From Devosia sp. SD17-2 (GTDB lineage Bacteria > Pseudomonadota > Alphaproteobacteria > Rhizobiales > Devosiaceae), in the NCBI RefSeq assembly GCF_029201565.1, contig NZ_CP104002.1, positions 699,001-763,000 on the forward strand: 64,000 nt of DNA. Direction: 5' to 3'. Below, piece after piece: positions 1 through 64,000 of the stretch. The translations under genes were made by a program, and so were the position numbers. The stretch's first letter is position 1, and every line of letters starts with the position of its first letter. The notes under the pieces were generated by a model. It was not told the DNA's origin. It saw only the letters and a list, made by a program, of their open reading frames with translations, and ran no database searches.

Positions 1-63
1 GTGAGAAAACTCATCACAATCCTCAACGCCATCGCCCGACAGGAACCGGCATTCCAACAGTGA
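1..63 (+). CDS. 3' end of probable IS110-family transposase (partial)
   Basis: The window opens inside an open frame whose last 20 codons read to a TGA at 61-63. The residues include RKLITILNAIARQ, which resembles the conserved C-terminal tail of IS110/IS1111-type transposases (an R-K-L-x-x-I-L-N-A-hydrophobic-x-R pattern). Only this tail is visible, so the DEDD catalytic domain and the element ends cannot be checked, and the first codon (GTG) may be coincidental. It lies just downstream of the dehydrogenase operon that runs toward it. It could also be the end of an unrelated protein; the call rests on motif memory only. Confidence 0.45.
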   Translation: MRKLITILNAIARQEPAFQQ

Positions 64-79
64 TGTCCACGGTTGCTTG

Positions 80-137
80 TCCGGGCAATCCATCTCTTCG
101 AAACTGGATCACCCGGACAAGCCGGGTGGTGACGACA
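80..137. repeat. Intergenic hairpin repeat, copy 1
   Basis: This non-coding block begins with TCCGGGCAATCCATC and ends with the stem-loop ACCCGG-ACAAG-CCGGGT followed by GGTGACGAC. A very similar block occurs at 62706-62764. The two share both end segments almost exactly and differ in the short middle. This fits a dispersed palindromic intergenic repeat of the kind common in Hyphomicrobiales genomes. Confidence 0.75.
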
Positions 138-156
138 GTCACGGTTTTGATGTCCC

Positions 157-1776
157 CTATTCCCCCTTCAACTCCCGCAACATCCCCTCGGCCGCCCTCA
201 AACTCAGCGCGGCGATGGTCAGCGTCGGGTTGGCCGTGGCCGAGGTCGGAAACACCGACGAGCCGGCAATGTAGAGATTGTCGTGGTCGTGGCTGAGCAG
301 GTCGGCGTTGACCACCGAGGTCGCCGGATCATCGCCCATGCGGCAGGTGCCGATGATGTGGCCCGAGCCATTGAAGTCGTGGTCGTGGTGGACGTTTTCG
401 GTGCCCAGCGCGGCGAAGATTTCGTCATGCGCCTTGGCGGCGGCTTCAAGCCCGGCCTTGGCATAGTCATCAATGCTGTAGTGGATCTGGGGCAGGGGGA
501 CGCCGTAGCGGTCCTTTTCCGTGGGGTGCAGGGTGATGCGGTTTTCCGGATCGGGGAGCTGCTCCACCAGCGCGGCCATGCGCACATGGCGGGCCGCCTG
601 ATGCTTCAGCGCATTGTCCAGCTCGGCGCCGCGCAGCCCCTGGGCAATCAGCTCCTGGGCCGTGCTCAGCGGCGCACCTGTCGGCCAGCTGTGGCCGTCA
701 TTGCCGATCTCGATGCGGAAGGCACCGCGTTCGCCGCGGAAATCACCGACGCTGAGATTTTCAATGCCCGAGGTCGAGAGCGGGCCGCGATAGGGCCAGA
801 CCGGCTCGATGCTCTTGGCCCAGCTCAGCTGGCTGGGGTGGTCCATGAGATTGCGGCCCACCTGATCGGAGCTGTTGGCGACGCCATTGGGCGCGTGCTC
901 ACCGGCCGAGGCCAGGAGCAGGCGCGGCGTTTCCATCGCATGGGCGGCGATGACATAGAGTTTTCCGGTGGCGCGGCCTTTCGTGCCGTCGCGGCGGGTG
1001 AATTCCACGCCCGAAATTTTGCCGTCGGCGCCGGTCTCGACGCGAGTGACGGTGGTGGCGGAATGGAGCGTGGCGCCCTTGCTCACCGCGCGGTCGACAT
1101 GGACGGTGGCGTCATATTTGGCCTGCACCGGGCAGACCGGAATGCAGCTGCCGCTGCCGCAACAGGCCGGGCGATCGTCGTGATCAACCGAGTTACGCGC
1201 CTGTGGGGTGGGCGACACCACATAGGGCGTGCCGGCCAGCTTCTCGGCAAATTTCTTGTCGAGATAGGTGAGCGGAATGGGCGACATGGGGAAATCGGTC
1301 GAGCGCGGGGCCGAGGGCGGCGAGCCCTCTGCGCCGGAGACGCCAAGCTCTTCTTCGGCGCGGGCATAATATGGCTCGAGCTCGTCATAGCTCAGTGGCC
1401 AGTCCTCGCCGCGCCCAAAAGTGCTCTTGAGGCGGAAATCCTCGGGCGACATGCGGATGGCGGTGCCCAGCCAGTGCCAGGTGGTGCCGCCCACGACTTT
1501 GACATAGGTGCTTTTGAACTTTGCCGGACCGATTTGCCGGTAATAATAGTCCATATCCCAGCTGAGGGGATGGTCGACATCCGGGCCGACCGGATAGGCC
1601 GATTCCGGCGTCTTGATCACGGCGGCATGGAAGGTGTCGACGGCGTCGAACCGGTCGACCGGATCGCCGGCCTCAAGAATGGCAACGCTGACGCCTTCGC
1701 CAGCCAGCTGGTCGGCAATCAGGGCCCCGGCCACACCGGAGCCGACAATGATCACGTCTGCAGTAATGTCGGTCAT
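157..1776 (-). CDS. GMC-family FAD sugar/polyol dehydrogenase, large subunit with 3Fe-4S-type cysteine motif
   Basis: A 539-residue glucose-methanol-choline oxidoreductase. The N-terminal FAD-binding motif is VGSGVAGALIA (residues 11-21). Residues C205, C206, C211 and C215 form CC-x4-C-x3-C, the arrangement that holds the 3Fe-4S cluster of bacterial FAD-dependent glucose dehydrogenase. The C-terminal GSGHIIGTCRMG and NPTLTIAALSLR segments carry the expected GMC active-site His and the FAD-contacting region. It has no signal peptide. Its start is 3 bp after the Tat-bearing small subunit gene, so it is probably exported with that partner. A GGGGAGG ribosome site supports the ATG. The substrate (sugar, gluconate, sorbitol or other alcohol) cannot be told from sequence. 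Confidence 0.9.
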   Translation of the reverse strand: MTDITADVIIVGSGVAGALIADQLAGEGVSVAILEAGDPVDRFDAVDTFHAAVIKTPESAYPVGPDVDHPLSWDMDYYYRQIGPAKFKSTYVKVVGGTTWHWLGTAIRMSPEDFRLKSTFGRGEDWPLSYDELEPYYARAEEELGVSGAEGSPPSAPRSTDFPMSPIPLTYLDKKFAEKLAGTPYVVSPTPQARNSVDHDDRPACCGSGSCIPVCPVQAKYDATVHVDRAVSKGATLHSATTVTRVETGADGKISGVEFTRRDGTKGRATGKLYVIAAHAMETPRLLLASAGEHAPNGVANSSDQVGRNLMDHPSQLSWAKSIEPVWPYRGPLSTSGIENLSVGDFRGERGAFRIEIGNDGHSWPTGAPLSTAQELIAQGLRGAELDNALKHQAARHVRMAALVEQLPDPENRITLHPTEKDRYGVPLPQIHYSIDDYAKAGLEAAAKAHDEIFAALGTENVHHDHDFNGSGHIIGTCRMGDDPATSVVNADLLSHDHDNLYIAGSSVFPTSATANPTLTIAALSLRAAEGMLRELKGE

Positions 1777-1779
1777 GGC

Positions 1780-2223
1780 TTATGCCTCCCCTTCGGGCGC
1801 ATCTGCCCAATAGCCGGTTTCGCCGCCGCACCAGCCCATCGGTTTGGTGAAATCGAGCGCGTTCCACATCATGGCTTCGGGATAGGTGACGACCTCTTCG
1901 CCACTCGCGATCTCAGCGACGCCGGTGTACCAATTGCCCAGGATGCTGGATTCGAGGTCGCTAGCGGGGCTGCCGTCTCGCAGACCGGCCAGCGCATCGC
2001 CAAATCCGCGGGAGATCAGGGCGTTGAAATAGCCCTCTCCAAAGCCCGGAGAGAGGGACGAAGCCGGTGTGTCGAGCAGCCGGGCCGAGAGGGCCATGAA
2101 ATCGTCGAGACTTGCGGAGGTTGCCGCACTCGCCCGTCCGCCCAGGACAAGCGCAAGCGCCGTTCCGCCAGTCCACGCCAGCAGTTGTCGCCGCGACAAG
2201 CCTCCCTGCGTTTCGTTCCTCAT
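1780..2223 (-). CDS. Tat-exported small subunit of membrane-type sugar dehydrogenase (sorbitol/gluconate dehydrogenase family)
   Basis: A 147-residue protein starting with a twin-arginine signal (SRRQLLAWTGGTALALVLGG, about residues 9-28) and an Ala-rich cleavage region. The mature part resembles the small gamma subunits that accompany GMC dehydrogenases, including the C-terminal MMWNALDFTKPMGWC-type segment. In such enzymes the small subunit carries the folded flavoprotein through the Tat pathway. An AAAGGAGG ribosome site precedes the ATG. It is the first gene of a two-gene operon; the multi-haem cytochrome c subunit often encoded next to these pairs is not seen downstream. Confidence 0.85.
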   Translation of the reverse strand: MRNETQGGLSRRQLLAWTGGTALALVLGGRASAATSASLDDFMALSARLLDTPASSLSPGFGEGYFNALISRGFGDALAGLRDGSPASDLESSILGNWYTGVAEIASGEEVVTYPEAMMWNALDFTKPMGWCGGETGYWADAPEGEA

Positions 2224-2397
2224 CCTGGCCTCCTTTGGAAATTATGACGAAAAGCATTAGGCGCGAGCGGTTTAAAACAGGTTGATCTGATCGGTCGCCT
2301 TTCCTTGCCCGCGACCATCGGGCCTCTTAAGAACAAATGGCGAATCTGCTAGAAGCGCAAACACTGCTCAAATCCACCCAGACAGGCGCGGGCGCGA

Positions 2398-3105
2398 TTG
2401 AACTATTCGTTTCAGAGAGCCGAGATCACGGAGACACCGATCTTGCGCTTTGCCGGACATAATTTTGAACCCCTGGCCTCGGGCGGGCTCTATTGGCACG
2501 CGCGCCAGACGCTGCTGGTCGCCGATCTCCATTTCGAAAAGATGGCGAGCTTTGCCCGCAAGGGTCAGATGCTGCCGCCCTATGACACTGGCCAAACCCT
2601 CGCCCGGCTTGAAACCGATCTCAGGCGCACGCGGGCGCAGCGCCTTGTGTCACTGGGGGACAGTTTTCACCGCCCAGATGCTAGCAGTCTGCTAACCAAT
2701 TCGGACCGGATGCGCCTCCAGGCGATCACGGAAACGCTCGATTGCGTCTGGCTGTCGGGCAATCACGATCCTCATCCGCACGACATTGGCGGGGTCTGCC
2801 TCCCCGAACTGGAACTCGATGGTCTCACCCTCACCCATGAGCCGCAAAAGGGCGCCAAGGGTTTGATTTCAGGCCATCTTCACCCTGCCGCGCGGCTTCT
2901 GATCAACGGCCGCACAACGCGGAAACCCTGCTTTGTGCATGACAACAGGCTGATGATCCTGCCCGCTTATGGCACGTCCACCGGGGCGCTCAATATCTTG
3001 GCCCCGGCCTTTGCGGGCCTGTTAAACTGGCCCGCGCTCGAAGTGACCATGCTGGGGAGAGAGCGCACCTATCCGGTATCGCCGCGTCGCCTGATTGCAG
3101 GGTAA
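2398..3105 (+). CDS. pdeM: Ligase-associated DNA damage response endonuclease PdeM-like metallophosphoesterase
   Basis: A 235-residue calcineurin-type phosphoesterase. The metal motifs appear in order: DLH (43-45), LGDSFH (GD at 87-88), GNHD (121-124) and GHLH (159-162). LLVADLHFEK and LPPYDTGQTLARLE match the PdeM family, a nuclease usually encoded beside an Lhr-type helicase and an ATP-dependent DNA ligase. Neither companion is in this window, so it stands alone here. The long frame starts at TTG 2398 with a weak ribosome site. A second TTG at 2443, preceded by GGAG at a usable distance, is an alternative start. It converges with the TIGR02186-type gene on the other strand. Confidence 0.85.
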   Translation: MNYSFQRAEITETPILRFAGHNFEPLASGGLYWHARQTLLVADLHFEKMASFARKGQMLPPYDTGQTLARLETDLRRTRAQRLVSLGDSFHRPDASSLLTNSDRMRLQAITETLDCVWLSGNHDPHPHDIGGVCLPELELDGLTLTHEPQKGAKGLISGHLHPAARLLINGRTTRKPCFVHDNRLMILPAYGTSTGALNILAPAFAGLLNWPALEVTMLGRERTYPVSPRRLIAG

Positions 3106-3129
3106 GCGGGATAAGTCCGCCAAGCGCCT

Positions 3130-3897
3130 TCAGCGCCTGAATAAAACGCCGCCGAGCCAGCCGGTGAACAGCGCGAGAATGACGCAGCAGATGCCATAAA
3201 GCAGCGGATATTGCGTCGCCGATTGCGCCAGGAACCGCTCAAACCCGATCTTGCGCACGGCAAAGCCCTCGGACTTGCGGGCGATGATCTCGCCGTTCTT
3301 GAACACGTAGGTCTGGGCGATATAGGGGCCCGGCGGGGCATTGCTGGGCAGGATCAGCTGGGCCGAATAAAATGTGTCCGACAGGAAGTTAACGCCGTTT
3401 TCCTGCACCCCGAAGAGTTTCTCCTGCGTCATCAGGCGGATCAGTTCTCGCCCGAACACCAGGGTCTTCCACCATCCCGCCGCATTGGGCGCGATGACAT
3501 GGGCCTCGGGCAGGATGAAATTGGCATTGAGGGTCGCCACATCGGAAACTTCGCGCAGCCGCCCGCTCGAAAGCACGTGGAAGTAGCTGGGAAACCTCGG
3601 AAAAACCACTTCGTCGGTGTTGAGCCAGATGCCGAAATTATGGGTCATTTCACGCGCCACCCGGTCCTGGGTGGGGCCGAGAATAACGACGATGACGTGG
3701 AACGGTCCATCGACAAAGCGCTGACCCGAACCGGCCTCCGGCGCGATATTGCCGAAGAAGGTCATGCGCTCACCATCAAAGCTGGAGGTGATTTCGATGG
3801 TTTCGTTCGAGAGGGTCGAGACCAGCCGAGCGTTCTGCGCATGGGCGGGCGCAAGGAAGGTGAGTAAAATCCCAATGAAAACAAGGAGCCTGCTCAT
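3130..3897 (-). CDS. TIGR02186-type exported membrane protein, partner of TSUP exporter
   Basis: A 255-residue protein with an N-terminal signal sequence (RLLVFIGILLTFLAPAHAQ, about 3-20) and a C-terminal membrane segment (about 230-250) ending in Arg-Arg. Most of the chain should therefore be periplasmic and anchored at its C terminus. It looks like the TIGR02186 family, which is repeatedly found next to TauE/SafE-type exporters. The ATG at 3897 overlaps the TGA of the upstream TSUP gene by four bases (ATGA), so the pair is translationally coupled. The frame is open further upstream, but that part lies inside the TSUP gene and has no sign of coding. The molecular function is unknown. Confidence 0.8.
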   Translation of the reverse strand: MSRLLVFIGILLTFLAPAHAQNARLVSTLSNETIEITSSFDGERMTFFGNIAPEAGSGQRFVDGPFHVIVVILGPTQDRVAREMTHNFGIWLNTDEVVFPRFPSYFHVLSSGRLREVSDVATLNANFILPEAHVIAPNAAGWWKTLVFGRELIRLMTQEKLFGVQENGVNFLSDTFYSAQLILPSNAPPGPYIAQTYVFKNGEIIARKSEGFAVRKIGFERFLAQSATQYPLLYGICCVILALFTGWLGGVLFRR

Positions 3898-4820
3898 CGC
3901 ATGGCGCCCGATACGGCCATGGAGAAGACGTCTGATGGCGTGAGGACCAGCGACAAGCCGAAGCGGATGGCGACGGCCAGGACGAGGAGGGCAAGCAGGC
4001 CCCGCAGTTGCTCCCCGCGCAGGTGCTTTCCGGCGGCTGCGCCAAACTGGGCGCCCGCCGTCCCGCCCACCATCAGGCAAAAAGCGAGAAGAATATCAAC
4101 GCTCTGGCTCTGGACGGCATGGAGGATGGTCGTTGCTGCCATCATCGCCACGACCTGTGCCAGCGAAGTGCCGATCACCACATTTCCGGGCACACGGAGG
4201 AGATAAACCAGCGCCGGGACCATGATGAAACCGCCGCCAATGCCAAGGAGCGAGCCGACAAAGCCGATGAAGAGGCCAATGGCGAGGACCGGCAGGACGG
4301 AAATATAGAGCCGGCTCTTCTTGAACCGGACCCGCCAAGGCAGGCCATGGATCCAGCTGTGCTGGTGCGGCATGCGCTCGCGCACAACGATGCCCTGACG
4401 CTGCTTGAGGATGGCGCGCACCGCCTCCTGCAGCATCAATATGCCGACAAAACCCAGCAAAATCAGGAAGCCGAGGGCGATGACGAGATCGAGTTGGCCA
4501 GCCTGGCGGAGCAGGGAAAAGGCCGCGACGCCGCCAAATGCCCCCAGAATACCGGAGAGCACCAGATACATGGCAAGGTGGAGATCAATGCCGCCACGCC
4601 GATAATGGCTGAGCGCGCCCGAGGTCGAGGCAGCCACCACCTGGCCGGTAACCGAGGCGACGGCCACCGATGTCGGCACGCCGGAGAAAATCAGGAGCGG
4701 GGTGAGAAGGAAGCCGCCGCCGACGCCGAACAGCCCAGACAAAAAGCCAACCGCCCCTCCGATCCCCACGAGAAAGAAGAGGTTCACGGAAAGCTCGGCG
4801 ATCGGCAGATAGACCTGCAA
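3894..4820 (-). CDS. Sulfite exporter TauE/SafE (TSUP) family permease
   Basis: A 308-residue inner-membrane protein with two homologous halves. Each half has the Gly-rich TSUP motif (GFLSGLFGVGGGFLLTP near residue 25 and GFVGSLLGIGGGFIMVP near 185). About eight hydrophobic segments flank a cytoplasmic loop around residues 140-170. The family exports or imports sulfur-containing anions such as sulfite, sulfoacetate or thiosulfate; the cargo here is unknown. The start codon is TTG at 4820. It is kept because the N terminus MQVYLPIAELSV looks like that of close family members. A 10-bp inverted repeat lies 17 bases upstream of the start. Confidence 0.9.
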   Translation of the reverse strand: MQVYLPIAELSVNLFFLVGIGGAVGFLSGLFGVGGGFLLTPLLIFSGVPTSVAVASVTGQVVAASTSGALSHYRRGGIDLHLAMYLVLSGILGAFGGVAAFSLLRQAGQLDLVIALGFLILLGFVGILMLQEAVRAILKQRQGIVVRERMPHQHSWIHGLPWRVRFKKSRLYISVLPVLAIGLFIGFVGSLLGIGGGFIMVPALVYLLRVPGNVVIGTSLAQVVAMMAATTILHAVQSQSVDILLAFCLMVGGTAGAQFGAAAGKHLRGEQLRGLLALLVLAVAIRFGLSLVLTPSDVFSMAVSGAMR

Positions 4821-4836
4821 GACCCTGGGTCCCGTA

Positions 4837-4863
4837 TAGAATAGGCGAACTGGGCCTATTCTA
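4837..4863. promoter_or_regulatory. 10-bp perfect inverted repeat upstream of TSUP gene
   Basis: TAGAATAGGC at 4837-4846 is answered by GCCTATTCTA at 4854-4863 around a 7-base spacer. It ends 17 bases before the TTG start of the TSUP gene, in a stretch richer in A+T than its surroundings. It has no following T-run, and it sits in the leader or promoter of that gene. It is most likely an operator for a dimeric repressor, or a leader hairpin. No regulator gene is adjacent. Confidence 0.5.
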
Positions 4864-4930
4864 GCGACGAGACTGTCAACAAGAGGTCAAGATTGGCACC
4901 TGGCGCCTGATACGGGCGGCTCGAGCGAGA

Positions 4931-5329
4931 TCAATTCTGCGTCGGGGTCGCCATCAATTCCCAGATATTGCCCTCGGTGTCCTCGAAATAGGCCGAATAG
5001 CCCCATTCCGATTCCGTGCCGGGAGTAATGATGCTGCCGCCAGCGATGAGGACGCGCTCAAGAATGGCGTCGACTGCCTCGGGCGATTCGGCGCGATGGC
5101 TGAGAACGAAGCCCGGCGTGCCCTCAAGCGCTTCCGGCTTACCCGCCGTCTGGGCAATCTGCTCGCGCGGGAACAGAACGAAGGAAAAATCCTCGTCGAA
5201 GAAGAAGGCAACATGGTCTTCGCCAGCGCCGATCTGTTCGTCGGAGATCTCGAACAGGGCACGGTAAAAGACAAAGGCGCGTTCGAGTTCATCGACGCCG
5301 ATGGTGATGATGGAAATCTTGGGCTTCAT
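4931..5329 (-). CDS. VOC-family (glyoxalase/bleomycin-resistance fold) protein
   Basis: A 132-residue single-domain VOC protein with the beta-alpha-beta-beta-beta repeats of the family. The N-terminal KISIITIGVDELERAFVFYRALF and C-terminal GYSAYFEDTEGNIWELM segments are typical, with the final E a likely metal ligand. The first ligand position, usually His, is not obvious, so the metal site may be incomplete. Its substrate is unknown. The ATG at 5329 is preceded by AAGAGG. An in-frame GTG two codons earlier is less likely. It stands as a single gene 56 bases downstream of the response regulator gene on the same strand. Confidence 0.75.
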   Translation of the reverse strand: MKPKISIITIGVDELERAFVFYRALFEISDEQIGAGEDHVAFFFDEDFSFVLFPREQIAQTAGKPEALEGTPGFVLSHRAESPEAVDAILERVLIAGGSIITPGTESEWGYSAYFEDTEGNIWELMATPTQN

Positions 5330-5385
5330 GGCCACCTCTTGCTGCTGGCCACGCGCGGCGGCAAATCGCTCAACTGACGGACAGG

Positions 5386-6057
5386 CTAGGACTTTTCGCC
5401 GCCGGTCGCAAACAGGGCTTCAAACTGGCCATCCTCGATGCGGGATGCGGCGATCACCGCCTGGGTGCGGCTGTCGACGTCGAGCTTCTGCAGAATCGCC
5501 GAAACATGGGCCTTCACGGTGGCTTCGGAAATTGTCAGCTCAAAGGCGATTTGCTTGTTCATAAGTCCGTCGCTGAGCATCATCAGCACGCGAACCTGCT
5601 GCGGAGTGAGGGTGGCAAGACGCTTCATCAGCGCCGATTGCTCGTCTTCGGCGCCCAGTGTCGTACCCTTGGGAACGAACACTTCGCCGGCCAGAACCGT
5701 TTCGATAGCGCGGCGGATTTCGGTCGGGCCTTCGGATTTATGGAGATAGCCGGAGGCGCCAAGCTCGAAAGCGCGGCGGATGACGGTGGCGTCTTCCACG
5801 GCCGAAATGATCATCACCGGAATGTCGGGGTATTGGGCGCGCAGCAGCAGGAGGCCCGAAAAGCCCCGTACGCCGGGCATGTTGAGATCGAGCAGCACGA
5901 GATCGCAATCGCGTTCGGCGTCCAGTGAAGCACTGAGGTTGGCGAGATCCCCGGCTTCCTCCACATTGACTGTCGCGTCGCCCACGGCAAGGGTCTGGCG
6001 CAGGGCAGCCCGGAACAGCGGGTGGTCATCCACGATGATGATACGTCGACGTGTCAT
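5386..6057 (-). CDS. NarL/LuxR-type response regulator
   Basis: A 223-residue two-component response regulator. It has an N-terminal receiver domain with acidic residues D10 and D11, phospho-acceptor D57 in LVLLDLNMPG and K107 in YLHKSEGP. The C-terminal LuxR-type helix-turn-helix lies around 155-200 (LTPQQVRVLMMLSDG, IAFELTISEATVKAHV). No histidine kinase is nearby, so the partner is unknown. It is transcribed divergently from the PodJ-like gene. The ATG at 6057 has GAGG three bases upstream. Another ATG at 6066 with GGAG is equally placed. Confidence 0.88.
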   Translation of the reverse strand: MTRRRIIIVDDHPLFRAALRQTLAVGDATVNVEEAGDLANLSASLDAERDCDLVLLDLNMPGVRGFSGLLLLRAQYPDIPVMIISAVEDATVIRRAFELGASGYLHKSEGPTEIRRAIETVLAGEVFVPKGTTLGAEDEQSALMKRLATLTPQQVRVLMMLSDGLMNKQIAFELTISEATVKAHVSAILQKLDVDSRTQAVIAASRIEDGQFEALFATGGEKS

Positions 6058-6139
6058 GAGCCTCATACTCTCCAAAAAACACCAGACCGCACGAAAATCA
6101 CTGATTCACGGCCAGCGCACTTGCATATTGCGGCAATCC

Positions 6140-6154
6140 TTAACGGGTTCTTTA
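6140..6154. promoter_or_regulatory. CtrA-type box with one mismatch, upstream of podJ-like gene
   Basis: The sequence is TTAA-CGGGTTC-TTTA, one mismatch from the CtrA full-site consensus TTAA-N7-TTAA. It lies about 80 bases before the PodJ-like start, in the intergenic region shared with the response regulator gene. Caulobacter podJ is known to be under cell-cycle control involving CtrA. The role here is inference. Confidence 0.4.
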
Positions 6155-6232
6155 CCATGTTTTCTCAAGAGTGGCCGCTAGACCTTCGTGATGCATCGCG
6201 AGGGAGATGTCTAGATTTGACAGGGACTGAAC

Positions 6233-9200
6233 ATGGCCCGCGCTTATCCTCATTCGGATTATGCTGACACGCCCCGTAAAGCCAATGGCGGGGAGTGGCA
6301 GGCATTGCGTGGCGAATTGGTCGCCCTGCTCGATCAGGTTGAAAGCCGTTTCGCCCGTCCGGCGGGCGATGAAAGTGCCCTTGGCGGATTGTCGCAGCGG
6401 GTTCGATATCTCCGCGGTCAGGTCGAGGCGCCCGAACCGGCGCTGCGCCGCCGCGAAGCCTTGCGCACGGTCAAGCGCGCTGTCGATCGGTTCAGCCCGC
6501 GCGACGACCGGCACGATGACGATGACGACGCACTGACCTCGGCCATCGCCGAAATCCGCAGCCGTCAGGGCGCAGCATCCATTTCCGCGCTCGATCGCCG
6601 CCCGTCCGAGACCCCAGAGTTCCGCGAATTGAGCGGCCTTGTCCATGGCATCAGCGACCGGCTGGGACGGCTTGAAGGCGATCTGCGCCAGCAGCGCGGC
6701 AATTCCACCCAGGTGATGGAAGTCGCCAGCCAGGTCGAGCAGCTGACCCAGGTGGTCGAGCTTCTCGCCGGGGCCGTTGGTGAAACCGGCCAGGTCAAGC
6801 GCCTCGAAGCCCAGATTGCCGGGCTCGGCGCGATGATCGAAAAGGGTGCCCAGGTCGATCTGGGCGCGATCAATGCGCGCCTCGACGATGTGTCCGCCAC
6901 GGTGGGCAAGCTTGCCGAATTGCAGGCCCAGCAGATGGAGCGCGAGATTGTCCGCCAGGAGCGCGACGACGCCGCGCCCAAGGGCAAGGGCGTGGCCAAG
7001 CTCGAGCCTGTCATGCACGCCATCGAAGACAGCGTGCGCAGCGTTTATGACCGCATCGACGCCATCGAAAAGAGCCTGGCGCTGTCCTCGGGCGATTTCG
7101 AGCGGCTGACCAGTGAAATGGCCGCCTTCACCCAGGCAATGAAGGATCAGACCGGTTCGCCCGATATTCTGGTCGACCGGGTAGAAGCCCTCGTCGCGCG
7201 CATGGACGGCGTCGATAGCGGCAATGGCGATGTGCTGGCGCTGAAGGACGAGATCGTCGGTCTGCAGCAGGCCGTGCTGCAGGGCATGGAGCCCCGCTTC
7301 GTCCGCATCGAGAGCAGGATCGAGGCGCTCAGCGATCGCATGGCGCCGGTCGATACCAGTGCTGTCGAAGGCCAGCTCAAGCAGCTGATGTCGCGCATGG
7401 ACGAGGCAGGCGAACAGCTCGATGGGCTCGCGCGGCTCTATCATGACGCCAGCGAACGCTCCGACTTCGAATCGCTGGCCACCATGGTGGCCGAGCGCAC
7501 CAGCGATGCCGTGACGCGCAAGGCGCCGGCACCGGTCGCGATGTTTGGACCGGAGAGCCTCAAGAGCATCGAAGACCGCATTTCGACGCTCGTCCGTTCG
7601 GTCAACAAGCAGCCCGATATCGAGACACTCGCCGATATCGTCGCCGAAAAGACCTCCCTCGCCGTCGCCCAGGCGCGCGGTCCGGCCAGCGGCATGGACG
7701 GCACCAGCATGGATGCGCTGGAAAAGCGCATGACGGCCCTGCTCAACACTGCAGGCCGGGACACGGCCGAGCGGCTGACGCGGCTTGAAGCCGCTCTCGC
7801 CTCGCGCGCAGCTCCGGCTGCAACTCCGACAGCACCCGCCGCTGCCATGGCTGCTCCCATCGTTGCGCGGGAAGAGGTCGAACCGTTCCAGATGCCGCAG
7901 GACGATGGCCTGCGCCTCGATAATATCCTGTCGCGCCTGTCGAGTGGCCCCAGCGACGCCATGCCGGACAATCCGGCAGAAGAAGCGCCGCTGATCGACA
8001 AGGGTTTCAAGGATATTCCTGCGCGCCCCGCTGTTGTGTCGGCGCCGGTCGCACGGAATATACCGGCCGAGAAGAAGCCCGAAGAGCCCGGGCGCATGCA
8101 GTTTGATCCCAATCTGGTCGAGCGCCCGCCACGCCCGCAATCGAGCTTTGCGCTCAGTGAAAAAGAGCCTTTTGCCCCGGCAATGGCTGCAGCGGCCGCG
8201 CCCGCCGTGGAAACACCGGTCAGCAATACCAGCACTTTCGTTGCCGCTGCCCGTCGTGCCCAGCGCGCCCGCCAGGAGCAGACTGTCGTCGATACCCCTG
8301 CCAGCTCGCTGATCAGCAGGGCGCTCGCCCGCGTGCGTCCGGCCGCCAAGACCGAAGCGCAGGATGAGCTGGCACCCGTCGCAGAGGCGCCGGTCGAAAA
8401 GCCCGCTGCGCTAAAGAAGTCTCGGCGCGCGCCAATCATCGCTGCGGATGAGCCGATGGCGGACACGACGGCCGAAGACGACATCGAAGCTATCGACGCG
8501 GGCCAGCCCGGGTTCCTGCAGCGTCACCGCCGGCCACTCCTGCTCGCCGCGGCGCTTGTTGCCGTGTCGCTCCTGACATTGAACCTCGTGCTCCAGCGCA
8601 CCGTGGGCCAGCGTAGCGCGACGATGCCTGTGGCAGAAGCGGCGCCCGAAGCGGTCGCGCCGGTCAATCCCGCACCCTCGGACGACCAGTCGCTGGTTGC
8701 GCCGCGCATCATCGACATGATCGATGCCACCACGGTCGGCTCGATCAATCCGGCGCCCGCCAGTTTCTCCAGGGACCCGATTGCGCCGCCCATGCCGGCA
8801 CTGTTGTCGGCTCCGAGCGCCGAGGAACGCCTCGCGCTGGCGTCGACAGGTTTGACCGCCGAGCCCGTCGCGGAAGCGGTCGTCGCAAGCTTTGATCTTC
8901 CCGCCGAAGGCGTGGGGCCGCTGGAATTGCGAGAGGCTGCGGCCGGTGGCGATCCTCGCGCCCAGTTCGAAGTGGCTGCCATCTTCACCGAAGGCCGCGC
9001 AGTGCCCCAGGACCTCGAAGAGGCCGCACGCTGGTACGAGCGTTCCGCAGCGCAGGGTTTTGCGCCCGCCCAATACCGTCTGGGCAATCTCTTTGAGGCC
9101 GGCACCGGTGTCGAGAAGGACCTCGAAAAGGCGCGGCTCTGGTATCAGCGCGCTGCTGAAGCGGGCAACCGCATGGCCATGCACAATCTTGCCGCGCTCT

Positions 9201-9745
9201 ACGCCGGTGGGCTTCTTGGCGAGCAGCAGTTCGAAGCGGCGGCGCAGTGGTTCTCCGAAGCGGCAGCCTTCGGCATGACCGACAGCCAGTTCAACCTAGG
9301 CATGCTCTATGCCCGCGGCCTCGGGGTCGATCAGGATTTCGAGCAGTCCTACAAATGGTTCTCGCTTGCAGCAATGAGCGGCGATAAGGACGCTGCCCAG
9401 GCGCGGGACGACATTGCCAAGTCGCTGACCGCCGAAGCCGTGAGCCGCCTGGGCAATGAGATTTCTGCCTGGACGATCAAGCCCGTGGCGCTGGACGTCA
9501 ATTTCGCCCCGATCGGGACCTGGATGGCCGAGTTCAACCCGGGCGATGCCATTGTCGCTCCGGATGTGACGACGCGTGTGCAGCAGGCCCTCAACAAGCT
9601 CGGCTTTGACGTTGGCAAGCCGGACGGCGTTGCCGGGCGCAAGACCGCCGAAGCCATCCGCGCCTTCGAGCGTGGCACAGGCATGACCGAGAGCGGCGTG
9701 ATCAACCCGCGCCTCCTCGCCGTACTGGGCAGCCAGCCGGTCTGA
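6233..9745 (+). CDS. podJ: PodJ-like polar localization protein (coiled coil - membrane segment - Sel1 repeats - peptidoglycan-binding domain)
   Basis: A 1170-residue protein with the layout of Caulobacter PodJ. A cytoplasmic half rich in Glu, Arg and Leu heptads predicts long coiled coils (about 30-520). An Ala/Pro-rich linker (about 520-760) follows, then one membrane segment (LLLAAALVAVSLLTLNLVL, about 767-786). The periplasmic part has Sel1/TPR-like repeats (about 898-1060, with GDPRAQFEVA, FAPAQYRLGNLFEAG and TDSQFNLGMLYARGLG). A C-terminal peptidoglycan-binding domain ends it (RVQQALNKLGFDVG...GVAGRKTAEAIRAFE, about 1110-1168). PodJ organises a new cell pole for pili and other polar structures. 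The Tad pilus locus in this window would be a plausible client. It is followed by a terminator. Confidence 0.8.
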   Translation: MARAYPHSDYADTPRKANGGEWQALRGELVALLDQVESRFARPAGDESALGGLSQRVRYLRGQVEAPEPALRRREALRTVKRAVDRFSPRDDRHDDDDDALTSAIAEIRSRQGAASISALDRRPSETPEFRELSGLVHGISDRLGRLEGDLRQQRGNSTQVMEVASQVEQLTQVVELLAGAVGETGQVKRLEAQIAGLGAMIEKGAQVDLGAINARLDDVSATVGKLAELQAQQMEREIVRQERDDAAPKGKGVAKLEPVMHAIEDSVRSVYDRIDAIEKSLALSSGDFERLTSEMAAFTQAMKDQTGSPDILVDRVEALVARMDGVDSGNGDVLALKDEIVGLQQAVLQGMEPRFVRIESRIEALSDRMAPVDTSAVEGQLKQLMSRMDEAGEQLDGLARLYHDASERSDFESLATMVAERTSDAVTRKAPAPVAMFGPESLKSIEDRISTLVRSVNKQPDIETLADIVAEKTSLAVAQARGPASGMDGTSMDALEKRMTALLNTAGRDTAERLTRLEAALASRAAPAATPTAPAAAMAAPIVAREEVEPFQMPQDDGLRLDNILSRLSSGPSDAMPDNPAEEAPLIDKGFKDIPARPAVVSAPVARNIPAEKKPEEPGRMQFDPNLVERPPRPQSSFALSEKEPFAPAMAAAAAPAVETPVSNTSTFVAAARRAQRARQEQTVVDTPASSLISRALARVRPAAKTEAQDELAPVAEAPVEKPAALKKSRRAPIIAADEPMADTTAEDDIEAIDAGQPGFLQRHRRPLLLAAALVAVSLLTLNLVLQRTVGQRSATMPVAEAAPEAVAPVNPAPSDDQSLVAPRIIDMIDATTVGSINPAPASFSRDPIAPPMPALLSAPSAEERLALASTGLTAEPVAEAVVASFDLPAEGVGPLELREAAAGGDPRAQFEVAAIFTEGRAVPQDLEEAARWYERSAAQGFAPAQYRLGNLFEAGTGVEKDLEKARLWYQRAAEAGNRMAMHNLAALYAGGLLGEQQFEAAAQWFSEAAAFGMTDSQFNLGMLYARGLGVDQDFEQSYKWFSLAAMSGDKDAAQARDDIAKSLTAEAVSRLGNEISAWTIKPVALDVNFAPIGTWMAEFNPGDAIVAPDVTTRVQQALNKLGFDVGKPDGVAGRKTAEAIRAFERGTGMTESGVINPRLLAVLGSQPV

Positions 9746-9763
9746 TCCGGCGGTATAGAATAC

Positions 9764-9800
9764 AAAAGGGATCCCCGGCGGAAATCCGGGGAGCCCTTTT
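9764..9800. terminator. Bidirectional terminator between podJ-like gene and coiled-coil operon
   Basis: AAAAGGG-AT-CCCCGG at 9764-9778 pairs with CCGGGG-AG-CCCTTTT at 9786-9800, and TTTT follows within a few bases. A/T tracts on both sides allow it to stop transcription from both convergent genes. A second perfect 7-bp hairpin (TGCGGCA...TGCCGCA, 9831-9849) sits nearer the end of the minus-strand operon. Confidence 0.75.
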
Positions 9801-9856
9801 AATTTTCAGTCGAGGCAAGCGGCCAATGTCTGCGGCATGGTGTGCCGCACCAAGCC

Positions 9857-11398
9857 CTAAAAGCCGCCGCCGGTCTTGAAGCCGGTGTGCTTTCGCGTGC
9901 CGGAGCTGCCGGTGCGGGGGCGGGAGAAGCCGCCGCCGCTATTGCCGGAGCTGCCGCCCCAGCCGCCACCAAAGCCGCCGGAGGGCTTGCTCTTGCGCGA
10001 AGAGCCGCCGCCAAAGCTGCTGTCTGGCCAGGGGAAAGTGCTGGCGCCACCGTCGGCCCAGGGGGAGGCCTTGGAGGGGCGGCGCGAGCCGGTATTGGCG
10101 CTCTGGCTGCCGCCGACGGCCCAATCCTGGCTGCGACGCCAGTGATCCCAGTAGCTGGACGCAGAAATGCCGCCGCGCAGGAAATCATTGAGCAGATCAC
10201 CCACGAGCTTGTCTTCGCGGAAACTCGAGCGGGGATCGTCGAACCGCTGCTTCTTGAATTCCCACTGGATGTCTTCGAGCTCGCGACGGCGGGCGGCGAG
10301 GATTTTCAGGCGATCACGCTGCTCGCGGGTCTCACCGTCTTCCTCGCGCATGCGCGCCCGGGCCTCGTCGATCTGGGCGATGATCGTGTCATCCTGGCTG
10401 GTGCGGGTGCGGCGCGCCTCGGCAAGGAGGGTCTTGAGGTCCTCCCGCTCGAGGGCGGCGGCCAGTTCTGTGGTGGCGGTATGGAAAGCCGGGTCGCGCC
10501 CTTCGGCGAGATCCTGCAGAGCCTGAGCAGCGGCGTCCCGACGGTCCTCGATGGTGACGATCCCGGCGTCGACCTGTTCAATGTCGGCCTGGATGCGGGT
10601 GATCTCGTCGCGCAGCGGCTTGCCGCCGGCCTCGTCCACAGCAGTCTCGCGCCAGGTTTCGAGCCGGGCTTCGGCGGCCTGAGCGTTCTCTTCCTGGCGC
10701 TCGGCATGTTCGCGCAGGCGCAGGGGCAGTTCGTTGAGCATGGCATAGTTCGGCCGCGCCTTGTGGTAGTCCACGAGGCGCGCAACCATGCCGTCAAAGA
10801 AGCGGACGAGATTATTGGCGCGATAGCTGGAGGTGCCGTAGCCGGCGTCCCACAGATACATGAACAGCGGATCGTCGCGGTAGGGCTTGCCCTTCTGTTC
10901 GCGATCAGTCTCGGCCATCTCGGTCTTGCGGATGGACTGCTCGGCAATCTCGCCCATTTCTTCGGCGGTGCGGCGCAGGGCCAGATATTCGGGATCGGCC
11001 TGAAGACGGGCGCTCTGCTGGCTGTCCAGCGCCTTGAGGGCTTCCTGTCGCTCGGTCAGGCGCGTGAGGGCGCTATTGCGCTGTTCGACGAGGCTGGTGC
11101 GTTCCGCTTCCAGTTCGGCGATGGCGCGCTCGGCCTTCTCGACGTTTTTGGCGTGACCCTTGAGCGTTTCACGCGCCCGCAGCTCGGCCGAGGACAGGCT
11201 ACCGTCCAGCTCGGGCTGCACCGACGGGTCGAGTTTGAGCCGGGCGAGCTGACGGAACAGTTCCGCCTCGCTTTCCTTGATCTTGGCGATGCGTTCGGAC
11301 GAGCGCGCCAGGCGCTTGGAAATCTCGTCTTCCTCACGGCGAATGTCGCGCATGGCCTCTTCGAGACTGGCTAGGGCTTCTGGACCACGAAGTGTCAT
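9857..11398 (-). CDS. Coiled-coil protein with Gly/Ser-rich C-terminal tail, function unknown
   Basis: A 513-residue protein I cannot assign. Residues 1-145 and about 235-400 are strongly charged with heptad spacing and should be coiled coil. Between them is a compact segment (DPEYLALRRTAEEMGEI...MYLWDAGYGTSSYRANNLVRFFDGMVARLVDYHKARPNYAMLNELPLRL). A second conserved-looking block is FREDKLVGDLLNDFLRGG, about 410-430. The last 80 residues are Gly/Ser/Lys/Arg-rich with repeated GGG and W. There is no signal peptide or membrane segment. It is the third gene of an operon, four bases after the DUF6384 gene. The Gly-rich basic tail may bind a membrane, a nucleic acid or a partner; this is a guess. 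Confidence 0.75.
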   Translation of the reverse strand: MTLRGPEALASLEEAMRDIRREEDEISKRLARSSERIAKIKESEAELFRQLARLKLDPSVQPELDGSLSSAELRARETLKGHAKNVEKAERAIAELEAERTSLVEQRNSALTRLTERQEALKALDSQQSARLQADPEYLALRRTAEEMGEIAEQSIRKTEMAETDREQKGKPYRDDPLFMYLWDAGYGTSSYRANNLVRFFDGMVARLVDYHKARPNYAMLNELPLRLREHAERQEENAQAAEARLETWRETAVDEAGGKPLRDEITRIQADIEQVDAGIVTIEDRRDAAAQALQDLAEGRDPAFHTATTELAAALEREDLKTLLAEARRTRTSQDDTIIAQIDEARARMREEDGETREQRDRLKILAARRRELEDIQWEFKKQRFDDPRSSFREDKLVGDLLNDFLRGGISASSYWDHWRRSQDWAVGGSQSANTGSRRPSKASPWADGGASTFPWPDSSFGGGSSRKSKPSGGFGGGWGGSSGNSGGGFSRPRTGSSGTRKHTGFKTGGGF

Positions 11399-11402
11399 TG
11401 CA

Positions 11403-12341
11403 TCACCACTCAGTCACCGCGCCGCCCAAGACCGGCATCAAATATTCAATGTCAAGAAAACCATCCGATTTGCGGCCGACTTCATTGGCCTGGATGATGC
11501 CATCGTCCCGCTTGTCAGCGGCAACGGCGTTGTAGACCTCTTCAGGTACACGCACGCCCCAGATCGGCACGATCTCGGTCTTGTCCGTCTCCTCATTGAG
11601 GATCGGCAGTGACAGCACATCCCCGTCCGGCGAAATGGCCTCGACGACGATGTAGTAATTGGTGGCGGCGGTGTTGATCTCGGGGAACGACCAGAAGCCG
11701 GACTGGACGTCCGGGCGATTGACCACGCGCAGCACATATTCCTGGCGGAGCTGATCGCGCAGGGCGGTCAGGCTCTCGACGGCACTGACGGCGCCTTCGC
11801 GATTGCCTTCGGCGGCGAAGGCCTTGCCGCGGCTCACCAGGGCATCGGCCTGCACCACGGCCTGCTGAACCTTGGTTTCTTCAAAGATTGTCTCGCGCAG
11901 CGCATCCATCTGGGCCGGCAGGCCTTCGGTCAGTTCGAGCCGGGCCTGCGCTGCCTGACCGGCCGTATAAGGCTGCCAGACGCCGAAATAGCCCACGCCC
12001 AGCGCGAGCAGGGCAACGACCGCGGCGATGACGGGCTTGCCCCAGCGCTTGCGACCGACATAGAGCCGAGCCAGGGACGTGCCCAGGCCCGGCGCAGGCG
12101 GAGCATAGGAGAACCGGCTTTCGGCCAGAGCCGAAACGCCCTCCTTGAGGATATGGTCAGGAACCTCGATACCCTGTTGGTGATAGATGTCCCGCAAACG
12201 ATTGATCAGCTGGGCCTCACGGGCCGCGCCGTCGAGTTCGCGGATCACCAGGTCCTGCCGGTGACGGAGCGTGTCGACCACGTCCATCGCCAGCATGACT
12301 TCATCGAGGGGAGCAGCGGGCTTTGCCGTCGCGTCACTCAT
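11403..12341 (-). CDS. DUF6384-type single-pass membrane protein
   Basis: A 312-residue protein with a cytoplasmic N-terminal helical region (about 1-115, including VDTLRHRQDLVIREL and RLRDIYHQQGIEVPDHILKEG) and one membrane segment (VIAAVVALLALGVGYFGVW, about 121-139). A probably periplasmic domain of mixed structure follows (about 140-312), including a helical hairpin and a region around FWSFPEINTAATNYYIVVEAI. I recognise it as DUF6384-like; no biochemical function is known to me. It is the middle gene of the operon, 33 bases after the TelA-like gene and 4 bases before the Gly-rich coiled-coil gene, so it could anchor the two soluble coiled-coil proteins to the membrane. Confidence 0.75.
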   Translation of the reverse strand: MSDATAKPAAPLDEVMLAMDVVDTLRHRQDLVIRELDGAAREAQLINRLRDIYHQQGIEVPDHILKEGVSALAESRFSYAPPAPGLGTSLARLYVGRKRWGKPVIAAVVALLALGVGYFGVWQPYTAGQAAQARLELTEGLPAQMDALRETIFEETKVQQAVVQADALVSRGKAFAAEGNREGAVSAVESLTALRDQLRQEYVLRVVNRPDVQSGFWSFPEINTAATNYYIVVEAISPDGDVLSLPILNEETDKTEIVPIWGVRVPEEVYNAVAADKRDDGIIQANEVGRKSDGFLDIEYLMPVLGGAVTEW

Positions 12342-12374
12342 CCTGCGCCATTATCCTCTTGGATAGTCGTGGTC

Positions 12375-13592
12375 TCAGTTACGGGTTTCGAGCAGAAGCG
12401 CATTGCCTTCGGCGGCAAGCGTTGCCAGGCGCCGCTTGCCGTCTTCGACCGCGTCACGGATCTCAGCCGAGTTCTTGGTCGAGGCGACACGCATCTCGTT
12501 GATGATGGTGCGGCTCTTCTCCTGGAAGTTCACCACCGAATCCACGAGCTTCTTGACGGCGTCGGCGCGCACGGTTGGGCCGTAGCCGGCCTTAACGGCC
12601 TCTTCCTGCACCTTGTCGCCGATCTCCGAAAGCGCCTCGAGGCTCTTGGACATGCCTTCCTTCATGGCGTTCAGGGTCTGGGTCGATTCATGCAGGCCGA
12701 ACATGCCGGTGAAGGACGCCGAAAGGGCGGTCAGCACGGTTTCATTGGTCGAGAAGAACGAGATCGACTGCTGGTAGACGCGCTCCTTGGCATTGGTCGT
12801 CTGCATCAGACGAGCCATCACCACCTCGGAGGTGTTGTAGGAAATGGTCAGATTGTCCGAGAGGTCCTTGGCGATCTGGTAGCGCTTTTCCTCGTTCTGC
12901 ATCTCACGCAGGCGCTCGTCGCGGGCCATTTCGAGGCGGGCTCGATCGGCCGGAACCTCGCCGGCATAGGCAGCCAGCTCGTCGGCGGATTTCTGCAGGA
13001 TGTTCTTCTTTTCGCCGAGGCGACCTTCGGCCGTGTGGAGCACTTCGAGCGCCATCACTTCGGCCTGCTTGAGAGCGCCGCGGAAGTCGCGATAGGCCTC
13101 GAGGATGGTCTGCTCGCGATCGATCTGGTCCTTGGTGTCCTTGGTGACGTCCAGATAAACGTCGCGGATCTTGTTGAAGCGGGTGGCGATGTCGCCGCGG
13201 CTGACCTTCATCCAGACGTTGGACACGCGCTCGACGAGGTCGAGCTTATTGTCCTCGAGCTGGTCGACCATCATTTTCGCGTCGTCGCGAATCGAGTCGA
13301 AGCCCTTGGTGATCTCTTCGTAGCGCTCGCCGATCTTCATGGCGGCGACCTGTTCGCGCACCACTTCGTTGAAGGCCGAGGCTTGGCTGAGGGTGCGGCC
13401 AATCAGGATCACGCGGGTTTCGTCGAGCTCGGTGATCTGACTGAGAAGACCGGTGATCGGCTGCTCGCCCTGGTTTTCCGGCCAGATGCCGAGATCCCGA
13501 ATGGCGTTAACCGCCTTGTCCAGATACTGGAGGGGCCGTTCGGCGATTGCCGAAGTGGGTGAAGCGGTAGCAGTGGTCACTTGATCGGTCAT
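12375..13592 (-). CDS. TelA-like coiled-coil protein heading the unknown operon
   Basis: A 405-residue, almost wholly helical, cytoplasmic-looking protein. Helical blocks include LVERVSNVWMKVSRGDIATR, EQTILEAYRDFRGALKQAEVMAL and RLREMQNEEKRYQIAKDLSDN. The order and spacing of helices, with a central long hairpin and a run near residues 270-330, remind me of TelA/YaaN toxic-anion resistance proteins. The identity is low and the match is inferred. The start at 13592 has a clear GGGAGCG ribosome site; the longer open frame upstream lacks one. It is followed by the DUF6384 and coiled-coil genes in the same orientation. Confidence 0.72.
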   Translation of the reverse strand: MTDQVTTATASPTSAIAERPLQYLDKAVNAIRDLGIWPENQGEQPITGLLSQITELDETRVILIGRTLSQASAFNEVVREQVAAMKIGERYEEITKGFDSIRDDAKMMVDQLEDNKLDLVERVSNVWMKVSRGDIATRFNKIRDVYLDVTKDTKDQIDREQTILEAYRDFRGALKQAEVMALEVLHTAEGRLGEKKNILQKSADELAAYAGEVPADRARLEMARDERLREMQNEEKRYQIAKDLSDNLTISYNTSEVVMARLMQTTNAKERVYQQSISFFSTNETVLTALSASFTGMFGLHESTQTLNAMKEGMSKSLEALSEIGDKVQEEAVKAGYGPTVRADAVKKLVDSVVNFQEKSRTIINEMRVASTKNSAEIRDAVEDGKRRLATLAAEGNALLLETRN

Positions 13593-13800
13593 TGATCGCT
13601 CCCTGAGAGTACGGACCTTATGGGCAGCAGCGCCTGTTAGCCCTAGATTGCTGTTGCCGTACGCGCTGACAATTGCGCCAGCGACTTTCGGCAACTATTT
13701 AGTCCATATTGGTGCGAAAAAGCCGCAGGTAAAGAGCGCCACGTAAACATGCGATAGACCGTTGTTTTTTCGCATCATATCTAAGGTCGAGGAGAGCCGG

Positions 13801-14277
13801 ATGGACTTTGGTGGTCGCTATCGCATCGGGGCGCATCGCGACGCCGTCTGGTCCGCCCTGAACGACCCCGAAATGCTCAAGGCGGCAATTCCGGGCTGCA
13901 GCCATATTGCGTGGTCGGGTGAAGGCACGCTCGACCTCGAAATCAAGGTCAATCTCGGCATCATGCAACCCACCTTCAAAGGTGAGCTGGCGCTGACCGA
14001 TGTCACGCCGGCCGAGCGCTATACGCTGTCGGGCCGGGGGAAGGGCGGTCTTCTCGGCCTTGCAGAAGGCTCTGCCGATGTTGCCCTCTCCGATGCAGGC
14101 GCCGACACCATGCTTGAATTCTCCGCTGCGGCGGGCGCCTCCGGGCAGATCATGAAGATGGGCAAGGCGCTGATCGGCAATTCGGCCCAGAAGGTAATCG
14201 ACGGATTTTTCGAGCGATTTGCGAGCGCGATGGGCGCCGAGATCGAAGCGCTGGAGCGCGTGGCGCCGGCGGAATAG
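13801..14277 (+). CDS. CoxG-like SRPBCC family protein
   Basis: A 158-residue START/SRPBCC-fold protein similar to carbon monoxide dehydrogenase subunit G. Features are the opening DFGGRYRIGAHRDAVWSALNDPEML, the AAIPGC motif near residue 30, and a C-terminal amphipathic helix (QKVIDGFFERFASAMGAEI). CoxG proteins help membrane attachment of CO dehydrogenase, but stand-alone paralogs are common and no coxSLM genes are present here, so the partner is unknown. The ATG at 13801 is preceded by GAGGAGAG. The frame is open 13 codons further upstream without a ribosome site. Confidence 0.82.
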   Translation: MDFGGRYRIGAHRDAVWSALNDPEMLKAAIPGCSHIAWSGEGTLDLEIKVNLGIMQPTFKGELALTDVTPAERYTLSGRGKGGLLGLAEGSADVALSDAGADTMLEFSAAAGASGQIMKMGKALIGNSAQKVIDGFFERFASAMGAEIEALERVAPAE

Positions 14278-14284
14278 ATCGGCG

Positions 14285-14299
14285 TTAACAAGGTTTTAA
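14285..14299. promoter_or_regulatory. Perfect CtrA-type box (TTAA-N7-TTAA)
   Basis: TTAA-CAAGGTT-TTAA followed by C matches the CtrA full-site consensus exactly. It lies 8 bases after the CoxG-like stop and about 97 bases before the 40-residue membrane peptide gene, so it most likely serves that small gene. Function is inferred from consensus only. Confidence 0.5.
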
Positions 14300-14395
14300 C
14301 CATGTCGCAATGTGACCTCTCCTGGCCATAATCTGGCCGGAGGGGAGGGTGTAGGAACGGCGCGCCTACTCCTTTCAATTTGAAGCAAATGCATC

Positions 14396-14518
14396 ATGAC
14401 CACCCAGACGCGTGACAGTCTCGCCCTCTATTTCATTGCCGCAGCGGCCTTACTGGTGACGCTTTTTGCGGATGCGGATCTCGGCACGCTGCTGGTGGCA
14501 ATGTTCGAGCGAATCTAG
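14396..14518 (+). CDS. Small predicted membrane protein (40 aa)
   Basis: ATG at 14396 opens a 40-codon frame ending in TAG. The product begins MTTQTRDSLALYF and continues into one long hydrophobic stretch (about residues 9-37) broken by two Asp residues, so it should be a single-pass membrane peptide. Codon use is like that of the neighbouring genes. No strong ribosome site is visible. A perfect CtrA-type box lies about 100 bases upstream. I do not recognise a family. It could be a chance frame, but the hydrophobic pattern and the otherwise empty gap favour a real gene. Confidence 0.45.
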   Translation: MTTQTRDSLALYFIAAAALLVTLFADADLGTLLVAMFERI

Positions 14519-14586
14519 CGCCGGGCACCGGTAAACAGGGCGCAAACCGTCCTGCGCCAATTTTGACCATTCGGAAAAATAAGCTG

Positions 14587-14610
14587 TGTCCCCCCTTGCA
14601 GCGGGGGACA
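14587..14610. promoter_or_regulatory. 8-bp inverted repeat upstream of nucleoside operon
   Basis: TGTCCCCC (14587-14594) and GGGGGACA (14603-14610) flank an 8-base spacer. It has no T-run after it. It lies about 90 bases before the first gene of the nucleoside uptake operon and may be an operator or a leader hairpin. Confidence 0.4.
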
Positions 14611-14650
14611 TTGCACGATTTTATCTTCCTCTAGCGCAAGCGGATTGTTT

Positions 14651-14684
14651 AGAAGCCCGGGCTTCTCGCAATCGCAGTGCGAGA
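14651..14684. promoter_or_regulatory. Overlapping palindromes in leader of nucleoside operon
   Basis: AGAAGCCCGGGCTTCT (14651-14666) is a perfect 16-base palindrome. It overlaps TCTCGCA-N7-TGCGAGA (14664-14684), a second perfect inverted repeat. The pair ends 17 bases before the start of the binding-protein gene. The arms are mutually exclusive as RNA hairpins, so this could be a repressor operator or a leader switch controlling the operon. Confidence 0.45.
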
Positions 14685-14701
14685 CAGGGAGATTGAAAAC
14701 A

Positions 14702-15706
14702 ATGAAATTCTCGACCCTTACCAAGGCTATCGCTGGTGGCGTTGCTCTGAGTGCGGTGCTTACGGGCGCAGCTCTGGCCGATCCTGCCCTGATCTATGAT
14801 CTGGGTGGCAAGTTCGACAAGTCGTTCAACGAAGCCGCCTATAACGGTGGTCAGGCCTGGAAAGAGGCCACGGGCGGCAATTTCTCCGATCTGGAACTGC
14901 AGAACGACGCTCAGCGCGAGCAGGCCCTGCGCCGTTTCGCTGGCCAGGGTGCCAATCCCATCGTGATGGCTGGTTTCTCCTGGACCGCAGCGCTTTCCGC
15001 TGTTGCGCCTGAATTCCCCGATACCAATTTCGTCGTGATCGACACCGTCGTCGATGCGCCGAACGTGCAGTCGATCCTGTTTGACGAGCACACCGGTTCC
15101 TACCTCGTCGGCGTTCTGGCCGCTCTCAAGTCCGAGACCGGCACCGTTGCCTTCGTCGGTGGCATGGACGTTCCGCTGATCCACAAGTTCTATTGCGGCT
15201 ATGCCCAGGGCGCCAAGGCTGCCAACCCGGACATCAATCTGATCGAAAACTACACCGGCACCACCCCGGCTGCCTGGAACGATCCGGTGACTGCCGGTGA
15301 GCTGACCAAGGCTGCGATCGACGCTGGCGCCGACGTGATCTTTGCCGCAGCTGGCGGCTCGGGCATGGGCGTGCTGCAGGCTGCCAAGGACGCCGGCAAG
15401 TTCTCCATCGGCGTGGACAGCAACCAGAACTACCTCCAGCCCGGATCGGTCCTGACCTCGATGCTCAAGCGCGTCGACGTGGCGGTGCAGAACGCGCTCA
15501 CCGAAGCGGCTGACGATGCCACCTTCAAGCCCGGCATCACCATTCTCGGCCTTGCCGAAGATGGCGTCGGCTATGCCGTCGATGAGCACAATGAAGCGCT
15601 GATCACGCCGGAAATGGCCGCAGCGGCCGAAGAGTACAAGGCCAAGATCATCGCCGGCGAGATCTCGGTCCACGACTACACTGCCGACTCGGCCTGTCCG
15701 CTCTAA
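14702..15706 (+). CDS. BMP-family nucleoside ABC transporter substrate-binding protein
   Basis: A 334-residue periplasmic binding protein of the BmpA/PnrA family. The signal peptide is residues 1-26 (hydrophobic core GGVALSAVLTGAALA). The mature part starts with DPALIYDLGGKFDKSFNEAA, the family's ligand-contacting opening, and contains NFVVIDTVVDAPNVQSILF and GVDSNQNYL. It has no lipobox Cys, as expected for a soluble Gram-negative binding protein. Family members bind purine and other nucleosides. The ATG has GGGAGA upstream. It is the first gene of an operon with the matching ATPase, two permeases and nucleoside-degrading enzymes, which supports nucleosides as cargo. Confidence 0.92.
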   Translation: MKFSTLTKAIAGGVALSAVLTGAALADPALIYDLGGKFDKSFNEAAYNGGQAWKEATGGNFSDLELQNDAQREQALRRFAGQGANPIVMAGFSWTAALSAVAPEFPDTNFVVIDTVVDAPNVQSILFDEHTGSYLVGVLAALKSETGTVAFVGGMDVPLIHKFYCGYAQGAKAANPDINLIENYTGTTPAAWNDPVTAGELTKAAIDAGADVIFAAAGGSGMGVLQAAKDAGKFSIGVDSNQNYLQPGSVLTSMLKRVDVAVQNALTEAADDATFKPGITILGLAEDGVGYAVDEHNEALITPEMAAAAEEYKAKIIAGEISVHDYTADSACPL

Positions 15707-15711
15707 GCGGC

Positions 15712-17340
15712 ATGAGCCAGGATGGCACAATGAACACGCAGCGGCCGGAAACGGCCGCTGCATCCGCCCCCGCCAATGGCTGGGCGATCGAGCTTGAGAA
15801 GATCAACAAGCGATTTGGCGCCGTTCACGCCAATAAGGACATTGACCTCAAGGTCGCACGCGGCACCATCCACGGCATCGTGGGGGAAAACGGCGCGGGC
15901 AAGTCGACGCTGATGTCGATCCTCTACGGCTTTTATACCGCCGACAGTGGCACGATCCGCGTCAATGGCGAGGCCCATTCGATCACCGACAGCCGCCATG
16001 CGCTGGCGCTGGGTATCGGCATGGTGCACCAGCACTTCATGCTCGTGGACAATTTCTCGGTTCTCGAGAACATCATTCTGGGCGCCGAGGATTCCGGCTT
16101 CATCAAGCCGAGCCTCAATCGTGCGCGCCAGGAACTCGACCGGCTGGAGCAGGAATACGACCTCGAGGTCGATCCCGATGCGATCATCGAGGATATCTCG
16201 GTCGGCCAGCAGCAGCGCGTCGAAATTCTGAAAGCGCTCTATCGCGGCGCTGAAGTCCTCATTCTGGATGAGCCGACGGGCGTTTTGACGCCCAAGGAAG
16301 CGGACGACCTGTTCCGCGTGCTCGAGACCCTGCGCGCACAGGGAAAGACCGTCATCCTCATTACCCACAAGCTGCGCGAGATCATGGCCATTACCGACAA
16401 TGTCTCGGTGATGCGCCAGGGCGAGATGGTGGCGACGCTCAGGACGGCCGACACCAACCCTGAAGAGCTTGCAGAGCTGATGGTGGGGCGTCGCGTCCTG
16501 CTGCGCGTCGACAAGACCCCGGCCAATCCCGGCCAGACCCTGCTCGAAGTGCGCGACCTTGTCGTTCGCGACGACATGGGCATTACGCGCGTAAAAGGCG
16601 TCAATTTCTCCATTCGCGCCGGCGAGATCGTCGGCATTGCCGGCGTTTCGGGCAATGGCCAGAGCGAGCTGCTCGAAGCGATCAGCGGCATGCGCGACCA
16701 GAAGACCGGCCAGGTGCTGCTCAAGGGCAATGCGCTCTCGCTCAAGGGCGATGACGGCGCCGCGCGCGCCCGGGCTGCGGGCCTCGCCCATGTGCCCGAA
16801 GATCGCCAGCGCATGGGGCTCGTTACCAATTTTGCCGAATGGGAAAACGCCATTCTGGGCTATCAGGACAGCCCGGAATATGGCTCTGGTCCCTTGCTCG
16901 ATATCGGCGCCGCCAAGCGGGTCGCGGCCGAACACGTCAAGCTCTTCGATGTCCGGCCTGCCAATATCAATCTCAAGAGTTCGCTGTTTTCGGGCGGCAA
17001 CCAGCAAAAGATCGTGCTGGCCCGCGAGATGGAGCGCGATCCGGATGTGCTGGTGATCGGCCAGCCGACCCGTGGTGTCGATATCGGCGCCATTGAGTTC
17101 ATCCATAATGAAATCATCAAGATGCGCGACGAAGGCAAGGCGATCCTGCTTGTCTCGGTGGAGCTGGACGAAATCCGGTCTCTCGCCGATCGCATCCTCG
17201 TCATGTTTGATGGCCACATCGTTGGCGAGGCCGATCCGGCCACGGCAACCGAAGGCGAACTGGGCCTGATGATGGCCGGTATCAGCAAGACCGACGCTGC
17301 CACCAGCAATGGCAAGTCGGGCCAGGAGACAACACCGTGA
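15712..17340 (+). CDS. Nucleoside ABC transporter ATP-binding protein (two ATPase domains)
   Basis: A 542-residue fused double ATPase of the type used with BMP binding proteins and ribose-type permeases. The first domain has Walker A GENGAGKST (about 60-68), a signature around ISVGQQQRVEI and Walker B VLILDEPTGVL. The second domain has the family's degenerate Walker A (GVSGNGQSELL, about 310) and signature FSGGNQQKIVLAREM. It starts 6 bases after the binding-protein stop; an in-frame ATG at 15730 is an alternative start. The last bases overlap the GTG start of the first permease. Confidence 0.93.
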   Translation: MSQDGTMNTQRPETAAASAPANGWAIELEKINKRFGAVHANKDIDLKVARGTIHGIVGENGAGKSTLMSILYGFYTADSGTIRVNGEAHSITDSRHALALGIGMVHQHFMLVDNFSVLENIILGAEDSGFIKPSLNRARQELDRLEQEYDLEVDPDAIIEDISVGQQQRVEILKALYRGAEVLILDEPTGVLTPKEADDLFRVLETLRAQGKTVILITHKLREIMAITDNVSVMRQGEMVATLRTADTNPEELAELMVGRRVLLRVDKTPANPGQTLLEVRDLVVRDDMGITRVKGVNFSIRAGEIVGIAGVSGNGQSELLEAISGMRDQKTGQVLLKGNALSLKGDDGAARARAAGLAHVPEDRQRMGLVTNFAEWENAILGYQDSPEYGSGPLLDIGAAKRVAAEHVKLFDVRPANINLKSSLFSGGNQQKIVLAREMERDPDVLVIGQPTRGVDIGAIEFIHNEIIKMRDEGKAILLVSVELDEIRSLADRILVMFDGHIVGEADPATATEGELGLMMAGISKTDAATSNGKSGQETTP

Positions 17341-18467
17341 GCGCCCGCAGACCACTTCCGCGCTGGGCCGATATTGCCCTGCTGCCGGCGATCAATCTGG
17401 CGCTGGCCTTCCTCGTTTCCGGCCTCGTCGTGCTGCTGGTCGGGGAAAATCCGTTCCACGCCATCCAGGTCATCATCTATGGTGCCTTCGGCTATGGCGA
17501 CGGGCTAGGCTATACACTCTACTACGCCACCAATTTCATCTTCACCGGTCTCGCGGTAGCCGTGGCGGCTCATGCGGGTCTCTTCAATATCGGTGGTGAC
17601 GGCCAGGCTTATGTGGCCGGCCTCGGCGCTATCGTCGTCGCCCTGGCCCTCGACCAGACGCATTGGCTGATTGCCATGCCGCTGGCGATGATCGCCGCTG
17701 GCGCAATGGGCGGCCTCTGGGCCTTCATTCCGGGTTGGCTTCAGGCCAAGCGCGGCAGCCACGTGGTGATCACCACGATCATGTTCAACTTCATCGGCGC
17801 CGCGTTGATGGTGTTCATGGTCAATCGCGTGCTCAAGCCAGCCTCGACCATGGCGCCGGAATCGGAAACCATCGAGATGGCCGGCCGCGTGCCGCAGTTG
17901 CGCCACTTCATGTCGTTCTTCGGCTATTCGCCGGTCAATCTCTCGATCGTCGTGGCCATTCTGGCGCTGATCGGGGTCTATATCCTCATCTGGCACACCA
18001 AGTTCGGCTATGCCATGCGCGTGCTCGGCGCCAATCCGACCGCCTCGCGCTATGCCGGCATTTCCAACTCCAAGATGATCATGATCACCATGACCATTTC
18101 CGGCGCACTCGCCGGCATGGTGGCGATCAATGAAGTGATGGGCGTGCAGAACCGCCTGGTGCTCGACTATGTGGCGGGGGCAGGGTTCGTCGGCATTGCC
18201 GTGGCGCTGATGGGGCGCAACCATCCCGTCGGCATCCTGCTGGCCGCGCTCCTCTTCGGGGCGCTCTATCAGGGTGGGCAGGAATTGCAGTTCGTCATAC
18301 CCGCCATTACCCGCGAGATGATCGTGGTCATCCAGGCTTTGGTCATCCTCTTTACCGGGGCCATGGAAGGGCTCTTCCGGCCGGCGCTGGAGCGCGCCTT
18401 CATGCTCGGCTCGCCCGAGCAGAAGGCTGAAGCCATCGCCGTGTCCACGGCCAAGACGGAGAGCTGA
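17337..18467 (+). CDS. Nucleoside ABC transporter permease 1
   Basis: A 376-residue inner-membrane permease of the BPD_transp_2 type (as in ribose and branched-chain amino acid importers). It has about eight to ten hydrophobic segments. The family loop is KFGYAMRVLGANPTASRYAGIS with following GxLAG-like helix (ISGALAGMVAINEVMG). It starts with GTG inside the stop of the ATPase gene (GTGA overlap), showing tight coupling. Its partner permease begins three bases after its stop. Confidence 0.92.
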   Translation: MSARRPLPRWADIALLPAINLALAFLVSGLVVLLVGENPFHAIQVIIYGAFGYGDGLGYTLYYATNFIFTGLAVAVAAHAGLFNIGGDGQAYVAGLGAIVVALALDQTHWLIAMPLAMIAAGAMGGLWAFIPGWLQAKRGSHVVITTIMFNFIGAALMVFMVNRVLKPASTMAPESETIEMAGRVPQLRHFMSFFGYSPVNLSIVVAILALIGVYILIWHTKFGYAMRVLGANPTASRYAGISNSKMIMITMTISGALAGMVAINEVMGVQNRLVLDYVAGAGFVGIAVALMGRNHPVGILLAALLFGALYQGGQELQFVIPAITREMIVVIQALVILFTGAMEGLFRPALERAFMLGSPEQKAEAIAVSTAKTES

Positions 18468-18469
18468 TC

Positions 18470-19435
18470 ATGGATTTCGCCACGATCCTTTCCATTCTTG
18501 ACGCCACCATCCGTCTTTCGACGCCGCTGCTGCTGGCCTGTCTGGCCGGCATGTATTCCGAGCGAGCTGGCATTTTCGACATCGGCCTTGAAGGCAAGAT
18601 GCTGGCGGCAGCTTTTGCTGCCGGCGCTGTCGCTGCAGTCACCGGTTCGGCCTGGATGGGGCTGATGGCCGGCATGGCGGTGTCGCTGGCCACGACGCTC
18701 CTTCAGGGCGCGGCGGCCATTACCCTCAAGGGCAATCAGCTGATTGCGGGCGTCGCCATCAACATGCTGGCGGCCGGCATGACCACCTTTCTGGGGCAGA
18801 CCTGGTTCCGTCAGGGCGGCCGTACGCCGGCGCTGGGCGAAGGCGGCCGGTTCGAGCCGATCGTGCTGCCTTTTGCCGGAGATCTCGTGAACGTGCCGAT
18901 CATCGGGCCGATCTATAACGAGCTGGTCTCGGGCCATTATATCCTCGTCTACATCGCCTTCATCATGGTGCCGGTGACTGCCTTCGTGCTCTACCGCACC
19001 CGGTTCGGGCTGCGCCTGCGTGCGGTGGGCGAGAACCCCAAGGCGGTGGACACCGCCGGTATCTCGGTGGTCAAGCAGCGCTATCAGGCGATCATCATCA
19101 CGGGCCTGCTCTGCGGCATTGCCGGGGCCTATTTCTCGATCGCGCAAGGGTCGGGCTTTGGCAACAACATGACCGCTGGCAAGGGCTATATCGCGCTCGC
19201 CGCGCTGATCTTTGCCAAGTGGAAGCCCGTTCCGGCGATGTTCACCTGTCTGCTGTTCGGATTCCTCGATGCGCTGCAGATCCGCCTGCAGAGCGCGGAA
19301 ATCTTCGGTATCGACATCCCCGTCCAGGCCATCCAGGCGCTGCCCTATGTGCTGACAGTGGTGTTGCTCGCAGGCTTCATCGGCAAGGCCGTAGGCCCCA
19401 AGGCCGGCGGCGTACCCTATACGAAAGAGCGCTAG
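18470..19435 (+). CDS. Nucleoside ABC transporter permease 2
   Basis: A 321-residue inner-membrane permease forming the second half of the import channel. Typical family segments are ERAGIFDIGLEGKMLAAAF near the N terminus and RFGLRLRAVGENPKAVDTAGISV in the cytoplasmic loop. It closes the transporter part of the operon. The next gene, cytidine deaminase, follows after a 177-base gap that holds hairpin-forming sequence. Confidence 0.92.
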   Translation: MDFATILSILDATIRLSTPLLLACLAGMYSERAGIFDIGLEGKMLAAAFAAGAVAAVTGSAWMGLMAGMAVSLATTLLQGAAAITLKGNQLIAGVAINMLAAGMTTFLGQTWFRQGGRTPALGEGGRFEPIVLPFAGDLVNVPIIGPIYNELVSGHYILVYIAFIMVPVTAFVLYRTRFGLRLRAVGENPKAVDTAGISVVKQRYQAIIITGLLCGIAGAYFSIAQGSGFGNNMTAGKGYIALAALIFAKWKPVPAMFTCLLFGFLDALQIRLQSAEIFGIDIPVQAIQALPYVLTVVLLAGFIGKAVGPKAGGVPYTKER

Positions 19436-19612
19436 CTCTTCGCCAGGCAAGTGGCCCTCAAGGGGGCCTTATGGTTCGATGCTCCGGGCTTGGCCCCGGG
19501 GTGTCGGACCAAATGGGCGTGGCACCCAGATTTGTCTGCCACGTCTTCGCGCCCAGGGCCCGGCTGCTCCTCAGCCCGGCGCTGTGGCGATTGAACACAA
19601 GGATCGACGTGC
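19436..19612. repeat. Hairpin-rich gap inside the nucleoside operon
   Basis: This gap separates the transporter genes from the catabolic genes. It contains a GC-rich dyad (GCTCCGGGCTTGGCCCCGGG region, 19481-19500) and CGTGGCA...TGCCACG (19518-19543), a perfect 7-bp stem. The composition resembles the mosaic palindromic repeats common between genes in Hyphomicrobiales. It may reduce or separate expression of the two halves, or stabilise mRNA ends. No reading frame here looks coding. Confidence 0.45.
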
Positions 19613-20017
19613 ATGACCGATAACGACCAGGCTCTTTTCGCAGCCGCCGAGGCCATTCGGGCCAAGGCCTATGCGCCCTATTCAAACTTCCATGTGGGCG
19701 CGGCAATCCTTGCGGATGATGGCAAGATCTATTCGGGCTGCAATATCGAGAACGCGGCCTATCCGCAGGGCAATTGCGCCGAGGCCTCGGCTATCGCTGC
19801 GATGATCGCGGGCGGAGCCCGCCGCATCAAGCGCATCTATGTAACCGGTCCCGGCGCTGCCGCTGTCACCCCTTGCGGTGGCTGCCGCCAGCGTATTCGT
19901 GAATTTGCAGATCTCGACGTGGAAGTCATTTCCCATGGCGTCGATGGTGAGCCCCTTGTGCAGACGCTTGAACAGCTTCTGCCCCATAGTTTCGGCCCGG
20001 AGTTTCTGAACAAATGA
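19613..20017 (+). CDS. cdd: Cytidine deaminase
   Basis: A 134-residue homotetrameric-type cytidine deaminase, converting cytidine and deoxycytidine to (deoxy)uridine. Zinc ligands and catalytic Glu are visible as C55-A-E57 in NCAEAS and C88/C91 in PCGGC. The substrate-binding opening APYSNFHVGAAI is intact. It is the first of the catabolic genes after the nucleoside importer; its stop overlaps the start of the phosphorylase gene by four bases (ATGA). Confidence 0.95.
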   Translation: MTDNDQALFAAAEAIRAKAYAPYSNFHVGAAILADDGKIYSGCNIENAAYPQGNCAEASAIAAMIAGGARRIKRIYVTGPGAAAVTPCGGCRQRIREFADLDVEVISHGVDGEPLVQTLEQLLPHSFGPEFLNK

Positions 20018-20808
20018 CCACTTCCGTTCAAACCATTCAGAATATCGCCGGCACGGAGCCAGTCGAGATCGCCCTTGTGCTGGGCTCTGGCCTTTCCGCT
20101 GTTGCTGATCTCGTTGAAGATCGGGTGGTCATTCCGTTCTCGCAGCTCGAAGGGTTTCCTGGCGGCGGCGTCTCAGGCCATGGCCGTGACCTCGTTATCG
20201 GCCGCATGGGCGGCAAGCGGATCGCCATCCTGACGGGCCGCGAACATTATTACGAGCACGGCAATGCCGCTGCCATGCGCCCGGCGTTCGAGACCATGGC
20301 CGGGCTCGGCGTCAAGACGCTGCTGCTGACCAATTCTGCCGGTTCGGTCGACGACCGTTTCCGTCCGGGCGATCTGATGCTGATTTCCGATCACATCAAC
20401 TATGCCGGGATGAATCCGCTGATCGGCGAACCCACCGACCGCCGCTTTGTGAACATGGTCGATTGCTACGATCCGGCCCTGCGCGGCAAGGCCAAGGCCA
20501 TCGGCGAGCGGCTGGGCTTTTCGGTCGGGGAGGGGATTTACCTCTGGTATTCCGGCCCGAGCTTTGAGACCGTCGCCGAAATCCAGATGGCGATCCGTCT
20601 CGGCGCCAATGCTGTCGGTATGTCGACGGCACCAGAGGTGATCCTCGGGCGTTTCCTGGGCATGAAGGTCTGGGCCTGCTCGTCCATCACCAATATGGGG
20701 GCGGGCCTGTCGAGTGAAAACATCAGCCATGAGCACACCAAGACCATGGCGGTGCAGGGGGCGGACAAGCTCAAGAGGCTGATCCCGGCCCTGGTGGAGG
20801 AGCTATGA
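20014..20808 (+). CDS. punA: Purine-nucleoside phosphorylase
   Basis: A 264-residue enzyme of the trimeric PNP family, splitting inosine, guanosine and deoxy forms with phosphate into base and (deoxy)ribose-1-phosphate. Visible motifs are the phosphate loop GSGLSAVAD, the SGHGRDLV segment, the GREHYYEHG block, LTNSAGSV, and the Asn-containing MGAGLSSENISHEHT near the C terminus. It overlaps cdd upstream and deoC downstream by four bases each, so the three are translated as one unit. The symbol punA is used for family membership; substrate range is inferred. Confidence 0.92.
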   Translation: MTTSVQTIQNIAGTEPVEIALVLGSGLSAVADLVEDRVVIPFSQLEGFPGGGVSGHGRDLVIGRMGGKRIAILTGREHYYEHGNAAAMRPAFETMAGLGVKTLLLTNSAGSVDDRFRPGDLMLISDHINYAGMNPLIGEPTDRRFVNMVDCYDPALRGKAKAIGERLGFSVGEGIYLWYSGPSFETVAEIQMAIRLGANAVGMSTAPEVILGRFLGMKVWACSSITNMGAGLSSENISHEHTKTMAVQGADKLKRLIPALVEEL

Positions 20809-21794
20809 GTCTCAAGATCGTCGATACCAAGCCTGGCCAGATCGCCCACAAGCGCAATCCTGGCTATCCGCTCGATCTCGACTGGGTCGGCCGCGTTCGC
20901 ATGAACCGGTCGGCGCTGGAGCGCCGCGCCAATACGATCGGCACCCGCCGCACGGTGAAGAAGGATTACCAGTTGGCCTGGCTCCTCAAGGCGATCACCA
21001 TGATCGACCTGACGACGCTCAATGCCGATGATACGCCGGGCCGCGTCGAGCGGCTCTGCGCGAAGGCGCGCAATCCATTGCGCTCGGACGTTCGCGAGAA
21101 GCTTGGAATTGGCGATCTGCGCGTTCTGCCCGGTGCAGTCTGCGTTTATCACAGCTTTGTCGGGACCGCCGTAAAGGCGCTGGAGGGCACCGGCATTCCG
21201 GTCGCCGCCGTGTCGACGGCCTTCCCTCACGGCCTCGCACCCGTCGAGACGAAAATCCGCGAGATCGAGCTGTCCGTCGCCGATGGGGCCAAGGAGATCG
21301 ATATCGTCATCGAGCGCGGCATGGTTCTGCGCGGGGACTGGCAGGCGCTTTACGACCAGGTCAGGGCCTTCCGCAAGGCCTGCGGCGACGCCCATATCAA
21401 GACCATTCTTGGGACCGGCGAACTCGCCACCCAGACCAATGTGGCCAAGGCCTCGCTGGTCTGCATGCTGGCCGGTGCCGACTTCATCAAGACCTCGACC
21501 GGCAAGGAAAAGACCAATGCCGATCTCGTCACCTCGCTGACGATGATCCGCATGATCCGCTGGTTTGCCGAGGAAACCGGCATCGAGATCGGCTACAAGC
21601 CGGCCGGCGGTATCTCCACGGCCGGGGACGCGCTCAAATATATGGCGCTGATGAAGGAAGAGCTCGGGACGCACTGGCTGCAGCCCCATCTTTTCCGCTT
21701 TGGTGCCAGCAGTCTGCTCACCGATATCGAGCGTCAGCTTGAGCATGGGCTGACTGGACACTATGCGGCGGACTACCGCCAGCCGATGGTTTGA
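20805..21794 (+). CDS. deoC: Deoxyribose-phosphate aldolase
   Basis: A 329-residue class I aldolase splitting 2-deoxyribose-5-phosphate into glyceraldehyde-3-phosphate and acetaldehyde. The Schiff-base lysine lies in ADFIKTSTGKEKTNAD, and a second conserved Lys in IGYKPAGGIST. It is longer than the roughly 220-260 residue bacterial form because of an N-terminal extension of about 70 residues, as in the longer eukaryotic-like DeoC type. It begins inside the stop of the PNP gene and is followed 10 bases later by an aldehyde dehydrogenase that could consume the acetaldehyde. Confidence 0.93.
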   Translation: MSLKIVDTKPGQIAHKRNPGYPLDLDWVGRVRMNRSALERRANTIGTRRTVKKDYQLAWLLKAITMIDLTTLNADDTPGRVERLCAKARNPLRSDVREKLGIGDLRVLPGAVCVYHSFVGTAVKALEGTGIPVAAVSTAFPHGLAPVETKIREIELSVADGAKEIDIVIERGMVLRGDWQALYDQVRAFRKACGDAHIKTILGTGELATQTNVAKASLVCMLAGADFIKTSTGKEKTNADLVTSLTMIRMIRWFAEETGIEIGYKPAGGISTAGDALKYMALMKEELGTHWLQPHLFRFGASSLLTDIERQLEHGLTGHYAADYRQPMV

Positions 21795-21804
21795 GGCCTC
21801 AGCG

Positions 21805-24174
21805 ATGAACAAGATCATGCAAATCTTTGACAGTCTCGACTACGGCCCGGCTCCCGAGGCACCCGATCAGGCCATTGCCTGGCTCGACAGCAAGGGACGG
21901 AAATTCGGCCATTTTATCAATGGCGTATGGACCGAGCCCGGCCAGACATTTACGGCAGATAACCCCGCAACCGGCGCGCCGCTGGCTGAGATCACCAATG
22001 GCACCGAGGCCGATGTCGATGCGGCGGTGAGGGCTGCGCGCGACGCGTTTCCGGCATGGAGCGGGATGAAGGGTTATCAGCGCGGCAAGTTTTTGTATGC
22101 CATCGCCCGGATGATCCAGAAGCACGCAAGGCTGTTCGCCGTGCTCGAAACCATGGACAATGGCAAGCCGATCCGCGAGAGCCGGGATGCCGATATCCCA
22201 TTGGTGGCACGGCATTTTTATCATCATGCCGGTTGGGCGACGCATATCGAGCGCGAGTTCCCCGACCATGTGCCCTATGGGGTCTGTGGGCAGATCATCC
22301 CGTGGAATTTTCCGCTTCCGATGCTGGCCTGGAAAATCGCCCCGGCGCTGGCGGCGGGCAATACTGTGGTGCTGAAGCCAGCCGAGTTTACCTCGCTGAC
22401 GGCGCTGCTTTTCGCCGAGATTTGTGAGCGCGTGGGCCTGCCCAAGGGTGTGGTCAATATCGTGACCGGCGAGGGCGACACTGGTTCGGCCATCGTAAAT
22501 CATTCTGATGTCGACAAGATTGCCTTTACCGGCTCGACCGAGGTTGGAAAAATCATCCGTCAGGCGACGGCTGGCACGGGCAAGGGGCTGAGCCTCGAGC
22601 TTGGCGGCAAAAGCCCCTATATCGTCTTTGAAGATGCCGATCTCGATAGTGCGGTCGAAGGTCTGGTCGATGCCATCTGGTTCAATCAGGGGCAGGTGTG
22701 CTGCGCCGGCTCGCGGCTGCTCGTTCATGAAAGCATCGAGGAGCGCTTCATCGCAAAGGTGAAGGCCCGCATGGACAAGCTCCGTGTCGGCGATCCCCTT
22801 GATAAATCAATTGATATTGGTGCGCTGGTGGCGCCGGTACAGGTCGAGCGCATTCGAGATCTGATGAAGCGCGGCGTGGCCGAGGGCGCTGTGGTCTATG
22901 AGCCCGATGGCGATATTCCGGGGGAGGGGTGCTTCCTCAAGCCGGCGCTCGTCACCAATGTTTCGCCGGCTAACACGCTGGTTTCCGAAGAGATTTTCGG
23001 GCCGGTGCTGGTGGCCATGAGCTTCCGGACGCCGGAAGAGGCGGTGCAGCTCGCCAACAATACGAAATATGGTCTCGCGGCGACGCTCTGGAGCGAAAAC
23101 ATCAATCTCGCCCTCGACATAGCGCCCAAGCTCAAGGCGGGCGTGGTGTGGATCAATGGCACCAATCAGTTCGATGCGGCGATTGGTTTTGGCGGCTACA
23201 AGGAAAGCGGCTTTGGCCGCGAAGGTGGCCGCGAGGGCATGGCTAACTATCTGAAGCCAAAGTGGGAAAAGGCGCTGAAGCCGGCTCCCGCCTTGCCGGC
23301 GATTACCCTCGCCTCGAGCGTCAATCCGCTTGATGGCGGGGCGCTGGACCAGACGGCAAAGCTCTATATTGGCGGCAAGCAGGTGCGGCCGGACAGCGGC
23401 TATAATAGGCCGGTTGTCGGACCGGATGGGAAGCTGGTTGGCGAGGTTGGGGAAGGCAATCGCAAGGATATCCGCAACGCTGTCGAGAAGGCGCGCGGGG
23501 CCCTTGGATGGGCCAGCACGGCCGCCCATTCCCGGGCGCAAGTGCTTTATTTCCTTGCAGAAAATCTCGATTATCGCCGGGATGAATTTGCCGCGCGGAT
23601 CAAGGCGCAGACCGGGGTGGATGGGACCGAGGAGGTGGAGCAATCCATCGAGCGGATCTTTGCTTTTGCCGGTTGGGCCGACAAATATGACGGGGCCGTG
23701 CACAACCCGCCGATGCGGGCGATTGCGGCGGCGATGGTGGAGCCTCTGGGCGTCATCGGCATCGTCACACCTGATAGCAAACCGCTACTAAGTGTTAGCA
23801 CACTGTTAGCATCGACGCTGGCAATAGGGAATTGCGTGGTACTTGTGCCATCGCAAACCGCGCCGCTCACCGCAACCGATCTCTACCAGGTGCTGGAAAC
23901 CTCCGACGTCCCCGCCGGGGTGGTCAATATCGTCACCGGCGACAGCCTCAACCTCGCCAAGACGCTGGCCGAGCATGATGGGGTCGATGGCATGTGGTAT
24001 TTCGGCTCGGCCGAGGGCTCGGCCATGGTCGAGCGGGCCTCGGTGGGTAATCTCAAGCAGACTTTTACCAGCCGCGGTCTCGAGCATGATTTCACCGCGC
24101 CGCACTTTGCCGGGGACTATCTCCTCGGCAAGGCGACGCAGGTGAAAAACGTCTGGATCCCCTACGGAGCGTAA
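21805..24174 (+). CDS. ALDH16-type two-domain aldehyde dehydrogenase
   Basis: A 789-residue protein with a complete NAD(P)-dependent aldehyde dehydrogenase (about 1-490) fused to a second, shortened ALDH-like domain (about 515-789). Domain 1 has general base E265 (LELGGKSP) and nucleophile C299 (NQGQVCCAGS). Domain 2 keeps a Rossmann-like part (PLGVIGIVTPDSKPL, VPAGVVNIVTGD) but shows no catalytic Cys or Glu. This layout is that of the ALDH16 family, in which the extra domain has a structural role. In this operon the likely substrate is acetaldehyde from DeoC, but that is inferred. ATG 21805 is chosen because the upstream extension lies inside deoC. A rare-codon patch lies at 23770-23850. Confidence 0.88.
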   Translation: MNKIMQIFDSLDYGPAPEAPDQAIAWLDSKGRKFGHFINGVWTEPGQTFTADNPATGAPLAEITNGTEADVDAAVRAARDAFPAWSGMKGYQRGKFLYAIARMIQKHARLFAVLETMDNGKPIRESRDADIPLVARHFYHHAGWATHIEREFPDHVPYGVCGQIIPWNFPLPMLAWKIAPALAAGNTVVLKPAEFTSLTALLFAEICERVGLPKGVVNIVTGEGDTGSAIVNHSDVDKIAFTGSTEVGKIIRQATAGTGKGLSLELGGKSPYIVFEDADLDSAVEGLVDAIWFNQGQVCCAGSRLLVHESIEERFIAKVKARMDKLRVGDPLDKSIDIGALVAPVQVERIRDLMKRGVAEGAVVYEPDGDIPGEGCFLKPALVTNVSPANTLVSEEIFGPVLVAMSFRTPEEAVQLANNTKYGLAATLWSENINLALDIAPKLKAGVVWINGTNQFDAAIGFGGYKESGFGREGGREGMANYLKPKWEKALKPAPALPAITLASSVNPLDGGALDQTAKLYIGGKQVRPDSGYNRPVVGPDGKLVGEVGEGNRKDIRNAVEKARGALGWASTAAHSRAQVLYFLAENLDYRRDEFAARIKAQTGVDGTEEVEQSIERIFAFAGWADKYDGAVHNPPMRAIAAAMVEPLGVIGIVTPDSKPLLSVSTLLASTLAIGNCVVLVPSQTAPLTATDLYQVLETSDVPAGVVNIVTGDSLNLAKTLAEHDGVDGMWYFGSAEGSAMVERASVGNLKQTFTSRGLEHDFTAPHFAGDYLLGKATQVKNVWIPYGA

Positions 24175-24178
24175 GCTG

Positions 24179-24472
24179 ATGGCCGACAGAATCGAAATCG
24201 AGAATGTCGGCCAGCCTGGCAAGATCTATCGGGTTGATGCCGAGAAGTTTGCGGCGGTGCGGGGGGCGGTGCTTGCCGCCCTGCCGGCCGAGGCGCCGGG
24301 CATGAGCGTCAGCGATCTCATCACCGCAGTGAAGCCGAATTTGCCGGAGGACTTGTTTCCGGGTGGCGACAAGGCGGGCTGGTGGGTGAAGGCCGTTCAG
24401 CTCGATCTTGAGGCCAAGAAGATTATCGCGCGGGCAGCCAAGCCGCCCGTGCGCCTTTTTCGCCTTGGCTGA
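24179..24472 (+). CDS. DUF6958-type small protein, last gene of nucleoside operon
   Basis: A 97-residue soluble protein with segments RIEIENVGQPGKIYRVDAEKF, LPEDLFPGGDKAGWWVKAVQLDLEAKKII and RLFRLG. I recognise it as DUF6958-like, a small family often annotated as hypothetical, with a winged-helix-like pattern (ending in a strand after the W-W-V-K-x-V helix). It starts four bases after the ALDH16 stop and is probably the last gene of the operon. Two bases after its stop begins the end of the convergent DUF2955 gene. Function is unknown. Confidence 0.75.
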   Translation: MADRIEIENVGQPGKIYRVDAEKFAAVRGAVLAALPAEAPGMSVSDLITAVKPNLPEDLFPGGDKAGWWVKAVQLDLEAKKIIARAAKPPVRLFRLG

Positions 24473-24474
24473 AC

Positions 24475-25512
24475 TCAGGCGGGCAGAGCTTCTGCTTGCT
24501 CGGTGGGTTCGGGGTCGAGGAAGATGGCCTCGAGCAGCGCCAGCACCAGAATGGCGGCGACCATGGCCCCGCCGGTCATCACCACACGCTGCAGCACCAC
24601 TTCGAGAGCATCGCGACCACCTTGCGTGGCCTGCAGGATCATCACCAGGGCCGCTGAGCAGGTGTATTGATAGATGAGCGGGCGACCCTTGCCGGTGGTC
24701 ATCTTGTCGATGAGGACATAGGTCACCAGCGTACAGAGCAGGATGAGGATCCAGACCTCGGGGATGAGGGCGTAGATGATGAGGGCGGCGGCGGCAATCA
24801 GGCCGCCGACGACAGTGCCGCCACCTCGGTCGATCACCTGGTTCATCTGCGTGCCGCGACGCGGCTCGGCGCAGACGAAGATGATCATGATGGGGATGAT
24901 CAACATGTTCATGTCGCCAGAGGCAAAGACCAGCAGCATCGCCGGGAGATAGACGGCGCTGCGGATCAGGAGGTGCTTCATCCCCTGATTGCTGACGAGG
25001 GGCCGGATATCTTCCTCGTGCACAATCCTGGTGGTTGGCGGGAACAGGAGATTGAGCCCGACGATCGCGGCGCCCATTGCCACGCCCCCCATGACGAAGC
25101 TATCGCGCATGACCGCTAGTGCGTAATCCGAATAGAGCGCCGCCATGGCCATCAGGAGCGGGAAGACGGTCAGCATCATGCCGCCGCGCGAGCCGCGAAA
25201 CAGCATGAGCGCCAGCCCACCAACCGCCATGAGGATGTTGACGAGCGTGAAGACCATCGGCTCGTTCACCGTGACCGCCGCAATCCAGCTGAAGACGATG
25301 CCGACGATCGGCAGGGCAATCGGGGTGGCAAAGATACGTGGACCAAGGCCACCGCGCTGCCCGGACATGATGCTCATGCACATGACGACAGGCAGCATGG
25401 GCATGGTGATGCCCAGCGGCTCGGCGAGAACGAGGCAGATCAGGACGCCCAGCGCTGTGCGCAGGGCGAGATAGGGGTCGTCCAGAGGGCTGACGCGGGG
25501 GAGCTCTTCCAT
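24475..25512 (-). CDS. DUF2955 / FUSC-like inner-membrane efflux component
   Basis: A 345-residue membrane protein with about ten hydrophobic segments in two sets, and the family segment GGLGPRIFATPIALPIVGI near residue 55. DUF2955 proteins are related to the aromatic-acid exporter (FUSC) family and are usually paired with an HlyD/EmrA-type periplasmic adaptor, as here: the adaptor gene lies 12 bases upstream in the same operon. The pair likely exports a small organic compound. The divergent MarR regulator fits induction by such a compound. The substrate is unknown. Confidence 0.82.
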   Translation of the reverse strand: MEELPRVSPLDDPYLALRTALGVLICLVLAEPLGITMPMLPVVMCMSIMSGQRGGLGPRIFATPIALPIVGIVFSWIAAVTVNEPMVFTLVNILMAVGGLALMLFRGSRGGMMLTVFPLLMAMAALYSDYALAVMRDSFVMGGVAMGAAIVGLNLLFPPTTRIVHEEDIRPLVSNQGMKHLLIRSAVYLPAMLLVFASGDMNMLIIPIMIIFVCAEPRRGTQMNQVIDRGGGTVVGGLIAAAALIIYALIPEVWILILLCTLVTYVLIDKMTTGKGRPLIYQYTCSAALVMILQATQGGRDALEVVLQRVVMTGGAMVAAILVLALLEAIFLDPEPTEQAEALPA

Positions 25513-25524
25513 GCGGGATCAGCC

Positions 25525-26739
25525 TTAGTTGAGGCCCGAGATGAAGCCGTTGAAGCTCAGCAGGGCCTGGGCGATGGCCGGAATGATGCCTTCGTCCGGC
25601 TCGATCAGCACACCGGCTTCCGAGCCCAGGCGAATATTGGCCGGAAGGTCGGAGAGATCGTCGAGCGCGATCCGGACAGGGATCTTGCGGGCTGGCGGGA
25701 ACCAGCGTGTGTCGGTGGTCGGCTGGGCGAGGCCATTGGCGGTCGTGCGGCCGGCATTGATGCCCCAGGCGATGCTTTCCACCGTGGCGGAGAACTTCTT
25801 GCCCGGCGCGGCTTCAAAGACGACGGTGGCCTTGTCGCCCGGCTCGACGTTGATCAGCTGGTTTTCGCGGAAATCGGCGATGACCATCTGGGTGGCCGGA
25901 TTGATGAAGGTGAGCGCACCCGTGCCGGCGCCGACGAACTGGCCTTCGGTGAGGGTCACATTGGTGACATAGCCATCGGCGGGGGCAACAACCCTAGTGT
26001 TGGCGAGCGCAAACTCGGCCTTTTCAAGATTGGCGCGCGCGGTGCGGATGTTTGGATTGGAATCGTCGGCGCCGCCGCTGGCCGTGGTGGTGCGTTCGAG
26101 GTCGGCGCGGGCAGCCTGAACATTCAGCTCGGCATTGGATTTGGCCAATTCCGCCTGGGCGAGCTTGGTCGGCGAGACGAGGCCCTTGGCATGGAGCTGG
26201 ACCTGCCGGTCGAGATCATCCACGGCATTGACCAGCGCCAGTTGCGCCTGTTCAAGCTTGGCCTGGGCAGCAGGAATGGCCGCCACACCGGAAGAAACCG
26301 AGTTCAGCACCTGTTCGAGCTGCGCCTTGGCGAGTTCGACGTCCATCCGATAGGTGGTGTCATCGATGGTAAAGAGCGTGTCGCCGGCCTTGACGGCAGC
26401 GTTGTCGCGGATGGCGACTTCGGTCACCGGACCCGGCACGCGGGCGGAAATCGAGGTCACGTCTGCCGTGACGGCGCCGGCGCTGGCGAAGGGCGCGTGG
26501 CGGTCCGACAGCGGATACCAGGCAAAGCAGGCCACAAGGATAAGCAGCAGAAAGAGGGCAATGCGCCCAGCCTTCTTGCGCTTGGCCTTGGCCGCGGCAA
26601 TGTCTTCGGGCGAGGGTTCTGCCGCGAGCTCGGTGGTGGATGAGACGGTAACGACCTCAGGCACGGGCTGCGCAGAGGGGACACCTGTCCTCTCCAGTGC
26701 GGTATTTGGCTTGTCGCTGGGTGTTACGGCCTGTGCCAT
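25525..26739 (-). CDS. HlyD/EmrA-type membrane fusion protein
   Basis: A 404-residue periplasmic adaptor. It has a cytoplasmic N-terminal tail of about 57 residues with a Lys/Arg cluster, one membrane anchor (IALFLLLILVACFAWYPL, about 59-76), a biotinyl-lipoyl-like half (ISARVPGPVTEVAIRDNAAVKAGD), a long helical hairpin (about 130-250) and the second half-domain (TRVVAPADGYVTNVTLTEGQFV). It joins an inner-membrane pump to an outer channel. It is the first gene of the operon with the DUF2955 protein and is divergent from the MarR gene. Confidence 0.88.
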   Translation of the reverse strand: MAQAVTPSDKPNTALERTGVPSAQPVPEVVTVSSTTELAAEPSPEDIAAAKAKRKKAGRIALFLLLILVACFAWYPLSDRHAPFASAGAVTADVTSISARVPGPVTEVAIRDNAAVKAGDTLFTIDDTTYRMDVELAKAQLEQVLNSVSSGVAAIPAAQAKLEQAQLALVNAVDDLDRQVQLHAKGLVSPTKLAQAELAKSNAELNVQAARADLERTTTASGGADDSNPNIRTARANLEKAEFALANTRVVAPADGYVTNVTLTEGQFVGAGTGALTFINPATQMVIADFRENQLINVEPGDKATVVFEAAPGKKFSATVESIAWGINAGRTTANGLAQPTTDTRWFPPARKIPVRIALDDLSDLPANIRLGSEAGVLIEPDEGIIPAIAQALLSFNGFISGLN

Positions 26740-26788
26740 CGTGTAATTTGTCTCCTGAGCTTCCAGCTATCTAGGAGCGAATAATTAG

Positions 26789-26809
26789 CTTTGCAACAAA
26801 GATACTTTG
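26789..26809. promoter_or_regulatory. Candidate MarR operator (interlocked CTTTG/CAAAG repeats)
   Basis: CTTTG-CAA-CAAAG-ATA-CTTTG forms two overlapping palindromes sharing the middle arm. It sits in the 98-base gap between the divergent efflux operon and MarR gene, about 28 bases before the MarR ATG, in an A/T-rich stretch. Such placement suits a regulator that controls both directions. Binding is inferred. Confidence 0.5.
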
Positions 26810-26837
26810 GAGCATAGCTGACATGTGAGGATTGCGC

Positions 26838-27323
26838 ATGGATGACATTTTGCTGCCGCTGGAGGATCTGATCCGCGAGCTGTCGACTGAAATCACCCAG
26901 ATTCACCGCTGGATGGCAGAGGCAGCCGGGCTCAACACCACCGATCTGATGGCGCTCTATTTCATCCGGAATGGCGAGGGTGCGGCGACGCCGAAGTTGC
27001 TCGCGGAAAACCTGGGCCTCACCAGCGGCGCAACGGCAATCCTGCTCAACCGCCTCGAGGAGCGCGGCCTTGTCGAACGCACTCCTCACCCCAAGGATCG
27101 CAGGGCAGTCCTGCTTTCGCTTGGCGCCCAGGCGGCGCTCGAGCCGTTTGCCGACATTCGCAAGCGGGTGCGCGAAGCCAATGCCAATGTGTTTGAAAGT
27201 CTTTCGCCCGAGGAGGCAAGGATAGTGCGGGACTTTCTCGCCCGAACGCTCGAAAACTCACGCAAGACGCTACAAAACCTGAGGACTGCAGCTGCAGCGG
27301 GCAAGGAAAGCCCGAAGTCATAA
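26838..27323 (+). CDS. MarR-family transcriptional regulator
   Basis: A 161-residue winged-helix protein. The recognition region is PKLLAENLGLTSGATAILLNRLEERGLVERTPHPKDRRAVLLSL (about 55-100), with the wing D-R-R motif typical of MarR. Flanking helices should form the dimer. It is divergent from the HlyD-DUF2955 efflux operon and is its likely repressor, released by the pump's substrate. ATG 26838 is preceded by TGAGG at 7 bases; a TTG two codons upstream is less likely. The nucleoside gene deoA follows 42 bases later and may be read through from here. Confidence 0.9.
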   Translation: MDDILLPLEDLIRELSTEITQIHRWMAEAAGLNTTDLMALYFIRNGEGAATPKLLAENLGLTSGATAILLNRLEERGLVERTPHPKDRRAVLLSLGAQAALEPFADIRKRVREANANVFESLSPEEARIVRDFLARTLENSRKTLQNLRTAAAAGKESPKS

Positions 27324-27365
27324 GCTGTCTGGTGCAGGCAAAGACTTTGGCATAGGCTCGCCTTT

Positions 27366-28685
27366 ATGAGCATGTTGCCGCAGGAAATCATCGCCGCCAA
27401 ACGGGACGGGCTCGCGCTCGACCCGGCCAGTATCGAGGCTTTTGTTGGCGGTTATACCAAGGGTTCCGTCTCCCACGCCCAGGCCGCAGCTTTCGCTATG
27501 GCAGTCTATTTTCAGGGCATGAGCATGGAGGAGCGCGTGGCGCTGACGCTGGCCATGCGCGACAGCGGCGCGGTGCTCGATTGGTCCGATCTCGATGGGC
27601 CGGTGGCCGACAAGCATTCAACCGGCGGGGTGGGCGACAATGTCTCGCTCATGCTGGCGCCGATCCTGGCTGCGCTGGGCATTTACGTGCCGATGATTTC
27701 CGGGCGCGGGCTGGGCCATACCGGGGGCACGCTCGACAAATTCGACGCCATACCCGGTTACACGACCAGTCCCGACAATGTGCTTTTCCGCAAGGTGGTG
27801 CGGGAGGTGGGCTGCGCCATTATCGGTCAGACGGCCGATCTCGCCCCGGCCGACAAGACGCTTTACGCCATTCGCGATGTGACCGGGACGGTGGAATCCG
27901 TGCCGCTGATCACCGCGTCCATCCTCAGCAAAAAGCTGGCGGCGGGGCTTGGGGCGCTGGTGCTCGACGTGAAGACCGGCAGCGGCGCCTTCATGCCGAC
28001 GCTTGAGAGATCGCGCGAACTGGCGGAGAGCCTTGTGGCGGTGGCCAATGGGGCGGGGCTGAAGACCAGTGCGTTGATAACCGACATGAACGAGCCGCTG
28101 GCCAGCGCCGCCGGGAACGGGCTAGAAGTGCGCAATGCCGTCGATTTTCTGACCGGGGCGCACCAGGACCCGCGGCTGCGTAAGGTAACGCTGGCGCTTT
28201 GTGCCGAGCTGGTGCTGATGAGCGGGAAAGCGGGGAGCATCGGCGAGGCACTGTCGCTGGTGACCGATGCGCTCGATGATGGACGGGCGGCGGAGAAATT
28301 CGGGGCTATGGTCGCGGCGCTGGGTGGGCCTGACGATTTCATCGAGAACATGGACCGCCATCTCGTCCCGGCGCCGATCGTGCGCGATGTATTTGCCATC
28401 AGCGCGGGGGTGGTCGGCGAGATCGATACGCGCGGGGTCGGCATGGCGGTGGTGGCGCTGGGGGGCGGGCGCACCAATCCGGCCGACAGCATTGATCATC
28501 GGGTCGGGTTTGACCGGCTGGCGGGGCTCGGCGAGAGCGTGGATGGCGGTCGACCGATTGCGCGTCTCCATGCTGCGGACGAGGCCAGTGCCGCCGAGGC
28601 AGAGCGCAGGCTGCGCGCCGCCTATCGGTTCGGGAACGCAATTGTCCCCCCGCCGCTTATTGCAGGGCGGATCAATCCCACCTAA
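27366..28685 (+). CDS. deoA: Thymidine phosphorylase
   Basis: A 439-residue pyrimidine nucleoside phosphorylase. It converts thymidine or deoxyuridine and phosphate to base and deoxyribose-1-phosphate. The phosphate-binding block KHSTGGVGDNVSLMLAP is intact, with the typical N-terminal helical domain, DVKTGSGAFMP and the C-terminal alpha/beta part. Length and motifs fit DeoA. It forms an operon with deoB (33 bases on) and upp. It complements the purine branch encoded in the 14.7-24.5 kb operon. Confidence 0.95.
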   Translation: MSMLPQEIIAAKRDGLALDPASIEAFVGGYTKGSVSHAQAAAFAMAVYFQGMSMEERVALTLAMRDSGAVLDWSDLDGPVADKHSTGGVGDNVSLMLAPILAALGIYVPMISGRGLGHTGGTLDKFDAIPGYTTSPDNVLFRKVVREVGCAIIGQTADLAPADKTLYAIRDVTGTVESVPLITASILSKKLAAGLGALVLDVKTGSGAFMPTLERSRELAESLVAVANGAGLKTSALITDMNEPLASAAGNGLEVRNAVDFLTGAHQDPRLRKVTLALCAELVLMSGKAGSIGEALSLVTDALDDGRAAEKFGAMVAALGGPDDFIENMDRHLVPAPIVRDVFAISAGVVGEIDTRGVGMAVVALGGGRTNPADSIDHRVGFDRLAGLGESVDGGRPIARLHAADEASAAEAERRLRAAYRFGNAIVPPPLIAGRINPT

Positions 28686-28718
28686 AGCGAAACGCTGTTT
28701 CATTTTCCGGAGTCCCCA

Positions 28719-29936
28719 ATGCCCCGCGCCATAGTCTGCCTCCTCGACAGCGTCGGCATTGGCGGCGCACCAGACGCTGCGGCCTACGGGGATGTGGGGG
28801 CCAATACGCTTGGGCATATCGCCGAGTGGGCCGCTGCGGGCAAGGCGGATCGGGACGGGCTGCGTTCCGGCGCGCTGATGGTGCCCAATATGGACGCGAT
28901 GGGGCTCGGCGCAGCGGTAAAGCTCTCCACCGGCGTCACGCCGCCGGGACTGTCGGATACGCCAGGAGGCGGCCGTTTCGGCGTGGGGCGCGAAGTGTCC
29001 AAGGGCAAGGATACGCCATCCGGGCATTGGGAAATCGCCGGCGTGCCGGTGCCCTTCGAATGGGGCTATTTCCCGCAGACCGAGCCGAGCTTTCCGCCAG
29101 ACCTGATTGCCGAATTTATCAAGCGCGCCGGATTGCCGGGCATTCTGGGCGACAAGCACGCCTCGGGCACCGATATCATTGCCGCGCTGGGCGAGGAGCA
29201 TATCCGCACCGGCAAGCCGATCTGCTACACCTCGGTGGACAGCGTCTTCCAGATTGCGGCCCACGAGAGCCATTTCGGGCTCGAGCGCCTCTACGAGATC
29301 TGCAAAATCGCCTTCGAATTGACCGCGCCGCTGAAGATCGGGCGTGTGATTGCGCGGCCCTTCGTGGGCGAGGATGCGACAAGCTTCAAGCGCACGGGCA
29401 ATCGTCGGGATTTTGCCATTGCCCCGCCCGAGGCGACGCTGCTCGACCGCAATAGTGCGGCGGGCAACCAAGTCTATGCCATCGGCAAGCTTTCGGACAT
29501 CTATGCCGGCTCGGGCGTGACCCATAAAATCAAGGGCACGGGCATTCCGCAGCTCTTCGACAAGACGCTGGACGCCATGGAAATGGCCGATGACCGCGCC
29601 TTCATCATGACCAATTTCGTCGATTTCGACAGTGAATATGGCCATCGCCGCGATGTGCCGGGCTATGCGGCGGCGCTTGAATATTTCGATACGCGCCTGC
29701 CCGAGATCATTGCACGGATGCGGCATGATGATCTGCTGATCCTCACGGCAGATCATGGTAATGACCCGACCTGGCCGGGGACCGACCACACGCGCGAGCA
29801 GGTGCCGATCCTCGTCTTTTCCCCAGCCCTGCCGCCGGGGAAGATTGGCATTCGATCTTCATTCGCCGATATTGGCGAGAGTATAGCCGCTTGGCTGGGC
29901 CTGGCTCCGGGCCGCCACGGCAAGTCCTTCCTGTAG
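28719..29936 (+). CDS. deoB: Phosphopentomutase
   Basis: A 405-residue enzyme of the alkaline-phosphatase-like superfamily. It converts (deoxy)ribose-1-phosphate from the phosphorylases to the 5-phosphate, the substrate of DeoC. The first metal Asp lies in [13 protein letters not shown]. The [12 protein letters not shown] segment carries the Thr phosphorylated in DeoB enzymes, and the C-terminal metal sites are in [21 protein letters not shown] (residues about 343-363). It links the deoA and punA steps to the aldolase encoded 8 kb upstream. Confidence 0.95.
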
Positions 29937-29954
29937 AGCAAAGAGGTGTTCGAG

Positions 29955-30596
29955 ATGAGCGTTAGTGCGGGCAATGTAACGGTCCTCGATCATCCCCTGA
30001 TCCAGCACAAGCTGACGATCATGCGCAACAAGGAGACTTCCATTGCGGGTTTCCGGCGCCTGCTGCGCGAGATCGCGCATCTGATGTGCTATGAGGTGAC
30101 GCGCGATCTCGAGCTCGAAATGATCGATATCGACACCCCGATGGCGCCGATGCAGTCGCCCGCGATCAAGGGCAAGAAGCTGGTGTTTGCCTCGATCCTG
30201 CGCGCCGGCAATGGCCTGCTCGACGGCATGCTCGATCTCGTGCCGGCCGCACGCGTGGCCCATATCGGCATGTATCGCGACCACGAGACGCTGGAGCCAG
30301 TGGAATATTACTTCAAGGCCCCCTCGAGCCTCGATGACCGGTTGATCATCGTTGTCGATCCGATGCTGGCGACCGGCAATTCGGCGACCGCGGCCATCGA
30401 AAAGCTCAAGGAGCGCGGCGCCAACAATATCCGCTTCCTGTGCCTCCTCGCCGCGCCGGAAGGGATCAAGAACTTTACCGAGAGCCAGCCCGACGTGCCG
30501 GTCTATACCGCGGCCATCGATACGCACCTCAATGAGCTGGGCTATATCGTCCCTGGTCTCGGCGACGCCGGCGACCGCATGTACGGCACTAAGTAA
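29955..30596 (+). CDS. upp: Uracil phosphoribosyltransferase
   Basis: A 213-residue phosphoribosyltransferase making UMP from uracil and PRPP. The opening [20 protein letters not shown], the [12 protein letters not shown] block, the PRPP-binding [12 protein letters not shown] and the C-terminal [17 protein letters not shown] are family hallmarks. ATG 29955 has AGAGG eight bases upstream; a GTG three codons earlier is less likely. As the last gene of deoA-deoB-upp, it recovers uracil released by pyrimidine nucleoside breakdown. A strong terminator follows. Confidence 0.95.
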
Positions 30597-30610
30597 GCCC
30601 TCACGCGCGA

Positions 30611-30641
30611 AACGCGCTCCGGGCGGGGCGCGTTTTTTTTT
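30611..30641 (+). terminator. Rho-independent terminator after upp
   Basis: AACGCGC and GGCGCGTT arms around a short GC-rich loop, followed by a run of nine or more T. It sits 15 bases after the upp stop. Confidence 0.85.
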
Positions 30642-30685
30642 CACGCGAGATGGCTCGTCCTGAACTGATCTGAAAGACCAAAACA

Positions 30686-31081
30686 ATGGCAAAACTTGTT
30701 CACTCGATGATCCGTGTCATCGATGAGGCGCGCTCTGTTGCCTATTACGAGAAGGCCTTTGGTCTCAAGATCGCGGACCGGGTGGATTTTCCCGATTTCA
30801 CGCTGGTCTACATGACCGGCGACGAGGTGGGTTTTGAGCTTGAGTTGACCATCAACAAGGGCCGCACCGAGCCTTATGCGCTGGGCGATGGCTATGGCCA
30901 TCTGGCCGTGGTGGTGGATGATGTCGCGGCCGAGCATGCCCGGTTTACGGCCGAAGGCCTGACCGTGGGCAAGCTGGTCGACTTCAAGAATGGCGACGTG
31001 CAGGTCGCCAAATTCTTCTTTGCCACCGATCCCGATGGCTACAAGATCGAAGTCATCCAGAAGGGTGGTCGGTTCAAGTAA
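30686..31081 (+). CDS. Glyoxalase I-like protein (lactoylglutathione lyase family)
   Basis: A 131-residue VOC-fold enzyme close to GloA. The four metal positions are present: His6 (LVHSMIRV), a Glu in the GFELELT segment, His in GYGHLAVVVDD, and Glu in DPDGYKIEVIQ. LRV-type opening and YALGDGYGH are as in bacterial GloA. It likely isomerises the methylglyoxal-glutathione adduct. It is a single-gene unit with terminators on both sides. Confidence 0.85.
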   Translation: MAKLVHSMIRVIDEARSVAYYEKAFGLKIADRVDFPDFTLVYMTGDEVGFELELTINKGRTEPYALGDGYGHLAVVVDDVAAEHARFTAEGLTVGKLVDFKNGDVQVAKFFFATDPDGYKIEVIQKGGRFK

Positions 31082-31091
31082 TAAAACAAAT

Positions 31092-31121
31092 AACCCCGGA
31101 ACGATCCGGGGTTGTTTTTTT
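31092..31121. terminator. Terminator between glyoxalase and HAD genes
   Basis: AACCCCGGA-ACGA-TCCGGGGTT is a perfect 9-bp stem followed by GTTTTTTTT. It ends the glyoxalase gene and lies close to the end of the convergent HAD gene. Confidence 0.9.
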
Positions 31122-31126
31122 TGGCT

Positions 31127-31747
31127 TTACTTTGCCTTGAGCGGCAGGCCCAGCGCGATCAGGTCGGCGCGCAGGTGTTCGGGGTTCTTGAAGTGAATGC
31201 CGTGCATGCCGAACTTGCGGGCGGCCACGATATTGGGCTCGCTGTCGTCGATGAAGACGCAGGAATCAGGTGCCAGGCCATAGCGCTCGCAGAAGACGCG
31301 ATAGATGCGCGGATCGGGTTTGACGAGATTTTCGAGGCCCGAGACGATGACGCCGTCGAACTTTTCGAGGAAGGGCCACTCACCGAGCCGGCTCATCCAT
31401 TTTTCCCAGGAAAAATTGGTGATGGCAAAGGTCGGGATGTCCTGGTCGATCAGCTCATTATGGATGTCGATCGTGCCCTGGATGAAGGGGCCGAAGGTTT
31501 CGGTCCAGCGTTCGTCAAAGGCCTTGATCTCGCGCCAGTATTTGGGGAAGCGGGTAACGAGCTTGGCGACACCTTCCGAATAGAGTTCGCCGGCGTCGAA
31601 TTCGAGATTCCAGTCGCTCGTGCAGATGTTCTGGTGGAACCAGAGCGCATCCTCTTCGGTCTCGAAGAGCTTGCGGAACAGGTACATCGGGTTCCAGTCG
31701 ACGAAGACGCCGCCGAGGTCGAAGACGGGAATAATTGTGTCGTCCAT
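31127..31747 (-). CDS. HAD-family hydrolase (HAD-IA type)
   Basis: A 206-residue haloacid-dehalogenase-superfamily phosphatase. Motif I is VFDLGGVFVDW, where the second Asp of the usual DxD is Gly, as also in YihX-like members. Motif II is AITNFS, motif III has Lys in NLVKPDPRIY, and motif IV is FIDDSEPN. A helical cap lies between motifs I and II. Probable activity is on a small phosphate ester; the substrate is unknown. It is convergent with the glyoxalase gene. Confidence 0.85.
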   Translation of the reverse strand: MDDTIIPVFDLGGVFVDWNPMYLFRKLFETEEDALWFHQNICTSDWNLEFDAGELYSEGVAKLVTRFPKYWREIKAFDERWTETFGPFIQGTIDIHNELIDQDIPTFAITNFSWEKWMSRLGEWPFLEKFDGVIVSGLENLVKPDPRIYRVFCERYGLAPDSCVFIDDSEPNIVAARKFGMHGIHFKNPEHLRADLIALGLPLKAK

Positions 31748-31823
31748 GATGATTTTCGTGCCCGCAGGAAGAAGTTAAGGGCTTGTCGCATGGCCGGCCC
31801 GTGCCCGCAAGGCGGGGGGAAGG

Positions 31824-32399
31824 CTAGTAGTTGACGGTTATGCCGCCGCCAAAGCGGGGCAGGAAGAAGTTGGACCGGTGGAGGTCGATCCTGGGATCGA
31901 AGAAGAGACCGAGAAGCGGCCTGTAGACATAATCGGCCTCGGCGGCGATGACAGTGTGGCCGCGAGCGATGTCGATCATCTCTTCGGGCAGGTCATAGTC
32001 TTCGCTGGGCGTGTGGCGGGTGCTTGGGCCCATGGTTCCGCCTACATACTCGACAGACCAGGCGACGGTAGCCTTGCCGGCATCGGAGACGGTCACCGCA
32101 GTTACCGTCTGCATGAGGTCGTTTACGGTATAGGGCGACATGATGCTAGTGGCGGCCAGGAAATAGTCCTCAAGGTCGGCGCTCGCCAAATTCTTGTTCG
32201 ACCGGGCGACAAGGTCGCCGACGGCGCCGGCGACAGACTGCACCTTGCGGTCGGTGATCAGCAGGCCACCGGCCTCGGTGCAGCCGACATAAATCGCCAG
32301 CATGATCGGCAGGATCAACGCAAATTCCACCGCGGCGACACCGCGCTCGGCACGGACAAAGTGCCTGAACTTGCCTGTGAGGGTTGAAAACGTGCCCAT
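31824..32399 (-). CDS. TadG/TadE-like pilus assembly protein
   Basis: A 191-residue protein with the TadE-like N terminus: a short basic leader then RGVAAVEFALILPIMLAIYVGCTEAGG (Glu in the hydrophobic segment), followed by a periplasmic domain. TadE/TadG-type minor pseudopilins take part in Flp pilus assembly. The ATG at 32399 lies one base after the stop of the second TadE-like gene. The frame is open further upstream but there overlaps that gene. The two form a small operon on the opposite strand from the main cpa genes. Confidence 0.85.
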   Translation of the reverse strand: MGTFSTLTGKFRHFVRAERGVAAVEFALILPIMLAIYVGCTEAGGLLITDRKVQSVAGAVGDLVARSNKNLASADLEDYFLAATSIMSPYTVNDLMQTVTAVTVSDAGKATVAWSVEYVGGTMGPSTRHTPSEDYDLPEEMIDIARGHTVIAAEADYVYRPLLGLFFDPRIDLHRSNFFLPRFGGGITVNY

Positions 32400-32400
32400 C

Positions 32401-32955
32401 TCAGTACGGCTCGTTCCGGAAGACTGTGGCGGAGCCGAGCAGCATGGATCCGTCCGGCAAGGCGTTGCTCGCCAGCTGCGCAAAGGGCAGAATGAGCGGG
32501 AATTTGTAGTGGACCTGGACCAGCACGATGGATGAGGCGGGGCCGGGAACCCATTTTTCCGGACGCGTCCAACCGCAGTCTTCTTCGCAGGACCGGTCGT
32601 AGGGTGGTTCGACATTGGCGGCTGCGAAATTGTTGAGGACGTCGACCTCGATGTGCAAATTATTGCAGTTCACCAGACTATAAAGGCCGTCGCAAAGCGT
32701 GTTGCGGAAATCGGCAAGGCTCCAGTTGGTCTGCTGGGCGGTTCCGGTGCGGATGGTCCGGCTGGAATTGTGCACCGCGCTTTCGAGAAACTGGCTGGCC
32801 AGGAAAACCATTGCGGTCTGCATGATTGCAGCCAAAATTCCGAAGAAGACAGGCGCGAGCAGGGCAAATTCAAGCATGGCTACGCCGCGGTCATTCTTCC
32901 AGAGTGACCGTGCTTTCCTTGCTGGCTGTATTGATAGCCGCTTTTTCACTGCCAT
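32401..32955 (-). CDS. TadE-like pilus assembly protein
   Basis: A 184-residue pseudopilin-like protein: basic leader, then DRGVAMLEFALLAPVFFGILAAIMQ with the TadE Glu, one membrane helix and a periplasmic domain. That domain has five Cys (C-N-N-L, C-E-E-D-C and others), probably disulfide-bonded. The ATG at 32955 has GGA-containing sequence upstream; an ATG nine codons earlier has none visible. It is the first gene of the pair with the TadG-like gene. Confidence 0.82.
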   Translation of the reverse strand: MAVKKRLSIQPARKARSLWKNDRGVAMLEFALLAPVFFGILAAIMQTAMVFLASQFLESAVHNSSRTIRTGTAQQTNWSLADFRNTLCDGLYSLVNCNNLHIEVDVLNNFAAANVEPPYDRSCEEDCGWTRPEKWVPGPASSIVLVQVHYKFPLILPFAQLASNALPDGSMLLGSATVFRNEPY

Positions 32956-33072
32956 CGTCCGGTTTCCAAGAATTGCGCCCATGATATGGGGGCGGTTCTA
33001 AGTCTTGGTTACGCGGGCGCTTTGGGAAACTGCATCCTGTGACAATGGTTTATTATCTGTTGTTCGCGCGCG

Positions 33073-33519
33073 CTAGTTGGAGACGGACTGGACCAACTGG
33101 GAAGAGGCGAGCGTCTGGGTGGTGAAGCTATTTTCGTCGCCGATCATGACGGTGGGCTGGCATACCGGTGCGCAAGTCAAGGTGGTGCGGGCCTGGCCCT
33201 GATAGACGGTCATGACCCCGGCCTGCATCTGCATGACTTCGACAAGCGTGTCGGCGATCGGCTCGCCGCGCGCGTCGAGGACAATCAGATTGGTCTGCCC
33301 GTAGCTTTTGCCGGTGAGGATCAGGGTCATGGGATCCTGGATGGTGACGTCAGCAATGCCGGGGTTTCCGACAATTACTGTGGCCGCGGGGGCGCTGATC
33401 CGCAGGACGCGTGCCATGTTCATGTTGACGCCGATGGGCGAATTGTCCTGAGCCTGGACGGGCATCTGGAAGGCCAGGGTGGCAAGGCAGAAGCTGGCAG
33501 GCAGGGTCAGGCGGGACAT
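33073..33519 (-). CDS. Stand-alone CpaC N-terminal-domain protein (pilus assembly)
   Basis: A 148-residue exported protein. The signal peptide is residues 1-23 (MSRLTLPASFCLATLAF...QAQ). The mature part resembles the N-terminal domain of the secretin CpaC/RcpA (MNMARVLRISAPAATVIVGNPGIADVTIQDPMTLILTGKSYGQTN split across 31-75). No secretin domain follows. It carries two Cys (CAPVC). The ATG at 33519 has GGAAGAG upstream. It is divergent from the flp pilin gene. It may help the secretin assemble or substitute for a missing accessory such as CpaD, which is speculation. Confidence 0.82.
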   Translation of the reverse strand: MSRLTLPASFCLATLAFQMPVQAQDNSPIGVNMNMARVLRISAPAATVIVGNPGIADVTIQDPMTLILTGKSYGQTNLIVLDARGEPIADTLVEVMQMQAGVMTVYQGQARTTLTCAPVCQPTVMIGDENSFTTQTLASSQLVQSVSN

Positions 33520-33885
33520 GGCACTCTTCCGGTACGAAGACAGGTCCATATGTTTCGCCCGGAATGGTAAAGACTTGGCAAACGTCGGCACAAAGAGTGA
33601 TCGAGGGAGGTTCCCCGGTCCTTGATCCTGTGGTCGCCTGTTGCGGTGCTTTATGATTAAAGTTTTATTTGTACCGTGTGCGCTACTTCTGTATTTGTAT
33701 TACATGCAATCCAATCTGTCTCGTTAAGCTTCTGTAAGTTATAGATATTCCATTGTCGTTTTGCTTTGTTGCGGGGCCCGCAATTAACGCAATTGCAATG
33801 AGTGCTGGCTAGGGTCAGCTCATCTTCGTTGTGTGACGTTAGCGAAAGCAGTCACTCGAGGACGTTATACAAAGGAGCCAGGGAC
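33520..33885. other. A/T-rich regulatory gap before flp pilin genes
   Basis: This 366-base gap between the divergent CpaC-domain gene and the first Flp pilin is clearly lower in GC than the rest of the window, especially 33645-33790. It holds a 15-base palindrome (33769-33783) and GCAATTAACGCAATTGC, with a repeated GCAATT. No frame here looks coding. It probably contains the promoters of both pilus units and a pilin mRNA leader. Confidence 0.6.
33769..33783. promoter_or_regulatory. Palindrome upstream of flp
   Basis: TTGCGGG-G-CCCGCAA is a perfect inverted repeat with a 1-base centre, about 100 bases before the Flp pilin start. It is followed directly by the GCAATT repeats. The symmetry and position suggest an operator for a dimeric regulator. 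Confidence 0.5.
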
Positions 33886-34059
33886 ATGAACATTTTTGCA
33901 CGCTTCGCGCAGGACGAGTCCGGCGCAACCGCTATTGAGTATGGCCTGATCGCCGCTCTCATCTCCGTCGTGATCATCGGTGCGGTGACGACGCTGGGCA
34001 CCAATCTGACCACCGTGTTTGACGATATCGCGGGTGCGTTGGTGCCGACGAAAGAATAA
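33886..34059 (+). CDS. Flp family type IVb pilin (main)
   Basis: A 57-residue pilin: short leader (MNIFARFAQDESG), then ATAIEYGLIAALISVVIIGAV with the conserved Glu-Tyr at the start of the hydrophobic helix, and a short C-terminal tail. The CpaA-type peptidase encoded downstream would cleave after the Gly before Ala-Thr-Ala-Ile-Glu-Tyr. It has a strong AAAGGAG ribosome site and its own terminator, as expected for an abundant structural subunit. Confidence 0.95.
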   Translation: MNIFARFAQDESGATAIEYGLIAALISVVIIGAVTTLGTNLTTVFDDIAGALVPTKE

Positions 34060-34084
34060 TAGTCGCCCGAGCGAGAATTATAGG

Positions 34085-34112
34085 AGGCCCCCATTTGGGG
34101 GCCTTCTTTTTT
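34085..34112 (+). terminator. Terminator after first flp gene
   Basis: AGGCCCCC-ATTT-GGGGGCCT followed by TCTTTTTT. It probably limits read-through so that the pilin is made in excess over the assembly proteins. Confidence 0.9.
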
Positions 34113-34183
34113 CCAATACTTAACTTTTCGATGGCAGGTTTGGGTCGAAGCGCTCAGCGTATTCTCCGGATCTTCGAGGGACG

Positions 34184-34366
34184 ATGCGACACCTGTTGGG
34201 GAATTTTTGCAAGGATGAGAGCGGCGCAACCGCGATCGAATACGCTCTGGTCGCGTCACTGATCGCTGTCGCCATCGTCGCCTCGCTTATGGTGGTCAAC
34301 GAGCGCATGGTCGATCTGTTCGGATATATCGAGAGCAATCTGGATCCGGCCCTTCGAGGTCAATGA
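34184..34366 (+). CDS. Second Flp family type IVb pilin
   Basis: A 60-residue pilin paralog: leader MRHLLGNFCKDESG, then ATAIEYALVASLIAVAIVASL. The leader and the cleavage region match the first pilin, while the C-terminal part (NERMVDLFGYIESNLDPALRGQ) is unrelated to it. Its stop overlaps the start of the prepilin peptidase gene (ATGA). It lies behind the terminator of the first pilin and so is probably made at a lower level, perhaps as a minor pilin. Confidence 0.92.
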   Translation: MRHLLGNFCKDESGATAIEYALVASLIAVAIVASLMVVNERMVDLFGYIESNLDPALRGQ

Positions 34367-34869
34367 CGATGTCAACCGTCGCGCTGTTTTTCTTTCCCGC
34401 CCTCATGGCCTTTGCTGCCTCGTCTGACCTATTGACGATGCGCATTTCCAACCGGCTTGTGCTGTTGCTGGCCGGCGGGTTCTTTGCCGTTGCGCTGGCG
34501 ATCAACATGCCCATGCAGGATTTGGCGATGCATGTGCTGTGTTCACTCGCAGTCCTGGCCGTCGCCTTTACGTTTTTTGCCATGGGCTGGGTGGGCGGTG
34601 GCGATGCCAAGCTCGCAGCGGCGACAACGCTCTGGCTCGGTTTCGGCCTGACGCTGCCCTATCTGGTTTATTCGGCGCTGTTCGGTGGCCTGCTGACCAT
34701 TGTTATTCTGGCTCTGCGCCGCCTGCCGCTTTTTCCGATGCTGGCGCGCTTTCGCTGGCTGGAGCGCCTGCACGACAATAAGTCCGGCGTTCCCTATGGC
34801 ATTGCCATGGCGGCTGCCGGGGTGATGGTCTATTCCAACACCGCCATTTTTGCGCAGCTGTCTGTCTGA
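34363..34869 (+). CDS. cpaA: CpaA/TadV-type prepilin peptidase
   Basis: A 168-residue inner-membrane aspartic protease of the type IV prepilin peptidase family. It has about five hydrophobic segments. The two catalytic Asp residues are in SSDLLTMRISNR and the GGGDAKLAAA motif. It lacks the N-methylation domain, as expected for the Tad class. It should cut the leaders of both Flp pilins and the TadE-like pseudopilins. Translation is coupled to the second pilin. Confidence 0.93.
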   Translation: MTMSTVALFFFPALMAFAASSDLLTMRISNRLVLLLAGGFFAVALAINMPMQDLAMHVLCSLAVLAVAFTFFAMGWVGGGDAKLAAATTLWLGFGLTLPYLVYSALFGGLLTIVILALRRLPLFPMLARFRWLERLHDNKSGVPYGIAMAAAGVMVYSNTAIFAQLSV

Positions 34870-34887
34870 AAATCCAATTTCGTCATT

Positions 34888-34911
34888 GTCTTGGTGTCTT
34901 GGTGTCTCGGT
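34888..34911. repeat. Three tandem 8-base repeats upstream of cpaB
   Basis: GTCTTGGT occurs twice in a row, followed by GTCTCGGT and a partial GTCGATGG. It lies in the 243-base gap between cpaA and cpaB, just after the cpaA stop. Such short direct repeats can change in number by slippage and may form an array of binding sites. Confidence 0.6.
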
Positions 34912-35029
34912 GTCGATGGTTCCGGGACTTGAATTCGTTTGTTTGTCTGGGTTTACGCCAGCGTCACCAGTGCAATACTTGCAAATTGCCAGTGTTCATA
35001 AGTTGTTTACCTTATCGGGCAAGCAGCGG

Positions 35030-35044
35030 TTAACCAAACTTTGA
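35030..35044. promoter_or_regulatory. CtrA-type box with one mismatch upstream of cpaB
   Basis: TTAA-CCAAACT-TTGA lies about 70 bases before the cpaB start. One base differs from TTAA-N7-TTAA. CtrA controls pilus genes in Caulobacter, so the site is plausible; it is inferred from consensus only. Confidence 0.4.
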
Positions 35045-35112
35045 CCCTTTAGAGACATAGTCCACACGGTGCTACTGGGCGAAGTCGTCCCGTGCTGAAC
35101 CGGAGTGGGGTC

Positions 35113-36051
35113 ATGAATCCAGCCCGTATTATCCTTGTCGTGGTTGCTTTGGTGGCCGGCGGTCTTGCCGCGTTCCTCGTGACCCGCTCGGGCAGTGCGC
35201 CGGCACCCTCGCGCGAAGTGGTGACCCAGGTGGTCGAAGAAGCCAAGACGCAGATCCTCGTTGCCAAGGCTGGCATCGGCATCGGCGAGCGGCTGACCGC
35301 CAATACGCTCGAGTGGCAGGACTGGCCCCAGGGCGCGCTGCGTCCGGAATATGTCACCATCTCCGCCATGCCCGATGCCCCGGCCGAGCTGACCGGGGCT
35401 GTGGCGCGCTTCGAATTCTTCCCCGGAGAACCGATCCGGGAGCAAAAGCTGGTGCATTCGGACCAGGGCTATCTTTCGGCGGTGCTGGCGCAGGGGATGC
35501 GCGGCGTCTCCGTTGGCGTCAGCGCTGTATCGAGCGCCGGCGGCTTTGTGGTGCCGAACGACCATGTCGACGTTGTGCTGACCACCTCCACCAGCGTGGG
35601 CCAGCAATCGGAAGTCGTGTTGTCGGACGTGCGCGTGCTCGCCATCGGCAAGCGGCTCGGTGAAATGGGTGCGAGCGGCGGCAATAACGACAATCCAGAT
35701 GGCACCATGCCCGAGCCTTTCGACAAGAGCACGATTGCGACGCTCGAACTGACGCCGGTTCAGGCGGAAACCCTGATCAATGCTTCGATGCGCGGGCAAC
35801 TGTCCCTCACGTTGCGCTCCGTGGTGGACTTCGGCCGGGCGGCCGATACGCAGCGGCCTTCGGGCGCAAGCCAGTCGGTTCGGGTGATCCGCGCCGGCAA
35901 GGAGCAGAGTGTGCTGGCCGGCAGCATTGCCCAGGCGACGGTTGAGCCCGAGGTGTTCCCCACGGGCGAGGACTATGCCGCGTCCAGTGATTTTTACAGC
36001 GAATCCCAGTTTCAGGTCGATGCGGTCGATCCGCAGTCGACGCCGCAGTAG
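35113..36051 (+). CDS. cpaB: Flp pilus assembly protein CpaB
   Basis: A 312-residue protein with one N-terminal membrane segment (PARIILVVVALVAGGLAAFLV) and a periplasmic SAF/RcpC-like domain (ILVAKAGIGIGERLTANTLEWQDWP, FFPGEPIREQKLV). CpaB is thought to link the secretin to the periplasm and inner membrane machinery. ATG 35113 has GGAGTGGGG just upstream; the open frame extends to a GTG at 35092. It begins the main assembly operon cpaB-C-E-F-tadB-tadC. Confidence 0.92.
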   Translation: MNPARIILVVVALVAGGLAAFLVTRSGSAPAPSREVVTQVVEEAKTQILVAKAGIGIGERLTANTLEWQDWPQGALRPEYVTISAMPDAPAELTGAVARFEFFPGEPIREQKLVHSDQGYLSAVLAQGMRGVSVGVSAVSSAGGFVVPNDHVDVVLTTSTSVGQQSEVVLSDVRVLAIGKRLGEMGASGGNNDNPDGTMPEPFDKSTIATLELTPVQAETLINASMRGQLSLTLRSVVDFGRAADTQRPSGASQSVRVIRAGKEQSVLAGSIAQATVEPEVFPTGEDYAASSDFYSESQFQVDAVDPQSTPQ

Positions 36052-36064
36052 GCCGGAGTTTCCG

Positions 36065-37444
36065 ATGAATAAAGCCGTGACAGCATTGTTTCGTCCGATC
36101 CTCTTCGCCGGCCTCGCGACCCTTGGGGCGCAGGCGCTTCCAGCCATGGCGCAGGACGCCCAGATCACCGTGTCATCGGCGGCCTATGGCGGCGTGCGCA
36201 ACATCGATCTTGAGCTGAACAAGTCGATGATCATCGACCTGCCGGCCGGCGTCGCCGAGGTGATCGTCTCCCAGCCCCGTGTGGCGGCGGCGATCATGCG
36301 CACCCGGACCCGGGCGATCGTGCAGGGGATCGGCGGCGGGGACACCAATATTTTCTTTCTCGACGACAATGGCCGCACCATCCAGGTGCTGGACCTGCGG
36401 GTGATCAAGGAGCCGTCGCAGGTGGGCAATGCGCTCGAAGAGGCGCTGGCGCGGGTGATCCCGGGATCAAAGATCTCGGTGGAGTCGGTGACGCTCAAGG
36501 ATGACACCAATCGCGTCGTGCTGACTGGGACCGTGCTGTCCTCCGATGATAAGGACCGGGCAGAACAGGTCGCCATCCAGTTCGCCGGCCGTCCTGAGAA
36601 CGTCGCCAATATTCTCGATGTGGCGGGCGCACAGCAGGTCATGCTGCAGGTCACTGTGTCGGAGATCCGTCGGTCTGATGCCCTGCAGCTTGGCATTAAT
36701 CTGTCCGGAACAGTTACCCTCGGGGGCGGCAGCATAGGCTTCAACAGCACGCAGACGCCGCTGACGAATGGCGTTTCTGGCAACTTCCCGATCGGCAATA
36801 CCCAGATTACAGCTGCGGTGCGGGCACTAGAGCAGCGAGGCGCACTGCGCTTGCTGGCGCAGCCCACATTGACCGCCAAGTCAGGGGAAAGTGCAGAGTT
36901 CCTCGTTGGAGGTGAATTCCCCTATCAGGCGACCGACAAGGACGGGCTGACCACGACCCTCTTTAAGCCTTACGGTGTCGAGTTGAAGTTCACGCCGGTC
37001 GTTCGTTCGAACGGCACGATCAATATTGCACTGCAGACAGGCGTCTCCGAGGTTCAGGCCGGGTCGATTGCGGTCTCCCGGCGTGATGTAAAAACAAGTG
37101 TGGAACTGGCTGCGGGGGCTACTCTAGCGATTGGCGGACTGCTCGACGAAAGGCTCAGCAGAGCGGCCGAACAGCTGCCGGGTCTCGGTAATGTACCGAT
37201 CCTGGGCGCGCTGTTCCGGTCCAACAATTTCAAGCGCGAAGAAACCGAGCTGGTTATTTTGGTGACGCCCTATCTCGTCAACCCCAGCCCGACCAATGCG
37301 ATTGCTGTCCCGACCGATTTGGTCAACGCCTCCACCGACGCGGAAGCGATCTTCCTCGGGCGGCTGGAGAAGCAGTATGGTGTCAGCGGGCACGGCGGGA
37401 TGCGCGGGAGCCTGAGCGGTTCGGTGGGCTTCGTGCTCGAATGA
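36065..37444 (+). CDS. cpaC: Flp pilus outer-membrane secretin CpaC
   Basis: A 459-residue secretin. The signal peptide is residues 1-30 (ending MAQDAQ). An N-terminal pilus domain follows (KSMIIDLPAGVAEVIVSQPRV), then a BON-like region (about 130-195) and the C-terminal secretin domain (LRLLAQPTLTAKSGESAEFLVGGEFP and RSNNFKREETELVILVTPYLV). It forms the outer-membrane channel for the Flp pilus. The ATG is 13 bases after the cpaB stop. The usual next gene, cpaD, is absent; cpaE begins only 31 bases downstream. Confidence 0.93.
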   Translation: MNKAVTALFRPILFAGLATLGAQALPAMAQDAQITVSSAAYGGVRNIDLELNKSMIIDLPAGVAEVIVSQPRVAAAIMRTRTRAIVQGIGGGDTNIFFLDDNGRTIQVLDLRVIKEPSQVGNALEEALARVIPGSKISVESVTLKDDTNRVVLTGTVLSSDDKDRAEQVAIQFAGRPENVANILDVAGAQQVMLQVTVSEIRRSDALQLGINLSGTVTLGGGSIGFNSTQTPLTNGVSGNFPIGNTQITAAVRALEQRGALRLLAQPTLTAKSGESAEFLVGGEFPYQATDKDGLTTTLFKPYGVELKFTPVVRSNGTINIALQTGVSEVQAGSIAVSRRDVKTSVELAAGATLAIGGLLDERLSRAAEQLPGLGNVPILGALFRSNNFKREETELVILVTPYLVNPSPTNAIAVPTDLVNASTDAEAIFLGRLEKQYGVSGHGGMRGSLSGSVGFVLE

Positions 37445-37475
37445 GATTGGGCCAGTTTTCAAGGAAGTCAGCACG

Positions 37476-38750
37476 ATGAGTTTTCTGACCCCAAATCAGG
37501 ATGGCAAGCCGGAAGAGCCCGCGGCGGAGATCGCCTCGGGCGCCCGGCTCGTGCCGCGCATTACCATCCAGGCCTTCTGCGAGAACTCCCAGACGGCGCA
37601 GTTGGTGGAAAGCGCCGTCTATGACCGGCGCATGTCCAAGGTTGCGCTGACGACGCATAATGGCGGCCTCGATGGGGCGATTGAGACCTATCGGTCCAAT
37701 CCGACGCCGAACCTGATCATCATTGAGACAACGCTCCCGCCCGACGCCATTCCTGGCGCGTTGGAGCGCCTCGCCGAGGTGTGCGACGCCAGCACCCGCG
37801 TTATCGTGCTCGGCCACGTCAACGACGTGCTGCTCTATCGCGACCTCATCCGCTCTGGCATTTCCGAATATCTGGTGCTGCCGGCAACGGCGCAATTGCT
37901 GGTCAACGCGATCACCGACCTCTTCGCCGGCGAAGGGGCCGCCCCGATCGGTCGCTCGATCGGCTTCATCTCGGCCAAGGGCGGGGCGGGTGGTTCGACC
38001 CTTGCGCATAATGTGGCCTGGGCCATCGCCATGGGCCTGCGCCAGGATACACTGATCCTAGACATGGACCTCGGTTTTGGCACCGCGGGTCTTAACTTCA
38101 ACCAGGATCCGCCGCACGGTCTTGCCGATGCGCTGCTCGCCAACCAGAAGGTCGACCAGACCATGCTGGACCGGCTGATGAGCAAGGCAGCCAATCACGT
38201 CAATCTGCTCACTGCACCGGCGACGCTGGATCGGACCTGGGACTTTGAAGAGCGGGATTTCGAGCAGATCATCGAAATCTGCCAGCGCTCCGTGCCGGTG
38301 GTCATTCTCGACCTGCCGCATTGCTGGAACGGCTGGCTGCGCCACACGCTGGCGACGATCGATGAAGTGGTCATCGTCGCCGAGCCGGACCTCGCCAATC
38401 TGCGCAATGCAAAGAACCTCAGCGATGCGATCCGCGCCCTGCGTCCGAGCGAGCGCCCGGCAAGCCTCGTCATCAACAAGCAGGGTCTGCCGCGCCGCCC
38501 GGAAATCGCGGCGGGTGAATTTGCCTCTTCGATCGACTGCCAACTCGTTGGCCAGATCGGCTTTGACGCGCAGCTCTTCGGCACCGCCGCCAATAACGGA
38601 CAGATGATCGCCGAGATCTTGGCCAACCATAAGGCCAATGAGGTCTATCGCAGCATCGGCATGCATGTGACGGGGCGGCAGGGCAATGGCGGCGCCGTGA
38701 AGCCACCCAGCCTGATCAGAATGCCGTCCTTCCTCAAGAAACGTGCCTGA
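37476..38750 (+). CDS. cpaE: Flp pilus assembly ATPase CpaE (ParA/MinD-like)
   Basis: A 424-residue protein with an N-terminal receiver-like domain (about 25-145) without a clear phosphorylation pocket. The MinD/ParA-type domain has deviant Walker A SAKGGAGGSTLAHN (about 167-180) and DMDLGFGTAGLNF. CpaE/TadZ proteins position the pilus machine at the pole. This gives a functional link to the PodJ-like polarity protein in this window. No cpaD lies before it. Confidence 0.93.
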   Translation: MSFLTPNQDGKPEEPAAEIASGARLVPRITIQAFCENSQTAQLVESAVYDRRMSKVALTTHNGGLDGAIETYRSNPTPNLIIIETTLPPDAIPGALERLAEVCDASTRVIVLGHVNDVLLYRDLIRSGISEYLVLPATAQLLVNAITDLFAGEGAAPIGRSIGFISAKGGAGGSTLAHNVAWAIAMGLRQDTLILDMDLGFGTAGLNFNQDPPHGLADALLANQKVDQTMLDRLMSKAANHVNLLTAPATLDRTWDFEERDFEQIIEICQRSVPVVILDLPHCWNGWLRHTLATIDEVVIVAEPDLANLRNAKNLSDAIRALRPSERPASLVINKQGLPRRPEIAAGEFASSIDCQLVGQIGFDAQLFGTAANNGQMIAEILANHKANEVYRSIGMHVTGRQGNGGAVKPPSLIRMPSFLKKRA

Positions 38751-38787
38751 TCGTCAAGAGGACTGACGAAGCAAGGAAATACCGACA

Positions 38788-40287
38788 ATGTTTGGCAAGC
38801 GTACCAGTTTTGGCGGCAATACTCCGGGCGTCGGGGAAGTGCCCCGGCCTATCCAGAGCCCGCCGCGCGCAGCGCCGGCAGCGCCTCCGGCCGAACAGTC
38901 GCGCCGGACGGCTGAAGAGGGTATGGCTGCGCGGGTCAAGACGACCGATGATGTGCTCGACGTGCGGGCGCCTGCCGATGTGCAGCGCGACCGCGAATAT
39001 TTCCAGACCAAGTCGGCGATCTTCAACGCGCTGATTGACTCGATCGATCTCAGCCAGCTCGCGACTATGGAAAGCCAGGCGGCGCGCGAGGAAATCCGCG
39101 ATATCGTTGCCGAGATCATCGCGCTCAAATCCATCGTCATGTCGATCTCCGAGCAGGAAGATTTGCTCGAGGACATCTGTAACGACGTGCTCGGCTATGG
39201 TCCGCTGGAGCCGCTCCTGGCGCGCGACGACATCGCCGATATCATGGTGAACGGATCCCAGAAATGCTACATTGAAGTCGGCGGCAAGGTGCGGCTGACC
39301 AATGTGCGTTTTCGCGATGACGCTCATCTGATGAATGTCTGCCAGCGCATTGTGAGCCAGGTGGGTCGCCGTGTTGACGAAGGCTCGCCCATTTGCGACG
39401 CGCGCCTTCCTGACGGTTCGCGCGTCAATGTCATCGCGCCGCCGCTGGCCATCGATGGCGCCGCGCTCACCATCCGCAAGTTCAAGAAGGACAAGCTGAC
39501 CCTCGGTCAGCTGGTCAAATACGGCTCGATCTCGCCCGAAGGCGCCGAGGTGCTGCGCATCCTGGGCCGGGTGCGCGCCAATGTGCTGATCTCGGGTGGT
39601 ACCGGTTCGGGCAAGACCACGCTGCTGAACTGCCTCACCGCCTTCATCGAAAAAGATGAGCGCGTCATCACCTGCGAGGACTCGGCGGAACTGCAGCTGC
39701 AGCAGCCCCATGTGGTGCGCCTCGAAACCCGCCCGCCCAACCTAGAGGGCGAGGGCGAGATCACAATGCGCGATCTCATCAAGAACTGCCTGCGCATGCG
39801 TCCCGAACGCATCATCGTGGGCGAAGTGCGTGGCCCCGAGAGCTTTGACCTTTTGCAGGCGATGAACACGGGCCATGACGGCTCGATGGGTACGCTGCAC
39901 GCCAACAGCCCGCGCGAAGCGCTCAGCCGACTTGAATCAATGATCACCATGGGCGGCTATTCGCTCCCCAGCCGCACGATCCGCGAGATGATCGTCTCCT
40001 CGATCGACGTGATCGTGCAGGCAGCGCGCCTGCGCGATGGCTCGCGCCGCATTACCCACATCACCGAAGTGCTGGGGATGGAAGGCGATGTGATCGTGAC
40101 GCAGGATATCGTCGTCTACGACATCATGGGTGAAGACGGGAACGGCATGCTGCTCGGCACGCATCGCTCCACCGGCATCACCAAGCCGCTGTTCACCGAA
40201 CGGGCTCGCTATTTCAACGAAGAGGCCAATCTGGTCGAGGCGCTGGAACAGGCCAATACCGAGCAACGCGATATCATGGGGCGCTGA
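38788..40287 (+). CDS. cpaF: Flp pilus assembly ATPase CpaF/TadA
   Basis: A 499-residue secretion ATPase of the VirB11/GspE superfamily that powers pilus extension. It has a Pro/Ala-rich N-terminal linker, an N-domain (LLEDICNDVLGYGPLEPLLARDD split over 128-150), Walker A GGTGSGKTT (about 271-279), the GEVRGPE Walker B-like block, and the His box GSMGTLHANSPREAL. It lies between cpaE and tadB in a tight operon. Confidence 0.95.
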   Translation: MFGKRTSFGGNTPGVGEVPRPIQSPPRAAPAAPPAEQSRRTAEEGMAARVKTTDDVLDVRAPADVQRDREYFQTKSAIFNALIDSIDLSQLATMESQAAREEIRDIVAEIIALKSIVMSISEQEDLLEDICNDVLGYGPLEPLLARDDIADIMVNGSQKCYIEVGGKVRLTNVRFRDDAHLMNVCQRIVSQVGRRVDEGSPICDARLPDGSRVNVIAPPLAIDGAALTIRKFKKDKLTLGQLVKYGSISPEGAEVLRILGRVRANVLISGGTGSGKTTLLNCLTAFIEKDERVITCEDSAELQLQQPHVVRLETRPPNLEGEGEITMRDLIKNCLRMRPERIIVGEVRGPESFDLLQAMNTGHDGSMGTLHANSPREALSRLESMITMGGYSLPSRTIREMIVSSIDVIVQAARLRDGSRRITHITEVLGMEGDVIVTQDIVVYDIMGEDGNGMLLGTHRSTGITKPLFTERARYFNEEANLVEALEQANTEQRDIMGR

Positions 40288-40290
40288 TCC

Positions 40291-41268
40291 ATGGCCTATA
40301 CGCTGGTTCTGTTTGTCCTGGCAGTGATAACGGTGGGCGCGGCCGGCTTTGCCCTCGTGCCTTCGCTGCTCGGGGATGGTCGCGCCCAGAAGCGCCGCAA
40401 GGCGCTGCAGGGCGACGTGAGGGCCAACCGGCGGGAGGTCAGCGCCCACCACGTGCGTGACCAGCGCCGCAAGAACGTGCAGCAGGCCCTCAATGCGCAA
40501 AATGAAGAGCTGGCGGCCAAGCGACGCGTGCGCCTGCCGGAGCTTTTGTTTCAGGCGGGGATGACCGTCACGCCGGGTGTCTTCATTCGCAACAGCGTGA
40601 TCCTGGGCACGGGGCTGTTCGTCATCCTTCTGCTTGTGCAGCTGCCCTATTATTTCGCCGGGATCTTTGCTCTGGCCGGGGCCTATCTGCTGCCGCGGAT
40701 CTATATCGGGCGCCGGCGCAAAAAATATCAGAACGCCTTTCTCGACGAGCTGCCCAATGCGGTCGAAGCGATCGTGCGTGGCGTCAAGACCGGCTTGCCG
40801 CTCAACGATTCCATGCGCGTGGTGGCCCGCGATACAAAAGAGCCGGTGCGCTCGGAGTTCGGCCGCGTGCTCGACCAGCAGAGCTTCGGCTTTTCCATGA
40901 CCCAGGCGGTTCAGGTGCTTTATGAGCGCGTGCCGCTGCCGGAGGTCAATTTCTTCGTCGTGGTGATTTCGGTCCAGCAGCAGGCGGGTGGCAATCTCTC
41001 CGAGGCGCTGGGCAATCTGGCGCGCGTGCTGCGCAACCGCAAGAAGATGAAGCAGAAGGTCGCGGCCATGTCCTCGGAAGCCAAGGCGTCGGCCGGCATC
41101 ATCGGCGCGCTGCCGGTGGTTGTCGCCATTCTCGTCTCGCTGGTGTCTCCGGAATATCTGCAGCCTCTGTTCACGACCCCGATCGGTAATCTCTGGCTGG
41201 GCATTGCCTTCCTGATGATGTGCTTCGGCGCCTTCGTCATGAACCGCATGATCCAGTTCGACATCTAG
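40291..41268 (+). CDS. tadB: Flp pilus inner-membrane platform protein TadB
   Basis: A 325-residue T2SSF-domain membrane protein: N-terminal membrane segment, basic cytoplasmic stretch, two adjacent helices near 105-140, the type II secretion F domain (LPNAVEAIVRGVKTGLPLNDSMRVVA, QQAGGNLSEALGNLARVLRNR), and C-terminal membrane helices. With TadC it forms the platform that couples CpaF to pilus growth. It starts three bases after cpaF. Confidence 0.93.
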   Translation: MAYTLVLFVLAVITVGAAGFALVPSLLGDGRAQKRRKALQGDVRANRREVSAHHVRDQRRKNVQQALNAQNEELAAKRRVRLPELLFQAGMTVTPGVFIRNSVILGTGLFVILLLVQLPYYFAGIFALAGAYLLPRIYIGRRRKKYQNAFLDELPNAVEAIVRGVKTGLPLNDSMRVVARDTKEPVRSEFGRVLDQQSFGFSMTQAVQVLYERVPLPEVNFFVVVISVQQQAGGNLSEALGNLARVLRNRKKMKQKVAAMSSEAKASAGIIGALPVVVAILVSLVSPEYLQPLFTTPIGNLWLGIAFLMMCFGAFVMNRMIQFDI

Positions 41269-41286
41269 CAAGAGGCAGGCCGCGGC

Positions 41287-42279
41287 GTGAACATCGTAGA
41301 GCTTCTGACCCAACGGGAATTCATGATCGGCGTGCTGGCCGCAATTTCCGCTGCCGCGATGGTGTTCACCTTTGGCTCCTCGCTGATCGTCAAGCAGGAC
41401 ATGCGCCAGCGCATCAAGCGGGTCGCGGTGGAGCGGGATCAACTGCGGGCCGCAGAGATGGCACGCCTGCGCGGCGGCACTGTCACAGATGTGCGGAGCA
41501 GCGTCCGCGGCACGGATACCAAGGCCTATATGAAGCGGGCGGTGGATCGGTTCGATCTCAAGCGCGCCTTCCAGGATGAGAGTACTGTCGAAAAGCTGGC
41601 GATGGCCGGCTATCGCGGCCAGGGGCATCTGACCACCTTCCTGTTCCAGCGCCTCGCCGCGCCGCTGGGGGTGTTCGCCATTGCCGCGTTCTATCTGCTC
41701 GTTGTCATGCCGGGCGACCGGCCGGTCTATCTCAATGTGACCTACGCCATCGGTGCCGGAATCGTGGGCGCCTATTTGCCCGTGCTGATGCTCAAGAACG
41801 CGACGCAGAAGCGTCAGGCCTCGATCCGTCGCGCCTGGCCGGATTGTCTCGACCTTCTGCTGCTGTGCGTCGAGGCTGGCATGTCGATGGAACATGCGTT
41901 CAAGCGCGTGGCCAAGGAAGTGGGCCAGCAAAGCCCGGAGCTGGCTGAAGAACTGACCTTGACCACGGCTGAGTTGTCATTTCTCGAAGAGCGCAGCCGT
42001 GCCTATGACAATCTCGGGCGCCGCACCGGGCTCGACAACGTCAAGGCGGTGATGACCGCGCTGATCCAGGCCGACCGCTATGGTACGTCGGTGGGGCAGG
42101 CGCTGCGCGTGATGGCTGAAGAAGGGCGCGAAACCCGCATGATGGAAGCGGAAAAGAAGGCTGCGGCGCTGCCGCCGAAGCTGACCGTGCCGCTGATCCT
42201 GTTCTTCCTGCCGGTGCTGTTTATCGTCATCATGACCCCGGCCATCCTCAAGGTGATGAACAACGGCATGATGGGCTAG
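41287..42279 (+). CDS. tadC: Flp pilus inner-membrane platform protein TadC
   Basis: A 330-residue T2SSF-domain protein paired with TadB. Typical parts are the membrane segment near residues 12-35, paired helices near 115-165, and the F domain (RAWPDCLDLLLLCVEAGMSMEHAFKRVA; GTSVGQALRVMAEEGR), with C-terminal membrane segments ending in VMNNGMMG. The start codon is GTG at 41287. It is the last gene of the plus-strand pilus operon. Confidence 0.93.
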   Translation: MNIVELLTQREFMIGVLAAISAAAMVFTFGSSLIVKQDMRQRIKRVAVERDQLRAAEMARLRGGTVTDVRSSVRGTDTKAYMKRAVDRFDLKRAFQDESTVEKLAMAGYRGQGHLTTFLFQRLAAPLGVFAIAAFYLLVVMPGDRPVYLNVTYAIGAGIVGAYLPVLMLKNATQKRQASIRRAWPDCLDLLLLCVEAGMSMEHAFKRVAKEVGQQSPELAEELTLTTAELSFLEERSRAYDNLGRRTGLDNVKAVMTALIQADRYGTSVGQALRVMAEEGRETRMMEAEKKAAALPPKLTVPLILFFLPVLFIVIMTPAILKVMNNGMMG

Positions 42280-42331
42280 GGCGCAAGCCCTGTATCGTCT
42301 GCCACTGGTGGCGCGATCGGAGGGCCGGTGG

Positions 42332-43102
42332 TCAGCTCTTGTCGATGAGATCCCAGCGGTTCTGCTGGGTCAGCAGCGCCCGGACATAGGCCATATTGGC
42401 CTCGACCTGATCGGGCGGCAGTTCGGCCGCATAAAGCGCCTTGGCCTCGTTGAAACGCCCCTGCAGTCCGACGACGAGCGCCAGGTTCTGGCGGGTCCGC
42501 GTATTGGCGCCACGCATCTGGATGGCGCGGCGGAGATGCTGCTCGGCGGTGACCAGATCGCTGGTCATGGCGTAGGAGAGGCCGAGATTGGTGGCGACCG
42601 AGGCTTCGCCCGGGGCGATCAGGGCCGCCTGCTGGTAGAGCGCGCGCGCCTGGCCATGGTGGCCCATCTGGTCCAGGGCGGCGCCCTTGACGAGCAGCGC
42701 GTTCCAGTCGGGCGCATCGAGGCGGATGACAATATCCAGAACGCTGATCGATTGCTCGAACCGGCCGAGGGCGGTGAGCGCCTTGGCATAGGCGATGGCA
42801 AGCTCTGCGTCACCCGGATGGGCGGTCATGGCCTGTTCGAGCGCTGCGGCAGCCTGTTCGGGCTGTCCGGCAGCGCGCAGGGCGGCCGTGTAATGAATGA
42901 CGACGTTGCGGTCGCGGGGATTGGCCTTGTAGCGCGCAGTCAGCTCGCCCAGGGTCTGGTAGCGCTCGGTTGCCGAGAGGCCGGCATAATCGGTGGTGCC
43001 GAGCTGGCCGCGATTGGAAGCGCAGGCGCTGAGGGCGAGGGCCGCGACACCGGCCAGCAACAGGCCTCGACAGGTCTGGACAAGTCGGTTGGTTGGCAAC
43101 AC
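42332..43102 (-). CDS. TadD-like TPR lipoprotein
   Basis: A 256-residue lipoprotein. The signal peptide ends in the lipobox LSAC with Cys27 as lipidated residue. The mature part holds several tetratricopeptide repeats (for example VVIHYTAALRAAGQPEQAAAALEQA, and ASVATNLGLSYAMTSDLVTAEQHL). TadD proteins help localise or assemble the outer-membrane secretin of Flp pili. It is convergent to tadC, with only 52 bases between the stops, so it probably belongs to the same machine although transcribed separately. Confidence 0.85.
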   Translation of the reverse strand: MLPTNRLVQTCRGLLLAGVAALALSACASNRGQLGTTDYAGLSATERYQTLGELTARYKANPRDRNVVIHYTAALRAAGQPEQAAAALEQAMTAHPGDAELAIAYAKALTALGRFEQSISVLDIVIRLDAPDWNALLVKGAALDQMGHHGQARALYQQAALIAPGEASVATNLGLSYAMTSDLVTAEQHLRRAIQMRGANTRTRQNLALVVGLQGRFNEAKALYAAELPPDQVEANMAYVRALLTQQNRWDLIDKS

Positions 43103-43154
43103 GGCACGGCTCTCCCGGTGCAGGCATCAGGCCCACTCCAAGAGCAATAAATCA

Positions 43155-43175
43155 TTAACCCTAACAGTCGGTTAA
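43155..43175. promoter_or_regulatory. Inverted TTAACC/GGTTAA pair between tadD-like and M17 peptidase genes
   Basis: TTAACC-N9-GGTTAA forms an inverted repeat in the 151-base divergent region. Each arm resembles a CtrA half-site, but the arms are inverted and spaced differently from the full CtrA site. It is a candidate operator for either direction. Confidence 0.35.
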
Positions 43176-43253
43176 ATCGCGGTTTTGGCAGGCGTTGCGG
43201 GCGCCTCGAGAGGGGGCTAGAACCTAGGGCAATTGCTCAATCTGGAGATTTTA

Positions 43254-44603
43254 ATGTCTGCTCCGACTGCATTGCCCGTTCGACTGGTCTCCGAAAATGG
43301 CCTCGACGCTGCGGGCTTGACCACACTCCACCGCCAATGGGCGGACGCGAACGGGTTCACCGGCCAGCGTGGGCGGCTCTTGGCGCTGCCGGGCGCCGAA
43401 GGCGGGATCGAGGCCTATCTGTTCGGCATCGGGGCAGACGAAGGGCGGCCGGTGTTTGTGGCTGGGCTGGCTGCCGCGGCGCTGCCGGCGGGCCAGTATC
43501 GGCTCGAGGGCGCGGTGGACGATCATACGATCGCGGCCATTGCCTTCCGCCTCGGCGCCTATCGCTTCGATCGCTATCGCGACGCCAAGAAGGTGGCCGA
43601 GCTGGTGCTTGATGAAAGCGCCGATGCAGCGGAAGTCGAGCGGCAGGTGGCAGCGGCGACGCTGGCGCGCGATCTCATCAACACTCCGGCCAGCGATCTC
43701 GGCCCGGACGCGCTTGAAGCGGTGGTGCAGGATTTTGCCCGCGAGCGCTCGATGGAGATTTCGGTCACCAAGGGGGATGCGCTTCTCGACGCGAATTTCC
43801 CCATGATCCACGCCGTTGGGCGGGCCAGCGCGCAGGCGCCGCGTCTGCTCGACCTCAGCTGGGGCGATGCCAGCCATCCCAAGGTGACGCTGGTGGGCAA
43901 GGGGGTCACCTTTGACACGGGCGGGCTCGACATCAAGTCGGCCGCCGGCATGCTGGGGATGAAAAAGGACATGGGCGGCGCGGCCAATGTCCTGGGTCTT
44001 GCCCATGCCATCGTCTCGGCGAAGCTGCCGGTGCGTCTGCGGGTGCTGCTGCCGGTGGTGGAGAATGCCATTGCGGGCAATGCCTTCCGCCCCAGCGATA
44101 TCCTGAAGTCGCGAAAAGGGATCACGGTCGAGATCGGCAATACCGATGCCGAGGGACGGTTGATCCTTGCCGATGCGCTGGCGCTGGCGGACGAGGAGAG
44201 CCCCGAGCTGATCGTCGACATGGCAACGCTGACAGGTGCGGCACGCGTGGCGCTCGGACCGGAATTGCCGGCGCTTTACGCGACAGACGATAGTCTCGCG
44301 CAGGCGCTGGTGGCGACCGGGCTGACCGTAGAGGATCCCCTGTGGCACATGCCGCTCTGGGCGAACTATGATGGCCAGCTGTCGTCCAAGATCGCCGACA
44401 TCAACAATACCGGCTCGGGCGGCTTTGCCGGCTCGGTGACGGCAGCGCTGTTCCTGCGCCGTTTCGTATCGCAGGCCAAGGCATGGGTGCATCTCGATAT
44501 TTTCGGCTGGGCGCCGGAAGCGCGGCCCGGCCGCCCGGTGGGCGCAACCGATCAGGCCATTCGCGCCGTCTATGGAGTGATCCGCCAGCGCTACGGCGCC
44601 TGA
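43254..44603 (+). CDS. Leucyl aminopeptidase family (M17) metallopeptidase
   Basis: A 449-residue cytosolic aminopeptidase. The C-terminal catalytic domain has the M17 motifs VGKGVTFDTGGLDIKSAAGM (metal and active-site Lys/Asp) and NTDAEGRLILADAL (catalytic Arg and metal Asp/Glu). The N-terminal part (about 1-150) is shorter and more divergent than in E. coli PepA. It removes N-terminal residues from peptides. ATG 43254 has GGAG upstream. A strong terminator follows. Confidence 0.9.
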   Translation: MSAPTALPVRLVSENGLDAAGLTTLHRQWADANGFTGQRGRLLALPGAEGGIEAYLFGIGADEGRPVFVAGLAAAALPAGQYRLEGAVDDHTIAAIAFRLGAYRFDRYRDAKKVAELVLDESADAAEVERQVAAATLARDLINTPASDLGPDALEAVVQDFARERSMEISVTKGDALLDANFPMIHAVGRASAQAPRLLDLSWGDASHPKVTLVGKGVTFDTGGLDIKSAAGMLGMKKDMGGAANVLGLAHAIVSAKLPVRLRVLLPVVENAIAGNAFRPSDILKSRKGITVEIGNTDAEGRLILADALALADEESPELIVDMATLTGAARVALGPELPALYATDDSLAQALVATGLTVEDPLWHMPLWANYDGQLSSKIADINNTGSGGFAGSVTAALFLRRFVSQAKAWVHLDIFGWAPEARPGRPVGATDQAIRAVYGVIRQRYGA

Positions 44604-44620
44604 GGCCCTGACGACACAAC

Positions 44621-44648
44621 AAAACGGGGGCAGCTGCCCCCGTTTTTT
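44621..44648. terminator. Bidirectional terminator after M17 peptidase
   Basis: AAAACGGGGG-CAGCTG-CCCCCGTTTT with T-run to 44649. It is symmetric with A and T tracts on each side, so it can end both the peptidase gene and the convergent DedA-like gene. Confidence 0.92.
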
Positions 44649-44653
44649 TATTC

Positions 44654-45328
44654 CTAGCTTTCCGGGATCAGATCGACGCCGGTTGCCTGTTCGATCGGCG
44701 CATCCATCACCTCGGTGCCCGTCTTGGGAAAGAGCATCGGCGCCATGGCGAAGCCGATGACGACGAGGACGATCATGCCCCAACCAGCCCATTTCTTGTT
44801 CTTGTCGATGAACTCGCCGGCAACCGGGCCAAAGAAATAAAAGAGGCCGCAGGGCACGAAATAGCGCAGGCCACGCCCGATCAGGCCGTAGAACACGAAG
44901 GTCCAGATATCGAGGCCAGCCACACCCGAGGTGATGGTGATCACCTTGTAGGGAATGGGGGAGATCGCGCCGATCAGGATCATCATCGGGCCGTTTTCGA
45001 CGAAGCTGTGGCGCAGCGATTCAAAGCCATCGCCGGCACCATAGAAGTCGATGATGGCCTTGCCGATGGTATCGAAGAGGAAAAACCCGATCGCGTAGCC
45101 GGCCAGCCCGCCCGTCACCGATGAAACGGTGCAGATCAGGGCCAAGCGCCAGGCGCGCAGGCGGTCGGCGATGATCATGGGGGCCAGCATGATTTCCGGG
45201 AAGACCGGGATGATCATGGCTTCAAGGAAGCAGAGCAGGGCAAGGATGGGTTCGGCCAGCCGATGCTGCGTCGCCTTTTTGAGGCGGTCGTACATGCTGA
45301 CTTTTGTGGCTACCGCAGTTTCGGTCAT
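44654..45328 (-). CDS. DedA/YqaA-family (VTT domain) inner-membrane protein
   Basis: A 224-residue membrane protein with about five hydrophobic segments and the family's central features (EAMIIPVFPEIMLAPMI near the N terminus; ISPIPYKVITITSGVAGL; RGLRYFVPCGLFYFFG). YqaA/DedA-like proteins are tied to membrane homeostasis, lipid flipping and envelope stress tolerance. The exact role is unknown. It stands alone, ending at the shared terminator. Confidence 0.85.
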   Translation of the reverse strand: MTETAVATKVSMYDRLKKATQHRLAEPILALLCFLEAMIIPVFPEIMLAPMIIADRLRAWRLALICTVSSVTGGLAGYAIGFFLFDTIGKAIIDFYGAGDGFESLRHSFVENGPMMILIGAISPIPYKVITITSGVAGLDIWTFVFYGLIGRGLRYFVPCGLFYFFGPVAGEFIDKNKKWAGWGMIVLVVIGFAMAPMLFPKTGTEVMDAPIEQATGVDLIPES

Positions 45329-45400
45329 GCGATCTCTTGATAGGCTGGTACTGGCACCATGCTTGCCTGCAAAAATGTCACAGCGCCAGTGATAATTGCG

Positions 45401-46339
45401 TCAGTAGCCACGGTCGCGGTCCACCACGTTGATCAGAGGCTTGCCCGCCCGGTGTTCGTTAACGACCTGGGAGAAATAGCGAACGCCCGTCTTCGGGTTG
45501 GAAATGGCGGCGATGTGCGGCGTGATGAAGCAATTGTCCAGTGCCCAGAGCGGGCTGTCCTGGGGCAGGGGCTCGATCTCGAAGACATCAAGGCTGGCGG
45601 CGCCGAGCGTGCCGTCCGTGAGGGCAGCGACGATGTCGGCCTCGCGCTGGTGGCCGCCTCGTGCCGCATTGATGATCACCGGACCATCCTCGAGAACGCC
45701 GCGCCGCAGCTTGCGGAAGGTGTCCATGTTGAGGATGCCGGTTGTGTCCGGGGTGAGCGGCAGGAGGTCAACGAGGATATCGGTCTCGCTCAGGAAGTCA
45801 TCGAACTGCTCGGGGCCGGAGAAACACGCCACGCCTTCGATGGATTTGGGACTGCGGCTCCAGCCGCGCACGGTGAAATCGAGGGCGCTGAGGCGTCGCG
45901 CGGCGTCCTGGCCGAGGACGCCGAGGCCCATGATGCCCACATTGGTTTCGCTCGAAATGGGCGGATAGAACTGGCGCCAGGCGCGCGCCTTCTGGTCAGC
46001 GGCGAAACGGGTGAAGCGCCGGTGATGCATGGTGACATGGGCCACCACATAGTCGGTCATCTGCTGGCTGAGCTGGTCGTCGACGAAGCGCACGATGGGC
46101 GCGTCAGGCAGGTTGGGATGCTTGAGCAGGGCGTCGACACCGGCACCGAGCGAGAGCACGGCCTTGAGGCCGGTGAGGCCGTCAAAGGCGTCGGGCTTTG
46201 GCTTCCAGACGAAGATATATTCGATATCGGCAGGATCAAAATCATCGCCCCGGCGAACGACTGGATAGTCGCCCAGCGCTTCACGGTAGGCATTGGCCCA
46301 GCGGTTCTCGTCGACGTCGGTAAGATGAAGCAGCAGCAT
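45401..46339 (-). CDS. ghrA: Glyoxylate/hydroxypyruvate reductase A
   Basis: A 312-residue D-2-hydroxyacid dehydrogenase reducing glyoxylate and hydroxypyruvate with NAD(P)H. Family marks are LSLGAGVDALL, the nucleotide-binding GIMGLGVLGQDAARRL, the Arg in NAARGGHQREADIV, the Glu in DVFEIEPLPQDSPLW, and the catalytic His in ITPHIAA. Length and motifs fit GhrA. It lies downstream of the cytochrome c gene on the same strand but is separated by that gene's terminator. Confidence 0.9.
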   Translation of the reverse strand: MLLLHLTDVDENRWANAYREALGDYPVVRRGDDFDPADIEYIFVWKPKPDAFDGLTGLKAVLSLGAGVDALLKHPNLPDAPIVRFVDDQLSQQMTDYVVAHVTMHHRRFTRFAADQKARAWRQFYPPISSETNVGIMGLGVLGQDAARRLSALDFTVRGWSRSPKSIEGVACFSGPEQFDDFLSETDILVDLLPLTPDTTGILNMDTFRKLRRGVLEDGPVIINAARGGHQREADIVAALTDGTLGAASLDVFEIEPLPQDSPLWALDNCFITPHIAAISNPKTGVRYFSQVVNEHRAGKPLINVVDRDRGY

Positions 46340-46358
46340 CGGTGTGGTCTATCCCCCT

Positions 46359-46390
46359 CAAAAAAAGAGCCGCGCTTGGGGCGCGGCTCT
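46359..46390 (-). terminator. Terminator after cytochrome c gene
   Basis: On the minus strand AGAGCCGCGC-CCCAA-GCGCGGCTCT forms a perfect 10-bp stem followed by TTTTTT. It lies 29 bases after the cytochrome c stop. Confidence 0.9.
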
Positions 46391-46418
46391 ATGAATCTAA
46401 ATCTTGTCTGGCCGGAGA

Positions 46419-47408
46419 TTACTGCGGCAGCGGCACGGGTTCAGCGGCAAGGCTGCGCATGTAGGCAATGATGTTGGCGCGCTCTTCCGGCGAACGGACG
46501 CCAGCAAAGCTCATCTTGGTGCCCGGAGCGTAGCCACGCGGATCTTCCAGGAACGCGTCGAGGTTAGCGAACGACCAGACCTGACCTTCAGCCTTCTGCT
46601 GGAGCAGGATGTCGGAGTAGGCATAACCCTCGGCATGCGCCTTGGTGTTGCCGACGGTATTGTAGAGGTTCGGACCCATCTTGTTGGGCTCGCCCTCGCC
46701 GAAGCTGTGGCAGGACTGGCACTTGCGTGCAGCCGATTCGCCCCGGCCTTCATTGGCAGTGGCCATCAACAGGGCGATCTGAGCGTCGCGCTCGGACTGG
46801 CCGTCGCCAGCCGGTGCGGCAGCAGCCTCGTCGCCAGCAGCGGCCGGAGCTACAGCTACAGCTTCAGCTTCCGGGAACGGAACAGGCGCACCAGACAGGG
46901 TCTGCATGTAGGCCAGGATGTCAGCGCGCTCTTCCGGCGAACGGACGCCGGCAAAGTTCATCTTGGTGCCCGGAGCATAGCTCTTCGGGTTTTCGAGGAA
47001 TGCGTTGAGGTTGTCGTAGGACCAGACCTGACCTTCGGCCTTCTGCTCAAGCAGGATGTCCGAATAGGCGAAGCCTTCAGCATGCGCCTTGGTGTTGCCC
47101 ACGGTATTATAGAGGTTCGGGCCCATCTTGTTGGGCTCGCCTTCGCCGAAGCTGTGGCAAGACTGGCACTTGCGGGTCGCTGCAGCGCCGCGTTCGGCAC
47201 TGGCGCTGGCCAGGAAGAAGCCAATGGACTGGGCCGGCGCTTCATCGACAGGCGCACTGGCGACCAGATCGGGTTCAGGCAAGGCATAGCCCGGGCCGTT
47301 GTCTTCAATCGGTTGATAGATAGCTTCGGCGACGAAGCCGACACCCATCACGAACATCAACGTGCCGAGGACGGCGCCCATGATTTTATTTAGCTCGAAC
47401 GAATTCAT
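46419..47408 (-). CDS. Membrane-anchored tandem di-domain cytochrome c
   Basis: A 329-residue protein with an N-terminal membrane anchor (about 9-30) and two class I cytochrome c domains. Haem motifs are C-Q-S-C-H at 81-85 and 230-234. Each is followed by the KMGPNLYNTVGN segment and the axial-Met region PGTKMNFAGV / PGTKMSFAGV. The two domains of about 100 residues are roughly 83 percent identical, with a matching DNA repeat at an offset of 447 bases. They are joined by an Ala/Glu-rich linker. Single-domain relatives (CycM type) shuttle electrons from the bc1 complex to oxidases. ATG 47408 follows GAGAGA. The fusion looks like a recent in-frame duplication. Confidence 0.93.
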   Translation of the reverse strand: MNSFELNKIMGAVLGTLMFVMGVGFVAEAIYQPIEDNGPGYALPEPDLVASAPVDEAPAQSIGFFLASASAERGAAATRKCQSCHSFGEGEPNKMGPNLYNTVGNTKAHAEGFAYSDILLEQKAEGQVWSYDNLNAFLENPKSYAPGTKMNFAGVRSPEERADILAYMQTLSGAPVPFPEAEAVAVAPAAAGDEAAAAPAGDGQSERDAQIALLMATANEGRGESAARKCQSCHSFGEGEPNKMGPNLYNTVGNTKAHAEGYAYSDILLQQKAEGQVWSFANLDAFLEDPRGYAPGTKMSFAGVRSPEERANIIAYMRSLAAEPVPLPQ

Positions 47409-47667
47409 TTGGTCTCTCTGCCAGTCCATCCCCGTGGACGTTCTATCGGATTGGCCATGCCTGATTTCGACGGCGAAATCTGCCTCAACAGGCCAGCCCG
47501 GCGCGCGCGGAAGATAATAGCACGGATTGCACGGCGCAACAGGGCAATGCCCGGGTGCGACATTTCCCCCGCTTGTGGTTCTCTCCTAGCGCGATTCAAG
47601 CGAGATTGACACCCCATGGGGGCGCGTCTAAAGCCCGCAGGTCCCACCTTTTAACGGATCCCTCGCC

Positions 47668-48498
47668 ATGACCAAGAAGATCGCCTTCCAGGGCGAACCT
47701 GGAGCTTTCAGCCACGCCGCGGCTGCAAAAGTTTTTCCGGGCGAGGAATTTATGGGCTGCGTCACCTTCGAGGAGACGCTGGCCGCAGTGCAGTCGGGTC
47801 GCGCCGACTTCGCCGTGGTACCGGTGGAAAACTCGCTCTATGGGCGTATCACCGATATTCACCACCTGCTGCCGGAAAGCGGTCTTCACATTATCGGTGA
47901 GACCTATCTGCGCGTTGAAATGACCCTTCTGGGTGTGCCGGGCGCAACGCTCGAGGACGTCAAGGCGGTGCAGTCGCTGTCCGTCGCGCTGGGCCAGTGC
48001 CGCCGCTTCATCAGCGAGAATGGCCTGCGCACCATCAATTCGGTCGACACGGCTGGGTCCGCCCGTGAGGTCTCCGAAAAGGGGGATCGCAGCGTTGCCG
48101 CCATTGCCTCCCGCTTTGCCGGCGAGATCTATGGGCTCAACGTGCTGGCCTCCAATATCGAGGACGCCGACCACAATACGACGCGTTTCCTTGTGCTGTC
48201 GCCGAGCGAAAAGCTTGCCAGCCAGGGTGAGACGGTCAAGACCACCTTCGTCTTCCGCGTGCGCAACGTGCCGGCAGCGCTCTACAAGGCCATGGGCGGG
48301 TTCGCCACCAATGGCGTCAACATGACCAAGCTAGAAAGCTACATGGTCGGTGGCGCGTTCACGGCGACCCAGTTCTATGCCGATATCGAGGGTCATCCTG
48401 ATGATCGGGCGGTGCAGCTGGCGTTTGAAGAATTGAATTTCTTCACCGATTACTTCCGCATCCTCGGCGTCTATCCGTCTTCTCAGCCCGGGCAATAA
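47668..48498 (+). CDS. pheA: Prephenate dehydratase
   Basis: A 276-residue enzyme making phenylpyruvate in phenylalanine synthesis. The catalytic domain has IAFQGEPGAFSHAAA at the start, VVPVENSLYGR, and the catalytic T-R-F in DHNTTRFLVL. A C-terminal ACT domain (about 190-276) carries the feedback region GGFATNGVNMTKLESY. It is monofunctional, without chorismate mutase. ATG 47668 is the natural start. It is divergent from the cytochrome c gene, with a 259-base gap in which I see no gene. Confidence 0.95.
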   Translation: MTKKIAFQGEPGAFSHAAAAKVFPGEEFMGCVTFEETLAAVQSGRADFAVVPVENSLYGRITDIHHLLPESGLHIIGETYLRVEMTLLGVPGATLEDVKAVQSLSVALGQCRRFISENGLRTINSVDTAGSAREVSEKGDRSVAAIASRFAGEIYGLNVLASNIEDADHNTTRFLVLSPSEKLASQGETVKTTFVFRVRNVPAALYKAMGGFATNGVNMTKLESYMVGGAFTATQFYADIEGHPDDRAVQLAFEELNFFTDYFRILGVYPSSQPGQ

Positions 48499-48570
48499 TC
48501 CGGCCGGGAAGAACTGGCTCGCGCAACAGACAATTACGTTTTTTCTTGCGCTGCTCCTGAGACAATGGTC

Positions 48571-48590
48571 CACCCTGTAACCGCAGGGTG
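48571..48590. other. Perfect 7-bp hairpin between pheA and sthA
   Basis: CACCCTG-TAACCG-CAGGGTG lies 46 bases before the preferred sthA start. No T-run follows. It could be a weak transcription stop after pheA, or an operator or leader hairpin for sthA. Confidence 0.35.
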
Positions 48591-48635
48591 GTGCATACCT
48601 GCATCGTTTGTCTGAACGCAGCGGGGACACAGCCA

Positions 48636-50126
48636 GTGGAGCATTTCGATCTCGTCGTCATCGGCTCGGGACCTGCCGGTCGCCGTGCCGCCATCCAGGC
48701 GGCCAAGCTGGGCAAGTCGGTGCTGGTGGTGGAAAATCGGATGCGCCTCGGCGGCGTCTCGGTCCACACCGGCACCATTCCTTCCAAGACGCTGCGCGAA
48801 ACCGTGCTCAATCTCTCCGGGTGGCGGGAGCGCGGCTTTTACGGCATGTCCTACCGGGTCAAGAAGGACATCGAGGGCAAGGATCTCGGCGCGCGACTGC
48901 GCAAGACGCTCGACTATGAAATCGAAGTGCTCGAACACCAGTTTGCCCGCAATGGCGTGCGGACTTTTGGGGGCAAGGCGCAGTTTCGCGGTGATCACCA
49001 CATCTGCGTCGTCGACCATGCGGGCGACGAAGTGATGTTCGGTTTTGATTTTGCCGTCATCGCCGTTGGCACCTCGCCCTACCGCCCCGCCCATATCGAC
49101 TTCGACGGCCATACGATCATGGACAGCGACACGCTGGTCAGTGAATTGCGCGTGCCGCGCAGCCTGACTGTGGTGGGCGCAGGCGTCATCGGCATTGAAT
49201 ATGCCACCATCTTTTCGGCGCTCGATGTTCCGGTCACGGTGATCGAGCCGCGCGATAATTTCCTCGATTTCATCGATCGCGAGATAATCGAGGAGTTTAC
49301 CCATGATCTGCGCCAGCGCGGTTTGACCATGCGATTGGGCGGCACGGTGGATCGGGTGGAAAAGGACGCCCAGGGCTGGGCCATTGCCCATCTTACTGAC
49401 GGTCGACAGATCCGCTCGGACATGTTGCTTTATGCGGCCGGGCGCGTCGGCGCTACGCAGGATCTGGGGTTGGCCACCTGCGGTGTGGTTCCAGATGATC
49501 GCGGGCGGCTGAAAGTCGATCCCGCGACCTTCCAGACACAGATCCCCCATATCTATGCGGCGGGTGATGTCATCGGCTTTCCGGCCTTGGCCTCGACCTC
49601 GATGGAGCAGGGCCGTATCGCGGCGCTGCACGCCTTTGGCGCGCATATGCCGGCGGCGCCCGACTTTTTTCCCTATGGCATTTATGCCGTGCCCGAGATT
49701 TCGACCATCGGGCTGACCGAGCAGCAGGTGCGGGACAGGAAGATCCCTTACGAATGCGGCGTGGCCCGGTTCCGCGAAACTTCGCGCGGGCACATCATGG
49801 GCCTCCAGTCCGGCATGATGAAAATGATTGTGGCGCTCGACACGCGAAAGCTGCTTGGCGTGCACATTGTCGGCGAGGGAGCGACGGAGCTCATCCATAT
49901 CGGGCAGGCCGTGCTCAATCTTGGCGCCACGCTCGACTATTTCGTCGAAAACACTTTTAATTATCCGACGCTGGCGGAGGCCTACAAGATCGCCGCGCTT
50001 GACGCCTGGAACCGGATGCCCCGCGTCACCCCGGTTGCGCCCGTGATGGACAAGGCAACGCCAACGCCTGACGTCAGTCCGGAAACGCCCGATCCGGTCA
50101 GTAACTCTTCTCCGGCAGCGGAATAA
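48636..50126 (+). CDS. sthA: Soluble (Si-specific) NAD(P)+ transhydrogenase
   Basis: A 496-residue flavoprotein of the pyridine-nucleotide disulfide oxidoreductase family. The FAD motif is VVIGSGPAGRRAA, the NAD(P) motif VVGAGVIGIEYA, and the second FAD motif IYAAGDVIGFPALAS. The redox-active C-x4-C is replaced: the region reads GGVSVHTGTIPSK, as expected for SthA, which moves hydride between NADPH and NAD+. The C-terminal dimer domain is followed by a 35-residue Pro-rich tail. GTG 48636 with GGGGAC upstream is preferred; the frame opens at GTG 48588. Its end overlaps the convergent pirin gene by 29 bases. Confidence 0.92.
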   Translation: MEHFDLVVIGSGPAGRRAAIQAAKLGKSVLVVENRMRLGGVSVHTGTIPSKTLRETVLNLSGWRERGFYGMSYRVKKDIEGKDLGARLRKTLDYEIEVLEHQFARNGVRTFGGKAQFRGDHHICVVDHAGDEVMFGFDFAVIAVGTSPYRPAHIDFDGHTIMDSDTLVSELRVPRSLTVVGAGVIGIEYATIFSALDVPVTVIEPRDNFLDFIDREIIEEFTHDLRQRGLTMRLGGTVDRVEKDAQGWAIAHLTDGRQIRSDMLLYAAGRVGATQDLGLATCGVVPDDRGRLKVDPATFQTQIPHIYAAGDVIGFPALASTSMEQGRIAALHAFGAHMPAAPDFFPYGIYAVPEISTIGLTEQQVRDRKIPYECGVARFRETSRGHIMGLQSGMMKMIVALDTRKLLGVHIVGEGATELIHIGQAVLNLGATLDYFVENTFNYPTLAEAYKIAALDAWNRMPRVTPVAPVMDKATPTPDVSPETPDPVSNSSPAAE

Positions 50127-51024
50127 ACTCGCTCTCGTCGGGCACTGCGCCGAAGCGGGCCATTTTCCAGTCCTCCTTGGCCTGTTCGATCCGTTCGCGG
50201 CTCGAGGACACGAAGTTCCACCAGATATAGCGGGGGCCTTCGAGCGCGGTGCCGCCGAGGAACATCATCCGCGCGGGGGTGAGGGCGGTGACGGTGATGG
50301 CGTCGCCGGGGCGGAAGACGAGGAGACGCGGTCCCTCAAAACTGTCTCCGGCGATGGTGATGGTGCCGTCCACGAGATAAATGGCGCGCTCTTCATATTC
50401 GGTGTCGAGCGGGGCGCTGAGCCCTGCCGCAAGGGCGACTTCCACATAGAACCAGTCTGACACGGTCTGCACCGGCGAGAGCCGACCGAAGGCCCGGCCG
50501 GCAATGATGCGGGCGGAAATGCCATGGTCGGTGACCATGGGCAGAACCTGCGCGCCAAAATGCTGGAAGCTCGGGTCGACCTCCTCGCGGTCCTGGGGCA
50601 GGGCTACCCAGCTTTGAAGGCCCAGCATGGTCTGGCCGACACCGCGCTCGACGTCCGGCGTACGCTCGGAATGGGTGATGCCGCTCCCGGCCGTCATCAA
50701 ATTCATCGCGCCGGGCTGGATGTCCTGAACATTTCCCTCGCTGTCGCGGTGCGTGATGCTGCCGTCAAAAAGGTAGGTGACGGTGGAGAGCCCGATATGG
50801 GGGTGGGGTTTGACGTCCATGCCTTGGCCGGAGAGGAACTGAACGGGCCCGAAATGGTCAAAGAAGATGAACGGCCCCACCATTTGCCGCTTGCCATGGG
50901 GCAGGGCGCGGCGCACCGGAAAGCCATCCCCGAGATCACGCGTTCGGGGGACGACGACCAGTTCGAGCGCGTCGCAGCTCTTGTTGTCGCCGGCGATCGG
51001 GTCGTAATGGGGAAGCCAGGTCAT
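50098..51024 (-). CDS. Pirin family protein
   Basis: A 308-residue bicupin. The N-terminal cupin has the metal-binding HPHIGLSTVTYLFDGSITHRDS block, followed by GAMNLMTAGSGITHSE. The second cupin domain and a C-terminal tail (WWNFVSSSRERIEQAKEDW) fit pirins of the YhhW type. Pirins may act as quercetin dioxygenases or redox sensors; the role here is unknown. ATG 51024 has AGGAG. It is divergent from an Rrf2 regulator that may control it, and its last codons overlap sthA. Confidence 0.9.
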   Translation of the reverse strand: MTWLPHYDPIAGDNKSCDALELVVVPRTRDLGDGFPVRRALPHGKRQMVGPFIFFDHFGPVQFLSGQGMDVKPHPHIGLSTVTYLFDGSITHRDSEGNVQDIQPGAMNLMTAGSGITHSERTPDVERGVGQTMLGLQSWVALPQDREEVDPSFQHFGAQVLPMVTDHGISARIIAGRAFGRLSPVQTVSDWFYVEVALAAGLSAPLDTEYEERAIYLVDGTITIAGDSFEGPRLLVFRPGDAITVTALTPARMMFLGGTALEGPRYIWWNFVSSSRERIEQAKEDWKMARFGAVPDESEFIPLPEKSY

Positions 51025-51080
51025 AGGGTGCTCCTGTCTGAGTTCAGGGCAATGTGGGGACAGTGCGTCTCCCTGTCGAG

Positions 51081-51101
51081 GCGGAACACCGGTGTAACCG
51101 C
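51081..51101. promoter_or_regulatory. Candidate Rrf2 operator between pirin and Rrf2 genes
   Basis: ACACCGGTGT (51086-51095) is a perfect palindrome. It is extended by GCGGA on the left and AACCGC on the right, giving a near-symmetric 21-base site. It lies in the 118-base divergent gap, about 48 bases before the Rrf2 start. A TTGACA hexamer follows at 51107. Confidence 0.55.
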
Positions 51102-51142
51102 CCGCCTTGACAATGCCTGGCGCGGGGCACCATGTCCTTGCC

Positions 51143-51613
51143 ATGAACCGAGATAGTCGACTTTCCGGCGTGCTGCATGTGCTGCTTCACATGGCCCAAT
51201 TTGATGGACCCGTCACCTCTGAGACGCTGGCGCGGGCGATGGGCACCAATCCTGTCGTCGTGCGGCGGGTCATGGCGGGGCTGCGGGACGCCGGTTATGT
51301 GCGTTCCGAAAAGGGACATGGTGGCGGCTGGCGGCTGACTGCAGACCTGGCAAATATCACTTTGCTCGATATTTATCGGGCGCTCGGCAACCCTTCGCTG
51401 CTCGCGATCGGGCACCGTTCGGACAATCCCGACTGCGCCGTGGAGCGGGCGGTCAATGCTGTCCTCGAGGAGAGTTTTGAGGCTGCAGAAGCCCTGTTGC
51501 TGGCCCGTTTTGGCGAGGTTTCGCTGGCCGAACTCAATGCCAGATTTGCCCCCGAAAATGCGCTGTGGCGCGAGGGGTTTTTGCATGATCACGGGTCGGA
51601 GCCTTCCCGCTAA
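51143..51613 (+). CDS. Rrf2-family transcriptional regulator
   Basis: A 156-residue winged-helix regulator: [14 protein letters not shown] opening, recognition region [41 protein letters not shown] and the Rrf2-type GxGGG wing. Only one Cys (PDC, around residue 97) is present instead of the three that hold an Fe-S cluster in IscR/NsrR. It therefore resembles the YwnA-like, redox or ligand-sensing branch. Divergence from pirin suggests local control. ATG 51143 is chosen at the start of the conserved part. Confidence 0.88.
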
Positions 51614-51701
51614 GATATTGCTAACGAATGGTAAATTCAGGGAGTAGTAATAGTGAGCGATCTCCCAATAGCGATAATTAATTGGGTGTCACCAGCCATC
51701 A

Positions 51702-51716
51702 TTAACTGGCCTTTAA
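51702..51716. promoter_or_regulatory. Perfect CtrA-type box upstream of flagellin
   Basis: TTAA-CTGGCCT-TTAA matches the CtrA full-site consensus exactly and lies 79 bases before the flagellin ATG. No convincing flagellar sigma-28 promoter was seen nearby. Cell-cycle control of flagellin is inferred. Confidence 0.5.
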
Positions 51717-51794
51717 GAGGATCGGTCCAAATCTATCCATCGTGAAAGGGCTGCATGAAGCGGCCTCGAATTTTCCAGAAGGAAAGCACCACAC

Positions 51795-53855
51795 ATGGGT
51801 TCCGATATCTCTCTCTCGAAGGCCGTTCGCGCGAACCTTCTGAGCCTGCAGAACACCGCCGAAATGATGAACAAGACGCAGAACCGTCTTGCCACCGGCA
51901 ACAAGGTGAACTCTGCCCTGGACAACCCGTCCAACTTCTTCACTGCTTCCGCCCTCAACAGCCGCGCCGCCGACATGGGCAATCTGCTCGACTCGATGGC
52001 GTCGGGCATCAAGGTCATCGAAGCTGCCAATAACGGCATCACTGCGCTGACCAAGAACCTCGAGTCCATGCAGTCGACCCTGCGTCAGGCTCGTCAGGAC
52101 AAGTCGTTCCAGACCCAGTCGTTCGACGTTAGCGATCTGTCCAAGATCTCTCTCGCTGGCGGCCAGTTCGGCGACGAAGGTGTTGACATCAGCCTCGCAA
52201 CGGCAACCGTTCTTGGCGTCAAGTCGCAGCTCACCACCGAAGCCTCAACGGCTTATGTCGGTCCGGTCTCTACATCCGGCAGCGCCGATGGCGCAGGTGC
52301 CCGCACGCTGATCACTCGCACCGGCTTTGCCAATGGCGACAACATCACCATTGGCGGCGTCGATATCGCCTTGGCAACTGCCGACCTCGCGACTGACGCA
52401 GCTTTCGTCACCAAACTGCAGGGCGCACTCGACGCAAGCTCTATTGCTGGCCAGTACAACGTGTCGGCCGGTACCGGCGGCAATGCAGGCAAGATCATCG
52501 TTGAAACGGTGAACCCAAGCGCTCCTGCTGCAACCGTGGACGTCTCCGACGCAACTACCGTTGCCGTCAAGGGCGCTGCAGCGTTCAACTACTCCGACGT
52601 CCCAACCGCAATCACCGTTGGTGGCCGTGAAATCTCGACCGGCGCAACCGCCGACGACTTCGTCGCCGCTCTGCGTCTTGATGGCGAAGTCAATGGTTAC
52701 GAAGTCGATTACGACTCCGCAACCGGTGACATCAAGCTCGAGAACAAGGCATTTGGTGGCGCTGCTCCAGTTATCGCTGGCATCGACGCTGCCGACGTAA
52801 CCACAACTGCAGTGGTTGCTGGCGCCTACACGACCGAAGTCGCTGCTGCAAAGCACGAGTTCACCGTCTCCTATGACGGCAAGACTGCCGACATCTCCAT
52901 CGGCGGCGTTAAGGCCGGCGCAAACGCTCTCGACATCAAGAACTGGCAGGATGCGACCATCGAGACGGTCACTTCTCAGCTTGAAGCCGAAGGCATCACG
53001 GGCGTTGAAGCCAAGTTCGACGACGCTGGCAAGTTTACCCTCGTCGCCAAGACCGCAGAAGCCAAGACTTTGGCTGTCTCCGGCGATGACGCAGTGGCCC
53101 TGTTCGGCACCAACGGAGTGAACACCGGCCTCGCTGAAAAGAGCGAACTGAACTCCACCAAGACGGTCGACAAGTTCGTCGAACTGATCAACCGCGACCA
53201 CGCTGGCAAGGTTCGTGCTTCGAACGACAACGGCAAGCTGCGCATCGAGAACCTGTCCACCCAGGAACTCAACGTCGGTATCGATCTCAACGGCAATGAC
53301 GCAGTCGTCGGCGCCAAGATCGATGGCAACACCGTCCGTGCGAACCTGTCCAAGCAGTTCAACGAACTGCGCGACCAGCTCGACAAGCTTGCTGATGACT
53401 CGTCCTTCAACGGCATCAACCTGCTGCGTGGCGACAAGCTGAAGATCACCTTCAACGAGAGCGGCACGTCGTCCATCGACATCCAGGCCAAGGACAAGGA
53501 CGGCAATGTTCGCGGCATCAACGCTTCGAACCTGTCGATCGACACCCTGGTGGCTGAAGATCTCGATACCGACGAGAAGATCGACGCCTTCCTGGGTAAG
53601 CTGTCCTCGGCTTTGACCGAGCTGCGCTCGCAGGCTTCGTCCTTCGGTTCGAACCTGTCTTCGGTCGAGAACCGTCAGTCGTTCACCAAGAACATGATCA
53701 ACACGCTGGAAACCGGCGCGTCGAACCTGACCCTGGCCGACACCAACGAAGAAGCCGCAAACCTTCTGGCTCTCCAGACCCGTCAGCAGCTGTCGTCTTC
53801 GGCACTGTCCATGGCGTCGCAGCAGGACCAGGCTGTGCTGCAGCTCCTGCGTTAA
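51795..53855 (+). CDS. Flagellin with large central domain
   Basis: A 686-residue flagellin. The N-terminal D0/D1 region (1-110) has LSKAVRANLLSLQNTAEMMNKTQNRLATGNKVNSALDNPSNFF split across 7-50, and the C-terminal D1/D0 region (about 600-686) ends QQDQAVLQLLR. Between them is a central region of nearly 500 residues rich in Ala, Thr, Val, Asp and Gly (Flagellin_IN-like stretches such as ITVGGREISTGATADDFV). That part forms the outer surface of the filament. It has an AAGGAAAG ribosome site. No other flagellar gene lies in the window. Codons are strongly biased, as in highly expressed genes. Confidence 0.93.
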   Translation: MGSDISLSKAVRANLLSLQNTAEMMNKTQNRLATGNKVNSALDNPSNFFTASALNSRAADMGNLLDSMASGIKVIEAANNGITALTKNLESMQSTLRQARQDKSFQTQSFDVSDLSKISLAGGQFGDEGVDISLATATVLGVKSQLTTEASTAYVGPVSTSGSADGAGARTLITRTGFANGDNITIGGVDIALATADLATDAAFVTKLQGALDASSIAGQYNVSAGTGGNAGKIIVETVNPSAPAATVDVSDATTVAVKGAAAFNYSDVPTAITVGGREISTGATADDFVAALRLDGEVNGYEVDYDSATGDIKLENKAFGGAAPVIAGIDAADVTTTAVVAGAYTTEVAAAKHEFTVSYDGKTADISIGGVKAGANALDIKNWQDATIETVTSQLEAEGITGVEAKFDDAGKFTLVAKTAEAKTLAVSGDDAVALFGTNGVNTGLAEKSELNSTKTVDKFVELINRDHAGKVRASNDNGKLRIENLSTQELNVGIDLNGNDAVVGAKIDGNTVRANLSKQFNELRDQLDKLADDSSFNGINLLRGDKLKITFNESGTSSIDIQAKDKDGNVRGINASNLSIDTLVAEDLDTDEKIDAFLGKLSSALTELRSQASSFGSNLSSVENRQSFTKNMINTLETGASNLTLADTNEEAANLLALQTRQQLSSSALSMASQQDQAVLQLLR

Positions 53856-53869
53856 TCGCAAGACATCAC

Positions 53870-53934
53870 GAAGGCGGCCAAACCGCCTTCGGCATCTTTC
53901 CCGCAAGGGACGGCAAGGGGCTTCGGTCCCCTTT
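53870..53934 (+). terminator. Double hairpin terminator after flagellin
   Basis: GAAGGCGG-CCAAA-CCGCCTTC (53870-53890) is a perfect 8-bp stem without a T-run. A second hairpin AAGGGG-CTTCGGT-CCCCTT (53915-53933) leads into TTTTCGTTT. The second is the likely stop. Confidence 0.75.
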
Positions 53935-54020
53935 TCGTTTGTCTGAATACTGAGCGATCACCGTGCCTTAACCCCTTCGTGGCAGGGTCTCGTCCATTCC
54001 ATTGCAGGACGCACCAACCG

Positions 54021-55523
54021 ATGATCTCGCACAAATCCCTTTCGCGCCGGCACTTTCTGGCCGGGAGTACGGCGGTCGCGGGCATGGCCGCGCTAGGCCC
54101 CAGCTGGGCCGGGGACGCGCTCGCCGACACGGCCGAGGCCTCATCCGGGTCCGACCGCTGGGAGGTGCTGCGCCGCCTGACCGGGGACCGGCTCGTTCGT
54201 CCTGGCGACGTCGGGTACGAAAAGGCAGCACTGCCCAACAACCTCCATTTCCGCGACGTGCGTCCGCAGGGCGTTGCCTATTGCAGCACGCCGCAGATGG
54301 TGGCCGATGTGCTCAACTGGGCCCGCGACGAGGATATTCCCTTTGCCATCCGCGGTGGCGGCCATTCCTATTCGGGATACTCGCTGAGCCATGACCTCGT
54401 CATCGACATGCGCGAGATGCGTGCGATCTCGCACGATGCAACAACAGGGCAGGTGCGGGTGGAAGCCGGCGCGCTCAACGGGCAGCTCTATTCGGCGCTG
54501 AACAAGGCCGGACGGATGATCACCCATGGTCGCTGTCCGAGTGTTGGCGCGGCGGGCTATCTGCTCGGGGGCGGCATCGGCTTCAATATGCGGCGTCTCG
54601 GCATGGCCTCCGATGCTTTGAAAAACTCCGAGATTGTCACTGCAGACGGAAAGCTGCGCCGGCTCTCGGCCGACGAAAACGCCGATCTCTTCTGGGCCAC
54701 GCGCGGCGGGGCAGGGGGCAATTACGGCGTCAGTACCGCCTTCACGCTCAACACTGTCCCAATGGACGAGAGGCTGACCGTTTTCCGCGTGGTGTGGCGG
54801 GAGAAAACGCTTGAGGTCGCTCGTGCGCTGTTTGCGGCGGTCGACGCCGCGCCGGTGGAATTGGGGACGCGCATTGCGCTCGGCGGGGTGACGCCGCAAC
54901 TGGGCGCGCGCGGTCGTCAGGTGCCGGTGACACTGCTGGGACAATATGCCGGCAGCAGGGAGGAACTCCTCGAGATCCTCGCGCCGGTTGTTGCCATCGC
55001 TTCTCCCGAGTTTATCGACGTGCAGGAAAAGACATATTGGTCGGGTCAGACTTTCCTTTCCGAGCCGGGTGAGCCCGCCTTTTTCCGCGAGCGTTCATCG
55101 TTCATCACGACGCCGGCAGACGCCGACCATCTGGGCGAGGCCTTTGAAAAGCTCCAGCACTGGTCGGGCACCGGAGCGGAAGGCAATTATTTCTTCTTCC
55201 AGACCGGCGGACGCATCAACGAGCTGGCGCCGGAGGACACGGCCTTCGTGCATCGGGATAGCCGTTTCCTGTCGGTGGTCGGCATCAGCTGGAGCGAGGA
55301 CGATCTGGCCCTGCCGGAGCGCTTGCGGGCCGCGCGGGACTGGCAGGACGATTTCTATGGCTTCATGTCGGCACGGGGCGGCAAGGGCGCTTTCCAGAAT
55401 TTCCCGGACGCGTCGTTGGTCGACTGGCGCGAGCGCTATTATGGCGCCAATCTGGACAAGCTGATGCAGGTCAAGGCGAAGTACGATCCCAACAATCTCT
55501 TCCGCCACGGCCAGTCGCTCTGA
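54021..55523 (+). CDS. Tat-exported berberine-bridge-type FAD oxidoreductase
   Basis: A 500-residue secreted flavoprotein. The twin-arginine signal is SRRHFLAGSTAVAGMAALG (about 7-25). The FAD_binding_4 domain has GGGHSYSGYS, whose His fits the 8-alpha-methyl linkage, and GRCPSVGAAGYLLGGGIGF, whose Cys fits the 6-position linkage. The flavin may therefore be bicovalently bound as in berberine-bridge enzymes and sugar oxidases. The C-terminal BBE segment YDPNNLFRHGQSL is present. Substrate is unknown; sugars or alcohols are likely. ATG 54021 is set by the signal peptide. It stands alone between terminators. Confidence 0.9.
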   Translation: MISHKSLSRRHFLAGSTAVAGMAALGPSWAGDALADTAEASSGSDRWEVLRRLTGDRLVRPGDVGYEKAALPNNLHFRDVRPQGVAYCSTPQMVADVLNWARDEDIPFAIRGGGHSYSGYSLSHDLVIDMREMRAISHDATTGQVRVEAGALNGQLYSALNKAGRMITHGRCPSVGAAGYLLGGGIGFNMRRLGMASDALKNSEIVTADGKLRRLSADENADLFWATRGGAGGNYGVSTAFTLNTVPMDERLTVFRVVWREKTLEVARALFAAVDAAPVELGTRIALGGVTPQLGARGRQVPVTLLGQYAGSREELLEILAPVVAIASPEFIDVQEKTYWSGQTFLSEPGEPAFFRERSSFITTPADADHLGEAFEKLQHWSGTGAEGNYFFFQTGGRINELAPEDTAFVHRDSRFLSVVGISWSEDDLALPERLRAARDWQDDFYGFMSARGGKGAFQNFPDASLVDWRERYYGANLDKLMQVKAKYDPNNLFRHGQSL

Positions 55524-55535
55524 AACGGAAAAAGC

Positions 55536-55559
55536 AAGGGGCGCTCGCGGCGCCCCTTT
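55536..55559 (+). terminator. Terminator after berberine-bridge-type gene
   Basis: AAGGGGCGC-TCGCG-GCGCCCCTT followed by TATCG: a perfect 9-bp stem with a short T end. It lies between two convergent genes and may serve both. Confidence 0.75.
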
Positions 55560-55568
55560 ATCGTTCGA

Positions 55569-56498
55569 TCAGTAAACCTGCGTTCGCGGAACCGGCCGCG
55601 AATAGGGTTTCAGGTCGTCCGGGATGATCGGGTTGAATTCGGGGTCGAAGCGGAAGGGCGCCGCGTCTTCCCAATGGGTCACCTGCGGACCACCCAGCCC
55701 GCGGAAAAAGATCAGCGCGCCGGTCGGCGAGCCATAGGGGCCGTGCTTTGCCATCGGCGGCCGGATGCAATAGGCGCCTGCCTGCATGATACCGAACTCG
55801 CCTGCCAGCTCCCCGGAGAGCAGGAAGAATTCCTGTGAGATCGGGTGGCGTTCGGCCTGGCTGCCGCGCCGGAAGGCCATGGTGGCGGTAAGATAGGTGG
55901 TTTCGCCGCTGAACGGGTCCTCGCGCAGGACGCGCATCCGGGCGCCTTCCTTCATGCTGCCAAGATTGAACTTGTCGAAATCGCCGTCCCAGACGCCATT
56001 GTTGAGATCGCGCTTGGGCGTGCTGCGCTGCTCAATGGCTTCTGGCGTCAGCCGTGCGGCATCCTGCAGGGGCGAGGTAAAGATGAGGGCGATGACGCCG
56101 CTGGCGCCGGTGGTGATCCGAGGGGTGCGGCCGGCAGGCACGAAGCCGAAGTGATAGCGGTCATAGCGCTCGTCATCGACACTCAGCGCGCCTTCGATGA
56201 CCAGAAATTCCAGATCGCGGCCCGGTTCGATCGTGATCTCGGCTATTCCGTCAAAGTGTACCAGCGCGCTCAGCTCCCCGGTTTCCGGGTCATGGCTGAG
56301 CCGCTTGAGTTTTCCGGTTTCCGACAGGCCCCACTGGCTGGCGTTGTGCCAAGGCAGGTTCTGCGTCTGGATGAAATCGATGTGGTCGCGAATGGTCGGA
56401 TCCTCCTCTTCCTTGTCGCCAACACTGCGGTGATGGCGAATGTTAGTCAAGTTAACTGTTGACAGTTGTGATGTACGGTCTAACCTTGATGTGTTCAT
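55569..56498 (-). CDS. Cupin-domain protein (DUF4437-like)
   Basis: A 309-residue protein with two cupin-like halves: residues about 45-150 (GKLKRLSHDPETGELSALVHF, LEFLVIEGALSVDDERYDRYHFGFVPAG) and about 190-300 (MKEGARMRVLREDPFSGETTYLTATMAF, QEFFLLSGELAGEFG, GAYCIRPPMAKHGPYGS). It is probably a cytosolic sugar- or metal-binding cupin. The enzymatic role is unknown. The start is uncertain: ATG 56498 has no visible ribosome site and no better in-frame ATG exists, so translation may begin at a TTG somewhat downstream. Confidence 0.78.
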   Translation of the reverse strand: MNTSRLDRTSQLSTVNLTNIRHHRSVGDKEEEDPTIRDHIDFIQTQNLPWHNASQWGLSETGKLKRLSHDPETGELSALVHFDGIAEITIEPGRDLEFLVIEGALSVDDERYDRYHFGFVPAGRTPRITTGASGVIALIFTSPLQDAARLTPEAIEQRSTPKRDLNNGVWDGDFDKFNLGSMKEGARMRVLREDPFSGETTYLTATMAFRRGSQAERHPISQEFFLLSGELAGEFGIMQAGAYCIRPPMAKHGPYGSPTGALIFFRGLGGPQVTHWEDAAPFRFDPEFNPIIPDDLKPYSRPVPRTQVY

Positions 56499-56605
56499 GA
56501 TGAGAGGGGTCTGCGCGCATAACGTTGGACAGACAGAGGCTGCCAACATGTTGCAAACGCGTGGAAAAATTGTCGCGTCGATGAACTAATCGGAGGAGGT
56601 TCCCA

Positions 56606-58099
56606 ATGTATTCGCGCAACTTCAAGCGTATCGCGCCCATCGCCCTTGCCAGCCTGATGGCCGGCCTGCTGCCGGCAGTGGCGGCCCCTGAAACCATTTC
56701 CATTGCGTTGCCGGGGGACGTGCCGGGCCTTGATCCGAGCAAGGACAGCTCGCCGATCGGCTTCAACTATCGCCTCAATGTCTTTGACCAGCTGACAGAA
56801 TTGCAGCGCGACGGCGAAATGGTGCCCCGCCTGGCCGAAAGCTGGAGCTTTTCCGAAGATCTGACGGAATGGACGTTCAAGCTCCGCCAGGATGTGAAAT
56901 TCCACAACGGCGCGCCGTTCGCTGCCAAGGACGTTGTGTTTACTGTCAACAAAATCCTGGCGGATGAGAAGACACCGGTCCGCACGTATGTTGCGCTAGT
57001 CAAATCGGTTGAGGCTGTCGACGAGTACACGGTCAAGTTCGTGCTAACCCAGCCTTATTCCATTTTCCACCGACAGATCAGCTATGTCAGCCTGATGTCG
57101 GAAGACTACTACAATGAGGTGGGTGACGCCGGTTATGCCAGCGCGCCGGTTGGTACCGGGCCTTATCGCGTGGCCGAATGGATTGCGGACGACAAGCTCG
57201 AGCTGCAGGCGTTCGAGGACTACTGGCGCGGCGCCCCCGAAATCAAGACCGCGCTGTTCCGGCCGATGCCGTCGGAAGCCAGCCGTGGTGTTGCGCTGAT
57301 GTCGGGCGAGATCGACCTCGTCCCCACGCTGTCGCCGGCCTTGATCAACCAGTTGCAGAGCGCATCGGGCATTACCGTCGAAACCGCTCCGAGCTTCCGC
57401 ACCGTGTTCATGGGCTTTAACGTCCAGGATACGCCGCTGGCCGATCCGCTGCTGCGCGAGGCCGTCGACAAGGCCATCGATCGCAAGGCCATCACCGAGC
57501 GGCTGCTGCGCGGGCTCGGCGAGCCGGCCGGGATCATGGTGCCGCCGAACAATATCGGTTTTGATGCGAGCCTTCTGCCGGTCGAGCATGACCTCGAGGC
57601 CGCCAAGGCGCTCGTTGCTCAGTCATCCTATGCCGGCGAAACGATTTCGATCGAATATCCGAGCAACAACATCACCATGGCCAACGAGGTGGTGCAGGCA
57701 ATTTCCGGCTATCTCGGCGAGGCGGGAATCGCCACTGAAATCAAGCCGATGGAATTCACGGCCTTCTTCCCGCTGTGGGTGCAGACCAAGCTCGAAGACG
57801 CCTATTTCTTCGCCTTCGGCTCGTCCCAGTACCATGCGGAATCGGCGCTAGTGGCCATGTATGAAGAGGGATCGCGCGCCTATGCGTTCAATCCCGAAAT
57901 CGACGCCATCGTTGATGAGCAGCGTACAGTGACCGACGAGGCCAGGAAGGCCGAGCTTCTGTCGCGCGCCTTCACACTCTCCAATCAGGATCGCTACCAG
58001 ATCCCGGTCTATCATGAGTGGCAGGCCTATGGTGTGCGCGAGGGCATCGAGTACGAAGCCTGGCCGGATGGTTTCGTGCGCCTCTACGACTTCCCCTGA
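56606..58099 (+). CDS. Peptide/nickel-type ABC transporter substrate-binding protein (family 5), orphan
   Basis: A 497-residue periplasmic binding protein. The signal peptide is residues 1-27 (IAPIALASLMAGLLPAVAAP). The SBP_bac_5 domain has LDPSKDSSPIGFNYRLNVFDQL, WTFKLRQDVKFHNGAPFAAKDVVF and GTGPYRVAEW. The family imports di/oligopeptides, opines, glutathione or sugars; the ligand is unknown. There is a strong CGGAGGAGG ribosome site. No permease or ATPase genes follow, so it must use a transporter encoded elsewhere or act alone. Confidence 0.9.
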   Translation: MYSRNFKRIAPIALASLMAGLLPAVAAPETISIALPGDVPGLDPSKDSSPIGFNYRLNVFDQLTELQRDGEMVPRLAESWSFSEDLTEWTFKLRQDVKFHNGAPFAAKDVVFTVNKILADEKTPVRTYVALVKSVEAVDEYTVKFVLTQPYSIFHRQISYVSLMSEDYYNEVGDAGYASAPVGTGPYRVAEWIADDKLELQAFEDYWRGAPEIKTALFRPMPSEASRGVALMSGEIDLVPTLSPALINQLQSASGITVETAPSFRTVFMGFNVQDTPLADPLLREAVDKAIDRKAITERLLRGLGEPAGIMVPPNNIGFDASLLPVEHDLEAAKALVAQSSYAGETISIEYPSNNITMANEVVQAISGYLGEAGIATEIKPMEFTAFFPLWVQTKLEDAYFFAFGSSQYHAESALVAMYEEGSRAYAFNPEIDAIVDEQRTVTDEARKAELLSRAFTLSNQDRYQIPVYHEWQAYGVREGIEYEAWPDGFVRLYDFP

Positions 58100-58107
58100 C
58101 CCCGCCT

Positions 58108-58182
58108 GACAGTGCTCCCAACCCCGCATCCGTGCCCGGAGGCGGCGTTGGGCCTGACTTCATCTGGGACAGTGCTCCCAGA
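58108..58182. repeat. 13-bp direct repeat with embedded inverted repeat
   Basis: GACAGTGCTCCCA occurs at 58108-58120 and again at 58168-58180, 60 bases apart, in the 228-base gap after the binding-protein gene. The second copy lies inside the inverted repeat TCTGGGA-CAGTGC-TCCCAGA (58163-58182). No gene is visible in this gap. It may be a remnant of a small insertion, a mosaic repeat, or paired protein-binding sites for the next gene. Confidence 0.55.
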
Positions 58183-58327
58183 ACCGGACGGCCTTGCCCC
58201 CCAGGCTCAAGATCCGGAGCCCTGCGTCGTTGGCCGCCTTTGTGGGCTGCCAGCGACCCCTTGATGCCCGGCTCCCAAGACCTGATAGTGTGAGCGATAG
58301 CGCCAAAAAGGTCGGGAGGACCGCGCC

Positions 58328-59182
58328 ATGATCACCAGCACCAAGCGCGTCCGCAGTAGCCAGGGCAGCATTTTCACCGAAGCGGCCGGCGAGGGGGACA
58401 AGGGAACAATTCTCCTCGTCATGGGTGCCACGGCTTCGATGGTCTGGTGGCCGGATAGCCTCATCGAGGCCCTGGTGGCTGGCGGCTATCGCACCATTCG
58501 CTTCGACCATCGCGACACGGGCGCTTCCAGCGTTTTAGCGCCGGGCGAAGTGAACTATGACCTCGCCGAGCTCAGAGACGACCTCTTCGCTATTCTCGAC
58601 GCCTATGACGTTGAAGCCGCCCATGTGGTCGGCTTGTCGCTTGGCGGCTATGTCGCGCAGATCCTGGCGCTGACCCACCCAGCCAGGGTGAAAACCCTCA
58701 CCCTCATCGCCTCGGAACCGCTGGGCGTGCCATACGAAGGCGAAGGATTGCCTCCGGGCTTCATGGAGCATTTTGGCGCCATGGCCAGCCTCGACTGGGC
58801 AGACGCTGACGCGGTGACGGGTTTCATGATGGGCATTGCCCGGCTCAGCGCCGGTAGGCGGCACGATTTCGACGATGTCGCGGTCGAGCGACGGATCCGC
58901 ACCGAAATTGCGCGGACCGAGAATATCCAGAGCGCCTTCAATCATTCGATGATCGCCGGTTCCCTGCCGACGGGTGCCAGCGCAGCTGAGATTACCCAGC
59001 CGGTGCTGCTCATCCACGGGGGGGCCGATCCAATCATTTCAGCCAATGCCGCTCGCACGTCCAAGGCCATCATCCCCTCTTCCGAACTGCTGATCCTTCC
59101 CGATCTTGGGCATGAATTGGTCGACGCCGACATGGCCCTATTTGCCTCGGCCATCATCACCCATTGCGGAAAAGGGGCCTGA
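58328..59182 (+). CDS. Alpha/beta hydrolase
   Basis: A 284-residue alpha/beta-fold hydrolase. The nucleophile elbow is GLSLGG (Ser about 103), the acid is probably in LIHGGADPIIS, and the catalytic His is in LPDLGHELVD. RTIRFDHRDTGASS is the typical strand-loop before the elbow. It resembles esterases or hydrolases of the TAP/aclacinomycin methylesterase-like group; the substrate is unknown. GGAGGACC precedes the ATG. Confidence 0.87.
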   Translation: MITSTKRVRSSQGSIFTEAAGEGDKGTILLVMGATASMVWWPDSLIEALVAGGYRTIRFDHRDTGASSVLAPGEVNYDLAELRDDLFAILDAYDVEAAHVVGLSLGGYVAQILALTHPARVKTLTLIASEPLGVPYEGEGLPPGFMEHFGAMASLDWADADAVTGFMMGIARLSAGRRHDFDDVAVERRIRTEIARTENIQSAFNHSMIAGSLPTGASAAEITQPVLLIHGGADPIISANAARTSKAIIPSSELLILPDLGHELVDADMALFASAIITHCGKGA

Positions 59183-59238
59183 CCGCTGCCCCCCGCGCAG
59201 CGTGATGGGGCTAAACCGTTCAGGTGGGGCGAATAATC

Positions 59239-59254
59239 TTCAGCGCACGCTGAA
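59239..59254. promoter_or_regulatory. Inverted repeat upstream of TspO-like gene
   Basis: TTCAGCG-CA-CGCTGAA is a perfect 7-bp inverted repeat about 48 bases before the start of the TspO-like gene. It is a candidate operator; no regulator gene is adjacent. Confidence 0.4.
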
Positions 59255-59302
59255 CTTTCAATGATATGTGGAGTTAAGGCCTAGTCCATAGGAGCGTCCT
59301 TC

Positions 59303-60091
59303 ATGAGAACCGCCGAGCTGCCGGTAAAGATCCTCGTTACCGTGACCTACATCATCATGGTCGTGACCAATTATCTGGCGAATGCCTTGCCACTGAATGG
59401 TCGCGAGACTGGTGAAATCTCAGATGCCTATGAGAACCTCTTTGCCCCAGCGGGAATTACCTTTTCGATCTGGGGCGTGATCTACCTGCTGCTTGCGATC
59501 CACATCCTCTATCAGTGGGGGGTGTTCCACCGGGATGGCGTTGGCAATGGCGCGCTGCTGAGCAAGATCGGCGTGCTGTTTTCCGTGTCGTCGCTGGCCA
59601 ATACCGCATGGGTGTTCGCCTGGCACTATGACCAGATCCTGCTCTCCACCCTTCTTATCGCGTCCATCCTCGCGATCCTTGCCACCATCGTGGTGACCCT
59701 GCGCAACCATGCGCTGACCGACCGCGAATACTGGTTGGTCCGGGTGCCCTTCAGCGTCTATTTCGGCTGGATCACCGTCGCCACAGTAGCCAACATCACC
59801 GTGTTTCTGGTCAGTATCGGCTGGGATGGTTTTGGGATTTCCATCGATGTTTGGGCGATGATCATAATCGCAGTTGCGGCGCTGATCGGTACGCTGGTGA
59901 TGCTGCGCAATCACGACTACGCCTATGGCGTGGTGCTGCTCTGGGCCTTCACCGGCATTCTGATCAAGCACACATCGGCTGACGGCTTTGCCGGAAACTA
60001 CCCGATGGTGATCACGACAGTTATCGCCTGTCTTGTGGCGTTCGTTATCGCCGAGATCGTGCTCTGGCGGCGGCGGAACGCCGTGGTCTGA
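59303..60091 (+). CDS. TspO/MBR-like tryptophan-rich membrane protein (long form)
   Basis: A 262-residue membrane protein with about seven hydrophobic segments. The block FAPAGITFSIWGVIYLLLAIHILYQWG and the later NTAWVFAWHYDQI and TVATVANITVFL are typical of the longer TspO-related tryptophan-rich sensory proteins. TspO proteins bind porphyrins and respond to light or stress. Function of the long form is not established. It is a single gene, ended by a strong hairpin. Confidence 0.78.
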   Translation: MRTAELPVKILVTVTYIIMVVTNYLANALPLNGRETGEISDAYENLFAPAGITFSIWGVIYLLLAIHILYQWGVFHRDGVGNGALLSKIGVLFSVSSLANTAWVFAWHYDQILLSTLLIASILAILATIVVTLRNHALTDREYWLVRVPFSVYFGWITVATVANITVFLVSIGWDGFGISIDVWAMIIIAVAALIGTLVMLRNHDYAYGVVLLWAFTGILIKHTSADGFAGNYPMVITTVIACLVAFVIAEIVLWRRRNAVV

Positions 60092-60100
60092 TTACATGTG

Positions 60101-60129
60101 GCGACGGCTCGCTAGAGGCGAGCCGTCGC
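60101..60129. terminator. Strong hairpin between TspO-like gene and bioY
   Basis: GCGACGGCTCGC-TAGAG-GCGAGCCGTCGC is a perfect 12-bp stem between convergent stops. There is no long T-run, so termination may be imperfect or work together with Rho. Confidence 0.65.
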
Positions 60130-60139
60130 GCCATCATTT

Positions 60140-60706
60140 CTAGACGCGACTGCGCGTGCCGAGGTTGGTGACAACCAGCTGTCCCGCATAGGCTGCCAGT
60201 GCGGCCTTGGCGAGATCGCCTGGCACGAAGATGAGATTGCCGATGACGGCGTCGGTGAAGTTGAGCCCAGCCGCAATCGATAGCCAGGTAACGCCAAGTA
60301 CGTGATTGATCACCACGCCGACCACGCCGGCAAGGAAGAGCCCTCCAATGAGCTTCCAGCCCTTGAGACCGCGCGCGACGACGCTATTGGCAACCCAGCC
60401 GGTGGCGAAGGCCTGGGGCAGGAAGCCAACGAGATAGCCGGCGGTGGGGCCGACGAAGACAGCAAGACCGCCGCGACCGCCTGAAAGCACCGGCAAGCCG
60501 ATGGCAACCAGCGCCAGCAGCAGCAGCACCGACAGCGTGCCGCCGCGCGCGCCAAGCACAACGCCGGCCAGGATGACCCCCAGGCTTTGGACCTGGATAG
60601 CCACCGGGAAAAAGCCGACCATGATCGGCGGAATAAGCCCGAGCACGACGATGATCGCGGTGAAGAGGGCAATTAGCACTAGCGAACGAGTGGACACTGT
60701 CTTCAA
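60140..60706 (-). CDS. bioY: Biotin transporter substrate-binding component BioY
   Basis: A 188-residue membrane S-component of the ECF biotin importer. It has about six hydrophobic segments with VQVQSLGVILAGVVLGARGGTLSVLL-like core (IQVQSLGVILAG), GGRGGLAVFVGPTAGYLVGF, and FVPGDLAKAALAAY near the C terminus. It is the last gene of bioM-bioN-bioY; its ATG overlaps the bioN stop by four bases. Confidence 0.93.
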   Translation of the reverse strand: MKTVSTRSLVLIALFTAIIVVLGLIPPIMVGFFPVAIQVQSLGVILAGVVLGARGGTLSVLLLLALVAIGLPVLSGGRGGLAVFVGPTAGYLVGFLPQAFATGWVANSVVARGLKGWKLIGGLFLAGVVGVVINHVLGVTWLSIAAGLNFTDAVIGNLIFVPGDLAKAALAAYAGQLVVTNLGTRSRV

Positions 60707-61320
60707 TCTCTTGCGGAGGGGTGGGAGCGGATATTGCGGGCGTCGATGGCGTTGGCGATTTCGTCGGCACTGAGGATGGTGCCGATGGCCATGGGGACGA
60801 TGAGCGTGGCGAAGCGCCGTTTCAGGCCCCTGGCGCGGTGCGCATCCGAGACGGCCCGATAGCGGGCCTGGACTTCGGGAATAAAGCGGATCACGAGGCC
60901 GATGGCCAGCCCGATATCGCGGGCATTGGCAAGGCCAATGCGCTCAAGCGGTCGAGCGAGGTCGGCGATCGTCTCGATGAATTTTCCGACCGTCGTCGTT
61001 GCCGTGATGAGGGCCGCGAATAGGCTGAGTGTGCCGAGTCGCAACAGGGAGACGAGAGCCGCCTCGGGGCCGGTTGCGAAGAAGGTCCACGCCGCGACAA
61101 TTGCAATGGTAAAGAGCAGTGTCCAAGCGCGCAGCCATTGCACCAGTGCTGATCGGCAGAGGCCCAGCGCGAGACCGAGCACCAGGGCGGCCAATGTCGC
61201 CAGGACCGGCAGCGCGGTGGTTGCAAACAGCGCGACGCTGAGAATGACAAGAGCGAGAAGCTTTGCCTTGGTCGGCAGGCGGTGGATCGGCCCGTCGCCT
61301 TTCTCGGACATGCCGATCAT
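60703..61320 (-). CDS. bioN: ECF transporter transmembrane component BioN
   Basis: A 205-residue T-component with about four to five hydrophobic segments and the coupling motif region (RAVSDAHRARGLKRRF) that contacts the ATPase. It transmits ATP hydrolysis by BioM to BioY. Start and stop overlap the flanking genes by four bases each. Confidence 0.9.
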   Translation of the reverse strand: MIGMSEKGDGPIHRLPTKAKLLALVILSVALFATTALPVLATLAALVLGLALGLCRSALVQWLRAWTLLFTIAIVAAWTFFATGPEAALVSLLRLGTLSLFAALITATTTVGKFIETIADLARPLERIGLANARDIGLAIGLVIRFIPEVQARYRAVSDAHRARGLKRRFATLIVPMAIGTILSADEIANAIDARNIRSHPSARD

Positions 61321-62006
61321 GCGGCGAGCGCCAGATAGCGGGAGATCGTCGTTTCGGCCGGGCCATCTTCGATCAGGCTGCCGTCATGAAACAGCAGCAC
61401 GCGCTCGAAACCGGAGAGCAGGACGAGGTCGTGGGTGACGACGATGACGTTCTCGGGCAGCGCCGCGATCGTGCGTTCGACGAGATTGCGGTTCCTGAGG
61501 TCGAGCTGGTTGGTCGGCTCGTCGAGGATGACGATGTCGGGTTCGGTGATCAGCACAGAGGCCAGTGCGGCCAGCTGAACCTCGCCACCGGAAAGCTCAT
61601 GGGCGCGGCGGTCGATGAGATGGCCGGCGTGCAAACGGTCGAGCACTGCTTCGACGGCCTGCTCCTCATCTGGCTTGGACAGACGGCGGGACTGGAGGCC
61701 CAGCGCGATGTCGTCGCGCACGAGCGGCAGGATAATCTGGTTGGATGGGTTCTGGAACACATAGCCGACGGCGGAGCGGGCTTTTACGGCGGCGGTGCGG
61801 GTGTCGTGGCCGTTGGTCAGCACGCGCCCCGACGACGGGGTGACGAGGCCATTGATCATCCGGACAAAAGTGCTCTTGCCCGACCCATTAAGGCCAATCA
61901 CCCCGATGCGACGCTCGCTGAGCTCAAGCGTCAGGGGTTTCAGCGCCACATGGTCGGCGTAGGCCGCTCCGGCATTGTCAAACTGGATGTGCAAGCGCGG
62001 CCCCAA
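61317..62006 (-). CDS. bioM: ECF transporter ATPase BioM
   Basis: A 229-residue ABC ATPase. Walker A is GLNGSGKST, Q-loop YVFQNPSNQI, signature ELSGGEVQLAALA, Walker B DIVILDEPTNQLD and H-loop VVTHDLV. It energises biotin uptake with BioN and BioY. The start is TTG at 62006 with a GGGGGCG ribosome-like site; a second TTG four codons on is possible. No clear BioR operator was seen before it. Confidence 0.92.
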   Translation of the reverse strand: MGPRLHIQFDNAGAAYADHVALKPLTLELSERRIGVIGLNGSGKSTFVRMINGLVTPSSGRVLTNGHDTRTAAVKARSAVGYVFQNPSNQIILPLVRDDIALGLQSRRLSKPDEEQAVEAVLDRLHAGHLIDRRAHELSGGEVQLAALASVLITEPDIVILDEPTNQLDLRNRNLVERTIAALPENVIVVTHDLVLLSGFERVLLFHDGSLIEDGPAETTISRYLALAA

Positions 62007-62116
62007 ACGATCAACGCCCCCGTGTGCTCTGTGAGCGTGGCAAGGTCAAGGCTGAAAGCCGGGTGTTTCGTTCGCGTGCTGGTCGGCGACCCGAAAGGCC
62101 GTGGCGTGCCGGGTGA

Positions 62117-62649
62117 TCAGCTTGGATCTGCGCGCATGAAGAGGCCGGGATAGTTGGTCACGATGCCTTTGTCGTCCACTTCCAGAATGGCCTCGAAGTC
62201 GGCGGACCGGAAGCGAAAGTGGGTGTCGTCGATCTTGGTATAGAGTTGCTCTGTGCGCTGGACGGCCATGGTCGTGGCGTCGATCCAGGCCATCGCGAAG
62301 CGAACGGGCTGATCGGCCCAATCAGTGCGCCAGATGGGCAGGGAATTGGTCAGCGGGGTCGCCAGATATCGACATCAAGGCACCCGCGCAGCGCATCGAT
62401 GGGTTCGGCGCGGTCGTCGGACCAGCCGCCCGTGCCATCGGCAAAAAGTTCAAGGCTCTTGCCGTCGGCGCGCTCGATCTTGACGGTGCGAACATGGCCG
62501 CGCTCATCGAGTTTGAGCCGATAGAACAAGCCGAAATCGGGCCCGATAATGGCGCTGCGAATGCGCGTGTCGCGGCCGTTGGCGATGACGTGGCAATGCT
62601 CGATGCTGGCGGGGTCGAGGCCCTGCCAACGGATGGATTTGTTGAGCAT
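62117..62649 (-). pseudogene. Putative glycolipid-binding domain protein, frameshifted
   Basis: ATG 62649 opens a frame (MLNKSIRWQGLDPASIEHCH...) that stops early at 62350. After Trp at 62362-62364 the normal continuation (A-T-P-L-T-N-S-L-P-I-W) is in another frame and runs to TGA at 62117-62119, ending TNYPGLFMRADPS. One missing base near 62359-62361 (TGGCGACC where TGGNCGACC would keep frame) explains this exactly. The restored product of 177 residues fits the putative glycolipid-binding (PF06475-like) family. It is either a recent pseudogene or a sequencing error. Confidence 0.8.
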
Positions 62650-62693
62650 CTCGAGGCCCCCCTCTGCTCATGGCGCAATTTGGCTGCGCCGTC

Positions 62694-62764
62694 ATTGCCC
62701 GGCGTTTCCGGGCAATCCATCTTGCCGTGTGATGGACCACCCGGACAAGCCGGGTGGTGACGAC
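62694..62764. repeat. Intergenic hairpin repeat, copy 2
   Basis: The block holds two hairpins: ATTGCCCGG-CGTT-TCCGGGCAAT (62694-62716) and ACCACCCGG-ACAAG-CCGGGTGGT (62736-62758). The segment from 62706 matches the block at 80-137 except in the middle. It lies upstream of the frameshifted gene and downstream of gap. Confidence 0.8.
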
Positions 62765-62792
62765 GGCGCGAGAATTTTTGATCCATTCGCCA

Positions 62793-62823
62793 CAAAAAAA
62801 AAGGCGCCCCGGAGGACGCCCTT
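62793..62823 (-). terminator. Terminator after gap
   Basis: On the minus strand a GGCGTCC / GGGGCGCC stem (with one G-U pair) is followed by nine T. It lies about 23 bases after the gap stop. Confidence 0.88.
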
Positions 62824-62845
62824 TCAGATTTGATTTTCGACCTGC

Positions 62846-63853
62846 TCAGAGGGTCTTGCCGAGGGCGACGGCGGTGTCGCTCATGCGGTTCGAGAAGCCC
62901 CATTCATTGTCGTACCAGGACAGGATCGACACGAAATTGCCGCCGAGAACCTTGGTCTGATCAAGAGCCATGGTCGAGGAATGCGGGTCATGGTTGAAGT
63001 CGATCGAGACGTTCGGCACTTCGGTGTAGCCCAGGATGCCTTTGAGCTCGCCATCGGCGTACTTCTTGATCGCGGCGTTGATTTCTTCGGCGGTCACATC
63101 GCGGCTGGCGAGGAACTTGAGGTCGACGCAGGAGACGTTCGGGGTCGGCACGCGGACCGAGACGCCATCCAGCTTGCCCTTGAGCTCGGGCAGGACGAGG
63201 CCGATGGCCTTGGCTGCGCCGGTCGAGGTCGGGATCTGCGACAGTGCAGCAGCGCGGCCGCGATAGAGATCCTTGTGCATGGTGTCGAGCGTCGGCTGGT
63301 CACCGGTATAGGAATGGATGGTGGTCATCATTCCCTTTTCGATGCCGAATTCCTTGTGCAGCACATAGGCGACGGGCGCCAGGCAGTTGGTGGTGCACGA
63401 AGCGTTCGAGATCACCACGTCGTCCTTGGTCAGGCTCTGGTGGTTGATGCCGTAGACGATGGTCTTGTCCGCGCCGTCGCCGGGAGCCGAGATGATCACC
63501 TTCTTGGCACCGGCCTTGAGGTGAGCCGAGGCCTTTTCCTTACTGGTGAAGATGCCGGTGCATTCGAGCGCAATGTCCACGCCCATGGCGGCGTGCGGCA
63601 GGTTCGCCGGATCGCGCTCTGCGGTCACCTTGATCGGGCCACGGCCCACGTCGATGGTGTCGCCGGCAACAGTCACCTGATGCGGGAAACGGCCATGGAC
63701 GCTATCGAAGCGCAGCAGGTGCGCATTGGTTTCGACCGGGCCCAGATCATTGATGGCCACGACTTCGATATCGGTGCGGCCGGACTCGATGATGGCGCGC
63801 AAGACATTGCGGCCGATGCGGCCAAAGCCATTGATGGCGACGCGGACTGCCAT
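62846..63853 (-). CDS. gap: Type I glyceraldehyde-3-phosphate dehydrogenase
   Basis: A 335-residue glycolytic enzyme. The NAD fold starts [14 protein letters not shown] with AINDLG, the catalytic Cys lies in [12 protein letters not shown] (about 153), and the catalytic His in [10 protein letters not shown]. The C-terminal [13 protein letters not shown] is typical. Asp after Asn in AINDLG fits NAD preference. An AAAGGAG site precedes the ATG. It follows tkt by 47 bases on the same strand, the usual alphaproteobacterial order tkt-gap. Confidence 0.97.
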
Positions 63854-63900
63854 AGTAAACGCTCCTTTGGGGAGGATGGGAAAAGGGAGGCGGGGCTCTC

Positions 63901-64000
63901 TTACAACTGTGCGGTGACGGCTTCAACAACGGCCTTTGGCGTAATGCCAAAGTGTTGGTAGAGCGCATCAATCGGGCCAGAAGCACCGAAGGAGTTCATG
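63901..64000 (-). CDS. tkt: Transketolase, C-terminal end (partial)
   Basis: The last 32 codons read [28 protein letters not shown]...QL and stop at 63901-63903. The F-G-A-S-x-P...LYxHFGIT pattern is the conserved end of transketolase. The gene continues beyond the window edge. Its position just before gap agrees with the common tkt-gap arrangement. Confidence 0.85.

Follow-up and report, generated by a model that had tools for sequence, protein, structure and literature searches.

Three tightly spaced genes, here called A, B and C, lie on the minus strand of a 64,000-nucleotide stretch of the Devosia sp. SD17-2 genome (the window). Gene A (13592-12375) encodes a helical protein of 405 aa with a TelA-like predicted fold and no hydrophobic stretch, gene B (12341-11403) a single-pass membrane protein of 312 aa that belongs to DUF6384 (PF19911), and gene C (11398-9857) a coiled coil of 513 aa with a basic Gly/Ser tail ending in GFKTGGGF. 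The gaps are 33 bases between A and B and 4 bases between B and C, and the tight three-gene run described in an earlier sequence-only reading is real at these coordinates.

Upstream region and conservation of the gene order

The ATG of gene A at 13592 is preceded by GGGAG. Among 43 aligned sequences (the window and 42 loci, mostly Devosia) at least 90% share this GGGAG, and the ATG is therefore favoured as the start over an upstream TTG. A candidate promoter, TTGTCA-N17-AATCTA (13643..13676, minus strand), consists of conserved stretches and is possibly a sigma70-type promoter of the operon; it looks like a housekeeping promoter rather than a stress-type one, which would count against a stress function. 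In the same alignment, a 43-bp intergenic block, CTTTACnTGCGGCTTTTTCGCACCAATATGGnCTAAATAGTtG (13692..13734, minus strand), is nearly invariant and contains the inverted repeat GTGCG/CGCAC in its commonest form. It may be assigned either to A or to the divergently oriented CoxG gene. Even when up to 3 mismatches are allowed, its first 30 bases occur nowhere else in the genome, so no regulon was found. At the other end, the convergent neighbour of the operon is a Sel1/peptidoglycan-binding protein.

In total, 147 relatives were found, 80 of them were kept and read, and 8 of 11 plasmid records were fetched. Profiles matched all three genes, in the order A-B-C, in 84 of the 89 related loci read. 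Four of the remaining five are contigs ending inside C or right after B, and the fifth is the jumbo phage phiR1-37, whose C was found with other profiles. According to the ORF coordinates, A, B and C follow each other on one strand in 83 of the 84 loci, and in the exception (L075) tblastn shows this order too, but the B frame is interrupted. Another 8 loci from seven genomes all carry the three genes together as well. Because genome contigs were selected through B, and plasmids and the phage through A, the co-occurrence tells only about the two genes that were not used for selection. The gene-to-gene distance correlations are 0.94 (A and B), 0.91 (A and C) and 0.97 (B and C) for 81 of the 84 loci, with L041, L068 and L075 left out for broken or partial genes. 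The co-conservation holds across these loci, including plasmids and distant bacteria, and A, B and C form one conserved unit.

No recurrent fourth gene was found in 15 distant loci outside the Devosiaceae relatives, apart from sharing within Microvirga, and genes downstream of C are shared by at most 9 of the 15 loci listed.

Properties of the three proteins and comparison with TelA

B matches PF19911 with an E-value of 1.7e-136 (454.8 bits; cut-off 25) and contains one hydrophobic stretch (KD19 2.29 at residue 104), in line with the earlier assignment as a DUF6384 single-pass membrane protein. Its layout is a helical N-domain, a transmembrane segment at about residues 104-122, a helical bundle and a C-terminal beta domain. 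The 15 residues before the transmembrane segment contain more K/R than the 15 after it in 78 of 84 loci, fewer in 1 and equal numbers in 5, and B, a single-pass protein, probably has its N-terminus inside and the helical and beta domains in the periplasm. The N-domain, where A or C would bind, was modelled at low confidence (block-mean pLDDT 39–67, residues 1-70). The fold matches of B mostly pair the three-helix bundle (residues about 130-201) with small bundles; among the 50 listed none covers the beta domain alone, which does not show that the fold of this domain is new. Searched by sequence against solved structures, B gave only designed-protein and coiled-coil matches (E 0.022 or worse). 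The B protein of the phage likewise belongs to DUF6384, an uncharacterised family, as do the B proteins of the two plasmids that were scanned. In the literature searched we found no paper with DUF6384 or PF19911, and within that literature the system is undescribed, as had been proposed.

Neither A nor C matches any family above the curated cut-off in Pfam or NCBIfam, or any PHROG or PADLOC family better than E 0.03. C lacks a hydrophobic stretch (maximum KD19 0.45), and by sequence it matches only coiled coils and designed proteins among the solved structures, up to 1.1e-6 for a designed helical protein. Its match to SMC reaches 18 bits, the cut-off being 567. The tail of C (residues 420-513; 9857..10141 on the minus strand, stop codon included) has a pI of 12, and these last 94 residues comprise 25 G, 19 S, 5 W, 13 K/R and 3 D/E, which bears out the basic Gly/Ser/Trp tail of the earlier reading. 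The end motif F-x-[TS]-x-x-x-F exists in 75 of 84 loci. In 56 loci FKTGGGF is encoded by 30 different 21-mers, indicating that the peptide is kept and not the DNA. The tail pattern occurs once in the genome, in C itself.

A is annotated as "cell surface protein" in the sources and some relatives as "merozoite surface protein 3b", a name for which nothing was found together with Pseudomonas in the literature searched. It is the most conserved of the three proteins; for example, it is 69% identical to its Desulfofustis counterpart, a conservation far above chance. Its maximum KD19 is 0.82 in the window and 0.65–1.38 across the 84 loci. A alone found no solved relative by sequence, and its profile gave three chance-level matches to solved structures (E 0.4 or worse). 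In its AlphaFold2 model, which is of medium quality (pLDDT 68, pTM 0.60), A consists nearly entirely of helices. Using Foldseek with this model, 0 of 800 PDB matches and 5 of 663 BFVD matches reached E ≤ 0.001; three of the latter are named TelA or tellurite resistance (E 1.4e-5 to 1.1e-4, probability 1.00, best TM 0.51/0.56) and two are unnamed, while the first match under another name has an E-value of 2.5e-3. Superposed on the three named viral TelA models, A gave TM values of 0.29–0.56 and an rmsd of 10.9–16.8. The ESCRT-III fold is not among the 50 matches listed. The TelA matches are moderate evidence for a TelA-like predicted fold of A, scored for the pLDDT-68 model.

TelA homology was not recovered by sequence. 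In Pfam, A has no match to PF05816 (TelA, toxic anion resistance protein; YaaN) at E ≤ 1, and a TelA profile had no match in the Devosia genome G000 at E ≤ 0.001. The profile-profile comparison proposed in the sequence-only reading (hhalign) gave probabilities of 2.3% and 2.2% against 20 and 24 TelA proteins; the best part was the N-terminal halves alone (6.3%), and global mode brought no improvement. The scores (26.2–26.5) exceed the maxima from column shuffles (20.8 in 40 shuffles, 23.7 in 100 shuffles) and the scores of reversed profiles (14.3–17.4). However, C is another kind of coiled coil and reaches 29.9 and 25.0 against TelA, so the score of A was counted as no evidence. TelA homology of A by sequence is therefore not supported by Pfam, by the TelA profile on the genome or by hhalign with its reversed and shuffled controls. 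A search for a solved TelA structure with the sequence of a TelA protein found none.

The surroundings of TelA offer a further comparison. A resembles TelA in lacking a hydrophobic stretch and in having a membrane protein encoded in its operon, which for TelA is XpaC, but the partners of A are DUF6384 and C instead of XpaC, DUF2927 and SPFH. TelA lies between XpaC and DUF2927 in 2 of 6 TelA loci whose flanks were scanned (L113, L114), and an SPFH/Band7 gene comes next after DUF2927 in L113, the one locus scanned that far. The other 4 loci, with one flanking gene scanned each, showed a solute-binding/VWA protein (2 loci), a weak DUF2016 match or nothing, so the setting of TelA itself varies. 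The XpaC-TelA-DUF2927-SPFH run of Alphaproteobacteria is, like A-B-C, a small gene run that combines a TelA-type protein with membrane-associated proteins, but the two have no gene in common by sequence. None of A, B and C was found within about 1.5 kb of TelA in 24 TelA loci. B and C have no match to PF10112 (XpaC) at E ≤ 1, and hhalign gave 0.5% for B and 0.2% for C against 5 proteins in the XpaC position, two of which (L113, L114) are confirmed PF10112 members. KlaB/TelA of RK2 is also a TelA-type protein, and KlaABC of RK2 may offer a three-gene parallel.

Distribution on chromosomes, plasmids and a jumbo phage

The module is present in Alpha- and Gammaproteobacteria, in Desulfofustis, on Pseudomonas megaplasmids and in the Yersinia jumbo phage phiR1-37. 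All 25 Devosia genomes searched contain it, and neighbours are common to 54–59 of the loci. In an even sample of 299 genomes of the phylum the same 2 hold B and A, and 2 of 385 genomes of the class are above the cut-off. A was found on 11 plasmid records; the 8 fetched all have B and C adjoining, and five of these are Pseudomonas plasmids of 335–972 kb.

In phiR1-37, g190 corresponds to A (376 bits), g191 to B (PF19911, 4.7e-26, 92.1 bits) and g192 to C (hhalign 98.1% over 393 columns). A profile of 37 chromosomal C proteins missed g192, but two profiles of more varied C proteins, built from 11 and from 5 sequences, detected it (35.9 and 30.2 bits). Reversed g192 still gave 50.6%, though over 25 columns only, those of the Gly/Ser tail, and part of the score between g192 and C thus comes from composition; nine other phiR1-37 proteins longer than 250 aa gave at most 0.9% against C. 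A occurs in this single phage (two records) of a 50,697-record phage collection. Two scans of viral contigs for relatives gave only the record of phiR1-37 itself. Other contigs (P0241, P0242) encode two full-length proteins that share 93% and 87% identity with g190. A text search for g190–g192 had no result in two papers on phiR1-37 (PMC4848604, PMC13030884).

Possible roles of the module

Our preferred reading, held tentatively and by analogy, is that the operon encodes a TelA-like, membrane-tethered scaffold for envelope stress with A as core, B as anchor or sensor and C as adaptor. The core would be the long helical TelA-like-fold protein A, which probably self-assembles, as its very high conservation along the whole length and the lack of a recognised enzyme domain suggest. 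B would fix A to the inner membrane, with its N-terminal helical domain facing the cytosol and its periplasmic helical and beta domain reading the envelope state or holding a periplasmic partner. C would be a coiled-coil adaptor whose end peptide F-x-[TS]-x-x-x-F may dock on A or on the cytosolic domain of B. On this reading the three proteins would form a complex.

The envelope-stress role would be transferred from TelA. We know of no mechanism for TelA-type proteins. Such proteins appear in several envelope-stress regulons, and the roles published for them concern the envelope: a mutant of lmo1967 (TelA) was 4-fold more nisin-sensitive and 2-fold more tellurite-sensitive (PMC12791056), the Lactococcus transcriptome shows raised XpaC-like and telA1 genes when membrane proteins are overproduced (PMC3139573), and xpaC-yaaN belongs to the core sigma-W genes in Bacillus (PMC3498285). 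For Bacillus subtilis, another paper describes how YdjI, together with the membrane proteins YdjG/H, recruits PspA to the membrane (PMC8581546). The logic resembles that of the proposed module, in which membrane proteins and an adaptor would keep a soluble helical protein in place. However, A, B and C match none of the families of that system in Pfam at E ≤ 1, the PspA family included in the case of A.

Two other explanations are each unlikely in our estimation. The module might be a conflict device, between mobile elements or against phages, that protects the membrane or shuts out competitors and is hence kept by megaplasmids and a jumbo phage; the plasmid records with adjoining B and C, g190, g191 and g192 of phiR1-37 and the patchy occurrence outside the genus (2 of 299 and 2 of 385 genomes) agree with this. 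However, the occurrence in 25 of 25 genus genomes and the neighbours common to 54–59 loci fit a housekeeping or stress role better, a single phage in the whole collection carries A, no defence gene was found among those neighbours that were family-scanned, and no convincing PADLOC match was obtained among 8 proteins scanned (best E 0.052). The universal presence in the genus genomes searched, the strong conservation of A and the putative sigma70-like upstream elements would suit a constitutive structural scaffold, for instance at a pole or an envelope zone, instead of a stress system, and so would the convergent Sel1/peptidoglycan-binding neighbour, which we take to resemble polar organisers (PodJ). 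Against this scaffold, the module is patchy elsewhere, is carried by plasmids and a phage, and has no gene downstream of C that more than 9 of the 15 distant loci listed have in common.

That A is a ClyA-type helical pore-former under the control of B and C is very improbable. ClyA-type tripartite toxins are encoded in three-gene operons and A has a weak fold match to their elongated helical bundle, but A lacks a hydrophobic tongue (KD19 0.65–1.38, 84 loci), a DUF6384 domain is present in B, and the coiled coil C matches no family. Chance synteny of three functionally unrelated genes in Devosia is hardly credible, since unrelated replicons, members of other phyla and a phage all have the genes in the same order.

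The module might also be a portable membrane guard, an idea we consider rather doubtful: a second branch of the TelA fold beyond sequence reach, with its own transmembrane sensor and a tail-triggered adaptor. Bacteria would keep A-B-C on the chromosome, megaplasmids and jumbo phages would carry it so that the inner membrane of the host stays intact or is shut to rivals during takeover, and F-x-[TS]-x-x-x-F would be the switch by which C loads A onto B at damaged sites.

The module offers a compact and separate partner set, consisting of a membrane protein that looks like a receptor and of an adaptor whose end peptide is short and strongly conserved, which would make the role of a TelA fold at the membrane directly testable in three genes. 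As a jumbo phage and Pseudomonas megaplasmids carry it, mobile elements may benefit from it too.

Conservation of the three genes as a unit

Genes A (13592–12375), B (12341–11403) and C (11398–9857) lie on the minus strand with gaps of 33 bases (A to B) and 4 bases (B to C), as tightly spaced as the sequence-only reading had described. B belongs to DUF6384 (PF19911; 454.8 bits against a cut-off of 25); family searches with A and C gave no convincing family match for either. B is 100% identical to B of a Devosia MAG contig (L013), which, together with the names of the closest A proteins, places the window in a Devosia genome.

A scan with B of one genome per species turned up 147 relatives; 80 of them were retained and read. 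A further 9 loci came in through A, 8 from plasmids (of 11 records) and one from a phage. All three genes were matched by profile searches in 84 of these 89 loci. Of the five misses, L024, L051, L065 and L091 are contigs that stop inside C or just past B (partial C was detected in L024, L065 and L091), and the fifth is the phage locus L099. By ORF coordinates, the order A>B>C on one strand is found in 83 of 84 loci; in the sole exception, L075, the order is kept and the frame of B is interrupted. Interrupted or partial frames of A, B or C occur in L075, L041 and L068, through assembly error or decay. A-B-C is also carried by 8 of 8 further loci from seven genomes, one of which, the alphaproteobacterial G418, holds two complete operons (L145 and L146), and pairwise distances between the genes correlate across 81 loci (r = 0.94 for AB, 0.91 for AC and 0.97 for BC), so the proposed operon is indeed co-conserved. 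Neighbours vary among the distant loci listed outside Devosiaceae relatives, except within Microvirga, and the conserved unit therefore appears to be exactly three genes.

Between A and a divergent CoxG gene lie two intergenic blocks (13692–13734 and 13643–13676) that hardly vary across the window and 42 loci, most of them from Devosia. The larger one, which may serve either gene, has a 30-base core that occurs once in the genome. The product of a convergent gene (6233–9745) is 1170 aa long, carries Sel1 repeats together with a peptidoglycan-binding domain, and resembles a PodJ-type polar organiser.

Anatomy of the proteins

At 69% identity to its Desulfofustis counterpart, A is the most conserved protein; B reaches 46% and C 31%. 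A lacks any hydrophobic stretch and is predicted to be helical, with a long hairpin (135–207/214–282) in a model of medium confidence (pLDDT 68), in which residues 293–336 fall below pLDDT 50. The model of B (mean pLDDT 79, pTM 0.55) comprises a helical N-domain of low confidence, one TM, a bundle of helices and a beta domain that is modelled well. In 78 of 84 loci the flank preceding the TM has more K/R than the flank that follows, so B is probably N-in with a periplasmic C-domain. Its description as a single-pass membrane protein holds. C is, as had been read, a coiled coil with a basic, Gly/Ser-rich tail, and its central segment DPLFxYL is conserved. The motif F-x-[TS]-x-x-x-F fits its end in 75 of 84 loci, and a terminal F is present in 77; two of the loci that do not fit the motif, L041 and L068, are broken copies. 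The ending FKTGGGF, found in 56 loci, is encoded by 30 different 21-mers, so it is the C-terminal peptide that is under selection.

Spread to plasmids and a jumbo phage

B was found in the genome that contains the window and in 24 of 24 other searched genomes of the genus, but in only 2 of 299 genomes of a phylum sample (the same two hold A), and above the cut-off in 2 of 385 genomes of a class sample, plus a third weak match. In a single FastTree tree of A (34 sequences, midpoint-rooted, drawn without support values), Desulfofustis A groups with gammaproteobacterial Thiodiazotropha A, which points to inter-phylum transfer; the phage copy clusters with those of Pseudomonas megaplasmids.

Upstream of A-B-C, both pMPPla107 and pBASL58, which are Pseudomonas megaplasmids, have genes for a StiP cysteine protease (L106:4576–5643, whose product has a PELOTA domain, and L102:4468–5538) and for a peptidyl-tRNA hydrolase-like protein; downstream, a gene for dCTP deaminase is present on both and also on FeN3W. 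Near the PA83 plasmid copy, type IV CRISPR csf2 (L098:16782–17104) is about 5 kb away.

Yersinia jumbo phage phiR1-37 carries all three genes, with A as g190 (376 bits), B as g191 (PF19911, 4.7e-26) and C as g192. A profile of chromosomal C proteins gave no match to g192, but profiles built from more varied C proteins matched it at 30–36 bits. By hhalign, C against g192 reached 98.1% over 393 columns, and the nine other phage proteins above 250 aa at most 0.9%; reversed g192 reached 50.6% over 25 columns of the Gly/Ser tail, so composition makes up part of the g192 score. The main text of two phiR1-37 papers (PMC4848604, PMC13030884) does not mention g190–g192, and no paper in our literature search, outside which subscription papers mostly fell, mentions DUF6384 or PF19911.

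Comparison with TelA modules

TelA (PF05816, toxic anion resistance protein) sits between XpaC (PF10112) and DUF2927 in two of six flank-scanned TelA loci, the alphaproteobacterial L113 and L114, followed by an SPFH/Band7 gene in L113, the one locus scanned there. The other four are flanked by a solute-binding/VWA protein (two), a weak DUF2016 match, or nothing. Published work ties TelA/XpaC to envelope stress in Listeria (PMC12791056), Lactococcus (PMC3139573) and Bacillus (PMC3498285), and describes PspA, a different helical protein, as held at the membrane by an adaptor and membrane proteins (PMC8581546). By analogy with these settings, A would be a scaffold, B a membrane anchor and sensor, and C an adaptor bearing a docking peptide; as a whole this reading is tentative, somewhat more doubtful than probable, and the complex formation, self-assembly, trigger and phenotype that it entails are inferred.

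The A-B-C observation is real and under-described. It is sorted with TelA-type membrane modules and is not categorically new; its reach into megaplasmids and a jumbo phage is surprising.
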